From: a virus | Virus record (IMG/VR): IMGVR_UViG_3300031669_000105 | Coordinates: 1-37,480 of that record | DNA length: 37,480 nucleotides | Direction: 5' to 3' (one strand) | Shown: in pieces, positions 1 through 37,480 of the stretch | Layout of the letters: each line of letters starts with the position of its first letter | Position numbering within the stretch: the stretch's first letter is position 1 | Made by a program: the position numbers and the translations under genes | Notes under the pieces: generated by a model | Told to the model about the DNA's origin: nothing | Databases searched by the model: none | The model's input: only the letters and a program-made list of their open reading frames with translations

Positions 1-126
1 TCAAACGGCTATCCGGGACGGTTACTCTCTTTGATATCGAGCAGTATGCTTTCTGCTCTTTTGAGAACATGACGATTGATGGTAATAATCTCGGCGGTAA
101 AGCGTTCATGTGGCGAGCACATTACT
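1..126. repeat. Terminal direct repeat, left copy
   Basis: These 126 bases are identical to 37340-37465. The repeat lies inside the tailspike coding sequence and joins both parts in the same reading frame. This is the usual mark of a circular or circularly permuted genome assembled with a short overlap. The unit length is then 37,339 bp. P22-like phages package headfuls and have permuted ends, which fits; a true 126-bp terminal repeat is less likely because it would cut a gene. Confidence 0.9.
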
Positions 127-1316
127 CGTCGCTCAAAAACATGAATATAAACAATGTTGCTGGTACAAGCTACGCGGTCCATATAAGTGGATCAAACCTA
201 TGCACCTATGATAGCGTAGATGTATTTAACTCTTATGGTGGCTGGTTGATTGACAATCTCACCGATCCCCTTGTGACAAAACCCGGATATGGGTCGCTGT
301 ATTCAGCGTGGAACAAATGTAGCGCAGACATCCGTGCAGCTAGTGCGGGTAGTGCCCTATCTATTGCCGGATCAATAACTGCTAATTTGACTTTTAATTC
401 CTTTTATTTTGAATATGTTGGGGCAGGTTCAACTGGTCTTGGTATTGGAATTATTGGGACAAACATCTATAGCATAATATTCAATAGCCTTTCATGTGAG
501 TTTATAGATACTGGGGTGCAAATAATTGAGATAACCGGCGCTGGGGTGGTTTATGATATTCGATTTCTTAATGGAAAGTTTGGTACTGCTGTAAATAGAA
601 CCGCCGCGATGTTCATTATTAACGGGGTTCACGGATTCGAGTTTTCAGGAAATTTTATATCTGATACTGCCTCCACCGCACCGAAAACTTTTATTTTTTC
701 AAATTGTAAAGGCGCAGTTATTGAAAATAATATCTGTTCTTACTTGAATAACTTTACTTTTATCCGAGATTACACAAATAACGCATCTTTTTGTGAAAGA
801 AACAATACCACTCGAACATATGCACCCGCGCCTGGTCTAGGAACAAACTCTTGGGAATCATCCACCAACCTTTATTTTGGGCCAAGTGAGTTTACTCAAT
901 CGACAATCGTTTCTTATTTCGGACCGGCATCTTATGATGCAACCGGCAAGATGCTAAATACGACAGTTGCCGGAAGCTATACCGGGACGCTTACTGGTTG
1001 CACCACCGCCCCCACTGCTTCAGTCAAGTACGAAATGGTGGGTAACACCGTTACCCTTTGCTTGACTGTACAACTTGCAGGGACCAGCAACGCCACCACC
1101 AAAACAATTACCGGGACAGTGCCGGATTCAATTAAGCCCAGCGCAGCAAGGGTTGTTTTTGTTTCCGTATCGGACAATGGTGGCGCATTTGGAATGGGCT
1201 ACGTTAGCGTGGGAACAAACGGGACAATCTACCTGTATAGAGATCCGACTGGAAATGCTTGGACGGCAGCAGGAACGGCTACCGTTATGCCTTTTACCGT
1301 GACATATATTAAGTAA
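1..1316 (+). CDS. Tailspike / tail fibre protein, C-terminal part (gene continues from 36757)
   Basis: This is the 3' part of the gene that begins at 36757. Joined through the 126-bp overlap it gives one 632-residue protein (583 nt before the junction plus 1316 nt), close to the 667 residues of the P22 tailspike. The segment here is rich in Gly, Asn, Ser, Thr and aromatic residues with short hydrophobic strands, as expected for a right-handed parallel beta-helix that binds or cleaves a surface polysaccharide. The last 130 residues (from about 940) are Thr/Gly-rich and look like a separate C-terminal trimerisation or receptor domain. The first ATG in this window (69) is internal. Receptor and enzymatic activity cannot be read from the sequence. 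Confidence 0.8.
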   Translation, partial: KRLSGTVTLFDIEQYAFCSFENMTIDGNNLGGKAFMWRAHYSSLKNMNINNVAGTSYAVHISGSNLCTYDSVDVFNSYGGWLIDNLTDPLVTKPGYGSLYSAWNKCSADIRAASAGSALSIAGSITANLTFNSFYFEYVGAGSTGLGIGIIGTNIYSIIFNSLSCEFIDTGVQIIEITGAGVVYDIRFLNGKFGTAVNRTAAMFIINGVHGFEFSGNFISDTASTAPKTFIFSNCKGAVIENNICSYLNNFTFIRDYTNNASFCERNNTTRTYAPAPGLGTNSWESSTNLYFGPSEFTQSTIVSYFGPASYDATGKMLNTTVAGSYTGTLTGCTTAPTASVKYEMVGNTVTLCLTVQLAGTSNATTKTITGTVPDSIKPSAARVVFVSVSDNGGAFGMGYVSVGTNGTIYLYRDPTGNAWTAAGTATVMPFTVTYIK

Positions 1317-1356
1317 GGGCAATTACCCGCATTATGGAACCTTAAAAGCTACAGAA

Positions 1357-1515
1357 ATGCTTGACGATCTGGTGGGGCAGCGCCGTTGGCCTGGAACAAA
1401 ATGTATATGGTCGATTCGCCACGTTCTATCGCGCCTCGGCAAAACCTATAAACCTCGGATATTCGATTATCTGCCGGTAATTTACGCATTGCGAACAATA
1501 AAGGGGCGCGGATGA
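1357..1515 (+). CDS. Small basic hypothetical protein (52 aa) leading the lysis region
   Basis: The ORF gives a 52-residue basic protein starting MLDDLVGQRRWPG. Its stop overlaps the next start as ATGA (1512-1515), the coupling used throughout this genome, which supports real translation. No good Shine-Dalgarno sequence precedes ATG 1357, and the frame is open further upstream without another ATG, so the start is uncertain. There is no signal peptide or clear membrane segment. Function unknown; the position, directly after the tailspike gene and before the holin-like genes, suggests late expression. Confidence 0.5.
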   Translation: MLDDLVGQRRWPGTKCIWSIRHVLSRLGKTYKPRIFDYLPVIYALRTIKGRG

Positions 1516-1844
1516 AGATACAGGACATGACAGTTGAAGAGTTCATGACACTCCTCAAAGACCTGCAAACACAATATCTTGAGCCGCAAATCAAGGTGAT
1601 TGTCCAGTGTGAAATTGCTGAAATGCGTTCTGATGTTATGGCAGGATATCCGCTCGACAGCAGGGGAAATCCAGATGTAGCTGGGCATCGAAGTTTCCAT
1701 GAAGCATTGATCGAGCAGGCCAAGGCCAGGACAGAGTATTGGCGGAAAATGACTTTTGAGCTGATCAAGTACGGCCTATTGGGGTTCATCGCTTGGCAAT
1801 TGCGGGAGTCTTGGATCGCCTTTTTACGGGGGCCGAAACCATGA
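1512..1844 (+). CDS. Small single-TM protein of the lysis cassette
   Basis: This 110-residue protein has a charged N-terminal region that is probably helical (residues 1-70) and one short hydrophobic segment near residues 85-97 (LLGFIAWQL), then a short basic tail. It starts by ATGA overlap with the gene before it and lies 17 bp upstream of a holin-like gene and then a lysozyme gene. That context suggests a role in lysis, for example a holin partner or regulator, but I do not recognise the family. It would sit in the inner membrane. Confidence 0.65.
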   Translation: MKIQDMTVEEFMTLLKDLQTQYLEPQIKVIVQCEIAEMRSDVMAGYPLDSRGNPDVAGHRSFHEALIEQAKARTEYWRKMTFELIKYGLLGFIAWQLRESWIAFLRGPKP

Positions 1845-1860
1845 GAAAAGGAGGCTGGAA

Positions 1861-2340
1861 ATGCTTTTAACAGTGCTGTCTTTATTGGGGGGTGGACTAG
1901 GCGCGTTTATGCGAGTGGTCCCAGAAATTTTGAAAATATTCACGGCAAAACAGGACCGCGAACATGAATACCGCATGACAACACTGCAACTCGACATTGA
2001 CAAAGCCCGCTCAGAGCAATCGATTGATCTTGTCCACGCACAGGGCGCAGTAACACAAGCTGCCGGAGAGATGCGGGCGTACATAGAGGCAATAAAGGGG
2101 CAAAGCGTCATGTCTGGGGTGCCGTGGGTGGATGGTCTCAACCAATCGGTGCGTCCGGTAATTACATACTGGTGGCAGTTGCTATTCACTGTTTACAAAA
2201 TCGCTACCATCTGGGCGGCATGCTTGTCCTGGACTAACCTAGATGATTTCGTGGGAAAATTGTGGACAGTTCAGGATGCAGGGGTTCTCGCCATGATTCT
2301 AGGATTTTGGTTTGTGGACAGGTCGATTAGGAAGGGGTAA
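1861..2340 (+). CDS. Holin-like protein (3-TM holin superfamily type)
   Basis: The 159-residue protein has an N-terminal hydrophobic stretch (residues 1-18), a charged helical middle (about 30-90) and two C-terminal hydrophobic segments (about 105-125 and 138-152), ending in a basic tail. This layout matches the 'holin of 3 TMs' family known from phages and gene transfer agents. A strong AGGAGG lies just before ATG 1861. The stop overlaps the start of the lysozyme gene by one base (TAATG), so the two are translationally coupled. Expected role: timed opening of the inner membrane so the endolysin can reach the cell wall. Confidence 0.75.
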   Translation: MLLTVLSLLGGGLGAFMRVVPEILKIFTAKQDREHEYRMTTLQLDIDKARSEQSIDLVHAQGAVTQAAGEMRAYIEAIKGQSVMSGVPWVDGLNQSVRPVITYWWQLLFTVYKIATIWAACLSWTNLDDFVGKLWTVQDAGVLAMILGFWFVDRSIRKG

Positions 2341-2753
2341 TGGAATCCCTTTACGCACTTATTCGCCGGTTTGAAGGATTAAGATTAAAGGCGTATTTAT
2401 GCCCAGCTGGCGTGTGGACCGTGGGGTACGGCAGCACTGGGCCGGACGTAAAGCCGGGAGTTACCTGGACCAAAGAGCAGGCAGAGGTGCGTATGCAGCA
2501 AGATGCGGAATACTTCGTCAGCGCGACCCATAAGCTCTGCCCCAGCCAGAGCGGGGATAACCTTTCCGCTCTGGCTGATTTTGCATACAATCTAGGGGCA
2601 ACGCGCTTGGCGGGCTCAACCCTGCGGCGGAAGATCAACGCCGGTAACGTCGAGGGGGCGAGAGTGGAATTGCGAAAGTGGGTAAGAGGTGGTGGCAGAA
2701 TACTTCCCGGCTTGGTTCTCCGAAGAAATACAGAAGCATCTATGTTGAGGTGA
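2340..2753 (+). CDS. Endolysin, T4-type lysozyme (glycoside hydrolase family 24)
   Basis: This is a muramidase that cuts the MurNAc-GlcNAc bond of peptidoglycan. The N-terminus carries the active-site region RRFEGLRLKAYLCPAG followed by WTVGYG: Glu12 is the catalytic acid, Thr27 matches Thr26 of T4 lysozyme, and Cys21 stands where T4 has Asp20. Cys at this position is common in lambdoid endolysins and is known to support activity. At 137 residues it is slightly short but has the normal C-terminal LPGLVLRR motif, so it looks complete. There is no signal or SAR anchor, so export should need the holin upstream. Confidence 0.93.
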   Translation: MESLYALIRRFEGLRLKAYLCPAGVWTVGYGSTGPDVKPGVTWTKEQAEVRMQQDAEYFVSATHKLCPSQSGDNLSALADFAYNLGATRLAGSTLRRKINAGNVEGARVELRKWVRGGGRILPGLVLRRNTEASMLR

Positions 2754-2758
2754 CAAAA

Positions 2759-2977
2759 ATGAACGCCTGCACTCTATTTCCAGATCGCTTTGGATCTTAT
2801 GACCTGACGGCAGCATGCTTGTTGCATGATGAAGATTACGCCACACAGCAGGGTTTTATCTCCAGCAATTTCAGGTTACTCGTCAATTCAACTAGAGCCA
2901 GCAATATATTTGTTGGGTTGATTATGTTTGCTGGAACAACGATTCTTGGATGGCCATGGTATCTAAAAGCGACATAA
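2759..2977 (+). CDS. Small phage protein, possibly phospholipase A2-like, with C-terminal TM
   Basis: ATG 2759 follows the lysozyme stop by five bases. The 72-residue product has CTLFPDRFGSYDL and then ACLLHDEDY, which recalls the Cys-x-x-His-Asp centre of small phage phospholipase A2-like proteins that often sit near lysis genes. A hydrophobic segment (about residues 50-65, IFVGLIMFAG) follows. The protein is shorter than the enzymes I know and has only one Cys in the motif, so activity is doubtful. The lysis-cassette context suggests an outer-membrane or spanin-like contribution; this is inference. Confidence 0.5.
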   Translation: MNACTLFPDRFGSYDLTAACLLHDEDYATQQGFISSNFRLLVNSTRASNIFVGLIMFAGTTILGWPWYLKAT

Positions 2978-3153
2978 GCCCCCACTCCACCATCCTCATA
3001 TCTACATGCTGTGAATGCAAGCGGCACTATGGTGTTAAGGATGCTCACGGGGCAGATGGGGCGGAGTCTCACGGCATATGTCCTGATTGCTTTCGGGTGG
3101 CGATGGAGAAACTACACGCAAGGCAGGCAGCGGCGGAAGGTGAACCTTCTTGA
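2950..3153 (+). CDS. Small zinc-ribbon-like hypothetical protein
   Basis: The 67-residue product carries CCEC near residues 20-23 and CPDC near 44-47, a likely zinc ribbon, followed by a helical charged tail. It overlaps the previous gene by 28 bp in another frame. A start at the second ATG (2956) is possible. It is the last rightward gene before the convergent leftward operon. Function unknown. The codons at its end form a short inverted repeat (GAAGGT/ACCTTC), too weak to call a terminator. Confidence 0.55.
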   Translation: MAMVSKSDISPHSTILISTCCECKRHYGVKDAHGADGAESHGICPDCFRVAMEKLHARQAAAEGEPS

Positions 3154-3201
3154 TCCCGCCACCTGGGATGTGGATTGTCCATAGTGGGCCGTCTGTATCG
3201 A

Positions 3202-3486
3202 TCATTCCTTGCGCTCCCTTGCAGCGTTGAAGATTACTTTTGCAATATCCGCACCTTGCATTAGTTTTCGCATCATGTATGGAAGTTCAACCCACCACTC
3301 ATGGAACGATCCCCACTTGTACTCCGGCTTGCTGTCTGGCCGGGTGTTCCACTCGCTTTCTCTGATCTCAACATCATAAATAGGGCACTTTGGATTCTTA
3401 CACCACACCCAGGTATCCCCAGCGTGGGCAGATGGCCGAATGTCTGATTCTCCACAAAACGGGCATGGTACAGGTTCTTCATTCAT
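3202..3486 (-). CDS. Lar-family-like restriction alleviation protein
   Basis: The 94-residue product begins MNEEPVPCPFCGESDIRP and continues with a second Cys pair (WCKNPKCP) and an EWNTRPD motif. Lar-family proteins have this CPFCG, second Cys pair and W-N-x-R order. Family members are small zinc proteins; Lar of the Rac prophage modulates type I restriction-modification so that phage DNA is protected. The longer frame starting at 3540 lacks the conserved N-terminus, so I use ATG 3486, which overlaps the upstream stop as ATGA. It is the promoter-distal gene of the leftward operon. Confidence 0.72.
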   Translation of the reverse strand: MNEEPVPCPFCGESDIRPSAHAGDTWVWCKNPKCPIYDVEIRESEWNTRPDSKPEYKWGSFHEWWVELPYMMRKLMQGADIAKVIFNAARERKE

Positions 3487-3812
3487 TGTTGTTCTCCTGG
3501 GGTGGTATCTTTTTTCCAGCCACAACCAGAGACAACGCAAAATAACCCGAACTTGTCTCTGGCAACCATCCCGCCATTTTCACACTTTGGGCATTCGGTG
3601 TCTGACCACTCTGCTGGTTCTCGTTCTTCATTCTCTTCGGGGCAAGTTGTCTCCGCTGGCTTGCTCTCTCCATGCCATACGGGGAGAGGACACCACTCGG
3701 GGATAGATAGCTCTGTCGTATCTTGCTTCATAAGTGCGCACCTAACCTGATTACCGACAAAATATCTGTCTGGGCAATCTCCGCAATGTTTAATCTCAAC
3801 AACCTTGCTCAT
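3483..3812 (-). CDS. Cys-rich zinc-binding hypothetical protein
   Basis: This 109-residue protein has two Cys-rich parts: CGDCPDRYF at the N-terminus with two later Cys (about residues 10-41), and CPKCENGGM with CVVSGCGW near residues 74-96. The second resembles a rubredoxin- or TFIIS-like zinc ribbon. A strong AAGGAGG lies 5-10 bases before ATG 3812. It is coupled to the Lar-like gene by ATGA. It may bind nucleic acid; no family assigned. Confidence 0.65.
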   Translation of the reverse strand: MSKVVEIKHCGDCPDRYFVGNQVRCALMKQDTTELSIPEWCPLPVWHGESKPAETTCPEENEEREPAEWSDTECPKCENGGMVARDKFGLFCVVSGCGWKKDTTPGEQQ

Positions 3813-3907
3813 CCTTCACCTCCTTACCTGGATTGTTCGCGTGGTTTCTTTCATGGCTTCACCTACCCCCTGTTAAAATCTCGCCATATAATAGTAAATA
3901 TTTATCG

Positions 3908-3930
3908 TTATATAGCTCGGTGCTATATAA
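3908..3930. repeat. AT-rich perfect inverted repeat next to cassette array
   Basis: TTATATAGC (3908-3916) and GCTATATAA (3922-3930) form a 9-bp perfect palindrome around a 5-base spacer. A second smaller palindrome (CTATAT/ATATAG on the complementary strand) overlaps it. It lies in the 126-bp gap between the gene starting at 3812 and the cassette array, 8 bases from the array boundary at 3938. It could be an operator, a hairpin that stabilises the mRNA end, or a feature that helped cassette insertion. No gene is seen in 3813-3938 apart from a 12-codon reading frame. Confidence 0.6.
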
Positions 3931-3938
3931 TAATATAG

Positions 3939-4178
3939 TTAGTTTGCTCCATCATAATCGGCCATTGCCTTTAATGCCCTTTCGCAATCGGTGCTTCCGT
4001 TTACATACTCGTCTGTTTCGTATTCGTCGTATCTTGGTTTTTGCAATCTCCGTAAAAATGGCGCAACGGTATTAACAAAATCTTGCAAACTAACAAGTCG
4101 TTCAACGTCTGACTTGCTTAACTTTGCAGGTTTTTCTACCTTTTTTATCACATCCAATGCAGCTGTAAGTTTGCTCAT
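3939..4178 (-). CDS. Cassette 1 gene: small charged hypothetical protein (79 aa)
   Basis: ATG 4178 is preceded by GGAGAG with good spacing; the upstream TTG (4190) is part of this ribosome site, so I use the ATG. The product is helical and charged with a basic N-terminal half and an acidic C-terminal end. The first 28 codons overlap the attC-like site at 4085-4220. The stop codon TAA is made by the cassette core (GCAAACTAAC on the coding strand), so the gene ends at the cassette border. No family recognised. Confidence 0.65.
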   Translation of the reverse strand: MSKLTAALDVIKKVEKPAKLSKSDVERLVSLQDFVNTVAPFLRRLQKPRYDEYETDEYVNGSTDCERALKAMADYDGAN

Positions 4179-4220
4179 TTTTCTCTCCAATACGCAAGCA
4201 GGTTAACTCAATCGTTATAT
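4085..4220 (+). other. attC-like recombination site 1 (about 136 bp)
   Basis: The outer ends are GCAAACTAAC (4085-4094) and GTTATAT (4214-4220). The inner arms are CTGACTTGC (4109-4117) and GCAAGCAG (4194-4201), which pair perfectly apart from one unpaired A at 4112. The right half (TTAACTCAATCGTTATAT) closely resembles that of the aadA1 cassette as I recall it. The length is like the long Vibrio cholerae repeats rather than the 60-bp type. The centre also encodes the start of the 3939-4178 gene on the other strand. Putative cleavage lies after G4214. Confidence 0.75.
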
Positions 4221-4424
4221 TTTCCGTAACTTCCCCATTAACTCAGAAAAGCCATCTCCCCTTATTTGTTTTATCGGCATTTGCAATCTTCCTACGGCCT
4301 CACGTATAAGCACCCTAAGATGTTCGCCTTCTTTAAGTTGCCTTTTAAGATCATCCCGCACACACTCAATGCAGTCCCCATACGGCAGGTCATGTTTTTC
4401 GCAGTTGTCACCATATCTACTCAT
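4215..4424 (-). CDS. Cassette 2 gene: small Cys-containing hypothetical protein (69 aa)
   Basis: ATG 4424 follows GGAGAT at good spacing. The product starts MSRYGDNCEKHDLPYGDC and has a CxxC-like arrangement (residues 8, 18 and 21), then a charged helix. Similar Cys/His N-termini occur in small phage proteins, but I cannot name a family. The TAA stop is formed by the cassette core (ATATAAC on the coding strand). The start lies only 11 bases from the attC-like site at 4435, giving the tight packing typical of cassettes. Confidence 0.65.
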   Translation of the reverse strand: MSRYGDNCEKHDLPYGDCIECVRDDLKRQLKEGEHLRVLIREAVGRLQMPIKQIRGDGFSELMGKLRKI

Positions 4425-4434
4425 AAATATCTCC

Positions 4435-4522
4435 AATATAACAAGGCATTCCAGCGGACCAGAATAACCTCGTCGGTATTAGTTTACAGCGGTTGCTTGC
4501 CGCTGAATTTAAACGTTAGCTG
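4435..4522 (+). other. attC-like recombination site 2 (88 bp)
   Basis: Outer ends: AATATAAC (4435-4442) and GTTAGCTG (4515-4522). Inner arms: CAGCGGAC (4452-4459) and GCCGCTG (4499-4505), pairing except for one unpaired A at 4458. This Gly-Ala-Cys-like GGAC pattern, with the extrahelical A in the left half, is the same as in the classical aadA1 attC read on its top strand. The middle is less structured. The site fills the gap between the start of the 4215-4424 gene and the end of the 4531-4758 gene. Putative cleavage lies after G4515. Confidence 0.85.
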
Positions 4523-4530
4523 GCCCAACG

Positions 4531-4758
4531 TCAAACCACATGAGGCAACAAAAAAGTCCCGGGGCTAAAATAGGGTGGCAATGGCTTATTATTATCTATA
4601 CGCCCAAATGGGTACGCCCTATAATCAGGGTCTAATTCGGCCACCCTTTTTTCCAACATATTCGCCCACTCTTTAATGCGGGTCATCTGCCATCCTTGGC
4701 TTAATCCCATGGACGCCCAAGCTCCGGCATACTCTTCCGTCAGAGTCTTATTGCACAT
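4531..4758 (-). CDS. Cassette 3 gene: hypothetical protein (75 aa)
   Basis: ATG 4758 is preceded by AAAGGAG. The product begins MCNKTLTEEYAG and has a helical first half, with a Pro- and aromatic-rich end (PLPPYFSPGTF). The stop at 4531 lies 8 bases from the attC-like site 4435-4522, and the start lies 33 bases from the next one, so the gene fills its cassette. I do not recognise the family. Its frame and ribosome site make a real gene likely. Confidence 0.65.
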   Translation of the reverse strand: MCNKTLTEEYAGAWASMGLSQGWQMTRIKEWANMLEKRVAELDPDYRAYPFGRIDNNKPLPPYFSPGTFLLPHVV

Positions 4759-4779
4759 TGTTAAACTCCTTTGTTGATT

Positions 4780-5082
4780 TTATCGGAAAACAGCTAACAA
4801 GAAAATCAACCTGACCGGGTTGAACCGTCCGATTTTTTCGGGCAGTTGGTTGCCCGGCAGGTTATTCAAGACGTTAGCCACAAAATAAAGCTGTTTCGTG
4901 TGCGCGTCCATTTTCACATACCCAACAATCGCGCTTTTCTTGTATGCGTCAAGCTCGGCCTCAACCACGGCCACGGCGTTCCGCTTAGTCTGATACCATG
5001 CGTGTGCCAGCATTGCGCCTGCGGTGAAGCAGAGGATTAGGATGGTTGCGATATAGCCTTGTTTCTCTTGTGCGGTTTTCAT
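4780..5082 (-). CDS. Small N-terminal-anchored membrane protein with attC-encoded C-terminus
   Basis: The 100-residue product has a membrane segment at about residues 10-28 (IATILILCFTAGAMLAHAW) followed by a charged helical region. From residue 71 on, the codons lie within the attC-like site 4791-4879, so the last 30 residues are translated recombination-site sequence. If the array 3939-4873 is removed, the frame continues from ...YFVAN into YIII and a TAG, giving a protein of about 74 residues. It overlaps the upstream gene by ATGA. Function unknown. Confidence 0.65.
   Translation of the reverse strand: MKTAQEKQGYIATILILCFTAGAMLAHAWYQTKRNAVAVVEAELDAYKKSAIVGYVKMDAHTKQLYFVANVLNNLPGNQLPEKIGRFNPVRLIFLLAVFR
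4791..4879 (+). other. attC-like recombination site 3 (89 bp)
   Basis: Outer ends: CAGCTAAC (4791-4798) and GTTAGCC (4873-4879). Inner arms: CCTGACCGGG (4810-4819) and CCCGGCAGG (4853-4861), which pair over nine bases with one unpaired A at 4814. This is the best-formed of the three sites. GTTAGCC at its right end is interpreted as the rest of the original insertion target. The site lies inside the 3' end of the gene 4780-5082 on the other strand. Confidence 0.87.
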
Positions 5083-5366
5083 GGTTTCAACGCCTCAATT
5101 TGCTCAGTGTCACCGAAAACAAGGGGCCGCTGTAGGGCAAGTGGAGTATCCGGGTCTTTCAACCTGGGGGCCACAAATTGTTTCATTTTGCACACTCCAT
5201 TTTCGTCCACTAGGCAATTCATTAACCGTTCCATGTCGGGCTGGTTGCACTGAGTGTAATTAAATTCGGTCTGGACCCAAGCGATAGGGCACGGATCGTA
5301 TGGCAGGCATTCATAGCATTGTTCGTCCAGCACCACACCAGATATACCGTTCGGAAAGTAAGCCAC
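5079..5366 (-). CDS. Hypothetical phage protein, Cys-rich (95 aa)
   Basis: The protein contains six Cys spread over residues 17-59 (CYECLPYDPC among them) and a Pro-rich C-terminal end. It has no signal peptide. It is coupled by ATGA to the small membrane protein downstream and begins three bases after the HNH gene upstream. Similar small Cys-rich proteins occur in early operons of other phages, but I cannot assign a function. Confidence 0.6.
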   Translation of the reverse strand: MAYFPNGISGVVLDEQCYECLPYDPCPIAWVQTEFNYTQCNQPDMERLMNCLVDENGVCKMKQFVAPRLKDPDTPLALQRPLVFGDTEQIEALKP

Positions 5367-5368
5367 TA

Positions 5369-5980
5369 TCAGCCCTCCTTGTTATCCCGCGCAATCTCAC
5401 GGGCCTTCGCAGGGTTGCAAACATCGCACCCATCGCCAACCATCCTCTGTGCCATTGTGCAAGTACAGCGAAAAGCATGAACCTCTCCAGGTAAAGCTCG
5501 GCACGTTATCTTGACCCCTTCTTTCTTCGCCCATGCACGGACAGCGCAGCAGATGTTTTTCTGCTCCCGCTTGGTGCATACCTTTCGTTTACAGGGGAAA
5601 ATGCGATGGCTTCCTGTTACGGCAAATCGTGACCCGTGCGGCCTCCCGCTATTTTCCCCCAAACCATCTGCGGATGATGTTTCTGGTTTCCTGTTTCTGC
5701 TATTTTCTGCCGGGGAAACGTCTCGTAAGTTTTCTACCCTATTATCCGCCTTGTTGTGGTTAATATGGTCTATCACCTGTTGCGGCATTTCTCCATAATG
5801 CCATAGCCAAACTAGCCTATGAACCAGGCAGCGACAACTATCAACGGATGCCACCAAATACCCTTGACCATGCTGGAAACCAAGTGTCCTTCCAGCTTTA
5901 AATCCGCTTCTCCTTACAAGCGTACCAGCACGGGGATCGTAATCGAACAACTCTTTCAGCCTGTCCTGTGTTATAGTCAT
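5369..5980 (-). CDS. HNH homing endonuclease with unrelated C-terminal extension
   Basis: Residues 1-96 form a phage HNH endonuclease: an N-terminal LKELFDYDPRAGTLVRR module, then VHRLVWLWHYG, VIDHINHNKADNRVENLR and a final NSRNR. The His and Asn residues of the HNH centre are present. The usual AP2 or DNA-binding tail is absent. Instead, after about residue 100 the protein runs into a Cys-rich region (CTKREQKNICC, CTCTMAQRM, CDVCNPAKA) unlike any HNH tail. This looks like an HNH gene fused in frame to the remainder of another small gene. It overlaps the HTH gene upstream by ATGA. Confidence 0.8.
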   Translation of the reverse strand: MTITQDRLKELFDYDPRAGTLVRRSGFKAGRTLGFQHGQGYLVASVDSCRCLVHRLVWLWHYGEMPQQVIDHINHNKADNRVENLRDVSPAENSRNRKPETSSADGLGENSGRPHGSRFAVTGSHRIFPCKRKVCTKREQKNICCAVRAWAKKEGVKITCRALPGEVHAFRCTCTMAQRMVGDGCDVCNPAKAREIARDNKEG

Positions 5981-6141
5981 TTTTTCACCCGCAATTTCTT
6001 AACTGAATTAACTCTATGTCCTGGCACCCCCCTTGCCCCCCACCTAACAACGGTTTGTTCGGTTACGTCAAGAGCCTGGGCCATTTCTCTGATGGTCATA
6101 CATAGCTCTTTACGTTTCTCTTGAAATTCAGTGGCGTTCAT
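5977..6141 (-). CDS. Small HTH regulator (Cro-like, 54 aa)
   Basis: The first gene of the leftward operon encodes a 54-residue protein. Residues 16-37 (TIREMAQALDVTEQTVVRW) form a typical helix-turn-helix of the Cro/CI class, followed by a short basic tail. GAGGTGA precedes ATG 6141. The stop overlaps the HNH start by ATGA. It is too short to hold a CI-type dimerisation domain. By position beside divergent promoters it probably controls the early switch, binding in 6142-6312. Confidence 0.75.
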   Translation of the reverse strand: MNATEFQEKRKELCMTIREMAQALDVTEQTVVRWGARGVPGHRVNSVKKLRVKK

Positions 6142-6177
6142 TAATCACCTCGCAAAGTAAAAATTAGCAGTTGATCT

Positions 6178-6206
6178 ACCTTATCAAGAACAAAATAAAA
6201 TGTCAA
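6178..6206 (-). promoter_or_regulatory. Leftward early promoter (sigma70-type)
   Basis: On the minus strand, TTGACA (6206-6201) is followed after 17 bases by TAAGGT (6183-6178). Transcription would start about 30 bases before the HTH gene and run through the leftward operon including the cassette genes. The -35 box is perfect; the -10 box is weak, which suggests regulation. Confidence 0.6.
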
Positions 6207-6230
6207 CGCAATAATTAACGCAAAAACCGC

Positions 6231-6259
6231 TTGACTTTGATTTTTATCGGTAGTAATTT
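6231..6259 (+). promoter_or_regulatory. Rightward early promoter (sigma70-type)
   Basis: TTGACT (6231-6236), a 17-base spacer and TAATTT (6254-6259) form a good promoter that faces right, about 47 bases before ATG 6313. CTACC occurs at 6176-6180 and as its complement GGTAG at 6249-6253, one in each promoter, which could be operator half-sites for the small HTH protein. No gene is seen in 6142-6312. Confidence 0.6.
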
Positions 6260-6312
6260 GGAATCAGTCAGGGCGATTATGCCAACAAATAAAACACCGG
6301 GAGAGAGGGATA

Positions 6313-6477
6313 ATGAATAAAAACATAGCTGAGATTAAAAGGTTGCAGGAAGAAGCCAACAACGCAAAAAGACAACTAATGAGCCTTGCGCGAAAAATGA
6401 TGGATCACGACACCAGAAAGGCTGAATCTTTAAACATTATCATTGGCAGACTTGAAGCATGGCAGAACAAAAAATGA
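6313..6477 (+). CDS. Small coiled-coil hypothetical protein (54 aa)
   Basis: First gene of the rightward early operon. ATG 6313 follows GGGAGAGAGGG. The product is highly charged and predicted helical (MNKNIAEIKRLQEEANNAK and onward), a likely short coiled coil. It overlaps the next gene by 19 bp in another frame. Function unknown; a regulatory or inhibitor role is only a guess from its position. Confidence 0.6.
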   Translation: MNKNIAEIKRLQEEANNAKRQLMSLARKMMDHDTRKAESLNIIIGRLEAWQNKK

Positions 6478-6845
6478 ACCCCAAACCAATAAAATACACC
6501 GAATGGCTCGAATCCCGCCGCGAGTTTATGGCCCGTATCGGCTGGACAGATGCCGAATTATCAGACGATGCTTTTATCCCTGAATACCGCGCAATGCTGA
6601 TTGCGCTGAAAAAGGCTTGCACTGTTCAAGGCATGGCCTACACATTGGGCAGCACCGCGCCAACGGTTATGAATGATAGGCAGCTTCTAGGCATCCTGGC
6701 GCGGTCGAGGGGGGGGAGCAATGTTCCGGTGCGCCTATACTCACACAACAATAAAATGATGACATGTCAGCAAGTGGCAGACTTTGAGAAATGCGGCTAC
6801 AACACCGCATACGCAAGATTAAATAAGGGGGTGTGGGCGAAATGA
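6459..6845 (+). CDS. Hypothetical phage protein with C-terminal HTH-like region
   Basis: The 128-residue protein has a helical N-terminal part (residues 10-60) and a C-terminal stretch MMTCQQVADFEKCGYNTAYA (about 99-118) that reads as a helix-turn-helix. Start could be 6459 or ATG 6474; neither has a strong ribosome site. It overlaps genes on both sides, the downstream one by ATGA. Possibly a DNA-binding early regulator. Confidence 0.6.
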   Translation: MAEQKMNPKPIKYTEWLESRREFMARIGWTDAELSDDAFIPEYRAMLIALKKACTVQGMAYTLGSTAPTVMNDRQLLGILARSRGGSNVPVRLYSHNNKMMTCQQVADFEKCGYNTAYARLNKGVWAK

Positions 6846-6985
6846 AACTCTTTTCAAAGCGGCACAATCTATACAACGACGAGGCAGCGAAGAGGCGCAT
6901 GGTGCGCGAATTGGTGGGCGGGACAATTCTTTTTGTAGTTGCCCTAGTCTGCACTGTTGTTTTTCTTCAAAACATGGGAGGGTGA
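6842..6985 (+). CDS. Small single-TM protein (47 aa)
   Basis: The start overlaps the upstream stop as ATGA. The 47-residue product has a basic N-terminal half and one membrane segment (about residues 25-43, GGTILFVVALVCTVVFL). It ends three bases before the next ATG. The tight coupling supports translation. Function unknown; likely inner membrane. Confidence 0.6.
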   Translation: MKLFSKRHNLYNDEAAKRRMVRELVGGTILFVVALVCTVVFLQNMGG

Positions 6986-6988
6986 GGT

Positions 6989-7243
6989 ATGAAAACACCA
7001 GGCTACGAAATAGAATGCGACGTTTGCCATAAAAAAGAGTTTTTCCAAGAGGGCGAGGACGCTACCCTTGTTGGTGATTGGTATTACGGAATTCCTGGCA
7101 ATGGCGGCCACCTATGCACAGATTGTTGGAACTCACAGGAGAACACCAGGGACGAACAGGAGAGGCTTGCAAGGTTTGAAGATGGCGAGGATATAATCCC
7201 GTATGCTTCAGCGATCCGCGAAAACCTTTTTATACCGGAGTAA
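6989..7243 (+). CDS. Zinc-ribbon hypothetical protein (84 aa)
   Basis: IECDVCHKKEFF at residues 8-19 and HLCTDCWNSQ near 41-50 give two CxxC pairs of a zinc ribbon, followed by an acidic helical tail. GGGAGG lies before ATG 6989. Seven bases separate it from the methyltransferase gene. No specific family recognised. Confidence 0.65.
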   Translation: MKTPGYEIECDVCHKKEFFQEGEDATLVGDWYYGIPGNGGHLCTDCWNSQENTRDEQERLARFEDGEDIIPYASAIRENLFIPE

Positions 7244-7249
7244 TAAAAA

Positions 7250-7810
7250 ATGGAAAATGTTTGCATCCCAGAAGCCACGAGCGGTAATTGGCGCGTTGAA
7301 AAATTCACCACCGACAGAATGGACTTCAGATCACTTGCGAGTGGCAGAGGCGTCCCGATTGGCAAAACATATACGCGGCTGATGTGCGGAAGTACTTTGG
7401 TTATGTCCGACACCCCGGCAGAAATGCGGGACCATAGCTATGCTGTTCATAATGCCAAAGGGTCATGTTTAATAAATGGCCTAGGTATCGGAATGGTGCT
7501 TAAAAACATCCTATTGAAACCGTCCGTGACAGATGTAACAGTGGTGGAGCTATCGCAAGACGTTATTGATATGGTTGGGCCGCATTATTCTGACCCGCGT
7601 GTCACTATTGTGTGTGCCTCGGCCTTTGATTATGTGCCTCCAAAAGGTAAAAAATACGGGATGGTCTGGCATGATATCTGGAGCTATATCTGCGGAGACA
7701 ACATTGAAGAAATGAAAAAACTTCATCGTAAGTATGGCCGAAAAACAGAATGGCAAGGAAGTTGGTGCCGTGAAGAATGTGAAAGGGCCAACAGGCCAGG
7801 GAGGTGGTAA
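7250..7810 (+). CDS. Putative SAM-dependent methyltransferase-like protein
   Basis: The 186-residue protein has the order of a class I methyltransferase fold: SCLINGLGIGMVL (SAM-binding glycine loop, about residues 72-84), VTVVELS (acidic end of strand 2, about 95-101), VTIVCASAFDY (about 118-128) and YGMVWHDIW. The closest pattern I know is spermidine-synthase-like phage proteins. It is short and lacks an obvious DPPY or catalytic Cys, so DNA methylation is not supported. Substrate unknown. The WQGSWCREECER end recurs in such phage proteins from memory. Confidence 0.65.
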   Translation: MENVCIPEATSGNWRVEKFTTDRMDFRSLASGRGVPIGKTYTRLMCGSTLVMSDTPAEMRDHSYAVHNAKGSCLINGLGIGMVLKNILLKPSVTDVTVVELSQDVIDMVGPHYSDPRVTIVCASAFDYVPPKGKKYGMVWHDIWSYICGDNIEEMKKLHRKYGRKTEWQGSWCREECERANRPGRW

Positions 7811-7811
7811 G

Positions 7812-8075
7812 ATGCCAGCAATAAACCTTGAAAACAGCACCATGAGCGTAATCCCGGTATCTCGCCGGGGCATAATGATGAACGCGATTATCTGCTACAT
7901 GGATAAGGAACAGATATACAACGCCCTGCTTGAGATGCGGAAAGCCCTGACCTCGGCGGTGTGGGCGGAGATGATGATGCGAGTTTGCGCTGATTTGGAT
8001 TTGAATCAAGACCTTGTGAAAGAGGTTGATAGCCTTAAGGCTCACATAACTTTCTTGCAAGAGCGGCGTTACTAG
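7812..8075 (+). CDS. Hypothetical protein (87 aa) upstream of recombination genes
   Basis: GGAGGT sits 7-12 bases before ATG 7812, so I choose this start rather than the longer frame that overlaps the methyltransferase-like gene. The product is mostly helical (EQIYNALLEMRKALTSAVW and a C-terminal coiled region). Its place before the ERF gene suggests an accessory or regulatory role in recombination. No family recognised. Confidence 0.6.
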   Translation: MPAINLENSTMSVIPVSRRGIMMNAIICYMDKEQIYNALLEMRKALTSAVWAEMMMRVCADLDLNQDLVKEVDSLKAHITFLQERRY

Positions 8076-8103
8076 CCATCAACCCATTAAGTGGAGATAC
8101 ACC

Positions 8104-8835
8104 ATGACAGAATCGAACGAGCTTGTTGTACACGAAAATTCACCGGCTGCAATGATCCAGGCAGCAATTTCCGGCAACGCTGATCTGGAAAAGCTGGAAA
8201 AGCTCATGCAGATTCAGGAGCGGTGGGAAGCGAACGAGGCGAAGAAAGCCTATGTTGTGGCAATGGCAGCTTTCAAGGCGAACCCGCCACGGATTGAGAA
8301 AACTAAACAGGTTAGCTTCGCAACCGCCAAGGGCAAGACAGAATATAAACATGCTCTTTTGGCTGATGCCGCAGAGATAATCAATAAGGCCCTGTCGGCC
8401 AATGGGTTGTCCGCAACCTGGAAAACATGCCAGCAGGAAAACAAGATCACCGTAACCTGTATGATAACGCACAAAATGGGGCACAGCGAAAGTACATCGC
8501 TGACAGCCAGCCCTGACGATTCAGGTGGAAAAAATAGCATACAGGCTATTGGCTCAACTGTTTCTTACCTAGAGCGGTACACGTTGTTTTCCCTGACCGG
8601 TCTAGCATCTCACGACATGGACGATGATGGGGCCAAGACGGAAACAATCAGCGACGAGCAGGCAAACACTCTCCATGCGCTAATCAATGACAACGATATG
8701 AACGCGGATGGTAAATATCTGCCCCGCCTGCTGGCATATCTCAAGGTTGACACGCTTGATGATCTGCTGGCCCGCGACTTTATCAAGGCGCAAACGGCAA
8801 TCAAGCAGGCCATTGCAAAGAGGGGCGCGAAATGA
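8104..8835 (+). CDS. erf: ERF-family single-strand annealing protein
   Basis: Erf promotes annealing of complementary single strands and, in P22, circularises incoming DNA. The 243-residue protein has the ERF core at about residues 45-180: AYVVAMAAFKANPP, KYKHALL-type and LADAAEIINKALSANGLS segments, then SIQAIGSTVSYLERYTLFSL and the acidic DMDDDGA end. The C-terminal 60 residues form a small helical domain. GTGGAGAT precedes ATG 8104. It is coupled by ATGA to the exonuclease gene, the classical annealase-exonuclease pair. Confidence 0.92.
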   Translation: MTESNELVVHENSPAAMIQAAISGNADLEKLEKLMQIQERWEANEAKKAYVVAMAAFKANPPRIEKTKQVSFATAKGKTEYKHALLADAAEIINKALSANGLSATWKTCQQENKITVTCMITHKMGHSESTSLTASPDDSGGKNSIQAIGSTVSYLERYTLFSLTGLASHDMDDDGAKTETISDEQANTLHALINDNDMNADGKYLPRLLAYLKVDTLDDLLARDFIKAQTAIKQAIAKRGAK

Positions 8836-9431
8836 TTACCGAGAACTTCGAGCAATGCAGTCCTGAGTGGTTTGCCGCCCGCCTTGGCAGGCCAAGCGCA
8901 AGCCAGTTTGACAAGGTCATCACAACCAAGGGTGAACGATCAAAACAGCGCACCAAGTACATGTACCAGCTTGCCGGTGAGCGCATATCAGGCGCACGGG
9001 AAGAATCGTACACCAACGCGGCCATGCAGCGTGGCACCGAAATGGAGCCTGAAGCGCGGGCACTGTACGAGCTGTTGCATGATGCCCAGGTCGATCAAGT
9101 CGGAATGTGCTACAAAGACGAAGCCCGCTTGTTCTCCTGTTCGCCTGATGGACTTGTTGGACCCACGGGCGGGCTTGAGATTAAATGCCCGTCTATGGCG
9201 GTGCATATCGAGTATCTGATGGGCGGGAAGCTGCCCACCGACTATTACCAGCAGGTCCACGGATCACTGCTTATCACTGGCCGGGAATGGTGGGATTTTG
9301 CAAGCTATTACCCAGGAATCAAGCCGTTAATTGTGCGTGTTTATCCTGATGAAAAATTCCTTGCAGCTCTCGAGTCTGAACTGATATGCTTTTGTGAAGA
9401 GCTTGCGGAGGTTGTCGAAAAAATCAAATGA
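8832..9431 (+). CDS. Lambda-type (YqaJ) exonuclease
   Basis: This 5'-3' double-strand exonuclease would make the 3' overhangs used by the ERF protein. The protein starts with the family signature SPEWFAARLGRPSASQF. The PD-(D/E)xK nuclease centre is SCSPDGL (Asp106) and LEIKCPS (Glu116, Lys118), with Glu70/Glu72 upstream and a conserved Gln in YYQQVHG. At 199 residues it is of normal length for the family. It is directly coupled to the ERF gene. Confidence 0.92.
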   Translation: MITENFEQCSPEWFAARLGRPSASQFDKVITTKGERSKQRTKYMYQLAGERISGAREESYTNAAMQRGTEMEPEARALYELLHDAQVDQVGMCYKDEARLFSCSPDGLVGPTGGLEIKCPSMAVHIEYLMGGKLPTDYYQQVHGSLLITGREWWDFASYYPGIKPLIVRVYPDEKFLAALESELICFCEELAEVVEKIK

Positions 9432-9443
9432 AAAAACTCCGTA

Positions 9444-9539
9444 CCAGCAATCGGGGCTTGAACAGAAATCGCCTATCCTTCACATCTCCCCACCGTATCT
9501 AGGTGTATACGGGGCGTGTGGCTACGCCGCAATTGCTGG
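9444..9539. other. Structured intergenic element with three nested stems
   Basis: CCAGCAAT (9444-9451) pairs perfectly with ATTGCTGG (9532-9539) and encloses two perfect hairpins: CCGTAT/ATACGG (9493-9498 with 9507-9512) and GGCGT/ACGCC (9513-9517 with 9524-9528). It fills the gap between the exonuclease gene and the tRNA-like element. The shape recalls a degenerate tRNA on the minus strand, with GTTCAAGCC near the expected T-loop, but the T-stem does not pair. It could be a folded RNA, a processing site, or a decayed tRNA gene. Confidence 0.5.
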
Positions 9540-9563
9540 AATCACCTGAAATTTAAAGTTTGG

Positions 9564-9641
9564 AGCATGGTGGCGAAATTGGTAGACGCGGTGGCCCAAA
9601 GCCATGCCAAATGCGTGCAGGTTCAAATCCTGCCCATGCTC
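9564..9641 (+). tRNA. tRNA-Leu-like element with atypical anticodon arm
   Basis: The acceptor stem AGCATGG/CCATGCT (9564-9570 with 9634-9640) pairs 7 of 7. The D-arm GCG...CGC has the leucine-type loop AAATTGGTAGA. The T-arm GCAGG/CCTGC with loop TTCAAAT is perfect, and a short class II variable arm (ATGC/GCGT) is possible. The anticodon region is abnormal: GTGGC/GCCAT closes a 5-base loop CCAAA. Opening one pair gives a 7-base loop CCCAAAG with CAA as anticodon (Leu), but C instead of the invariant T at position 33 and only four stem pairs. It may be a decayed or altered tRNA. CCA is not encoded. Confidence 0.6.
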
Positions 9642-9679
9642 ATTTTTATCAAATATTGCTTTATAACTTGGAGGGTAAA

Positions 9680-9916
9680 ATGGAAAAGTGCAAAGAGAAT
9701 GTGATGCATGGGTTTCATCTATACAGTTGTTCTAGGAAGCCATGGAAAGATGGGTTTTGCAAACAGCATCATCCCGAAACGGTAAAGGCCCGTGACGAAG
9801 AACGAACCAGAAAATATAATGAGAAACAAGCCTGCTCTCCGTGGCGGTTGCTTGAAAAAGCAAACGCTCGAATAGTGGAGCTAGAAGCAGAATTGCAAGA
9901 GTTGCGCGGCAAATGA
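9680..9916 (+). CDS. Small Cys/His hypothetical protein (78 aa)
   Basis: ATG 9680 follows TTGGAGGG; the longer frame from 9560 would cross the tRNA-like element and is not used. The protein has a Cys/His N-terminal part ending in GFCKQHHPE and a charged, coiled C-terminal half. The same GFCK-HH motif opens the HNH protein at 11523, so the two may share a DNA-binding module. It overlaps the next gene by ATGA. Function unknown. Confidence 0.65.
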   Translation: MEKCKENVMHGFHLYSCSRKPWKDGFCKQHHPETVKARDEERTRKYNEKQACSPWRLLEKANARIVELEAELQELRGK

Positions 9917-10335
9917 AAGACGACACCATCACCATAAACAGCCTACCAGCCCTGGCGCAAGCGTTGACAATGATCGACGAAGCTTGGCATGAGCAGCATT
10001 TTCTTGAAATCAAGATAGTGCGCCGGGCCAAGCAACGAACCGACCAGCAGCGCAAGGCTATAGAGGTGTATTGCCGGGAGCTGGCAACCGTGCTAAACGG
10101 TGCCGGTCTTGACCAACGGGCGGTATTGGCAAAGATGAAAGAAGGGGTGGAAATTCCCTGGTCGCAAGACACGGTAAAGGACACGCTATGGCGGCGCATC
10201 CAGGTTGCAATACTTGGCAAGAAATCCACAACAAAACTCAATGCCGATGAAGTGTCGCGGGTGTATGATACGCTGAACAGGTGGACAGGAACAACTTTTG
10301 GCATATCAGTGCCATTTCCAGAGAGGAAGGAATGA
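9913..10335 (+). CDS. NinB/Orf-like recombination protein (tentative)
   Basis: The 140-residue protein has a basic segment KQRTDQQRKAIEVYCRELA (about residues 36-55), a middle WSQDTVKDTLWR, and an end DTLNRWTGTTFGISVPFP. The NinB/Orf family binds single-stranded DNA and loads recombination proteins; the RTxDQQRK-like part and the C-terminal 'PFP' pattern fit phage proteins annotated that way, from memory. The location beside ERF and exonuclease genes agrees. The family call is uncertain; the gene itself is well supported by coupling on both sides. Confidence 0.55.
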   Translation: MKDDTITINSLPALAQALTMIDEAWHEQHFLEIKIVRRAKQRTDQQRKAIEVYCRELATVLNGAGLDQRAVLAKMKEGVEIPWSQDTVKDTLWRRIQVAILGKKSTTKLNADEVSRVYDTLNRWTGTTFGISVPFPERKE

Positions 10336-10487
10336 GAGAACATTTTGACGCACTAAACACGCTTGCATCGGAGTTTGACGGATTACCAAAATCGGCATAC
10401 ATAACGCACCTTGTGGAGAAGTTTTGAATTACCGAATTACAGGCGGCGGCATTGGTTGAATCGTGGTTATCATTAGGAGGAAGGTAA
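10332..10487 (+). pseudogene. Small gene interrupted by an in-frame TGA
   Basis: ATG 10332 overlaps the previous stop (ATGA). The frame gives 31 residues ending LVEKF, then TGA at 10425-10427, then 19 more sense codons (ITELQAAALVESWLSLGGR) and TAA at 10485. The part after the TGA reads like normal helical protein. One change (GGA to TGA) would explain it, giving a 51-residue protein. Genes here end in TGA routinely, so the code is standard. Either the gene is broken, the short form is the product, or the TGA is read through at some level. Confidence 0.5.
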
Positions 10488-10488
10488 A

Positions 10489-11037
10489 ATGGAAGAAACA
10501 AAGTTTGTAGGTTTCCCAAAAATGGCACGACTATCCCGAGAGTGTGTAATCACAGAAAAAATTGATGGAACAAACGCCCAAGTTTGCATCACAGAAGATG
10601 GGAAGTTTCTTGTCGGCAGTCGGACAAGGTGGATAACCCCAGAAAATGACAACATGGGGTTTGCGCGGTGGGCAATGGAACACAAAGACGAGCTGATGCT
10701 CCTCGGACCAGGACAACACTTTGGCGAGTGGTGGGGCCAAGGAATACAGAGGAAATACGACCTTAAAGAAAAAAGGTTTTCGCTCTTTAATGTCCACCGA
10801 TGGGCTGACCCTATTGTTCGTCCAGCGTGTTGCCATGTAGTGCCGGAATTGTTCAGGGGCGTGTTCACCACAGATATAGCAGATAGGTGTATTATGAATC
10901 TAAAACATGGTGGAAGCGTAGCGGCCCCCGGATTTCTTAAACCAGAGGGCATTGTGATTTTTCACACTGCCAAGGGTTTTCTTTTTAAAAAGACGATTGA
11001 AAAAGACGAAGTGCCCAAGTGTTTGGCTGGGCTTTAA
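10489..11037 (+). CDS. RNA ligase (Rnl2-like nucleotidyltransferase)
   Basis: The enzyme would seal 5'-phosphate and 3'-hydroxyl RNA ends using ATP. Motif I is EKIDGTN with Lys24 as the adenylated residue. Later motifs are visible: the FGEWWGQGIQRKYD region, FSLFNVHRW, PEGIVIF (motif IV) and FLFKKTIEKDE (motif V). At 182 residues it holds only the adenylyltransferase core and lacks the C-terminal domain of T4 Rnl2. AGGAGG precedes ATG 10489. A tRNA-like element lies about 850 bp upstream, so tRNA repair after host anticodon cleavage is a possible role. Confidence 0.85.
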   Translation: MEETKFVGFPKMARLSRECVITEKIDGTNAQVCITEDGKFLVGSRTRWITPENDNMGFARWAMEHKDELMLLGPGQHFGEWWGQGIQRKYDLKEKRFSLFNVHRWADPIVRPACCHVVPELFRGVFTTDIADRCIMNLKHGGSVAAPGFLKPEGIVIFHTAKGFLFKKTIEKDEVPKCLAGL

Positions 11038-11089
11038 ACTATGAGCAATGACGCAACAGCAGCACAACGCAATAATCCGATTTTTTTAT

Positions 11090-11118
11090 TTGACTTAAAC
11101 TTACCCATGGGATATGCT
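11090..11118 (+). promoter_or_regulatory. Strong sigma70-type promoter for a probably leaderless mRNA
   Basis: TTGACT (11090-11095), 17 bases, TATGCT (11113-11118). The expected start of transcription is 11125-11126, and ATG of the zinc-ribbon gene is at 11126. The gap 11038-11125 otherwise holds only a 26-codon frame at 11041 that I do not call. The layout matches the promoter at 13823. Confidence 0.7.
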
Positions 11119-11125
11119 TAAAGAC

Positions 11126-11248
11126 ATGAAAAAAATAAAAGTAGTTCGGCTGGAATGTTTACGGTGTGGGCACAAGTGGACCCCAAGGGGAGAAACCATA
11201 ACAATTTGCCCTAAGTGCAAGTCTCCCTATTGGGACCGAAAAAAATGA
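11126..11248 (+). CDS. Small zinc-ribbon protein (40 aa), copy 1
   Basis: The 40-residue product has CLRCGHKWTPR and CPKCKSPYWDRKK, a complete four-Cys zinc ribbon. It is a paralogue of the protein at 13858 (shared CxRCGH-W-PR and ICPKCKS-Y). No ribosome binding site precedes the ATG; the promoter places the ATG at about +1, so the mRNA is probably leaderless, as for lambda cI. The stop overlaps the next start by ATGA. Proteins of this type are common in prophages and bacteria but I know no proven function; DNA or RNA binding is likely. Confidence 0.75.
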   Translation: MKKIKVVRLECLRCGHKWTPRGETITICPKCKSPYWDRKK

Positions 11249-11526
11249 GCTTCCAAAAATCGGTAGCATGGCGGTCTAAAAAGTACCTGGCTTGGATTGA
11301 TTCTCTTGAGTGCATTCATTGCCAAGGTTCTGGTGGAGATCACCACCACCTAATCGGGATTGGTAGCATGGGCGGTATGGGAACAAAAGCCCCGGATTCT
11401 ATGGCTATGCCGATGTGCCGGGAATGCCACGGCATGTTCCACCTACACTCTGAGCTATGGCCGCTGCAATGGGAATATATATCCAGGACTCTTGATAGGG
11501 CTACGAGGGAAGGGGTTTTAAAATGA
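11245..11526 (+). CDS. DUF968/Ref-like HNH nuclease-type protein
   Basis: The 93-residue protein has CIHCQGSGGDHHHLIG, then GGMGTKAPDSMAMPMCRECH and a final HGMFHLH. This Cys pair, HH, and Cys-x-x-CH order is that of the DUF968 family, related to the RecA-dependent nuclease Ref of phage P1. ATG 11245 is used because it overlaps the preceding stop by ATGA; the frame is open to 11215. The protein is coupled to the HNH gene downstream. Likely role: structure-specific or nicking nuclease in recombination. Confidence 0.7.
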   Translation: MSFQKSVAWRSKKYLAWIDSLECIHCQGSGGDHHHLIGIGSMGGMGTKAPDSMAMPMCRECHGMFHLHSELWPLQWEYISRTLDRATREGVLK

Positions 11527-12302
11527 AAACATGCACTGTTCGGGGGTGTGAATTACCGATGTATGGCAAAGGATTTTGCAAAAAGCACCACCAGTGGCAT
11601 TGGAAAAGGGGGCTTCTCCCTCCAGATAAAACTATAGAAGAAAGGTTTTGGGACAATACGAAAGTTTGCGATGATGATCAGTGTTGGGAATGGGTGGCAG
11701 GCAAACACGTGCAGGGATACGGCGAGTTTAAGCGCAGCGGGTACGGACGGGCGCACAGATACAGCTATGCAACTTTCCTGGGAGAACTAAAGGCAAGCGA
11801 CTTCGTTCTTCATAAATGCAACAACCCTAAATGCGTAAACCCTTCCCACCTATATGCTGGAACACATCAAGATAACATGGGAGATATGGCATTGTCTGGT
11901 GTTCAGCGCGGGAATGGGTCACGCTTAACAGCGGTGGATGCTCTGAACATCCTCAAACTGAGAATCTCTGGGGTGATGATAAAAGAAATAACCAAGACAA
12001 CGGGTTTTACGAAAACAGAGATTTTGGGAATAACAGCGCGTGGTAATTTTTCGTGGGACAGCGATGTATTAGAACTATTGAAAGAATATAGAAGTCTTCC
12101 AAGGCAATCACTAAAGGGTTCAGAAATAAAAGCTGCAAAGATTACAGCATTAGACGCCATGCAAATATTCGTATCAAAAGAAAAAGCTTCCGTAATTGCT
12201 GGGCTATTTGGAATATCAAAAACGCTAGTTGGAAATATAAAAAGGAAAACCGCATGGAAGCATATTCATCACCTTGCCACCTTTGAGGAACTAATCAAAT
12301 GA
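11523..12302 (+). CDS. HNH homing endonuclease with DNA-binding repeats
   Basis: The 259-residue protein starts with a Cys/His module (CELPMYGKGFCKKHH). The HNH_3 domain follows at about residues 35-115: WEWVAGKHVQGYGEF, RAHRYSYATFLGEL, VLHKCNNPKCVNPSHLY. The C-terminal half has two repeats with a helix-turn-helix look (starting RLTAVDALNILKLRISG and KITALDAMQIFVSKEKAS), as in the DNA-recognition parts of homing enzymes such as I-HmuI. It is coupled at both ends by ATGA. It probably spreads itself between phage genomes. No intron border is seen. Confidence 0.85.
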   Translation: MKTCTVRGCELPMYGKGFCKKHHQWHWKRGLLPPDKTIEERFWDNTKVCDDDQCWEWVAGKHVQGYGEFKRSGYGRAHRYSYATFLGELKASDFVLHKCNNPKCVNPSHLYAGTHQDNMGDMALSGVQRGNGSRLTAVDALNILKLRISGVMIKEITKTTGFTKTEILGITARGNFSWDSDVLELLKEYRSLPRQSLKGSEIKAAKITALDAMQIFVSKEKASVIAGLFGISKTLVGNIKRKTAWKHIHHLATFEELIK

Positions 12303-12388
12303 CCCCCTGGCAGAAAATAACGATGGCCCTGCTAATAGCCCTTCTGGGCGTAAACCTGCTTTGTATCCATTTGGGGGTGTATAGATGA
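12299..12388 (+). CDS. Tiny membrane protein (29 aa)
   Basis: ATG 12299 overlaps the HNH stop and its own stop overlaps ATG 12385, both as ATGA. The product MTPWQKITMALLIALLGVNL and nine further residues is almost entirely one membrane segment. Precise coupling on both sides supports translation. Function unknown; tiny membrane proteins often modulate a host membrane complex. Confidence 0.55.
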   Translation: MTPWQKITMALLIALLGVNLLCIHLGVYR

Positions 12389-12807
12389 CCAGAGAAATCA
12401 AGTTTAGAATGTGGAGCGAGGAAGCGGTAAAGTATTTTAGCGATCCGCAGGTGTTTGAATGCTTAATGCAGCAATACTGCCACGATAATAATGCCCCATC
12501 TTTAAAACATGACCACATCGGTGATGGGATGGTTTTTGAGCAGTACACCGGACTCAAAGACAAGAATGGCAAGGAGATTTACGAGGGAGATATTGTCCGT
12601 AACTTTTGGACTTGCAAATATAAAAACTCCGGTAAACCACCAACATATACAGTAGTTTTTAAGGATGGCTGTTTTCAGTTTTGGGCCGGTAGTGAAAACG
12701 GCAATTATAAATGTGTTTCTAAAATATACTGGCCCGCAGAACATTGCAAACCTGAAAATTGGGAAATCATTGGGAACATACACGAAAACCCGGAGCTTGT
12801 CGCATGA
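12385..12807 (+). CDS. YopX-family protein
   Basis: The protein starts MTREIKFRMWSEE and contains FEQYTGLKDKNGKEIYEGDI (about residues 51-70), the diagnostic motif of the YopX family found in many Gram-positive and Gram-negative phages. The C-terminal part forms strands ending in WEIIGNIHENPEL, also typical. The function of YopX proteins is unknown. At 140 residues it has the normal length. It is in an ATGA-coupled chain. Confidence 0.88.
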   Translation: MTREIKFRMWSEEAVKYFSDPQVFECLMQQYCHDNNAPSLKHDHIGDGMVFEQYTGLKDKNGKEIYEGDIVRNFWTCKYKNSGKPPTYTVVFKDGCFQFWAGSENGNYKCVSKIYWPAEHCKPENWEIIGNIHENPELVA

Positions 12808-13145
12808 AACAACAACCAACCCGCAAGCCAGGAGAGCGCAGATGCTCAAAATGTGAAGGTCTTTACCCATTCTCGGCATATTCGTTCCAGAGGTGGGGGC
12901 AGAAAGATAGAATCTGTTGTAACTGCAAACCCTTTACGGGACGCAGCACAATGGCAAAGAAGGTAGCAGAAAAGACCAGGGCAGCGACAAGCGAGCTTTG
13001 TAAATCATGGCCTCTTGATGGTAAGGTGGATCGAGAAGAAACCTTTTGGCGGTACTGCAATGCGCGGAAGAATTTAAGGCCGGTGCCTGATGACTGTGTT
13101 AATTGCGCCATTTCTGTGATGCCATCAAATGTGGGGATATTATGA
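12804..13145 (+). CDS. Zinc-finger-like hypothetical protein (113 aa)
   Basis: ATG 12804 overlaps the YopX stop; the longer frame from 12759 is not needed. The N-terminal region has RRCSKCEGLYPFSAY and ICCNCK, resembling the KRC-x-C..L..F..C-x-C finger found next to phage HNH enzymes. The C-terminal part is basic and helical with an FWRYCNARK segment and a Cys pair (CVNC). Function unknown. Confidence 0.62.
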   Translation: MKQQPTRKPGERRCSKCEGLYPFSAYSFQRWGQKDRICCNCKPFTGRSTMAKKVAEKTRAATSELCKSWPLDGKVDREETFWRYCNARKNLRPVPDDCVNCAISVMPSNVGIL

Positions 13146-13393
13146 GCGAATTATCACGGGCAATATCAAGGCTGAGAATATGCAACATTCCGGGCAACCA
13201 TGAATTACGAAAACAGCTAAAAGATACTTTCCGGGCCGGGTGGGAAGCGCGCGAAGAGTTGCTAAACAAGCGGGTTGCCGAGATAGAGAAAGCCGCTACA
13301 CTGAAAGAGCGAGAACGGTGCGCTGTTTTGTGTAATGATATGGTTTTCTACACTGGATATGATTGCGCAGAAGCAATAAGGAGAGGGCAATGA
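13142..13393 (+). CDS. Hypothetical helical protein (83 aa)
   Basis: ATG 13142 overlaps the preceding stop. The product MSELSRAISRLRICN and onward has a GWEAREELLNKRVAEIEKAA helix and a C-terminal ERERCAVLCNDM segment ending in EAIRRG. This arrangement occurs in many small phage proteins of unknown function. It is coupled downstream by ATGA. Confidence 0.62.
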   Translation: MSELSRAISRLRICNIPGNHELRKQLKDTFRAGWEAREELLNKRVAEIEKAATLKERERCAVLCNDMVFYTGYDCAEAIRRGQ

Positions 13394-13791
13394 GCGATTT
13401 ACCAATGACGCGGGAGCAGATACAGGAAGAGATATTAAAGTGTTTTCCGCCGTGTGCGCTTTACGGTGACAGAACACAGGGAGACCTTGTTTTGGCAATC
13501 GAACACATTCTCCGCACCGGCACCATTGCGCTGAGAGAGGAAAACAAAAGGCTAAATGCTTTTCTCGCTGAAAGTTGCCAGGACATGCGAAGCCACGGGC
13601 CTTATGATGGTAGCGGCCCATGCCCGGAAATTATGCGGCTTGTTGATGAAAACAAACGCCTGCGAGGAGAAAATGCAGGAATATTAGGCGCGGCAAAACT
13701 AGAACTAGATGCCTTGCGATCCGGCGAGTTTATCTGCAAGAAATGCGGGTTGCGGAAAGGTTCTTCTTTTAAGGATCGTGGGGAGTTTTGA
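13390..13791 (+). CDS. Coiled-coil protein with C-terminal CxxC (133 aa)
   Basis: ATG 13390 overlaps the previous stop as ATGA. The protein has an N-terminal MTREQIQEEILKCF helix and a coiled-coil region with two similar ENKRL segments (about residues 46-52 and 85-91). It ends in ICKKCGLRKG, a possible zinc knuckle. It closes the ATGA-coupled chain before a new promoter at 13823. Function unknown. Confidence 0.62.
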   Translation: MSDLPMTREQIQEEILKCFPPCALYGDRTQGDLVLAIEHILRTGTIALREENKRLNAFLAESCQDMRSHGPYDGSGPCPEIMRLVDENKRLRGENAGILGAAKLELDALRSGEFICKKCGLRKGSSFKDRGEF

Positions 13792-13822
13792 GAGAACTAG
13801 AAAATGTGGCGGGTGAAAACAT

Positions 13823-13851
13823 TTGACAAATTCCTTACTAGGTGATACTTT
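13823..13851 (+). promoter_or_regulatory. Strong extended -10 promoter for a probably leaderless mRNA
   Basis: TTGACA (13823-13828), 17 bases, TACTTT (13846-13851) with an extended -10 TG at 13843-13844. The expected +1 is 13858, which is the A of an ATG. The sequence TTGACAAAT...ACTTTATGG recurs at 20070-20092, so the two promoters may be related. Confidence 0.72.
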
Positions 13852-13857
13852 ATGGCT

Positions 13858-14010
13858 ATGAACACGAACACCATGACAATCAAATGCAAGAGGTGCGGAC
13901 ATGAGTGGTATCCCAGAAAGCCAGAAGTCAGAATCTGCCCAAAGTGTAAAAGCGCATATTTCGACAAGGCGAGAAAAGCTGACGCAAAAAACGGTAAGAG
14001 AATTGTTTGA
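13858..14010 (+). CDS. Small zinc-ribbon protein (50 aa), copy 2
   Basis: The product contains CKRCGHEWYPR and ICPKCKSAYFDK, a four-Cys zinc ribbon paralogous to that at 11126. As there, the promoter puts the ATG at about +1 and no ribosome site precedes it, so the message is probably leaderless (an in-frame ATG at 13852 would lie upstream of +1). The tail after FDKARK is longer than in copy 1. The 3' part overlaps the HNH frame for 110 bp. DNA or RNA binding is likely; function unknown. Confidence 0.72.
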   Translation: MNTNTMTIKCKRCGHEWYPRKPEVRICPKCKSAYFDKARKADAKNGKRIV

Positions 14011-14530
14011 TTATCGTAATGGTGAATTGATCCGCAAAACTAGACCGGCAATGCGAACCAACATAGGGGATATTGTGGGATGTAACAGCAACGGGTATTC
14101 ACTTGTCGCCATTGACAATAAGACATACAAAGTTCATCGTGTTATATGGCTATGGCACCACGGATATTTACCAGAGCATGGAATAGATCACATAAACAGA
14201 AACAGGTCTGACAACAAAATTGAGAACTTGCGAGAGGTCAGTCATGTGTGCAATATGAGGAACACCGGAACACCAAAAAATAATATCAGCGGAGTGAAAG
14301 GGGTATATTGGAGCAACCAAAGAAAAAAATGGGTTGCACAAATTACCGTCAGTGACAGACATATTAATATTGGTGGCTCCACTGATTTTCTTGAAGCGGT
14401 ATGCCTGCGTTTAGCATCGGAACAAGCCCTGGGATGGGCAGGTTGTGACGATTGCTCACCCGCATTTCAATATGTCAAAAAGCACCTGCGGAAGGACGCT
14501 GACAACTTCTTCGGAGAAATACCCTTTTGA
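13901..14530 (+). CDS. HNH-AP2 homing endonuclease
   Basis: The catalytic part (about residues 27-120) reads LTQKTVRELFDYRNGELI, VHRVIWLWHHG, IDHINRNRSDNKIENLR and is a paralogue of the enzyme at 5369. An AP2-type DNA-binding region follows (SGVKGVYWSNQRKKWVAQI, about 128-146). The first 26 residues are only an alternate reading of the zinc-ribbon gene and match no HNH protein. The true start may be a CTG at 13979, with AAGGCGAG before it. ATG 13901 is the longest option. It overlaps RusA by TTGA. Confidence 0.82.
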   Translation: MSGIPESQKSESAQSVKAHISTRREKLTQKTVRELFDYRNGELIRKTRPAMRTNIGDIVGCNSNGYSLVAIDNKTYKVHRVIWLWHHGYLPEHGIDHINRNRSDNKIENLREVSHVCNMRNTGTPKNNISGVKGVYWSNQRKKWVAQITVSDRHINIGGSTDFLEAVCLRLASEQALGWAGCDDCSPAFQYVKKHLRKDADNFFGEIPF

Positions 14531-14877
14531 AAATCACGCTGCCATGGCCCCCAAAGGAATTAAGCCCCAACGCTCGAATCCATTGGGCGAAGAAAGCCAA
14601 GTTTATTAAAGCATACCGGCAAGAGTGTTTTGTAATTGCTCGTAACGCTGGAATAAAAGCCGATTGGGAAGGCCCAATACATCTATGGGTTACATTCTAC
14701 CCACCAGACCGGCGCAGGCGTGACGATGACAACGTGTATTCCTCGTTCAAAGCTGCCCGTGATGCGCTGGCTGATGCTATGGGGATTGATGATAATCGCT
14801 TTCGATACAGACCATTTTTGCATGATGAAGTTCGTCCAGGTGGAGAGGTTGTTGTTGCTATAACGAATGGGCCGTAA
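14527..14877 (+). CDS. rusA: RusA-type Holliday junction resolvase
   Basis: RusA cuts four-way junctions and helps resolve recombined or branched phage DNA before packaging. The 116-residue protein begins with the family pattern LPWPPKELSPNARIHW and has RRRRDDDNVYSSFKAARDAL, holding the acidic metal-binding residues Asp66-Asp68 and Lys75, then GIDDNRF. Length is normal (E. coli RusA has 120). The start is a TTG that overlaps the HNH stop as TTGA; no ATG fits. Confidence 0.92.
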   Translation: MKITLPWPPKELSPNARIHWAKKAKFIKAYRQECFVIARNAGIKADWEGPIHLWVTFYPPDRRRRDDDNVYSSFKAARDALADAMGIDDNRFRYRPFLHDEVRPGGEVVVAITNGP

Positions 14878-14879
14878 GA

Positions 14880-15278
14880 ATGATTACCCACTTGGCCCAC
14901 GTTCCAATATTTAACCGCTCAGTTTACTTTATCGGCCATTGTTCCGCTGACGATGCCGAGGATGCTGTTTATCGGCTACGAAGAAAGCGCACAGTGGTGG
15001 CGTTTACCCCTTCAGCAAACGGAGGTGTCCGTGATTGCAACGGTGATGTTTTTGTCTGGGCGAAAGACCTAGAATGTGCAAGCATTGTTGCTCATGAATT
15101 GGCCCATGCTGCCTGTTCGATTATGGAATGTTGCGGAATACCTCAGTGCCGAGAAACGGAAGAGGTAATGTGCTATTTGATTGGATGGCTGAAAATAAAC
15201 GTTCAGGATCGAGTTTTTGAGAAGTACGAAAAGAGTAAAAAACACCTTGCAATTCTGAAAAATAATGTGGTACGCTAA
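14880..15278 (+). CDS. Zinc metallopeptidase-like phage protein
   Basis: The 132-residue protein contains IVAHELAHAACSIMECCG with His72, Glu73 and His76 of an HExxH metal site. A downstream Glu cluster (RETEEVMCYLIGWL, about residues 92-105) could give the third ligand. Small phage proteins with this exact layout are common and unstudied. The start is two bases after the RusA stop. Proteolysis is an inference; the substrate is unknown. Confidence 0.75.
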   Translation: MITHLAHVPIFNRSVYFIGHCSADDAEDAVYRLRRKRTVVAFTPSANGGVRDCNGDVFVWAKDLECASIVAHELAHAACSIMECCGIPQCRETEEVMCYLIGWLKINVQDRVFEKYEKSKKHLAILKNNVVR

Positions 15279-15333
15279 AATCTACTTGAGTAGTTTTGTT
15301 GGCAACAAAAATCAAAACAAGGAGTACAAGATC

Positions 15334-15411
15334 ATGGACAAAATCGCCGCCGGAAGAAACGGCCCCACCGCAGTCATTACTTTTTATAAATTGGAAACAC
15401 TGAAGCAGTAA
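15334..15411 (+). CDS. Short ORF, 25 aa, ahead of a terminator
   Basis: ATG 15334 follows AAGGAG at good spacing. It encodes MDKIAAGRNGPTAVITFYKL and five more residues. A possible promoter (TTCTGA 15253-15258, 17 bases, TAAAAT 15276-15281) lies about 50 bases upstream and a strong terminator follows at 15444. It could be a real micro-gene or a leader peptide. No homology recognised. Confidence 0.4.
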   Translation: MDKIAAGRNGPTAVITFYKLETLKQ

Positions 15412-15443
15412 CGACGCCGCCCTGAGCACGGGCCATAAGTACC

Positions 15444-15479
15444 AAAAATCCCCGGTTAGAAATGATCGGGGATTTTTTT
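15444..15479 (+). terminator. Rho-independent terminator
   Basis: AATCCCCG (15447-15454) and CGGGGATT (15467-15474) form an 8-bp stem with a 12-base loop, followed by seven T (15473-15479). A run of A before the stem makes it useful in both directions. It closes the transcription unit that includes RusA and the metallopeptidase-like gene. Confidence 0.88.
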
Positions 15480-15498
15480 ATGCACCGCCATTTTTCGT

Positions 15499-15526
15499 TT
15501 GCAATTTCACCACCCAGTATGATAAT
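15499..15526 (+). promoter_or_regulatory. Putative promoter upstream of the long hairpin
   Basis: TTGCAA (15499-15504), 16 bases, GATAAT (15521-15526). It restarts transcription 20 bases after the terminator. Its transcript would run into the long hairpin at 15608-15685 and possibly on into DUF1376, helicase and primase. Confidence 0.55.
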
Positions 15527-15595
15527 CTGATTTTGTCGGGGTGATCTTGGCTTGACAACCAAGGGACTGGCGAAACTTTAACCGGGAAAATTGAG

Positions 15596-15697
15596 ATGAA
15601 AATGAAGAACCCATTACCAACGGAAGTCACACAAGGACCGGCAATCTCAGCCATCCCACCTTGTGCCGTTGGTAATGGGTTTTTTGCGTTCTGGTGA
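15596..15697 (+). CDS. Short ORF inside the long hairpin (33 aa)
   Basis: The frame reads MKMKNPLPTEVTQGPAI, then SAIPPCAVGNGFFAFW. It covers both arms of the inverted repeat, so the arms encode NPLPT and AVGNG. I have a faint memory of similar peptides (SA-PPC, GNGFF) near P4-type Ash/Icd regulators, which would need a search. The ribosome site is weak (TTGAG). It may be only a by-product of the hairpin. Confidence 0.35.
   Translation: MKMKNPLPTEVTQGPAISAIPPCAVGNGFFAFW
15608..15685 (+). ncRNA. Long two-part hairpin with T-tail (putative small RNA or attenuator)
   Basis: Arm 1, AACCCATTACCAACGG (15608-15623), pairs perfectly over 16 bp with 15666-15681. Inside, CACAAGG (15630-15636) pairs with CCTTGTG (15659-15665), separated from the first stem by a 6-base bulge on one side only. 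The 3' arm ends in six T (15680-15685). With the promoter at 15499 it would give an RNA of about 150 nt. It could stop transcription before the replication genes or act in trans. The next gene starts 16 bases after the T-tail. Confidence 0.55.
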
Positions 15698-15700
15698 TAC

Positions 15701-16066
15701 ATGCCGCCTAAAGGAAGCGTTGGACAGGGGCATTGGATGCCGTTATATGTTGGGGACTATTTAGCAGACACTCAACACCTGACAATATCTCAAAGTGGGG
15801 CTTATCTCCACCTGATAATGGCTTACTGGTCAAAAGGTAAGGCGCTACCGGACGATGATGGTTATTTGTCTGCCATCTGCCGTATGACCAAAGAACAATG
15901 GCGGCAAGCGAGGCCTATCGTCGAGGAGTTTTTTGACCGAGAGTCAAACCAGAATTTATGGGTACACCAGCGGATTGAAGAAGAGCTTGGAAAAGCGGTT
16001 GATAAGCGGGTAAAAAGGGCAGAGCTAGGGAAAAAGGGCGCGGCGGTAAGGTGGCAAAAGCCATAG
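15701..16066 (+). CDS. DUF1376 replication-associated protein
   Basis: The protein contains WMPLYVGDYLADTQHLTISQ, GAYLHLIMAYW and the C-terminal ELGKKGAAVRW motif, the full DUF1376 (YdaU-like) pattern. Such proteins sit beside phage replication genes and their fold resembles a winged helix. At 121 residues it is normal for the short type. No ribosome site is obvious, perhaps because the long hairpin lies just upstream. A helicase and primase follow. It may load the helicase; this is inference. Confidence 0.85.
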   Translation: MPPKGSVGQGHWMPLYVGDYLADTQHLTISQSGAYLHLIMAYWSKGKALPDDDGYLSAICRMTKEQWRQARPIVEEFFDRESNQNLWVHQRIEEELGKAVDKRVKRAELGKKGAAVRWQKP

Positions 16067-16103
16067 CAATAGCTATCAATTAGCCATAGCAAACCTATAG
16101 CAA
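16061..16103. repeat. Three ATAGCAA repeats, possible origin iterons
   Basis: ATAGCAA occurs at 16063-16069, 16086-16092 and 16097-16103, each preceded by CC or CT and with spacings of 23 and 11 bases (about two turns and one turn of DNA). The 160-bp gap 16067-16226 between DUF1376 and the helicase contains no gene. Placement beside replication genes makes an origin possible. It could also be decayed coding sequence: the DUF1376 frame resumes after two TAG codons and runs to a proline-rich end. Confidence 0.4.
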
Positions 16104-16226
16104 ACCGATGCCCACCACCACCACCTTATTTATCACTACGCTCTAAATAACCAGCAAAGACTTAACAGCGCACGCCAGGAATAAACTTTCGAATTGTTTT
16201 CTTGGCTCACTAACAAGGTTCGGAAA

Positions 16227-17744
16227 ATGGAATTAAGAGATTATCAAAACAAGGCCGTTTCAGAAGTAAGGGCCGCTATCTCTTCTGGCAACAAACGGGT
16301 TGTAATGGTTCTCAGCACAGGCGGCGGGAAGTCTCTTATCTTTGCCGAGATTATCCGGCTTGCAAGAGAGCGCGGGAACAGATGTTTGTTTCTTGTCCAT
16401 CGGCGTAACCTTGTTTTGCAAATGGCCGAGACTATCCGGGCGCATGTTGGTTGCGATGTTGGCATGATAATGGCTGGGCATGAATCGGAAACCGAAGCTG
16501 ATATCCAGGTGGGAACTATCCAGACCTTTGCAAGACGTTTGAACCTTGACGAGCTATCCTGCAATCGGTTCTTTGTTGACGCTTCTGTAATTTTGGTGGA
16601 TGAATGCCACACGGCAGTAAGCAAGCGCACAAAAGATGTTCTTGACCTGTACAAAGGCAAGGTAATCGTAGGATGCACCGCAACACCAATGAGAGCAGAC
16701 GGGCGAGGACTTGGCGAAGTGTTTGACGCTCTAGTTGATGTGGCTGGCGTGAAGGAGCTGACGGAAGGCGGGTATCTTGCTCCTGTTAGGTACTTTGCCC
16801 CGGCCACCCCTGATCTTGAGAAAATAAAGGTGGTTCGTGGCGACTACGAGCTTTCGGAGCTTGGGAAGCGGATGAACACTCCGAAGCTCGTCGGGGATAT
16901 TGTCGAAAACTGGACACGAATTGCACCGGGGCAGAAGTCCATTGTTTTCTGTATCAACGTGAAGCACGCAATAGCCGTTTGCGAGGCGTTTAACGGTTTC
17001 GGCATACCTTCAGCCGTCCTGACCGCAAAATCGTCAGAAGATGCACGGGAGAGCGTTTTTAGAGACATGGACAACGGCAATCTACTGGTGATCTGCAACG
17101 TGGCCCTTTACATCGAGGGAATGGATGTGCCAGATATAAGCTGCGTGGTTATGGCTAGACCGACAAAGAGCCTTGGGCTGTACCGTCAGGCATGTGGCCG
17201 TGGGTTGCGCCCGTCAGACGGGAAAACGCATCTTACGGTTATCGATCACGGCGGGGTAATCGAGGAACACGGGCTGCTGTGTGACGAAATAGAATGGAGC
17301 CTTGATGGTGAAGAAAAGGCGTGGAAGAAGAACGAGAAGAAAGAGAAAGAGAAAAAGCCTTGCATTTGCCGGGTATGTTCGCAGATATTCGAGGGGCGCG
17401 ATACCTGTCCGGATTGTAATACGCCGGTTCAGTCTTTTGGCAAGAAAATCGAAGTTGTTGACGCAGACCTAGAAGAAGTTGGTGGAAAGAAAAGAGCCAC
17501 AACAGCAGACAAGCGAAGATTTTACGGCATGATGTTGTGGTATGTGCGTGAGAACAAGAAAAACCCAAAGATGGTAACGGCGAGATATAAGGCGAAGTTT
17601 GGCGTGTGGCCGAGGAAGATGGAAAGCGTACAGGCTATTCAGCCTGACAATGAGTTTTTAGCGGGGATCAAGCATGAGCAGATCAGATACGCGCATCGAC
17701 GCAACAAACAAATGGCCGGGAATATGTGCCGCCCTGGGAATTGA
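16227..17744 (+). CDS. SF2 DNA helicase (DEAD/DEAH, restriction-helicase type)
   Basis: The 505-residue enzyme would unwind DNA with ATP during replication. It begins with LRDYQNKAV (Q-like motif), then Walker A STGGGKS (residues 30-36), Walker B DECH (125-128), TAT (151-153) and motif VI QACGRGLR (321-328). A four-Cys zinc ribbon (CRVC...CPDC, 381-397) follows a Lys/Glu-rich linker. A TTG start at 16194 is possible, but ATG 16227 fits homologous N-termini. The 3' end overlaps the primase frame by 71 bp. Confidence 0.9.
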   Translation: MELRDYQNKAVSEVRAAISSGNKRVVMVLSTGGGKSLIFAEIIRLARERGNRCLFLVHRRNLVLQMAETIRAHVGCDVGMIMAGHESETEADIQVGTIQTFARRLNLDELSCNRFFVDASVILVDECHTAVSKRTKDVLDLYKGKVIVGCTATPMRADGRGLGEVFDALVDVAGVKELTEGGYLAPVRYFAPATPDLEKIKVVRGDYELSELGKRMNTPKLVGDIVENWTRIAPGQKSIVFCINVKHAIAVCEAFNGFGIPSAVLTAKSSEDARESVFRDMDNGNLLVICNVALYIEGMDVPDISCVVMARPTKSLGLYRQACGRGLRPSDGKTHLTVIDHGGVIEEHGLLCDEIEWSLDGEEKAWKKNEKKEKEKKPCICRVCSQIFEGRDTCPDCNTPVQSFGKKIEVVDADLEEVGGKKRATTADKRRFYGMMLWYVRENKKNPKMVTARYKAKFGVWPRKMESVQAIQPDNEFLAGIKHEQIRYAHRRNKQMAGNMCRPGN

Positions 17745-18582
17745 GGTGGGTGATGGCAACCACACGCAATGCCCGATATGTGGGAAAAAGAAATTTAGGT
17801 TTGACGATAAGGACGGCTCGGGAAGTTGGATTTGCACTTGCTCTAACGGTGACGGGTGGGAGCTGGTCAAGATTGTTCTTGGCTGTGATTTTAAGGGCGC
17901 ACTGGATCAGGTGCGGCCAATAATCGGGGATGTTGTGCCATCTGCTATTTGCGGGGAGAAGAAAACAACCCCGGAAGTTTTGCGGAAGGTGTTTATGGAC
18001 TCAAAACCGGCAACAGTAAATAATCTTGTCGGTAAATATTTGCGATTGCGCGGCCTTAAAGAAATCCCGGTAGGGTTGCGGTATCATCCAACATGCTGGG
18101 AGAGCGAGACAAAGAAAGAACACGCCGCAATGCTAGCCGTGGTTACGCTCCCAGACGGGGAAGCGGTTACGATCCACCGGACATATCTCACGCAAGATGG
18201 GCAGAAACTGCGGATAGAAAGTCCCAAAAAGCTCATGCCGGGGTTGAAAAAGGCAACTGGTGGAGCAATAAGGCTTTACCCGCCCGTAAATGGGGCGATA
18301 GGTGTTGCAGAGGGGATAGAGACAGCTATTGCCTGCTATGAGTTGCACGGAATACCGACATGGGCAATGGTAAGCGCTGCCCTTATGGCCTCTTTTGTAC
18401 CTCCGATTGGTGTGAAAAAGGTTTATATTTACGGCGACAACGATAGCCACAAAACGTATGCAGGGCAAGCGGCTGCTTACACTTTGGCAAAGCGGTTGAT
18501 CGAAGTAAACAAGATGCCTGTTGAGGTTTTAATACCAGACGGCCATGGCGATTGGCTGGATGTGCTGAACAATGGCTGGTAA
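17674..18582 (+). CDS. DNA primase with zinc and Toprim domains
   Basis: The protein makes RNA primers for replication. The N-terminal zinc part has CPICGKKKFRF (Cys33, Cys36) and WICTC (Cys54, Cys56). The Toprim part has GVAEGIETA and then VYIYGDNDSHKTYAGQ, the conserved Glu and Asp-x-Asp. It resembles the primase half of P4-alpha or phage primase-helicase proteins without the helicase domain (302 residues). The separate SF2 helicase lies directly upstream and overlaps it. Confidence 0.88.
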   Translation: MSRSDTRIDATNKWPGICAALGIEVGDGNHTQCPICGKKKFRFDDKDGSGSWICTCSNGDGWELVKIVLGCDFKGALDQVRPIIGDVVPSAICGEKKTTPEVLRKVFMDSKPATVNNLVGKYLRLRGLKEIPVGLRYHPTCWESETKKEHAAMLAVVTLPDGEAVTIHRTYLTQDGQKLRIESPKKLMPGLKKATGGAIRLYPPVNGAIGVAEGIETAIACYELHGIPTWAMVSAALMASFVPPIGVKKVYIYGDNDSHKTYAGQAAAYTLAKRLIEVNKMPVEVLIPDGHGDWLDVLNNGW

Positions 18583-18679
18583 TCTCACGATAGACCAGGC
18601 CGAGGCGTTTCAGCGGATGACGGATGTGGAAATAAAAAGATTGATCTGTAAAAATAAACCTTGCGGTATCATAACTTGA
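18572..18679 (+). CDS. Small hypothetical protein (35 aa)
   Basis: ATG 18572 overlaps the end of the primase gene. The product MAGNLTIDQAEAFQRMTDVE and 15 more residues is helical with two Cys near the C-terminus. The overlap supports coupled translation. Its end runs into the promoter-like region at 18661. Function unknown. Confidence 0.45.
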   Translation: MAGNLTIDQAEAFQRMTDVEIKRLICKNKPCGIIT

Positions 18680-18690
18680 TATGATATGGT
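18661..18690 (+). promoter_or_regulatory. Promoter-like site with central palindrome
   Basis: TTGCGG (18661-18666), 18 bases, TATGGT (18685-18690). Between the boxes lies a perfect 6-bp palindrome, TATCAT (18667-18672) and ATGATA (18681-18686), 8 bases apart. A repressor bound there would block the promoter. It lies 31 bases before the 18721 gene. Confidence 0.45.
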
Positions 18691-18720
18691 TAGTCATAAC
18701 CTAAACAGAGGGGTGACACC

Positions 18721-18948
18721 ATGAAGGCATTTGACGAGAATACGGCAAAATCAATAGTGGCAGCAATTATATCTGATGGGGCAGCCGCCGCCTACTTGTC
18801 AGCAACCGAAGACGAAAGAACAGAAATGATGTTGGCATACCTGCAAAGCCAGATTAAGAAAACGGAGCAGATGCAGACCATGTACATGACAAACGATAAT
18901 TTCAGGTCGGAATTTAGGAGTGCAGTATACGAGTTATGCCAAGCATGA
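18721..18948 (+). CDS. Hypothetical helical protein (75 aa)
   Basis: AGGGGTGA precedes ATG 18721. The product is Ala-rich and helical (IVAAIISDGAAAAYLSATED and a charged C-terminal half with many Met and Gln). It has its own promoter candidate and is coupled to the next gene by ATGA. Function unknown. Confidence 0.6.
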   Translation: MKAFDENTAKSIVAAIISDGAAAAYLSATEDERTEMMLAYLQSQIKKTEQMQTMYMTNDNFRSEFRSAVYELCQA

Positions 18949-19091
18949 AATGCCCATATTGCAAAAAAGAGTTTAAAGACGAGGGCCGCGCCAAGGGGGG
19001 GAGAACATCCCGGCGCACCATCAGCGCGGAGGCCCAGGCGAAGATGCAGGAAGCGCGTAATAAGAAAAAGGGAGAAATGGGGATTAAATGA
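18945..19091 (+). CDS. Small basic zinc-knuckle protein (48 aa)
   Basis: ATG 18945 overlaps the previous stop as ATGA. The product MKCPYCKKEFKDEGRAKGGR and 28 more residues has one CxxC and a long basic helical tail. It may bind nucleic acid as a dimer sharing zinc. It is coupled to the next gene by ATGA. Confidence 0.55.
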   Translation: MKCPYCKKEFKDEGRAKGGRTSRRTISAEAQAKMQEARNKKKGEMGIK

Positions 19092-19312
19092 ACGCACCTT
19101 GCTCAGGAATAAGATATCGCGCCGACATATCCACCCGCCAAACAAAGCGAGGGATACAGCGCTTGATCCATCTGCGCCTACTCAAGACGCGATCCTGCCC
19201 AGGTTGTCCGGAGTGCCAGCAGATACAGGCATGGGCAGCGCAAGGGGCGAATATACACCGATTCGGCGCGGTTGAGCATGGGCGGGTTTATCGGCTGCAC
19301 AAGGAGTTTTAA
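19088..19312 (+). CDS. Small basic Cys-containing protein (74 aa)
   Basis: It starts by ATGA overlap. The product is Arg-rich with a CPGCPEC cluster in the middle (about residues 37-43) and a HGRVYRLHKEF end. It may bind nucleic acid. It is the last gene before the convergent minus-strand gene. Confidence 0.55.
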   Translation: MNAPCSGIRYRADISTRQTKRGIQRLIHLRLLKTRSCPGCPECQQIQAWAAQGANIHRFGAVEHGRVYRLHKEF

Positions 19313-19358
19313 TTTTAACCGATGGATGTGATGGTTATGCCATATGGCAAGGAGTGTT

Positions 19359-19748
19359 TTATGGATGAAACAGGGTGGTTGATTGAGATTGCAACATCAT
19401 GTCAGCAAACAAATCCTTCGACTTTTGTTCCCAGACAGCTTTCACCCCAGGATCTTCTGAAGATACGGAAGGATCTCGCAGATGCTTACGGTATTGATAT
19501 CGAGCGTCTTCAACGTCTGGACAGGATTTACGAGGAAAGGAGAATTCAATCTGATTTATTGCCTCTACGTGATCGTTACGAAGCCTTGATGCTCCACGGG
19601 TCTTCATTAGGACCTGGAAAACATGCATTTTGTATTCGTTTCTCTGACGATATCTTTGCCTCCATTCAGAAGCGATCACCGCTGCCGCAGGACCAAGAAA
19701 GGCAGCAAGAACCATCGCAATGTCAGTTATCTTTATTGACCAGTCCAT
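19359..19748 (-). CDS. DUF6680-like membrane-anchored protein, single antisense gene
   Basis: The 129-residue protein starts with an amphipathic hydrophobic segment (MDWSIKITDIAMVLAAFLGP and onward), then RQRNEYKMHVFQVLMKTRG and a helical region ending QIEFSFP. This matches bacterial proteins I recall as DUF6680, which are usually longer, so it may be truncated at the C-terminus. TGAGGGA precedes ATG 19748, and TAATAT about 20 bases further upstream could be its -10. The opposite-strand frame 19322-19834 is probably its shadow. It is the only leftward gene in the right part and looks like an independently acquired moron. Confidence 0.6.
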   Translation of the reverse strand: MDWSIKITDIAMVLAAFLGPAAAVIASEWRQRYRQRNEYKMHVFQVLMKTRGASRLRNDHVEAINQIEFSFPRKSCPDVEDARYQYRKHLRDPSVSSEDPGVKAVWEQKSKDLFADMMLQSQSTTLFHP

Positions 19749-19837
19749 TTGTTTCCCTCATGATATTATTTGGCTACACCCAACACAAAGCGCACCAGCG
19801 CAAAGCGTCTGCGTGGCGCTACTGGTTAGGATAACAC

Positions 19838-20062
19838 ATGCAACCAAATAAATACAAGCGCGGCCGAAAGGAAATCCGCTCGAAAGATTGCAAGGTAGGC
19901 GATACAGTCTTGCACAATGGGCGGCCTGTAATGGTAATTGAAATATTGGAGGAAGGATCACCGGGGCAGCGGTCTTATATTGCGGCCTGCGCGATTCACA
20001 AAGACGGGACACCGTTGCGGAGGACGTTGATTGCTTGTGGGTATGAGTGGGAAAACATTTGA
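19838..20062 (+). CDS. Hypothetical protein (74 aa)
   Basis: AGGATAA lies before ATG 19838. The product is basic with a short beta-rich core (VGDTVLHNGRPVMVIEILEE), which could be a small SH3-like barrel. It is the last gene before a promoter and terminator pair at 20070-20171. Function unknown. Confidence 0.55.
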   Translation: MQPNKYKRGRKEIRSKDCKVGDTVLHNGRPVMVIEILEEGSPGQRSYIAACAIHKDGTPLRRTLIACGYEWENI

Positions 20063-20069
20063 AAAACAG

Positions 20070-20099
20070 TTGACAAATAAAGTCACTTTATGGTAAAAA
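20070..20099 (+). promoter_or_regulatory. Promoter ahead of the late region
   Basis: TTGACA (20070-20075), 18 bases, TAAAAA (20094-20099) with an extended TG at 20091-20092. It shares TTGACAAAT and ACTTTATGG with the promoter at 13823. It is 36 bases upstream of a terminator, so its default product would be a short RNA. Confidence 0.6.
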
Positions 20100-20134
20100 G
20101 TGGCATGTGCTTAAAATATATGAAAAATATTGCT

Positions 20135-20171
20135 GGCCCGGATCGTCGAAAGATGGTTGCGGGCCTTTTTT
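20135..20171 (+). terminator. Rho-independent terminator before the packaging genes
   Basis: GGCCCG (20135-20140) and CGGGCC (20160-20165) form the stem, followed by six T (20166-20171). With the promoter just upstream it makes a 60-70 nt transcript. Late transcription would need read-through, so this pair could be the site of a late antiterminator. None was recognised. Confidence 0.82.
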
Positions 20172-20192
20172 GTTTGTGAGTGGTGACAAATA

Positions 20193-20570
20193 ATGGCACC
20201 GAAAAAGCAAGGGCCGCTCAAGTTTGGGGCTATTGAGCCACTGTCCGAATATTATGAGGATGTGGATGGCAAAAGATATTGTGTTTCCCGCCTGATCGAA
20301 GAAGCAAAAAACCTACCGGTGTTTGACTTACCGCTGGCGGGGCTTGATCTGAGCCAGGCTATTTGGCAAAAGGCTGACATTTTCGGGCTAGCGTATCACT
20401 GCAAGAAAGTGAACCGATCCGACTTGTCATTCCCAATTATTCTCGCTTGGGATGGCGCGATAGCAGATGGGCGGCACAGGATAATTAAGGCGCTTATGCT
20501 TGGCAAGACCACGATCAAGGCAAAAAGGATCACATGGAGATTAACCCCGTGCAAAGATGGTGATGCATGA
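20193..20570 (+). CDS. ParB-like (sulfiredoxin fold) phage protein
   Basis: The 125-residue protein has a ParB/Srx-type core: strand-rich LSFPIILAWDGAIADGRHRI (about residues 78-97) followed by IIKALMLGKTTIKAKRI. The DGRHRI motif matches the phosphate-binding GxxR region of ParB-like nucleases. Genes of this type often precede terminase genes. It may have nuclease or CTP-binding activity, which cannot be decided here. It is coupled to the next gene by ATGA. Confidence 0.75.
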   Translation: MAPKKQGPLKFGAIEPLSEYYEDVDGKRYCVSRLIEEAKNLPVFDLPLAGLDLSQAIWQKADIFGLAYHCKKVNRSDLSFPIILAWDGAIADGRHRIIKALMLGKTTIKAKRITWRLTPCKDGDA

Positions 20571-20674
20571 AATTAACCCTGACTATAATCGGCTCGGCCC
20601 TATTGTGTGGTTATTCAATGTGGATTGGAGCAGGAGTGTTCTTGATCTTGCTATCGGTGGGGGGTGAATCGTAA
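20567..20674 (+). CDS. Tiny membrane protein (35 aa)
   Basis: ATG 20567 overlaps the ParB-like stop (ATGA), and its TAA shares one base with the small terminase ATG (TAATG). The product MKLTLTIIGSALLCGYSMWI and 15 more residues is hydrophobic throughout, with one or two membrane passes. Function unknown. Confidence 0.55.
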   Translation: MKLTLTIIGSALLCGYSMWIGAGVFLILLSVGGES

Positions 20675-21198
20675 TGGCACCCCAAAAGATAGAGAAGAAG
20701 CCGGTTAAAGTAAAAGACGTTGAGGGGAAAGACCCGGAAACTGGTAAGTTCGTATCTGGTAATCGTTGGTGGCTTGCCAGGGCAACGAGCGGCCCAAACC
20801 CAAAGTTCAAAACAAGCGGGGAGTTGTTGGGAGCGTGTCTTGAGTATCTAGCGTATGTGCAAGACAATCCATTGCTCGAAGAGAAGGTATTTCACACTAA
20901 TGGTCTTATCACCAAGGCAACAGTAACCAAGATGCGAGCAATGACGCTTGACGGGTTGTGTCTGTTCCTCGATATATCATTTCAGACTTGGGATTCTTGG
21001 AGAACTTCGCGGCCCGATTTATCTGACGTTATTACGCGCATAGAGAGAACAATACGTGATCAGAAGTTCTCTGGAGCTGCGGCAGACCTGCTTAATCCCC
21101 TCATTATTGCAAGAGACCTGGGCCTGAGAGACAAGCAGGACGTCGACCACACAGGCCAGCTAGATTTGACCGTTATTACCCGGAAGATAGTTAAATAA
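20674..21198 (+). CDS. Terminase small subunit (P22 gp3-like)
   Basis: The small terminase recognises the packaging site and guides the large subunit. The 174-residue protein has NPKFKTSGELLGACLEYL, then LTKATVTKMRAM-type and LDGLCLFLDISFQTWDSW segments. It ends in KFSGAAADLLNPLIIARDLG, all in the order found in P22-type small terminases (P22 gp3 has 162 residues). It directly precedes the large terminase gene. Confidence 0.85.
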   Translation: MAPQKIEKKPVKVKDVEGKDPETGKFVSGNRWWLARATSGPNPKFKTSGELLGACLEYLAYVQDNPLLEEKVFHTNGLITKATVTKMRAMTLDGLCLFLDISFQTWDSWRTSRPDLSDVITRIERTIRDQKFSGAAADLLNPLIIARDLGLRDKQDVDHTGQLDLTVITRKIVK

Positions 21199-21271
21199 CC
21201 CAAAAAGAGGGAAAAAAGTTGAATAAAATCAACAAAAGTGTCCCGAAATCCCAGGGTTGTATGTTAGGCAT

Positions 21272-22510
21272 ATGTCAGAATTAACCATTGAGACAGCCAG
21301 CGTCTTTGAGCCACTTCTCCACCCCGCCCGATACAAAGGCGCGTTTGGTGGGCGAGGTTCGGCCAAGTCGCATTTCTTCGCTGGCCTGCTGGTTGAAGAG
21401 AACATCCGGCGCAAAGTAGATTGCGTTTGTCTGCGGGAAGTACAAAAGTCTCTCAAATTCTCCGTAAAGAAGTTGATTGAGACTAAGATCGAGGACATGG
21501 GCGCCGGAAAGTATTTCGAGGTTCAAGAGAACCAGATTATTTCGAAACGTGGTGGGGTGACGATCTTCCAGGGTATGCAGAACCACACAGCCGACTCGAT
21601 CAAGTCTCTTGAGGCGTTCGACATTGCATGGTTTGAGGAAGCGCAGACAGCTAGCCAGAAAAGTCTTGACCTGCTGCGCCCCACAATGCGGAAGGAAGGG
21701 TCAGAGATTTGGTTTAGCTGGAACCCAGACACCAAAGACGACCCTATTGACCAGCTATTGCGTGGCGGCAACCTTCCTCCTGGTGCAGTAGTTGTTGAGG
21801 CAAACTTCAAGGACAATCCCTGGTTCCCCGAAGTCCTCAAGGCAGAGATGGAATATGACCGTGGCCGCGACTATGACAAATATTGTCATATCTGGATGGG
21901 AGAGTACAAAAAGAACAGTGAAGCGCGGGTGTTCAAGAATTGGAAGATTGAAGAGTTTGAAAGACCCGACGGAACCATTTTTAGACTCGGAGCTGATTGG
22001 GGTTTTTCAGTCGATCCCTCCACGATGGTTCGGTGTTCTGTTGATGGGAATCGCCTGTATGTTGATTATGAGGCGTATATGGTTGGGTGCGAGATAGTCA
22101 ATCTTCCCGACCTATTTGATCGTGTGCCAGAGAGTAGCAAGTGGTTCTGTCGGGCAGACTCAGCAAGACCTGAAACCATCAGCCACATGCAAAAGAACGG
22201 ATACCCAAAGATGCAGGCAGCGCAGAAAGGGTCTGGATCAATCGATGAGGGTATTCAATTCCTGCAATCGTTTGACATCGTGGTTCACCCTCGATGCGTT
22301 CACACCATCGACGAACTGAAAACGTATTGCTATAAGATCGATCCAATGACAGAAGAAGTGCTTCCTATCCTGGCAGACAAGAATAATCATATCATCGACG
22401 CATTAAGATATGCCTGCGAAGGAATTAGGAAGGCAAAGACGTTTAAGCGCACTATTATTCCAGAGATTAAACGGCCATATGTCGGCGCTACCTCTTGGAT
22501 GGGTAACTGA
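21272..22510 (+). CDS. Terminase large subunit (PBSX-type)
   Basis: This is the packaging motor: an ATPase that drives DNA into the prohead and a nuclease that cuts it. Walker A is GGRGSAKS (residues 26-33) and Walker B with catalytic Glu is IAWFEEA (about 118-124). The RNase H-like nuclease part has LGADWGFSVDPS, WFCRADSARPETI and HIIDALRYA with the three acidic positions. ATG 21272 is preferred over the TTG at 21257. The stop overlaps the portal start (TGATG). At 412 residues it is normal for this family and shorter than P22 gp2 (499). Confidence 0.93.
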   Translation: MSELTIETASVFEPLLHPARYKGAFGGRGSAKSHFFAGLLVEENIRRKVDCVCLREVQKSLKFSVKKLIETKIEDMGAGKYFEVQENQIISKRGGVTIFQGMQNHTADSIKSLEAFDIAWFEEAQTASQKSLDLLRPTMRKEGSEIWFSWNPDTKDDPIDQLLRGGNLPPGAVVVEANFKDNPWFPEVLKAEMEYDRGRDYDKYCHIWMGEYKKNSEARVFKNWKIEEFERPDGTIFRLGADWGFSVDPSTMVRCSVDGNRLYVDYEAYMVGCEIVNLPDLFDRVPESSKWFCRADSARPETISHMQKNGYPKMQAAQKGSGSIDEGIQFLQSFDIVVHPRCVHTIDELKTYCYKIDPMTEEVLPILADKNNHIIDALRYACEGIRKAKTFKRTIIPEIKRPYVGATSWMGN

Positions 22511-24645
22511 TGAAAGAAGAACAGTTTTCAGAGATGCGCCAACGCCTCGCAATGGCGATTGACACCTATTCGGAGTCAAGAGACGATGAGCTGGATGATC
22601 TTCGTTTCGCCGCTGGCTCGCCAGACAACCAATGGCAATGGCCCCAGGACGTGCTGTCAACCCGTGGCTCTGTCCAAGGGCAGGCGATCAACGCACGGCC
22701 ATGTATCACCATCAACAAGCTTCCCCAACATATCAAGCAGATCACCAACGACCAGAGGCAGAACAGGCCAAGCGGCAAGGTGATACCGGCAGACGATAAC
22801 GCAGACGTAGAGGTGGCCGAGATACTCGACGGCATTGTTCGCCACATTGAGTACATCTCCGACGCTGATGTGGCATACGACACAGCCTGTGAAGCACAGG
22901 TCACATGCGGAGAGGGATATTTCCGACTGCTGACCGACTATGTGGACGACAACAGCTTCGACCAAGATATCAAGATAGGCCGCATCCGTAACTCGTTTGC
23001 CGTGTACCTTGACCCGACCGCGCAAGACCCTTCCGGCGCAGACGCTGAGTGGGGTTTTATATCCCAGGATATTACACCGGAAGAATACGAAAGATTGTGG
23101 CCCGACGCTGACCCTGTTTCCACCATCCAGGCGAAGGGCGTTGGCGATACCAGCATGGCGAACTGGCTTGGGACTGACACGATCCGTATTGTTGAGTATT
23201 TCTATTTCGAGTACGAAAGCAAGACGCTGAACATGTACGCTGGCGGGATGGTTGCGCTGGAAGGCAGCAAGGATGCCAAGGGCATGAAAGAGCTTGGCGC
23301 GGCAGTCATCAATACCCGTAAGGTTCAGGCCAGAAAGGTAAAATGGATCAAATCTAATGGCGTAGAGGCACTTGAGGAAAGCGAGTGGCCTGGTAAGTGG
23401 ATACCCATTATCCGAGTTATCGGCAACGAGTTTGAAGTAGACGGAAAGATTTACATTTCTGGCATTGTCCGTAACGCCAAAGACGCACAGCGGATGTATA
23501 ATTATTGGGTAAGCCAGGAGGCAGAGATGCTGGCCCTAGCTCCCAAAGCCCCTTTCATCGGGTACGCTGGACAGTTTGAAGGCTATGAGTCACAGTGGAA
23601 GACCGCCAATACAACCAACTGGCCGTATCTTGAGGTCAACCCGTCTGTTGATGAGGTGACAGGTCAGGTAATGCCGCTGCCCCAAAGGTCACAGCCCCCC
23701 ATGGCTTCCTCCGGGCTGTTGCAGGCTAAGGCGGGTGCGTCTGAGGATATTAAGAGTGTAACCGGACAGTACGACGCATCCCTGGGGAAGGCTGGCAACG
23801 AGAAGTCAGGCAAGGCAATTCTTGCAAGAGAGCGACAGAGCGATACCGGCACTTACCATTATGTTGATAACCTTGCAAGAGCGGTAAGGCATTGCACCCG
23901 CCAAATAGTTGACATGATCCCCAAGATTTACGATACCCAGAGAATAGCCAGAATCATCGGGCTAGATGGCGAGGCTGACTATGTAGCAATTGACCCAACC
24001 CAAGCGGAGCCGGTAAAGAAGATCGTGGATGAGGGAACCGGCGCGACGATCAAGAAGATATACAACCCCGGCGTTGGCAAATACGATGTGTGCGTCACCA
24101 CCGGGCCAAGTTACATGACCAAGCGGCAAGAGTCGATGGAAGCAATGGCGCAGTTGCTTCAGGGCAATCCTCAGTTGTGGGCGGTTGCTGGTGACTTGTT
24201 CATCAAGAACATGGATTGGCCTGGTGCCGAAGAGATGGCGGAGCGATTCAAGAAAACCATTGACCCGAAACTGTTGGGCGATGACGAAACCACACCAGAG
24301 CTTGCCCAGGCCAAGCAGCAGATGGAAGCCATGCAGCAGGAGATGCAGCAGATGGCGGGGATGTTGCAGAACGTGCAGAAGAGCTTCGAAGCACGTGAAG
24401 CAGACAACAGGGAAATGGAAACCAAAATTAAAGCCTTTGATGCTGAGACCAAGCGGATTACCGCTATACAGGCAGGGCTAGGCCCGGACCAGATACAAGA
24501 TATTGTTTTAGGCACGCTACATGCGGCAATGTCAACCGGCGACATTGTTGGAAATATTCCAAGCCGAGAAGAATTAACTATTGGCGATCAAGTACAGCCA
24601 GAACAACCGATGATGCAGCAGGAGGCACCAATTGAAGGCATGTGA
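22510..24645 (+). CDS. Portal protein (P22 gp1-like)
   Basis: The portal is the 12-mer ring at the head vertex through which DNA enters and leaves. The 711-residue protein matches the P22 portal in length (725). Typical parts are an N-terminal NARPCITINKLPQHIKQITNDQ region, FPIGRIRNSF-like and VYLDPTAQDPSGADAEW segments, and KSGKAILARERQSDTGTYHY. The Gln/Met-rich coiled C-terminus (about 600-711) would form the barrel into the capsid. It overlaps the following gene by 14 bp. Confidence 0.93.
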   Translation: MKEEQFSEMRQRLAMAIDTYSESRDDELDDLRFAAGSPDNQWQWPQDVLSTRGSVQGQAINARPCITINKLPQHIKQITNDQRQNRPSGKVIPADDNADVEVAEILDGIVRHIEYISDADVAYDTACEAQVTCGEGYFRLLTDYVDDNSFDQDIKIGRIRNSFAVYLDPTAQDPSGADAEWGFISQDITPEEYERLWPDADPVSTIQAKGVGDTSMANWLGTDTIRIVEYFYFEYESKTLNMYAGGMVALEGSKDAKGMKELGAAVINTRKVQARKVKWIKSNGVEALEESEWPGKWIPIIRVIGNEFEVDGKIYISGIVRNAKDAQRMYNYWVSQEAEMLALAPKAPFIGYAGQFEGYESQWKTANTTNWPYLEVNPSVDEVTGQVMPLPQRSQPPMASSGLLQAKAGASEDIKSVTGQYDASLGKAGNEKSGKAILARERQSDTGTYHYVDNLARAVRHCTRQIVDMIPKIYDTQRIARIIGLDGEADYVAIDPTQAEPVKKIVDEGTGATIKKIYNPGVGKYDVCVTTGPSYMTKRQESMEAMAQLLQGNPQLWAVAGDLFIKNMDWPGAEEMAERFKKTIDPKLLGDDETTPELAQAKQQMEAMQQEMQQMAGMLQNVQKSFEAREADNREMETKIKAFDAETKRITAIQAGLGPDQIQDIVLGTLHAAMSTGDIVGNIPSREELTIGDQVQPEQPMMQQEAPIEGM

Positions 24646-24991
24646 TTTCGTGGGCATGTTGTTCCTGGCAAGAGACGTGGCGCACCGTGTCCACCTGTCC
24701 ACCCGTAGCTATGCTAAACACATGGCTCTAAATGATTTCTACCATGAGATTATAGAGCTTGCTGACAAGTTTGCCGAGTCATATCAGGGACAGTATGGGC
24801 TTCTCTCTATCCCGCTAATGTCCAGCAAGAAAAGCGTCGATATTGTGACCTTCCTAAATGGCCAAAAGGAAGAGATAGAGGCTTGCAGATATGAGATATG
24901 CGACAAGAAAGACACGCCTTTGCAGAACATAATTGACGAGATTATCGGGCAATACCTCAGCACTTTGTACAAACTTAAATTCCTAGCATAA
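24632..24991 (+). CDS. Conserved phage protein, helical, possibly ferritin/Dps-like fold
   Basis: A GGAGG precedes the TTG start at 24632, which lies within the end of the portal gene. The 119-residue protein has FLARDVAHRVHLSTRSYAKH, ALNDFYHEIIELADKFAE and SYQGQYG, a pattern common in podovirus and siphovirus structural regions. I recall it as a DUF with a predicted four-helix, Dps-like fold. The His and Glu residues could bind metal. Role in the virion unknown. Confidence 0.7.
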   Translation: MKACDFVGMLFLARDVAHRVHLSTRSYAKHMALNDFYHEIIELADKFAESYQGQYGLLSIPLMSSKKSVDIVTFLNGQKEEIEACRYEICDKKDTPLQNIIDEIIGQYLSTLYKLKFLA

Positions 24992-25001
24992 GGAGACATA
25001 C

Positions 25002-25298
25002 GTGCCAAACTCAACCGCAGTAATTAGGCGACCGATTTATGGTGGCGGTCAGAAGGTTGCATACACAGGGACCGCCGGGAGCGTTACCATTACGCAGACG
25101 GCAAATTCTGTGCTGGTTTACTGCTCTACCGCAGCATATGTGCGGGTTGGGGCGACGGCAACAACCGAAGATTTCCCGGTTGCGGCAAATATAGCGACGG
25201 TTTTGCCTTGTGATGGCCTGGGGGGCGGGCCGATAACCGTGTCAGCTATTCAAGACGCAGCGGGCGGCAATCTTTTTGCTATGCCGTTGGCCGATTGA
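25002..25298 (+). CDS. Small beta-rich virion-associated protein (98 aa)
   Basis: AAGGAGA precedes the GTG start at 25002. The product is rich in Ala, Thr, Val and Gly with alternating strands (SVTITQTANSVLVYC, AYVRVGATATT). It resembles small capsid-decoration or head-fibre-like proteins, but no family is certain. Its place between portal and scaffold genes suggests a structural role. Confidence 0.6.
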   Translation: MPNSTAVIRRPIYGGGQKVAYTGTAGSVTITQTANSVLVYCSTAAYVRVGATATTEDFPVAANIATVLPCDGLGGGPITVSAIQDAAGGNLFAMPLAD

Positions 25299-25423
25299 TG
25301 CCAACCAAGCTTAAAGACTTGATTGAACACGCAATTTCTGTGTTGTTTTATGGGGAAATAACGATTACATTCAATGCAGGGAAAATTGTAGGCGTAAAGA
25401 GGATTGAAAGTATAAAAATGTAG
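25298..25423 (+). CDS. DUF2292/YezD-like small protein (41 aa)
   Basis: ATG 25298 overlaps the previous stop (TGATG). The product has LFYGEITITFNAGKIVGVKR and ends in ESIKM. This fits the small DUF2292 family (Y-G-x-hydrophobic strand, then a Gly-Lys-Val turn and a basic end). Function unknown. It is the last gene before a strong terminator. Confidence 0.6.
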   Translation: MPTKLKDLIEHAISVLFYGEITITFNAGKIVGVKRIESIKM

Positions 25424-25457
25424 TTTGAAAATCTGCATCACCGGCATTCGAGAACCG

Positions 25458-25497
25458 AAGCCCGTCAGACCTTAAATGGTTTGCCGGGCTTTTTTTG
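25458..25497 (+). terminator. Rho-independent terminator between portal and scaffold genes
   Basis: AAGCCCG (25458-25464) pairs with CGGGCTT (25485-25491). CAGACC and GGTTTG extend the stem inside. Eight T follow (25490-25497). It may lower expression downstream unless another promoter or antitermination is used. Coat and scaffold need high levels, so this is noteworthy. Confidence 0.88.
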
Positions 25498-25549
25498 TGT
25501 CAAAACCGTACCGGCACGAATTACCGGGCATCCTCAAAAGGATACGAGC

Positions 25550-26293
25550 ATGAGCGAAGAAGAGATTGTTGTACCAGCGGTTGACCCCGCGCCGGAACAG
25601 GGCACCACGGCGGCACCTGAACCAGAAGCACAAGAGCCGGAAGTAGCCAAGACCTTCACCCAAGAAGAGCTTGACTCGATTATCAGCAAACGACTTGCCC
25701 GTGAAGAAAGGAAGTGGGCAAGGGAACAGGCGTTAAAGCCTGCGGCTGTTCCGTCTGAGCCTCCAACGCCTGGGGCTTACGAGACAACCGAAGAACACCT
25801 TGAAGCAATGGCAGAGTACAAGGCGGCTTTACTGGTAGAGAAGCGAGAAACGGCGAGACAGCATGCCGTGGTTGAGGAAGCATACAACGAGCGTGTTGAC
25901 GAAGCACGGGAGAAATTCGCAGACTTCGACCAAGTAGCAAGGAATCCCAATTTGCCAGTAACGGCACCAATGGCCGAGGCAATAACATCATCTGAGCTCG
26001 GCCCGGAGATTCTGTATCACCTGGGGTTAAACCCCAAAGAAGCTGACAGGATATCACGGCTTAGCCCGATCCTCCAAGCAAAAGAAATCGGGAGAATAGA
26101 GGCGAAGCTTGTCTCTGATCCTCCCACCAAAAAAACAACCAATGCCCCTGCTCCTATTAACCCTGTAACGCCTGGTGGTGCGGCGAAAGTTTACGACACC
26201 ACCGACCCTCGATCAATCAAGACGATGACCACCTCGGAATGGATTGAGGCAGAAAGGGCAAGACAGAGGAAAAAGATGGAGCAGCGGCGATAA
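25550..26293 (+). CDS. Scaffolding protein
   Basis: Scaffold proteins organise coat subunits into the procapsid and then leave. The 247-residue product is acidic at the N-terminus (Glu/Pro-rich), has FTQEELDSIISKRLAREERK (about residues 34-53, the standard phage scaffold motif) and a helical, highly charged middle. The C-terminus is basic (ERARQRKKMEQRR), like the coat-binding end of P22 gp8. ATG 25550 follows AAGGAT. The coat gene begins ten bases after it. Confidence 0.82.
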   Translation: MSEEEIVVPAVDPAPEQGTTAAPEPEAQEPEVAKTFTQEELDSIISKRLAREERKWAREQALKPAAVPSEPPTPGAYETTEEHLEAMAEYKAALLVEKRETARQHAVVEEAYNERVDEAREKFADFDQVARNPNLPVTAPMAEAITSSELGPEILYHLGLNPKEADRISRLSPILQAKEIGRIEAKLVSDPPTKKTTNAPAPINPVTPGGAAKVYDTTDPRSIKTMTTSEWIEAERARQRKKMEQRR

Positions 26294-26303
26294 GGAGTAA
26301 ATC

Positions 26304-27512
26304 ATGGGTAACACCGCACTAACTATTGATATGATCACCAGGAAGTCCCTGGAAATTTTGGAGAACGAATCCGTTGTGGTTCGTAACGTCAACCGGGAGT
26401 ATGACGATTCTTTTGCCGTAACTGGCGCAAAGATCGGTTCTACTCTCCGCATCCGTAAGCCGGACCGGGTTCTTGTAACCGACGGCGCAGCTTTGTCAGT
26501 ACAGGACGAGACCCAGCAGTATACCACCCTGACCGTCTCCAGCCAGAAGCATGTAGGCGTGAACTTCACCACCGCAGAAATGGCTCTGAACATCGACGAC
26601 TTTGCAGAGCGCATCCTGAAGCCCCGTATTTCTCAGCTTGCTACCAGCATCGACAATGATGTTTGCAAGCGGGCATACAAGCAGATTTGGAATTCTGTAG
26701 GCACCCCTGGCACCACCCCTGCCACTTCCTTGGTGCTGTTGCAGGCACAGCAGAAGCTGAACGAGAACGCCTCCCCCATGTCTCCCAGGTACTGTACCGT
26801 CAACCCAGCTGCCAATGCGCAGTTGGTAGAGGGGATGAAGGGGTTTTTCAACCCGACCGGCACCATTTCCAGCCAGTTTAAAAGCGGCCTGATGGGATCT
26901 GGGGTCTTGGGATTTGAAGAAGTTAATATGAGCCAGAACATTGCGTCTCATACTCGCGGCACTACTCCTACCGCCCCAATTGTTGCTACCACCTCTGTGA
27001 ATGGTGCAACCACCCTGGCGATTAGCTTTACCTCTGGCTCTCCGACCTTCAAAGAAGGGGATGTGTTCACTATTGCGAATGTTTACGCAGTTAACGCACA
27101 GACCCGTGAAAGCACCGGAAGCTTGCAGCAGTTTGTCGTCACGGCTGACCTGGATATTTCGTCCACCACCACCGGGACCCTGGCAATCTCTCCGGCCATT
27201 TATATGTCCGACCAGGCACTAGCTACCGTCAACCGTTTCCCCACCGCAAGTGATGTAATTACCTTCCTGGGCGCAACTTCTGGCGTGTATCCGCAGAACC
27301 TTGTTTACCACAAGAACGCAATTACCTTTGCAACCGCTGACCTCCTGTTGCCCCAGGGCGTGGATATGGCCTCCCGTGCGGTGCATAACGGTATCTCTCT
27401 CAGAATCGTGCGTCAGTACGACATTAACAATGACCGTATGCCTTGTCGTATCGATGTTCTGTACGGGTCCTCTGTAATTCGCCCAGAGCTTGGCGCAAGA
27501 ATCTGGGGCTAA
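26304..27512 (+). CDS. Major coat protein (P22 gp5 family)
   Basis: The shell protein of the icosahedral head, with the HK97 fold. The 402-residue product carries the P22-coat pattern: LTIDMITRKSLEILENE, NVNREYDDSFAVTGAKIG and LRIRKPDRVLV at the N-terminus, and LVYHKNAITFATADLLLP with IRIVRQYDIN-like segments near the end. P22 gp5 has 430 residues. A strong AAGGAG precedes the ATG. High codon regularity fits strong expression. Confidence 0.93.
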   Translation: MGNTALTIDMITRKSLEILENESVVVRNVNREYDDSFAVTGAKIGSTLRIRKPDRVLVTDGAALSVQDETQQYTTLTVSSQKHVGVNFTTAEMALNIDDFAERILKPRISQLATSIDNDVCKRAYKQIWNSVGTPGTTPATSLVLLQAQQKLNENASPMSPRYCTVNPAANAQLVEGMKGFFNPTGTISSQFKSGLMGSGVLGFEEVNMSQNIASHTRGTTPTAPIVATTSVNGATTLAISFTSGSPTFKEGDVFTIANVYAVNAQTRESTGSLQQFVVTADLDISSTTTGTLAISPAIYMSDQALATVNRFPTASDVITFLGATSGVYPQNLVYHKNAITFATADLLLPQGVDMASRAVHNGISLRIVRQYDINNDRMPCRIDVLYGSSVIRPELGARIWG

Positions 27513-27542
27513 TCTTTCAATCTTGAGCAAGGAGTATATATC

Positions 27543-27956
27543 ATGGCAATTTCTAGCGTAGGTGGCGGCTCCCAAGTTGGTGACGGCAACCTGAATGAAT
27601 TGAAAATGGGGGCTATGGCAGCACCCCAGACCGCAACTTCAACTGCAACCCTGACCGCCGCACAGATTTTGGGCGGTGTGTTGGTTGGCGATCCCAGCAC
27701 TTCAGCAGCAAGTTACACCTTGCCGACCGTAGCAGCTACCGAGGCTGTTATGGTGAACGCCAAGGTTGGCAGCACCTTTGACCTGCATGTAATCAATCTG
27801 GGGACTTCAAGCGGCATCATCACTATGGTTGTTGGTACTGGCTGGACCCTTTCCGGCATGGTAACTCTGCCTATTACCACCTCGGCGGGTTCTTCCGGCT
27901 TGTTTCGTGCCAGAAAGACCGGCGTAGGCGCATGGACCATGTACCGCGTAAGCTAA
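27543..27956 (+). CDS. Putative capsid decoration or head-fibre protein
   Basis: The gene directly follows the coat gene with its own AAGGAG site. The 137-residue product is rich in Ala, Thr, Gly and Val, with an N-terminal SVGGGSQVGDGNLNELKMG, a Thr/Ala-rich linker and a C-terminal beta domain ending GVGAWTMYRVS. Such proteins bind the outer capsid in many phages. Assignment rests on position and composition only. Confidence 0.6.
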   Translation: MAISSVGGGSQVGDGNLNELKMGAMAAPQTATSTATLTAAQILGGVLVGDPSTSAASYTLPTVAATEAVMVNAKVGSTFDLHVINLGTSSGIITMVVGTGWTLSGMVTLPITTSAGSSGLFRARKTGVGAWTMYRVS

Positions 27957-27963
27957 ACAATAC

Positions 27964-27979
27964 GCCCCCGAAAGGGGGC
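27964..27979 (+). other. GNRA-type hairpin in the head-gene mRNA
   Basis: GCCCCC (27964-27969), loop GAAA, GGGGGC (27974-27979). There is no T-run after it, so it is probably not a strong terminator. It may protect or process the coat mRNA or lower read-through to the next gene. Confidence 0.6.
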
Positions 27980-27998
27980 TTACAAAAGGATAAAGATT

Positions 27999-28511
27999 AT
28001 GGGCGATACAAAATCCATCGGTGTTGCTTTCCGAGACCAGGACCTGGATGGGTCCACCCTTGCAAATGCGACTATCACCGCGCCGACCATCTCAAGTGCC
28101 ACAATGACGGGTTCGACCCTCACCACCACGAATGTGAGCGGAACCACGGTGTCAGCCACAAACCTTACCATTGCGGCAGGCGGGAACCTCGTCGTAGATA
28201 ATGCTAATGTGTCTGCTACCGGTAACGATACCACCCAGACTGTAACCGCTACCAAACAGAGCGGAATTGTCACCACGGGCGCACTTACGACGGCAGCGGC
28301 AGCGGTCACCGAAGTTGTAATTACCCTGGCTGGCGTTGTCGCTGGGGATGTGTGCCTAGCCACTCTTGCGGGGGGCACCAACACTACACCCGTAGAGATA
28401 GCCTCGGTGGTATGTACCACCAACACAATCACCGTCACCCTGCGCAATGCGATCCAAAGCGTTACGGCCCTAAACGGAACGGTTGCTTTCCATTACTTTT
28501 ACTGCAAGTAG
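27999..28511 (+). CDS. Repetitive beta-structured virion protein (170 aa)
   Basis: The N-terminal half has a repeating pattern of Thr, Ser, Ala and Gly in steps of about five residues (DLDGSTLANATITAPTISSA and onward), as in a small left-handed or parallel beta-helix. The C-terminal half forms a beta sandwich-like domain ending FHYFYCK. It could be a head fibre. AAGGAT precedes ATG 27999. No family assigned. Confidence 0.6.
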   Translation: MGDTKSIGVAFRDQDLDGSTLANATITAPTISSATMTGSTLTTTNVSGTTVSATNLTIAAGGNLVVDNANVSATGNDTTQTVTATKQSGIVTTGALTTAAAAVTEVVITLAGVVAGDVCLATLAGGTNTTPVEIASVVCTTNTITVTLRNAIQSVTALNGTVAFHYFYCK

Positions 28512-28517
28512 GCTGAA

Positions 28518-28742
28518 ATGGTAATCTATCTCAGACACGAAACACACGGTGAAAAGGTAGCCTCAGAAGAGAATGAGGCGAGATTTGACGAAAGCCACGG
28601 GTGGAAGAGATACGACCCATTTTCCAAAATTGCCCCCATTCTCACGGACGATGAAATTCGTGCTGAATGGGCGGCAAAGTTTGGGAAGCAGCCGCACCAC
28701 AAGAAGTCGGTTGATTCTTTGAAAAGGGAGCTTGCGCAATGA
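28518..28742 (+). CDS. Small conserved phage protein (74 aa)
   Basis: The product begins MVIYLRHETHGEKVASEENE, with a following RFDESHGWKRYDP motif, and a helical end DEIRAEWAAKFGKQP. This type often precedes gp4-like adaptor genes in P22-like phages. It is coupled to the next gene by ATGA. Function unknown. Confidence 0.65.
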   Translation: MVIYLRHETHGEKVASEENEARFDESHGWKRYDPFSKIAPILTDDEIRAEWAAKFGKQPHHKKSVDSLKRELAQ

Positions 28743-29449
28743 CCACAGCCGGGGACCAGATAACGGGGGCGTTACGCTTAATTGGTCAACTTGCAGAAGG
28801 AGAGACTGCGAGTGCGGCGACCATGCAGGATGCGCTCGATGCCTTCAATCAGATGCTAGACTCATGGTCCACTGAACGGCTGAGTGTGTTTTCTACTCAA
28901 GATCAAGTGTTTACATGGCCCGCCAACACCATATCTCGTACCATCGGCCCCACTGGTGATTTCATCGGTAATCGGCCAGTTTCCTTGGATGATTCGACGT
29001 ATTTTAGAGACACCACAAGCGGCGTGTCTTACGGGATAAAGATCATCAACCAAGAGCAATATGACGGCATAGCCCTAAAGACGGTAACCAGCTCATTCCC
29101 CCAGGTTATTTGGCTGAATATGGATATGCCAAACATGAATATGTATCTCTATCCGGTTCCAACCAGAGCGTTGGAATTTCATTTTGTGTCGGTAACAGAG
29201 CTGGTACAGGCCGCAAGCCTGACAACGGTTCTTTCTTTCCCCCCTGGCTACCAACGGGCATTTAAATATAATCTTGCGTGTGAAATCGCGGCGGAATTTG
29301 GTGTAGAGCCTTCCAGAACAGTACAGAGAATCGCGTCTGTATCAAAGAGAAACCTGAAGAGCCAAAACGCACCAGGCGATATAATGTCTTTGCCCGCCGC
29401 GCTAAATGGGGCACATCAGCGTTTTAATATCTATTCTGGGAACGTGTAA
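28739..29449 (+). CDS. Head-tail adaptor / tail accessory factor (P22 gp4-like)
   Basis: P22 gp4 binds beneath the portal and starts building the tail. The 236-residue product begins TTAGDQITGALRLIGQLAEG, with DALDAFNQMLDSWSTERL and a C-terminal FPPGYQRAFKYNLACEIAAE, the hallmarks of this family. It is longer than P22 gp4 (166 residues). The stop overlaps the next start (TAATG). It lies directly before the gp10-like gene, as in P22. Confidence 0.88.
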   Translation: MTTAGDQITGALRLIGQLAEGETASAATMQDALDAFNQMLDSWSTERLSVFSTQDQVFTWPANTISRTIGPTGDFIGNRPVSLDDSTYFRDTTSGVSYGIKIINQEQYDGIALKTVTSSFPQVIWLNMDMPNMNMYLYPVPTRALEFHFVSVTELVQAASLTTVLSFPPGYQRAFKYNLACEIAAEFGVEPSRTVQRIASVSKRNLKSQNAPGDIMSLPAALNGAHQRFNIYSGNV

Positions 29450-30882
29450 TGAAAAGCCCTATTTTGGGAGGCTCATACACCCTTCGCTCACCAAACGCAG
29501 CGGCAAGCCGGATGGTTAATATGTTTCCAGAGGCCATACCAGAGGGCGGGAAAGAGGCCGGATATCTTTCGCGGTGCCCTGGCCTTTCCCTGCTTGCAAC
29601 GGTTGGCACTGGACCTATCAGGGGCTTGTGGTCATTCGGAGGGGTTGGGTATGTGGTATCTGGTTCGAGCCTTTACAAGGTAACAACGGGATGGGTGGCA
29701 ACACTACTAGGGTCTGTTTCTGGCGCTGGTCCTGTATCAATGTCCGATAATGGGACACAGCTTTTTGTTGCCTGCAATCCTGACGGGTATATCTATAACG
29801 CAAGTACGGGAGTCCTGGCGCAAATTACTGACCCTGATTTCCCCGGCGCGGTGAATGTCGGTTATCTTGATGGTTTTTTTGTTTTCAATGAGCCGAATAG
29901 TCAGAAGATTTGGGTTACGAGTTTACTGGACGGCACAACGGTTGACCCGCTCGACTTCGCCAGCGCGGAGGGATCACCAGACAACATTGTTGCCCAGCAT
30001 ATTTCCCACAGAGAAGTATGGCTTTTCGGGACTAACTCGACGGAAATATGGTATAACGCTGGGCTTGCTGATTTTCCTCTTGCCCGTATTCAGGGGGCAT
30101 TTATAGAGGCGGGATGCATTTCCCCATATTCGGTGGCAAAGCTCGACAACTCTTTGTTTTGGGTGGGGACAGATGCGAGGGGGGATGGGTTAGTCTATCG
30201 AGCAAACGGTTATTCTCCTGTGCGAATCTCCACACATGCTCTTGAGTTTGCAATCCAGAGTTATTCAAAAATATCCGATGCAATAGCCTATTCTTACCAG
30301 CAAGAAGGCCATTCGTTCTATGTGCTTACCTTCCCGACTCCGGGAGTGACGTGGGTTTATGATGCTGCCACAAGTTTATGGCATGAACGGGAATCATTTA
30401 GCAATGGGCTATTTGTCCGGCATCGGTCAAACGGCCAGATGAATTTCGGCGGTGAAATTGTTGTGGGAGATTACGAGAATGGAAACATTTATTCCATGTC
30501 TGTTGGTGTTTTCTCTGATAACGGAGCTATCCAGAAGGTTTTAAGATCCTGGCGGGCAATACCTCCTTCACAGAACGACTTGAAACGAACCTTCCACCAC
30601 GCCTTGCAGCTTGATTGCGAGAGCGGTGTTGGTCTGGACGGAATACAGCAAGGCACAGACCCGATTATATCATTACGATGGTCCGACGATGGTGGTCATA
30701 CATGGTCGAATTACCACGACATGCCACTAGGAAAGATCGGTAAATATGGGCAGCGTGTTATCTGGCGACGGCTTGGCATGACAGGCCAACTCAGGGACAG
30801 GGTGTACGAGGTGTCAATGACAGACCCCGTGCCGCTTACAATTCTTGGGGCGGATTTATCCGTTAGCAAGGGGGCATCATGA
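29449..30882 (+). CDS. Packaged DNA stabilisation protein (P22 gp10-like)
   Basis: gp10 forms the hexameric tail hub that closes the portal and carries the tail needle and spikes. The 477-residue product matches P22 gp10 in length (472). The family pattern is clear: ILGGSYTLRSPNAAASRMVN at the N-terminus, a beta-propeller-like middle, and LRWSDDGGHTWSNYHDMPLG near the end. Overlaps on both sides indicate coupled expression. Confidence 0.9.
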   Translation: MKSPILGGSYTLRSPNAAASRMVNMFPEAIPEGGKEAGYLSRCPGLSLLATVGTGPIRGLWSFGGVGYVVSGSSLYKVTTGWVATLLGSVSGAGPVSMSDNGTQLFVACNPDGYIYNASTGVLAQITDPDFPGAVNVGYLDGFFVFNEPNSQKIWVTSLLDGTTVDPLDFASAEGSPDNIVAQHISHREVWLFGTNSTEIWYNAGLADFPLARIQGAFIEAGCISPYSVAKLDNSLFWVGTDARGDGLVYRANGYSPVRISTHALEFAIQSYSKISDAIAYSYQQEGHSFYVLTFPTPGVTWVYDAATSLWHERESFSNGLFVRHRSNGQMNFGGEIVVGDYENGNIYSMSVGVFSDNGAIQKVLRSWRAIPPSQNDLKRTFHHALQLDCESGVGLDGIQQGTDPIISLRWSDDGGHTWSNYHDMPLGKIGKYGQRVIWRRLGMTGQLRDRVYEVSMTDPVPLTILGADLSVSKGAS

Positions 30883-31418
30883 ATATCACCAACATCCCCG
30901 CGCCAAGGGCCCCGATTATTGATGGCAGAACAGGGATGATGTCCCGCGAATGGTATATGTTTTTTTTCAACCTGTTTACCATTACGGGGGCAGGGACCGC
31001 GGCTGCTAACATAATCGACTTTCAGTTATTCCCATCGTACACGGATCCTGATAACGATGAGGCCGTAAATACCAGGCAAGAACACTCGCACCCAGAGGCA
31101 ACACTTCCCACTTCCCGCGAGAGCAACGAAGCCACCGACCCACTTACGCCTGCCAATGTGACCAGCGAAGCACATGACCCTCTTGCCCCCAGAGTAGAGT
31201 TGGGGACCATGGCACTACAGCAAGCAGACCGAGTAAACATCACTGGTGGGACGGTTAAGGTTACAGGCGGGGCAACCTTAATCTCTACCAACACGGCACT
31301 AACCAACGGGGCCGCCGCCGCCCTTGGGACACTCACCAACGCACCAGCAGCCGGAAACCCGACGAAATGGGTTGCTATAAACGACAACGGAACAATTAGA
31401 TATATTCCAACTTGGTAA
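30879..31418 (+). CDS. Structural protein of unknown role (179 aa)
   Basis: The start overlaps the gp10-like stop (ATGA). The N-terminus IPAPRAPIIDGRTGMMSREW and YMFFFNLF is common to many podovirus proteins near the tail genes. The middle is acidic, the C-terminal part is repetitive (TNAPAAGNPTKWVAINDNGT). P22 has its needle gene gp26 in this place, but this protein lacks the long coiled coil expected of a needle. A tail or fibre role is likely. Confidence 0.65.
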   Translation: MNITNIPAPRAPIIDGRTGMMSREWYMFFFNLFTITGAGTAAANIIDFQLFPSYTDPDNDEAVNTRQEHSHPEATLPTSRESNEATDPLTPANVTSEAHDPLAPRVELGTMALQQADRVNITGGTVKVTGGATLISTNTALTNGAAAALGTLTNAPAAGNPTKWVAINDNGTIRYIPTW

Positions 31419-31429
31419 GGAGAATTATT

Positions 31430-31771
31430 ATGGCAGTAATCCCTAAAGCGATTATTCAAGCGCAACAGCTAACCAACGCCAACGCGACGTATTACACGGC
31501 AACCAATATCAGAACCCTAATCGACAAGGTTACTTTGTGTAATACCACCGCCGGGGCAGTAACGGCCACGATAGACATTGTGGACAGCGGAGGCGCGGCG
31601 GGAGTAACAGAACGGGTTATCTCTGCTAGGTCGATTGCGGCGGGGGAGACATACACTTGCCCGGAGATGGTGGGGCACATTTTGAACCCTGGCGACTCCA
31701 TACAGGGGCTTGCTGGGGCAACGGCATCCATTACCATTAGGGCCAGCGGCAGAGAGGTTTCTGGCCTGTAG
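31430..31771 (+). CDS. Small beta-sandwich virion protein (113 aa)
   Basis: ATG 31430 follows AAGGAG. The product has strand-rich segments (TNIRTLIDKVTLCNTTAGAV, AGETYTCPEMVGHILNPGD) and resembles small proteins annotated in tail regions as collar or capsid-associated. No firm family. The frame is open to 31412 but the ribosome site supports this start. Confidence 0.6.
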   Translation: MAVIPKAIIQAQQLTNANATYYTATNIRTLIDKVTLCNTTAGAVTATIDIVDSGGAAGVTERVISARSIAAGETYTCPEMVGHILNPGDSIQGLAGATASITIRASGREVSGL

Positions 31772-31838
31772 GCGGATTGTTCCCATTGATTTGTGGTACG
31801 AGGACGTATGATGCAACTTATTTTATGCGGGATATTAA

Positions 31839-32402
31839 ATGACCAAAAATGAAATATGCGATAATGGTGGGTGGGTTGTGTCAGCAGTAAGCTCTGGTGG
31901 TCCATTGGAAGTCGCAAAGCAGACAGAAGCGGTCTTGGCGATGATGGACACAATGCCAGAAAAGTTTGGGTGTGCGGGGTTTAACCGAGAAGAGTGCCGC
32001 GCGTTTATTCACAAGGCTGAAGAAGAAATAATGAAACTACCGCAGGCCCCGTTAAAAAACAGGCATTTTTTCTCGCACGGGGTTTATGCCCGAGAGCTTG
32101 TTATACCAGCAGGAACGGTCTTAACTGGTGAAATACACAAAGATGACTGCTTTAACTTCGTATTGTCTGGGAAGATAATGATCTTAACAGAAGAGACACC
32201 GCTTTGTACACTTACTGCCCCGATGGTGGTAAAGTCAGGATCAAACATAAAAAAGTTGGGGTATGCACTAGAGGATACCGTGTTCGTGACAACACATCCT
32301 TGTAATACTGACAACTTGGCGTTGATAGAAAAAGAAATATTCACTAAAACATACACGGACGAAGATACGCACATTCTTCCGACAATGGACTTCATTTTTT
32401 AA
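31839..32402 (+). CDS. Cupin-like phage protein (187 aa)
   Basis: The C-terminal half has the order of a cupin barrel: ARELVIPAGTVLTGEIHKD, FNFVLSGKIMILTEE, LTAPMVVKSGSNIKKLGYAL and DTVFVTTHP. The metal-binding histidines of enzymatic cupins are only partly present. The N-terminal half is helical. It lies between tail and ejection genes, in the late operon. Such proteins recur in phages without known function. Confidence 0.65.
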   Translation: MTKNEICDNGGWVVSAVSSGGPLEVAKQTEAVLAMMDTMPEKFGCAGFNREECRAFIHKAEEEIMKLPQAPLKNRHFFSHGVYARELVIPAGTVLTGEIHKDDCFNFVLSGKIMILTEETPLCTLTAPMVVKSGSNIKKLGYALEDTVFVTTHPCNTDNLALIEKEIFTKTYTDEDTHILPTMDFIF

Positions 32403-32414
32403 GGAGGAACAGCT

Positions 32415-33164
32415 ATGTCAGGATGGGTAGCAGCCGCAGTAGTTGGTAGTGCTGTTGTGGGGGGATATGTTGCGAGTAACGCAGCAGGAGAGCAAGCAGA
32501 CGCAACACAGTCAGCAGCGAACACCTCCGCAGCAGCAAGTGATTATGCTGCAAACATCCAAAAACAAATGTACGACCAGACCAGAACAGACCAGACCCCA
32601 TGGCGTGATGCAGGGGTAAACGCACTGGGCCAACTTGGGACAGGTACAGCGTCCGGCGGGAAGTTTATGAAGCCGTTCAGCATGGCAGATTATAAGGCCG
32701 ACCCCGGGTATGCTTTCAGGTTATCCGAAGGAATGAAGGGATTACAGAACAGCGCGGCAGCGAGGGGAAATCTTCTTTCTGGGTCTACCCTAAAAGGCAT
32801 AACCAAATACGGGCAAGATGCTGCAAGCGCAGAATATCAGAACGCATACAACCGATATAACACAGACCAGGGAACACAATACAACCGGCTGGCATCAATG
32901 GCCGGGATAGGGCAGACAGCTAATGCCGCACTTGGTCAAGCAGGCACAAATTATGCCAACAGTGTCGGGAACATAACAATGACAAATGCTGCAAACCAAG
33001 GCAATGCACAGATTGCCGCAGGGAACGCAAACGCCTCCGCGTATCAAGGTTATGGGAACACAATGAACAACGCTCTCCAAACGTACGGGATGTTTGGCGG
33101 GTTCAACTCTACTACGCCTACCCAGCAGACGGGTTTTGACAATTACTACGGAGGGTGGACCTAA
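32415..33164 (+). CDS. DNA transfer (ejection) protein, P22 gp7-like position
   Basis: AAGGAGG precedes ATG 32415. The 249-residue product has an N-terminal glycine/alanine-rich hydrophobic segment (WVAAAVVGSAVVGGYVASNA), a Gln/Ala/Asn-rich helical body and the motif DPGYAFRLSEGMKGLQNSAA typical of phage DNA transfer proteins. Such proteins leave the virion with the DNA and help form a channel through the cell envelope. Three ejection-type genes follow one another here, as in P22 (gp7, gp20, gp16). Confidence 0.8.
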   Translation: MSGWVAAAVVGSAVVGGYVASNAAGEQADATQSAANTSAAASDYAANIQKQMYDQTRTDQTPWRDAGVNALGQLGTGTASGGKFMKPFSMADYKADPGYAFRLSEGMKGLQNSAAARGNLLSGSTLKGITKYGQDAASAEYQNAYNRYNTDQGTQYNRLASMAGIGQTANAALGQAGTNYANSVGNITMTNAANQGNAQIAAGNANASAYQGYGNTMNNALQTYGMFGGFNSTTPTQQTGFDNYYGGWT

Positions 33165-34441
33165 TGGCTGGTGAAATTAACTTTCTGGCACTTGATACCA
33201 ATATCCCTGCAAAGATAGGCGAAAGCTTCAACCCGGCAGGAGCATATGGAAAAGGGCAACAAAACGCATTGTCGATGCAGGGGGAAAGACAAAAACAACA
33301 GATGAACGCGCTGACGTTGCAAGAGGCAGCAGAATCAAGACAGGCGTATGCTCCTTATGGGGGAAAGGCTGGGTTTGAAATACAAGGAGAATTAGCAAAG
33401 CAGGAACAAAATAAAACAAAACTTTCCAGAGAAAACATTGAATACCACGGCAAAGTTTTAGATGCAGTATCGCAGGAGCTATTTGCCATTAAAGAGAACC
33501 CAACCCCCGAGAATGTCGATCAGGTGTTTTCTTCGCTGGAAGCACGGGGAATTGACACAAGCATCATGCGGCAAGAACTGGATAGTACCGGTGGGGACCT
33601 AAGAAAGTTCGTCGATATTGGGATTGCGAAAACGAAAGAAGGACAGGCCCTGTTAAACCAGGCATGGACACAACAACACAGAGCAGAGACAGACGCAGAC
33701 TTTTACAGACGCGACCCGCAGGGATATGCGAGGTATAAAGCAGCAGGGAGATCGGCTGAGGGTGGCGAAGGGGGAAAAGTCCCATCAGGGTACAGGCGCA
33801 GTGCAGACGGAAACCTTGAAGCTATTCCTGGCGGGCCTGGAGATAAAAAGACCCAGGGCAGACCACTGCCCACAGCAGCCTTAAAGTTGCAGCAGGAAGA
33901 ACTTGATGCCATTGGAACAGCATCAACAATCGCCGCAGACCTGGGGGAGATTAAACGACAGGTTGATACCAAAGAGTTACAGCTTGGTCCTGGTAAAAAT
34001 CTTGCGAACTCCGCGCTAAATATGGCCGGTATGTCCACCAAGGGGTCACAGAAATTTGCGAGCTTTAAGGCGACCCTTGAAAAGTTGAGGAACGATTCCC
34101 TCCGACTGAATAAGGGTGTTCAGACGGAAGGCGACGCGGTACGGGCATGGAATGAAATTCTGGCAAATATCAACGACCAAGACCTTGTTTCTAATCGTCT
34201 CGATGAGGTCATTAAAATAAACGACCGAGCAAAGAATCTGCGAACAATGAATGTTGATACTATCCGGGCAAACTATGGGCATGACCCGCTAGACTTGTCT
34301 GGCTACGGTAACATGCCTTCCGCCCTTGGAAAAACAAAACCAGGCGGTGCAATGCCCCCACAGCCAGGGACGATGAAAGATGGATATAGGTTTAACGGGG
34401 GTAATCCAGCCGACCCCGCAAGCTGGGTAAAGGTGCCTTAA
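33164..34441 (+). CDS. Putative ejection / internal virion protein (425 aa)
   Basis: ATG 33164 shares a base with the previous stop and has GGAGG about nine bases upstream; the GTG at 33155 is too close to that site. The product is helical, Gln- and Lys-rich, with long coiled parts (for example QQNALSMQGERQKQQMNALT) and a Gly/Pro-rich end (RFNGGNPADPASW). Position and composition fit the P22 gp20 slot. No enzymatic motif is seen. Confidence 0.7.
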   Translation: MAGEINFLALDTNIPAKIGESFNPAGAYGKGQQNALSMQGERQKQQMNALTLQEAAESRQAYAPYGGKAGFEIQGELAKQEQNKTKLSRENIEYHGKVLDAVSQELFAIKENPTPENVDQVFSSLEARGIDTSIMRQELDSTGGDLRKFVDIGIAKTKEGQALLNQAWTQQHRAETDADFYRRDPQGYARYKAAGRSAEGGEGGKVPSGYRRSADGNLEAIPGGPGDKKTQGRPLPTAALKLQQEELDAIGTASTIAADLGEIKRQVDTKELQLGPGKNLANSALNMAGMSTKGSQKFASFKATLEKLRNDSLRLNKGVQTEGDAVRAWNEILANINDQDLVSNRLDEVIKINDRAKNLRTMNVDTIRANYGHDPLDLSGYGNMPSALGKTKPGGAMPPQPGTMKDGYRFNGGNPADPASWVKVP

Positions 34442-36756
34442 TGGGTGGCCCTTGGGAAGCATACCAGCAACCAGCACAGACACCAAGTGGCCCGTGGGAT
34501 GCGTACAAAACAAGCGGGCCGTCTGTTGAGATTGTTTCTGTAAACGATGAGCCTGCCACCTTGTCTACTGTTGAACAATTAAAATCAGGAGCGCGGTCTG
34601 TTGTCGAGGGAGCGGCATCTTTGCCGATGGCGGTTGGGGATGCGGTGAATACCTTGGCAAACTACGGTATCATCGGCGTTAATAAACTGTCCGGGTCAGA
34701 TATCCCCACATTAAACCTGCCTTCCGAGACATTACGGCAGATGCTTAATGCTACAGGAGCCAAAGAAGATACGGGTATCTCTGGTGATATAATCCGTGGG
34801 GCAGCAGGCGCAATGACATTCCCGGCTGCTGCAATGACAACGCCAGCCGCCTCAACTATGGGGGCAGCACTAAAAAGCTCTCTTGCCGCAAAGCCTTTGT
34901 TGCAAGTAGCAAGCGGGGCAACTGGCGGGGCTGGCTCTGGTTTCGTCCGAGAAATGGGCGGCGGGCCTGTGGCTCAAATGGTTGGCGGGGTGGTTGGCGG
35001 CATGGTGCCCGTTGCGGCTGGTCAAATGCCAAGCGCGGCCCGTAGCGTTATTGCCGGAAAGAGGGGAGCGCAGGGAGCGGCTGAAAATATAAGAACATTC
35101 CAAGATGCCGGGACTTTCCCAACGGTAGGTCAGGCAACACAGAGCAGGGCAGCGCAGGCGGCTGAAAGTTTCCTTTCGCGTAGCCCAGGGAGTGCCGGGG
35201 TTGTTTCTGAAAAAGCGACAGCACAGGGCGACGATATAGCCCGGATGATAGAAGAGATTGCCGGTAAGTCTGGTGGCAAAGCCCAAACAGGCAAGGCGAT
35301 AAAAGAGGGTGTTACCGATTTCACCGCCCAATTTAAAGAAAAAGCAGGGCAGTTGTATGATTTGGTTGACGGGGTAATCCCACCAGACCAACAAGTCCCG
35401 GTCAATAACACCATTTCCACGTTGCGGAACCTTACGTCTAAAATAAAAGGCGCGGCGAGAACGTCAGAGGAATTTATCAACCCGAAACTGGCAAGAATTA
35501 AGCAGAACATTGTACAGGACACGGGAGAAACTATACGGGCTAGGCGTGATTCGGTAAAGAACACTATCCAAGAAATAAACACCGTTCAGTCCAAAATTGA
35601 TGACTTGGAGAGAAACATAGTCGATCAAGCGGCGGCGGAAGAAACTTACGCGCAAAGGCTCGGCGGTAAAATGACCACCGGAGAGCCACGGGAAAGTCTG
35701 GTTATAGGCGAACTCAACGCCACCAAAAAAGAGCTTGCAAAGCGGCTTTCTGATGATCTCCCCAAGATGCTGAAAGACGATATGGCAGAGCTTGCGAAGG
35801 GCAGGCAGATGCCATATCAGGCCATGAAAGAGCTACGAACCAGGGTCGGGTACATGCTTGACTCGTCTGAGCTTGTTTCCGATATTCCAAAGTCAGAACT
35901 CAAGAAGGTATACGGGGCAATCTCAAGGGATATTGAATCTGGTTTGCCGCCTGATGCAACTCAATTTCTCGGCAGAGCAAACCAGTTTTACAAGGCTGGC
36001 CGGGATCGTATCGACACACTAGAAAACATCCTTTCCGGGAAGACATACGAGAAAATCTACAACGCCGCTATCGGGGAGACAAAAGACGGGCCGACTCTAA
36101 TCAATAAAGTGCTTCGGAGTATGCCGGGCCAGACACGCCAAAAAATGGCCCATGAATTTTTGCGCACGATGGGTAAGGCCACGGCGGGAAACCAAGGGGC
36201 GGCAGGGGATGTTTTCTCAACAGAAACGTTCCTCACGAACTGGAACAAGATGGACCCCAGAGCGAAAAACGCACTTTTTGCCAACGTTGACCCGCAATAT
36301 ACAAAGGCAATAGATTCTATATCGCAAGTCGCTGAAAACATCAGAACAGGGTCAAAAGTTTTCCGAAATACGTCTGGAACACAGCAAGCAGTATCTTTAG
36401 AGAAAACGATTGGCGGGGCATTGGTTCTATTGCTTACCGGCAATGTTCTCCCGGCGATAGCTACCGCTACAGAGCCAGCGATTGCATACGGTGCCGCAAA
36501 GTGGATGACCAATCCGAATATTGTCAAATGGATCGCGCAGAATAGCCGCAGGCCGGTGGAGTCCTTGCCTATTTTGGCAAACTCTCTTGCCCAAAAACAT
36601 AAAGATGATTCTGATGTTCAGGATTTTGCGGAAACTTTTGCGGGCGAACCCGTAAAACAGAAAGCGCGGCCTGTTCCGACCCAAACGCCAATGATCACAA
36701 ACGAGCTTGCCTCATCCCATCCCCAAAACGCACTAGCACAACAAGGAGTAAAATAA
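34441..36756 (+). CDS. Putative ejection / internal virion protein (771 aa)
   Basis: The start shares a base with the previous stop. The N-terminus has two GPW-x-AY motifs (GGPWEAYQQ and SGPWDAYKT), then a long Ala/Gly-rich region with membrane-active character (about residues 115-200, such as QMVGGVVGGMVPVAAG), and then a long helical part. A hydrophobic segment near 660-690 (GGALVLLLTGNVLPAIATA) could insert into the membrane. This fits the P22 gp16 slot. There is no lytic transglycosylase motif that I can see. Confidence 0.72.
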   Translation: MGGPWEAYQQPAQTPSGPWDAYKTSGPSVEIVSVNDEPATLSTVEQLKSGARSVVEGAASLPMAVGDAVNTLANYGIIGVNKLSGSDIPTLNLPSETLRQMLNATGAKEDTGISGDIIRGAAGAMTFPAAAMTTPAASTMGAALKSSLAAKPLLQVASGATGGAGSGFVREMGGGPVAQMVGGVVGGMVPVAAGQMPSAARSVIAGKRGAQGAAENIRTFQDAGTFPTVGQATQSRAAQAAESFLSRSPGSAGVVSEKATAQGDDIARMIEEIAGKSGGKAQTGKAIKEGVTDFTAQFKEKAGQLYDLVDGVIPPDQQVPVNNTISTLRNLTSKIKGAARTSEEFINPKLARIKQNIVQDTGETIRARRDSVKNTIQEINTVQSKIDDLERNIVDQAAAEETYAQRLGGKMTTGEPRESLVIGELNATKKELAKRLSDDLPKMLKDDMAELAKGRQMPYQAMKELRTRVGYMLDSSELVSDIPKSELKKVYGAISRDIESGLPPDATQFLGRANQFYKAGRDRIDTLENILSGKTYEKIYNAAIGETKDGPTLINKVLRSMPGQTRQKMAHEFLRTMGKATAGNQGAAGDVFSTETFLTNWNKMDPRAKNALFANVDPQYTKAIDSISQVAENIRTGSKVFRNTSGTQQAVSLEKTIGGALVLLLTGNVLPAIATATEPAIAYGAAKWMTNPNIVKWIAQNSRRPVESLPILANSLAQKHKDDSDVQDFAETFAGEPVKQKARPVPTQTPMITNELASSHPQNALAQQGVK

Positions 36757-37465
36757 ATGGCCTCATTAACACCCCCCCCCAGGATGCAATTTTTCGACGC
36801 GAATGGAAACCCGCTTGCCGGTGGTAAATTATACACCTATGCCGCCGGGACTACTACTCCGCTGGCTACATACACAGACCAGGGAGGACTAACACCAAAT
36901 GCCAACCCTATACTGCTCAACGCAGAAGGTAAGGCGTCTGTCTGGCTCGGGTCTGCAAAATACAAGTTTGTTTTGTACAATGCCTCAGATGTTTTGCAGG
37001 ATGGTGGCGGGGATAATATCGGGGGTTTGGATCAACTTAAAGTTGAACTCGAAGCATCCTCTGGTTCATCCTTAGTCGGCTTCATTCAATCTGGCGCTGG
37101 TGCCGTAGCAAGAACAGCACAAAGCAAGATGCGCGACTTTGTAAGCCTGGCGGAGTTTGGCGCCACAGGCGATGGTTTAACAGACGATACATCCGCAATT
37201 AATTTGGCAATTTCTGCGGCTATTAGTTCTGGAAAAGCACTATATATACCCAAAGGGACATATATGACCACTGGTGGTCACACAATCACTTACCCCGGCA
37301 AAGTAAGGTTTGTCGGAGAGCAGAGGGACGGTGTTATCTTCAAACGGCTATCCGGGACGGTTACTCTCTTTGATATCGAGCAGTATGCTTTCTGCTCTTT
37401 TGAGAACATGACGATTGATGGTAATAATCTCGGCGGTAAAGCGTTCATGTGGCGAGCACATTACT
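36757..37465 (+). CDS. Tailspike / tail fibre protein, N-terminal part (continues at 1-1316)
   Basis: AAGGAG precedes ATG 36757. The first 110 residues (starting MASLTPPPRMQFFDANGNPL, with AGGKLYTYAAGTTTP) are the virion-binding head domain shared by many podovirus tailspikes. From about residue 128 a pectate-lyase-superfamily beta-helix starts (FVSLAEFGATGDGLTDDT and KALYIPKGTY). The TAG at 37465-37467 comes from the aberrant contig end and is not the true stop; the real protein goes on through 1-1316 to 632 residues. Confidence 0.88.
37340..37465. repeat. Terminal direct repeat, right copy
   Basis: Identical to 1-126. Identity stops at 37466 (position 127 has C, here A). See the left copy for interpretation as circular overlap. 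Confidence 0.9.
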
Positions 37466-37480
37466 AGTCGATATCAAAGA
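37466..37480. other. Fold-back sequence at contig end (likely assembly artefact)
   Basis: The last 13 bases (37468-37480, TCGATATCAAAGA) are the reverse complement of 37367-37379 and of the same sequence near 28-40. They do not match the true continuation after position 126. A terminal fold-back of this kind is a typical assembly-graph or read-end artefact and introduces a false stop codon. Confidence 0.75.

Follow-up and report, generated by a model that had tools for sequence, protein, structure and literature searches.

A phage-borne attC cassette array whose genes run opposite to attC: a possible non-autonomous member of a phage-specific integron variant

Integrons are usually viewed as a bacterial device, with cassettes that read away from attI. 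Clusters of attC sites without intI have also been described in phages, among them TJE1, PH101, P12002L and MW202573, and three complete integrons have been reported from temperate phages (Qi et al. 2023, PMC9892861); in an E. coli assay, IntI1 recombined five of six tested phage sites with attI1. The cassettes of TJE1 and PH101 were described there as running in the same direction, as is typical of bacterial arrays; we found in that paper no remark on genes lying opposite to attC, and a phage-specific IntI clade is not reported in it. Phage attC clusters being known before, the elements of the present work that appear to be new are an inverted polarity of the cassette genes and a phage IntI clade: a search of open-access papers, preprints excluded, found no published account of either, a result we regard as provisional.

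The sequence analysed here, termed the window, comprises all 37,480 bp of a virus record. An overlap of 131 bp (99%) between its two ends shows the genome, of about 37.3 kb, to be complete. It encodes a P22-like portal (nearest named record, 68%), terminase, Erf, exonuclease, RNA ligase, RusA, a helicase and a primase; no near-identical phage is present among GenBank records. A tRNA-Leu (CAA) gene lies at 9563-9642 (+), in the rightward early region. The array discussed below occupies the promoter-distal end of the leftward operon, near the junction with the rightward lysis genes, and is adjoined by a zinc-ribbon protein gene (3202-3489, -) whose resemblance to Lar restriction-alleviation proteins is weak, its match falling below threshold. 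Searches of the whole window genome with TIGR02249 and PF00589 gave no match to a tyrosine integrase, which, with the overlapping ends, upholds the view of the initial annotation that this is an integrase-less cassette array in a phage genome.

Sites of the attC type were called by exact geometry combined with a covariance model, R1, built from 18 attCs of intI-adjacent arrays in bacterial genomes and yielding rough E-values; an earlier generic stem search had proved too noisy. Scanning of both strands of the window, with filters off, gave three significant matches, all on the + strand and within 0.8 kb, at exactly the places where three attC sites in one orientation had been annotated and such a model search proposed: attC1 at 4088-4220 (21.1 bits, E 0.0057; R'' 4088-4094 AACTAAC, R' 4214-4220 GTTATAT), attC2 at 4436-4521 (45.6 bits, E 9.9e-9; R'' ATATAAC, R' 4515-4521 GTTAGCT) and attC3 at 4792-4879 (33.9 bits, E 5.5e-6; R'' AGCTAAC, R' 4873-4879 GTTAGCC). 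The next best match in the window reached 12.2 bits (E 0.69), and 979 kb from 82 related phage loci yielded no R1 match at E<=10; in 251 kb of bacterial arrays there were 146, many accepted long attCs there scoring only 20-25 bits. Rfam reported no attC in the window. Geometry is canonical at all three sites (R'', 5 nt, L''; then L', 6 nt, R'), with an extra C in L'' on the top strand at 4103, 4451 and 4807 and, just as annotated, an extra A at 4112, 4458 and 4814, which we take to be the second extrahelical base of standard attC anatomy.

The sites delimit three cassettes of + attC polarity. Cassette 1 (3939-4214) starts with GTTAGTTTGC, which complements the flank of its own R'' at 4085-4094 in 10/10 bases, while the starts of cassette 2 (4215-4515) and cassette 3 (4516-4873) complement 4435-4442 and 4791-4798, respectively, each in 8/8. 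The complementarity of 10, 8 and 8 bases noted at first sight is thus exact, and 7, 5 and 5 of these bases lie beyond the GTT/AAC core. Such self-complementary cassette ends are the footprint of circular intermediates. The same relation is seen elsewhere: beyond the core, cassette starts match their own R'' over a mean of 5.1 bases in phage arrays and 5.8 in bacterial arrays, against 2.0 and 1.7, respectively, for random R''. The hairpins are intergenic, and attC3 folds, as could be said of operon terminators or RNA processing signals with no part in recombination; we consider that reading very improbable, however, since the asymmetric attC scores of 34-46 bits are confined to one strand, the self-complementary cassette ends are in register, and attCs of the same layout from H101/PH101 recombined with attI1 in the assay of Qi et al. 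(2023, PMC9892861).

Each cassette holds one small open reading frame on the minus strand, with a Shine-Dalgarno (SD) sequence at its start: gene 1 (3939-4178, 79 aa), gene 2 (4215-4424, 69 aa; its SD directly follows the attC2 R'') and gene 3 (4531-4758, 75 aa). The stops of genes 1 and 2 are the boundary TTA read backwards, the TAA of gene 1 being that of the cassette boundary and the TAA of gene 2 lying inside the attC1 R' box; gene 3 stops 15 nt inside its cassette boundary. For all three the minus frame is the only one with coding-like codon usage (gene 1 scores 0.18 in its own frame and negative in the five others). The attCs point rightward and the genes leftward, so that 3/3 are antiparallel, not the typical bacterial arrangement; the first description had not mentioned this feature. 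A family search with gene 1 returned sub-threshold matches only, and genes 1-3 have no relatives by tblastn in viral contigs and none convincing in phage records. The pattern earlier named as telling against cassettes, no model match combined with relatives carrying the genes contiguously and lacking the sites, was absent: all sites matched, and no such relatives were found.

We think it likely that these are three genuine integron cassettes, placed promoter-distally in the leftward operon with their genes antiparallel to attC, and integrated by an integron integrase supplied in trans. Such an integrase, whether of the host, a prophage or a co-infecting phage, would join circular cassettes at G|TT; because the asymmetry of attC fixes the direction of a cassette, genes drawn from the pool would end up in line with the phage operon and share its transcription. 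In several arrays, and in cassettes 1 and 2 of the window, the boundary TTA supplies the gene stop. Where a relative encodes an intI of its own, the early operon is followed in order by cassettes, attI, intI and phage integrase; the window phage has lost, or never possessed, intI and int. We infer that a phage IntI in trans probably assembled the array, that its cassettes may remain mobile and that their genes would serve the phage.

Folding of the three sites, for which a check on the bottom strands had been proposed at the outset, agreed for one and not for the others: attC3 is predicted to form an attC hairpin, attC1 forms no clean one, and the predicted fold of attC2 differs from it, an internal part competing with the arm. 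attC1 is long, at 133 nt, and its variable part includes the start of gene 1. Because attC1 looks decayed and attC2 may misfold, the array may have lost its mobility. A fossil array, put together by an integrase in the distant past and retained today only for its genes, is compatible with the origin we prefer; it is favoured by the overlap of attC1 with gene 1, the poor folding of attC1, the competing part of attC2 and a genome without integrase, but R'' and R' cores and extrahelical bases are intact in attC1, attC2 and attC3, and we hold the fossil state to be possible but somewhat doubtful.

The left flank (3879-3938) ends at the insertion point 3938|3939, and its attI-like motif score stands at the 73rd percentile, a value that does not clearly mark it as an attI. 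On the promoter side the first phage gene is gene 4 (4780-5082, -), whose reading frame now enters attC3. Joining the flanks at 3938/4874 gives a clean, in-frame junction that restores a gene 4 end, ...FVANYIII*, though this is weak evidence; the predicted uninserted join reads ...AATATAG|TTAGCCAC... Gene 4 has no tblastn relatives in viral contigs and none convincing in phage records. The searches suggested in the initial annotation, for relatives of the cassette genes and for an empty site, thus detected neither, and we found no close relative with another cassette set at the array position. These negative results count against the origin we prefer, as does the want of an integrase in the genome. 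Gene 5 (5079-5366, -) has viral-contig relatives only next to or within attC arrays, those of two other phages (L144 and L145). It shares the motif P.VFGDTEQI.ALK with an open reading frame at L145:4956-5258, the remainder of the two differing.

Exchange of cassettes is apparent in other phages. L203 and L205 (the latter the same phage as L246) have a common backbone, at 89-94%, up to G|TT and unrelated cassettes thereafter, a difference that we read from the sequences as apparent natural cassette turnover; the same holds for L183 and L263, and L158 and L162 have one cassette in common (86-88%) in differing surroundings. Just before G|TT, the array starts of L183 and L263 have a palindrome-like stretch, GCGTTCAACGCCTGCTAATG, unlike the usual attI pattern. 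These comparisons bear on the proposal, made for some phage clusters by Qi et al. (2023, PMC9892861), that a segment of another array is captured by illegitimate or homologous recombination, with no integron integrase at work in the phage. The want of an integrase in the window genome would suit such a capture, but array starts conserved exactly to G|TT while cassettes are exchanged, and the clean, in-frame flank join, make it an unlikely origin of this array.

To place the polarity of the window genes, attC patterns were sought in viral contigs by an orientation-neutral scan, which gave at least 120 stretches, nearly all with arrays, and polarity was counted from gene calls anchored on SD sequences. 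The phage sets are metagenomic and partly redundant, and the figures hold among the matches listed; the bacterial control comprised 104 cassettes from one phylum group, 49 of them with clear polarity. Among the phage matches listed, 201 of 216 cassettes were reverse and 15 forward, whereas in bacterial intI arrays 3 of 49 were reverse and 46 forward; whole arrays in the phage contigs listed were all-reverse in 47 cases, including the window, and all-forward in two. Two looser counting methods gave an agreeing result. The genes flanking phage arrays encode portal, terminase, tape measure, tail, MuB and capsid proteins. Of 135 phage reverse genes among the matches listed, 56 had a stop lying exactly on the boundary and 120 were preceded by an SD sequence, a control frame giving 35 of 135 for the latter; in the pairs tested, dN/dS of reverse genes was up to 0.43, indicating purifying selection.

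Two trivial sources of the inverted polarity were considered and rejected. Antiparallel open reading frames are not spurious, given their SD sequences, dN/dS, codon usage and Pfam and PHROGs families; nor is attC direction misread, for phage attCs lie opposite to intI as they do in bacteria. One strand of a phage attC outscores the other by about 30 bits. Annotated genomes show the same arrangement: in Pseudoalteromonas phage H101 (PH101, NC_029094), the RefSeq genes at 75919-77987 occupy the minus strand, opposite attCs of plus orientation, and in MW202573 (2069-3738) the annotated genes are likewise antiparallel to attC; the cassettes of TJE1 are of forward polarity. Recombination activity among antiparallel arrays is known from the H101 (PH101) attCs only (Qi et al. 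2023, PMC9892861).

This polarity points to a phage cassette pool as the source of the window cassettes, because antiparallel genes are rare in bacterial integrons and the rule in phage contigs. The initial annotation had proposed that a host IntI inserted the cassettes, and on that account the phage would have received ordinary bacterial cassettes at a secondary G|TT site through a chromosomal integron integrase. The arms of attC2 are indeed nearly identical to those of an attC (L125:3374-3445) from an intI-bearing integron of Gammaproteobacteria, and the left flank is no more than weakly attI-like. Nevertheless, 3/3 antiparallel genes, the pattern of phage contigs, would be expected with a probability of about 2e-4 from the bacterial proportion of about 3/49 if cassettes were independent, and the array's size, short genes and boundary stops match those of phage arrays; insertion of ordinary bacterial cassettes by the host enzyme therefore seems to us improbable. 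As for what the pool contains, the 110 inverted phage cassette proteins assembled (set A3) include, by Pfam and PHROGs, many DNA methyltransferases, RNA ligases, DHH and PAPS-reductase-like proteins; because the known pool genes encode DNA methyltransferases, RNA ligase and PAPS-reductase-like proteins, the repertoire suggests counter-defence.

A scan of viral contigs with an IntI profile found at least 484 relatives, of which the best 80 were examined. Among these 80, attCs accompanied 50 of the IntIs, almost always on the strand opposite to intI, and cassettes were reverse in 57 of 62 cases and forward in five. The intI-attI-attC layout is the usual one, yet the early operon of the phage passes first through the cassettes and then through intI, in several contigs reaches a canonical phage integrase as well, and is followed by tail genes in convergent orientation. 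Among the matches listed, 55 of 64 viral IntIs form one clade, with support 99/95, that includes none of 29 bacterial IntIs. An example is the 29.8-kb contig L254 (IMGVR_UViG_3300042939_000785, G282), with capsid, tape measure, tail and helicase genes and a full-length IntI scoring 428 bits; its attCs are in the usual place, its genes run into intI, and the first three cassette genes checked end exactly on the boundary TTA. The L254 operon also has a C5 methyltransferase, and the contig shows a second, weaker tyrosine-recombinase match downstream. In L276 an integron integrase fragment (7669-7887, -) lies beside the start of an inverted array (at about 8039), and looks like part of a decaying phage integron; other contigs have short IntI-like matches.

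We are inclined to believe, with less assurance than we attach to the cassettes themselves, that phages have an integron class of their own, comprising a phage IntI lineage and inverted, operon-expressed cassettes that circulate between phages, integrase-less genomes included. Within the early operon, genes of this lineage would neighbour the phage integrase gene, and inverted polarity would let the phage operon, rather than an integron promoter, express the cassettes, often genes for DNA modification or repair; in a bacterial integron the same cassettes would be antisense to the cassette promoter, and silent. Judged from sequence, the window array looks like a non-autonomous member of this phage-specific variant. 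If so, phages would become a testable source of cassettes, whose origin has long been an open question; a site-specific route of exchange would be available to phage accessory genes, including those for counter-defence; and gene direction relative to attC would serve as a simple indicator of whether an environmental cassette is phage or bacterial in origin.

Set beside known systems, the window has three attCs, oriented cores, complementary cassette ends and no intI nearby, and is in these respects a CALIN; like the phage CALINs of Qi et al. (2023, PMC9892861) it is an attC array without intI in a phage genome, and, having no intI, it is not a complete integron of intI, attI and attC. Antiparallel genes inside a phage operon are found in the window and in 46 other all-reverse arrays among the matches listed. 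With sedentary chromosomal and class 1 type integrons the phage arrays share attC anatomy, joining at G|TT and intI-attI-attC geometry; they differ in that their genes run against attC and towards intI, instead of with attC and away from intI. In Treponema integrons (PMC3607928) it is intI that is turned, towards attI, whereas in phage arrays it is the genes that are reversed, intI and attC being arranged as usual. Lastly, the window genes resemble the morons of lambdoid leftward operons in being small early genes, distally placed in the operon and without assigned function, but each of them appears, from its sequence, to be a cassette of recombinable type with an attC of its own.

Follow-up and report, generated by a model that had tools for sequence, protein, structure and literature searches.

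Two small zinc-ribbon genes are found in the window, which is the whole stretch of viral DNA analysed here (37,480 nucleotides). Both sit in a co-directional gene array, each closely behind a putative sigma70-type promoter and overlapping a nuclease reading frame (Table 1). Both products are C4 zinc ribbons and, as the initial annotation had noted, their sequences have the motifs C-x-RCGH-x-W-x-PR and ICPKCKS in common. An in-frame ATG of gene 1 at 11114 falls within the -10 hexamer. The small ORF at 11041-11121, which ends just before gene 1, was weighed as a coupling ORF and has no family match in curated-family searches. Another possibility considered was that a frameshift fuses zinc ribbon 2 to the HNH frame; the offset between the two frames is +1, and inspection by eye shows no conserved slippery site.

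Table 1. Genes and predicted signals at the two zinc-ribbon sites of the window
Feature	Position	Strand	Remarks
-35 hexamer TTGACT, promoter 1	11090..11095	+	PWM 27.1 bits
Spacer element TTACCCATGGGA, promoter 1	11101..11112	+	family consensus TTACCnATAGGT
-10 hexamer TATGCT, promoter 1	11113..11118	+	predicted +1 at 11125-11126 (inferred start site)
Zinc-ribbon gene 1	11126..11248	+	40 aa; predicted leaderless start ATG 11126
DUF968/HNH nuclease gene	11245..11526	+	start overlaps the zinc ribbon 1 stop as ATGA
HNH_3 endonuclease gene	11523..12302	+	ATGA overlap with the DUF968 gene
-35 hexamer TTGACA, promoter 2	13823..13828	+	PWM 20.1 bits; left border of DNA homology to L159
Spacer element TTACTAGGT, promoter 2	13835..13843	+	shortened form
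SD-like AGGTGAT	13840..13846	+	7-nt perfect anti-SD match, 5 nt before in-frame ATG 13852
-10 hexamer TACTTT, promoter 2	13846..13851	+	predicted +1 at 13858 (inferred start site)
Zinc-ribbon gene 2	13858..14010	+	50 aa; predicted leaderless start ATG 13858; alternative ATG 13852
HNH_3 endonuclease frame	13901..14530	+	overlaps zinc ribbon 2; start uncertain: ATG 13901, CTG 13979 or TTG 14003

The proteins resemble only broadly defined zinc-binding domains. Protein 2 matches the MJ0042-type zinc finger (NCBIfam TIGR02098, a generic domain) with 25.5 bits against a cut-off of 20.9, and protein 1 scores 12.7. All matches of both proteins to Pfam zinc-ribbon families and to HypA (the latter in NCBIfam too) are under the curated cut-off. 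The AlphaFold2 model of the zinc ribbon is of low confidence (pLDDT 67.5). A structural search gives no match at Z 5 or above; weakly matched are zinc ribbons of the Rpb12 type (RNA polymerase) and of the ribosome. A separate search of solved structures gives weak matches to the PF0610 and HypA zinc ribbons. From the model, the fold appears to be a generic zinc ribbon and nothing more specific. The pN/pS of the zinc ribbon is 0.07-0.39 (synonymous sites are often saturated). Purifying selection on it is therefore strong, which argues that it is more than a mere leader peptide.

Promoter 1 reads TTGACT-17-TATGCT (11090-11118) with 7 nt between the -10 hexamer and ATG 11126, and promoter 2 reads TTGACA-17-TACTTT (13823-13851) with 6 nt before ATG 13858. 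The initial annotation had called both near-consensus with 17-base spacing. The strings, positions and spacing hold, and the term is generous for site 2, whose weak -10 matches the consensus at 3/6 positions. A generic sigma70 scan of positions 8000-18000 gives 12 matches compared with 13.0 +/- 3.1 in shuffles and lists site 1 but not site 2. Because this is chance level, the window by itself is no evidence for the promoters. A generic terminator scan is at chance level too. When a position weight matrix (PWM) is built from 42 homologous promoters with the window excluded, the two sites rank first (27.1 bits) and second (20.1 bits) in the window, and the third-best site reaches only 9.1 bits. 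In 30 shuffled windows the best score has a mean of 7.7 and a maximum of 16.0 bits.

Homologues of the zinc-ribbon genes were gathered from viral contigs and metagenome-assembled genomes (MAGs) and de-duplicated to 83 loci; archaeal-labelled MAG contigs among the sources may be misbinned. In the 90 nt upstream of each gene, a TTGACA-like hexamer, 17 nt and a TAnnnT-like hexamer were searched for, with the gap from -10 to the start codon left out of the search criteria. Such a promoter is found at 46 of the 83 loci. Sigma70 promoters start transcription about 5-9 nt past the -10, and in 26 of the 46 promoters the gap to the start codon is 5-9 nt, mostly 6-7 nt. Thus the layout that the initial annotation had proposed to look for at homologues recurs. 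Note that the conservation of the hexamers is partly by construction, because the choice of promoters required good hexamers, and that the gap statistic is unaffected. In a separate scoring (score of at least 9 and gap of 5-8 nt), the layout is found in 25/82 family genes versus 4/602 control genes from the same loci, that is, about 45 times less often in the controls. Two strict promoter patterns run over 2.9 million viral contigs matched 6 contigs, all of them family carriers, and with two looser patterns 10 of the 14 matches stand ahead of a family gene. A search allowing 3 mismatches in 50 whole records found 11 sites, at most one per record. About half of the family loci have no recognisable promoter of their own or have a leader with a Shine-Dalgarno (SD) sequence. 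A few promoterless loci (L013, L022, L094, L103, and L104) have a similar promoter 0.3-1.4 kb upstream on the same strand. Among isolate phages (50,697 records) there is neither a DNA match nor a protein match.

The distance from the predicted -10 to the ATG is 6-7 nt in both window genes and is conserved across the family. With the -10 so near the start codon, the message of short-gap members would be too short upstream of the start to hold an SD, and relatives whose -10 lies 18-30 nt from the start mostly have an SD of 5-8 nt in the leader. This family comparison (the 5-9 nt gaps and the control genes above) supports the leaderless expression predicted at first sight for both genes. It had also been claimed that neither gene has a ribosome site. 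This is so for gene 1, where the longest anti-SD match upstream is 3 nt, but not for gene 2 as DNA. Its AGGTGAT lies upstream of the predicted +1, and would therefore be usable on read-through transcripts only. Of the 26 short-gap members, 11, with gene 2 among them, have SD-like DNA upstream of the predicted +1, which could work on read-through transcripts. Fourteen others as well as gene 1 lack any SD match of at least 5 nt, even upstream. Gene 1 groups, with modest support, with the leadered relatives L088, L068, and L109, so switching between start modes seems possible. In relatives of gene 2 (L028, L030, L034, L037, L041, and L106) an extra in-frame start stands directly behind AGGTGAT-like DNA. 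These genes could be translated in both ways, SD-led on read-through transcripts and leaderless from their own promoter.

Between the -35 and -10 of the family promoters lies a conserved non-core element resembling TTACCnATAGGT. It resembles a stretch 13 nt downstream beyond chance pairing (z 5.3; 3.0 after removal of near copies, at one of 12 offsets tried). There is also a dyad signal (z 2.8 with near copies removed). Both the repeat and the dyad signal are weak, and a plain palindromic operator was rejected because the element has no strong dyad. Together with the similar promoters found at a distance from some genes, the element would fit an operator. The simplest candidate for its binder is the zinc ribbon, since this is the only protein common to all cassettes, and the zinc ribbon may thus be an autorepressor.

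The promoter and the zinc-ribbon gene form an apparently portable block of about 160 bp that is found in dozens of uncultured viruses. Between the window and the 12.9-kb contig L159, DNA similarity is confined to 13823-14311 (71%) and one 185-bp block elsewhere, and the homology begins exactly at the -35, at position 13823. When the surroundings of the loci (up to 2.5 kb on each side) were compared all-against-all, 189 locus pairs were obtained. Homology typically starts 35-60 nt before the ATG and ends near the end of the zinc ribbon, and most pairs have no further homology within 2.5 kb. For example, L028 (followed by an HNH gene) and L041 (followed by a gene of an endonuclease VII-like cluster) are 80% identical over 175 nt.

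Genes downstream of the block mostly encode nucleases, and these are of unrelated types. Among 69 downstream genes scanned, 14 match Pfam HNH_3, four have TnpB-type domains, and one has a LAGLIDADG domain; there are also many matches to HNH and endonuclease VII PHROGs. The 62 upstream neighbours scanned have no HNH_3 and no TnpB match. With nuclease status assigned from family matches plus clusters and reading, a nuclease comes next at 31 of 44 promoter-bearing loci versus 7 of 29 without promoter (Fisher p about 1e-4, uncorrected for kinship, the loci being not fully independent). At about a third of the promoter-bearing loci the next gene is no nuclease. In most nuclease loci the nuclease start overlaps the zinc-ribbon stop within about 8 nt, often as ATGA or TAATG, and the DKER codons of the zinc ribbon often spell an SD-like AAGGAG just before the nuclease start. 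Homing-type nucleases are encoded at both window sites (HNH_3 at 11523 and 13901, DUF968/HNH at 11245), and the relatives have HNH, endonuclease VII, TnpB, and LAGLIDADG types. The cassette is a unit common to otherwise non-homologous genomes, as in the window and L159 and in many locus pairs. By nuclease type and by this sharing, both sites appear to fit a free-standing homing endonuclease cassette.

The two genes had been described as paralogous and duplicated. They are homologous, and an origin by duplication within this genome is probably not the case. The product of gene 2 groups with L026 of another virus (support 98/85) and that of gene 1 with L088 (98/72, under the star threshold of the tool). 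The tree is built from few columns, has many unresolved forks, and gives no support for intragenomic duplication. As each copy falls beside genes from other viruses, it is likelier that the two were acquired separately. The suggestion that a duplicated gene keeping this design points to function is supported as far as the design is concerned, since promoter and gene move together and stand at the front of nuclease cassettes; the route by duplication is not.

Both sites are probably heads of mobile nuclease cassettes, in which translation of a leaderless zinc ribbon would be coupled to that of a nuclease and the zinc ribbon would limit expression through the spacer element. The head would consist of a sigma70-type promoter, the conserved spacer element, and a zinc-ribbon gene with its ATG at the predicted +1; the 3' end of this gene often appears to encode an SD sequence and overlaps the downstream nuclease start. 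Host sigma70 polymerase would initiate at the zinc-ribbon ATG. 70S ribosomes, whose binding to a 5'-terminal AUG is reviewed for leaderless mRNAs (PMC9031893), would load there and translate the zinc ribbon, and those terminating on it would reinitiate on the nuclease. As the zinc ribbon accumulates, it would bind the spacer element, repress the promoter, and limit nuclease expression. For a cassette moving between hosts, a leaderless start would be suitable because local leader sequences are not required. More tentatively, the block may be a mobile expression head shared by uncultured viruses and made up of a promoter carrying its own operator, a leaderless autorepressing zinc ribbon, and an embedded SD. 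Genes for HNH, endonuclease VII, TnpB, LAGLIDADG, and other mobile nucleases would be swapped into it, and their expression would become host-independent and self-limiting.

That the motif matches are due to chance or to generic early promoters, with the leaderless layout a coincidence, is very improbable. The generic scan of the window at chance level and the 3/6 match of the second -10 agree with such a reading, which is contradicted by the window-excluded PWM, the control genes, and the collection-wide pattern scans. It is also unlikely, though less so, that the promoters are real but the messages leadered, arising by read-through or from starts farther upstream, with gene 2 translated from ATG 13852 via AGGTGAT and the short gap reflecting compact packing. 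Gene 2 and the members of its sub-clade do have AGGTGAT at ideal spacing and keep the extra in-frame start; both zinc-ribbon genes lie within a co-directional array, and leadered relatives exist. However, gene 1 and the 14 other short-gap members lack SD matches of at least 5 nt even upstream, the gap clusters at 6-7 nt instead of being spread out, and the promoter is kept although the upstream neighbours of its carriers are unrelated.

The identity of the binder is where an alternative has a substantial, if smaller than even, chance. Instead of the zinc ribbon, the nuclease, a repressor of the phage, or a factor of the host may bind the spacer element, and the zinc ribbon may act in another way, for example by partnering RNA polymerase or the nuclease. 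Its predicted fold is generic, with the weak structural matches to Rpb12-type and ribosomal zinc ribbons, and I-TevI is a nuclease able to repress itself (PMC2988022). Against this, viruses that are otherwise non-homologous share the element in cassettes whose nucleases are unrelated, and the zinc ribbon is the sole common protein.

Lambda cI is an HTH repressor whose leaderlessness is experimentally shown, and it heads no nuclease cassette. It resembles the cassette head proposed here in that a phage gene is read from an mRNA beginning with the AUG (PMC9031893). CvkR is a leaderless repressor adjoining cas12k in type V-K CRISPR-associated transposons. Like the zinc ribbon in the present proposal, it is a small regulator on a mobile element, with a leaderless mRNA and a conserved binding motif, beside a nuclease-type effector gene, cas12k, which is also leaderless (PMC9938897). 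CvkR is MerR-type, with a separate start site that lies 82 nt from the one of cas12k, and is experimentally shown (PMC9938897), whereas here a C4 zinc ribbon is co-directional and overlapping with diverse nucleases and would regulate them. I-TevI of phage T4 is a homing nuclease controlled via an operator overlapping its promoter, with participation of a zinc finger (PMC2988022). The repressor in that case is the nuclease, while here a separate leader protein is common to unrelated nucleases. The genes of free-standing homing endonucleases of T4 (seg and mob) are also mobile and lie in the gaps that separate phage genes; the passages of PMC2988022 covered here mention no promoter-plus-leader-gene block common to nuclease families. 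In the part of the open-access literature that was covered, there is no description of a leaderless zinc ribbon arranged with a homing endonuclease or TnpB.

The proposal bears on the question of how selfish nucleases can be expressed at whatever site they reach without harm to the carrier phage. If the proposal is true, a common promoter-plus-leader block before unrelated nuclease families, including TnpB, would be one answer, and the keeping of the leaderless start would be explained, since no local leader is needed. The promoter-plus-zinc-ribbon block also provides a short tag by which mobile nucleases can be searched for in metagenomic viruses.

The 131-base direct repeat found at both ends of the window (99% identity) suggests that the genome is complete, being either circularly closed or terminally redundant. 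Upstream of the first zinc-ribbon gene, an RNA ligase gene follows a tRNA-Leu(CAA) gene by about 850 bases, a pair reminiscent of tRNA-repair counter-defence.

Features of the window
Feature	Position
Terminal repeat, left copy	1-131
tRNA-Leu(CAA) gene	9563-9642
RNA ligase gene	10489-11037
Terminal repeat, right copy	37340-37470

Most of the second zinc-ribbon gene is spanned, in the +1 frame, by the open HNH endonuclease frame (overlap 13901-14010), for which the candidate starts are ATG 13901 (with AGAGGTG upstream), CTG 13979, and TTG 14003. Two homologous loci, L026 and L027, likewise have no standard nuclease start close to the zinc-ribbon stop.

Two zinc-ribbon copies in a single virus are also found at L160 (G022:25500-30500), where they are separated by about 1 kb and each is preceded by its own short-gap promoter, with the -10 element ending 5-9 nt before the start codon. 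The archaeal-labelled contigs L117 and L118 (Pacearchaeota and an unnamed archaeon) encode a divergent zinc ribbon, upstream of which the sigma70-type bacterial promoter is absent and a TATA-box-like TTTATAAATA lies about 25-30 bases before the ATG.
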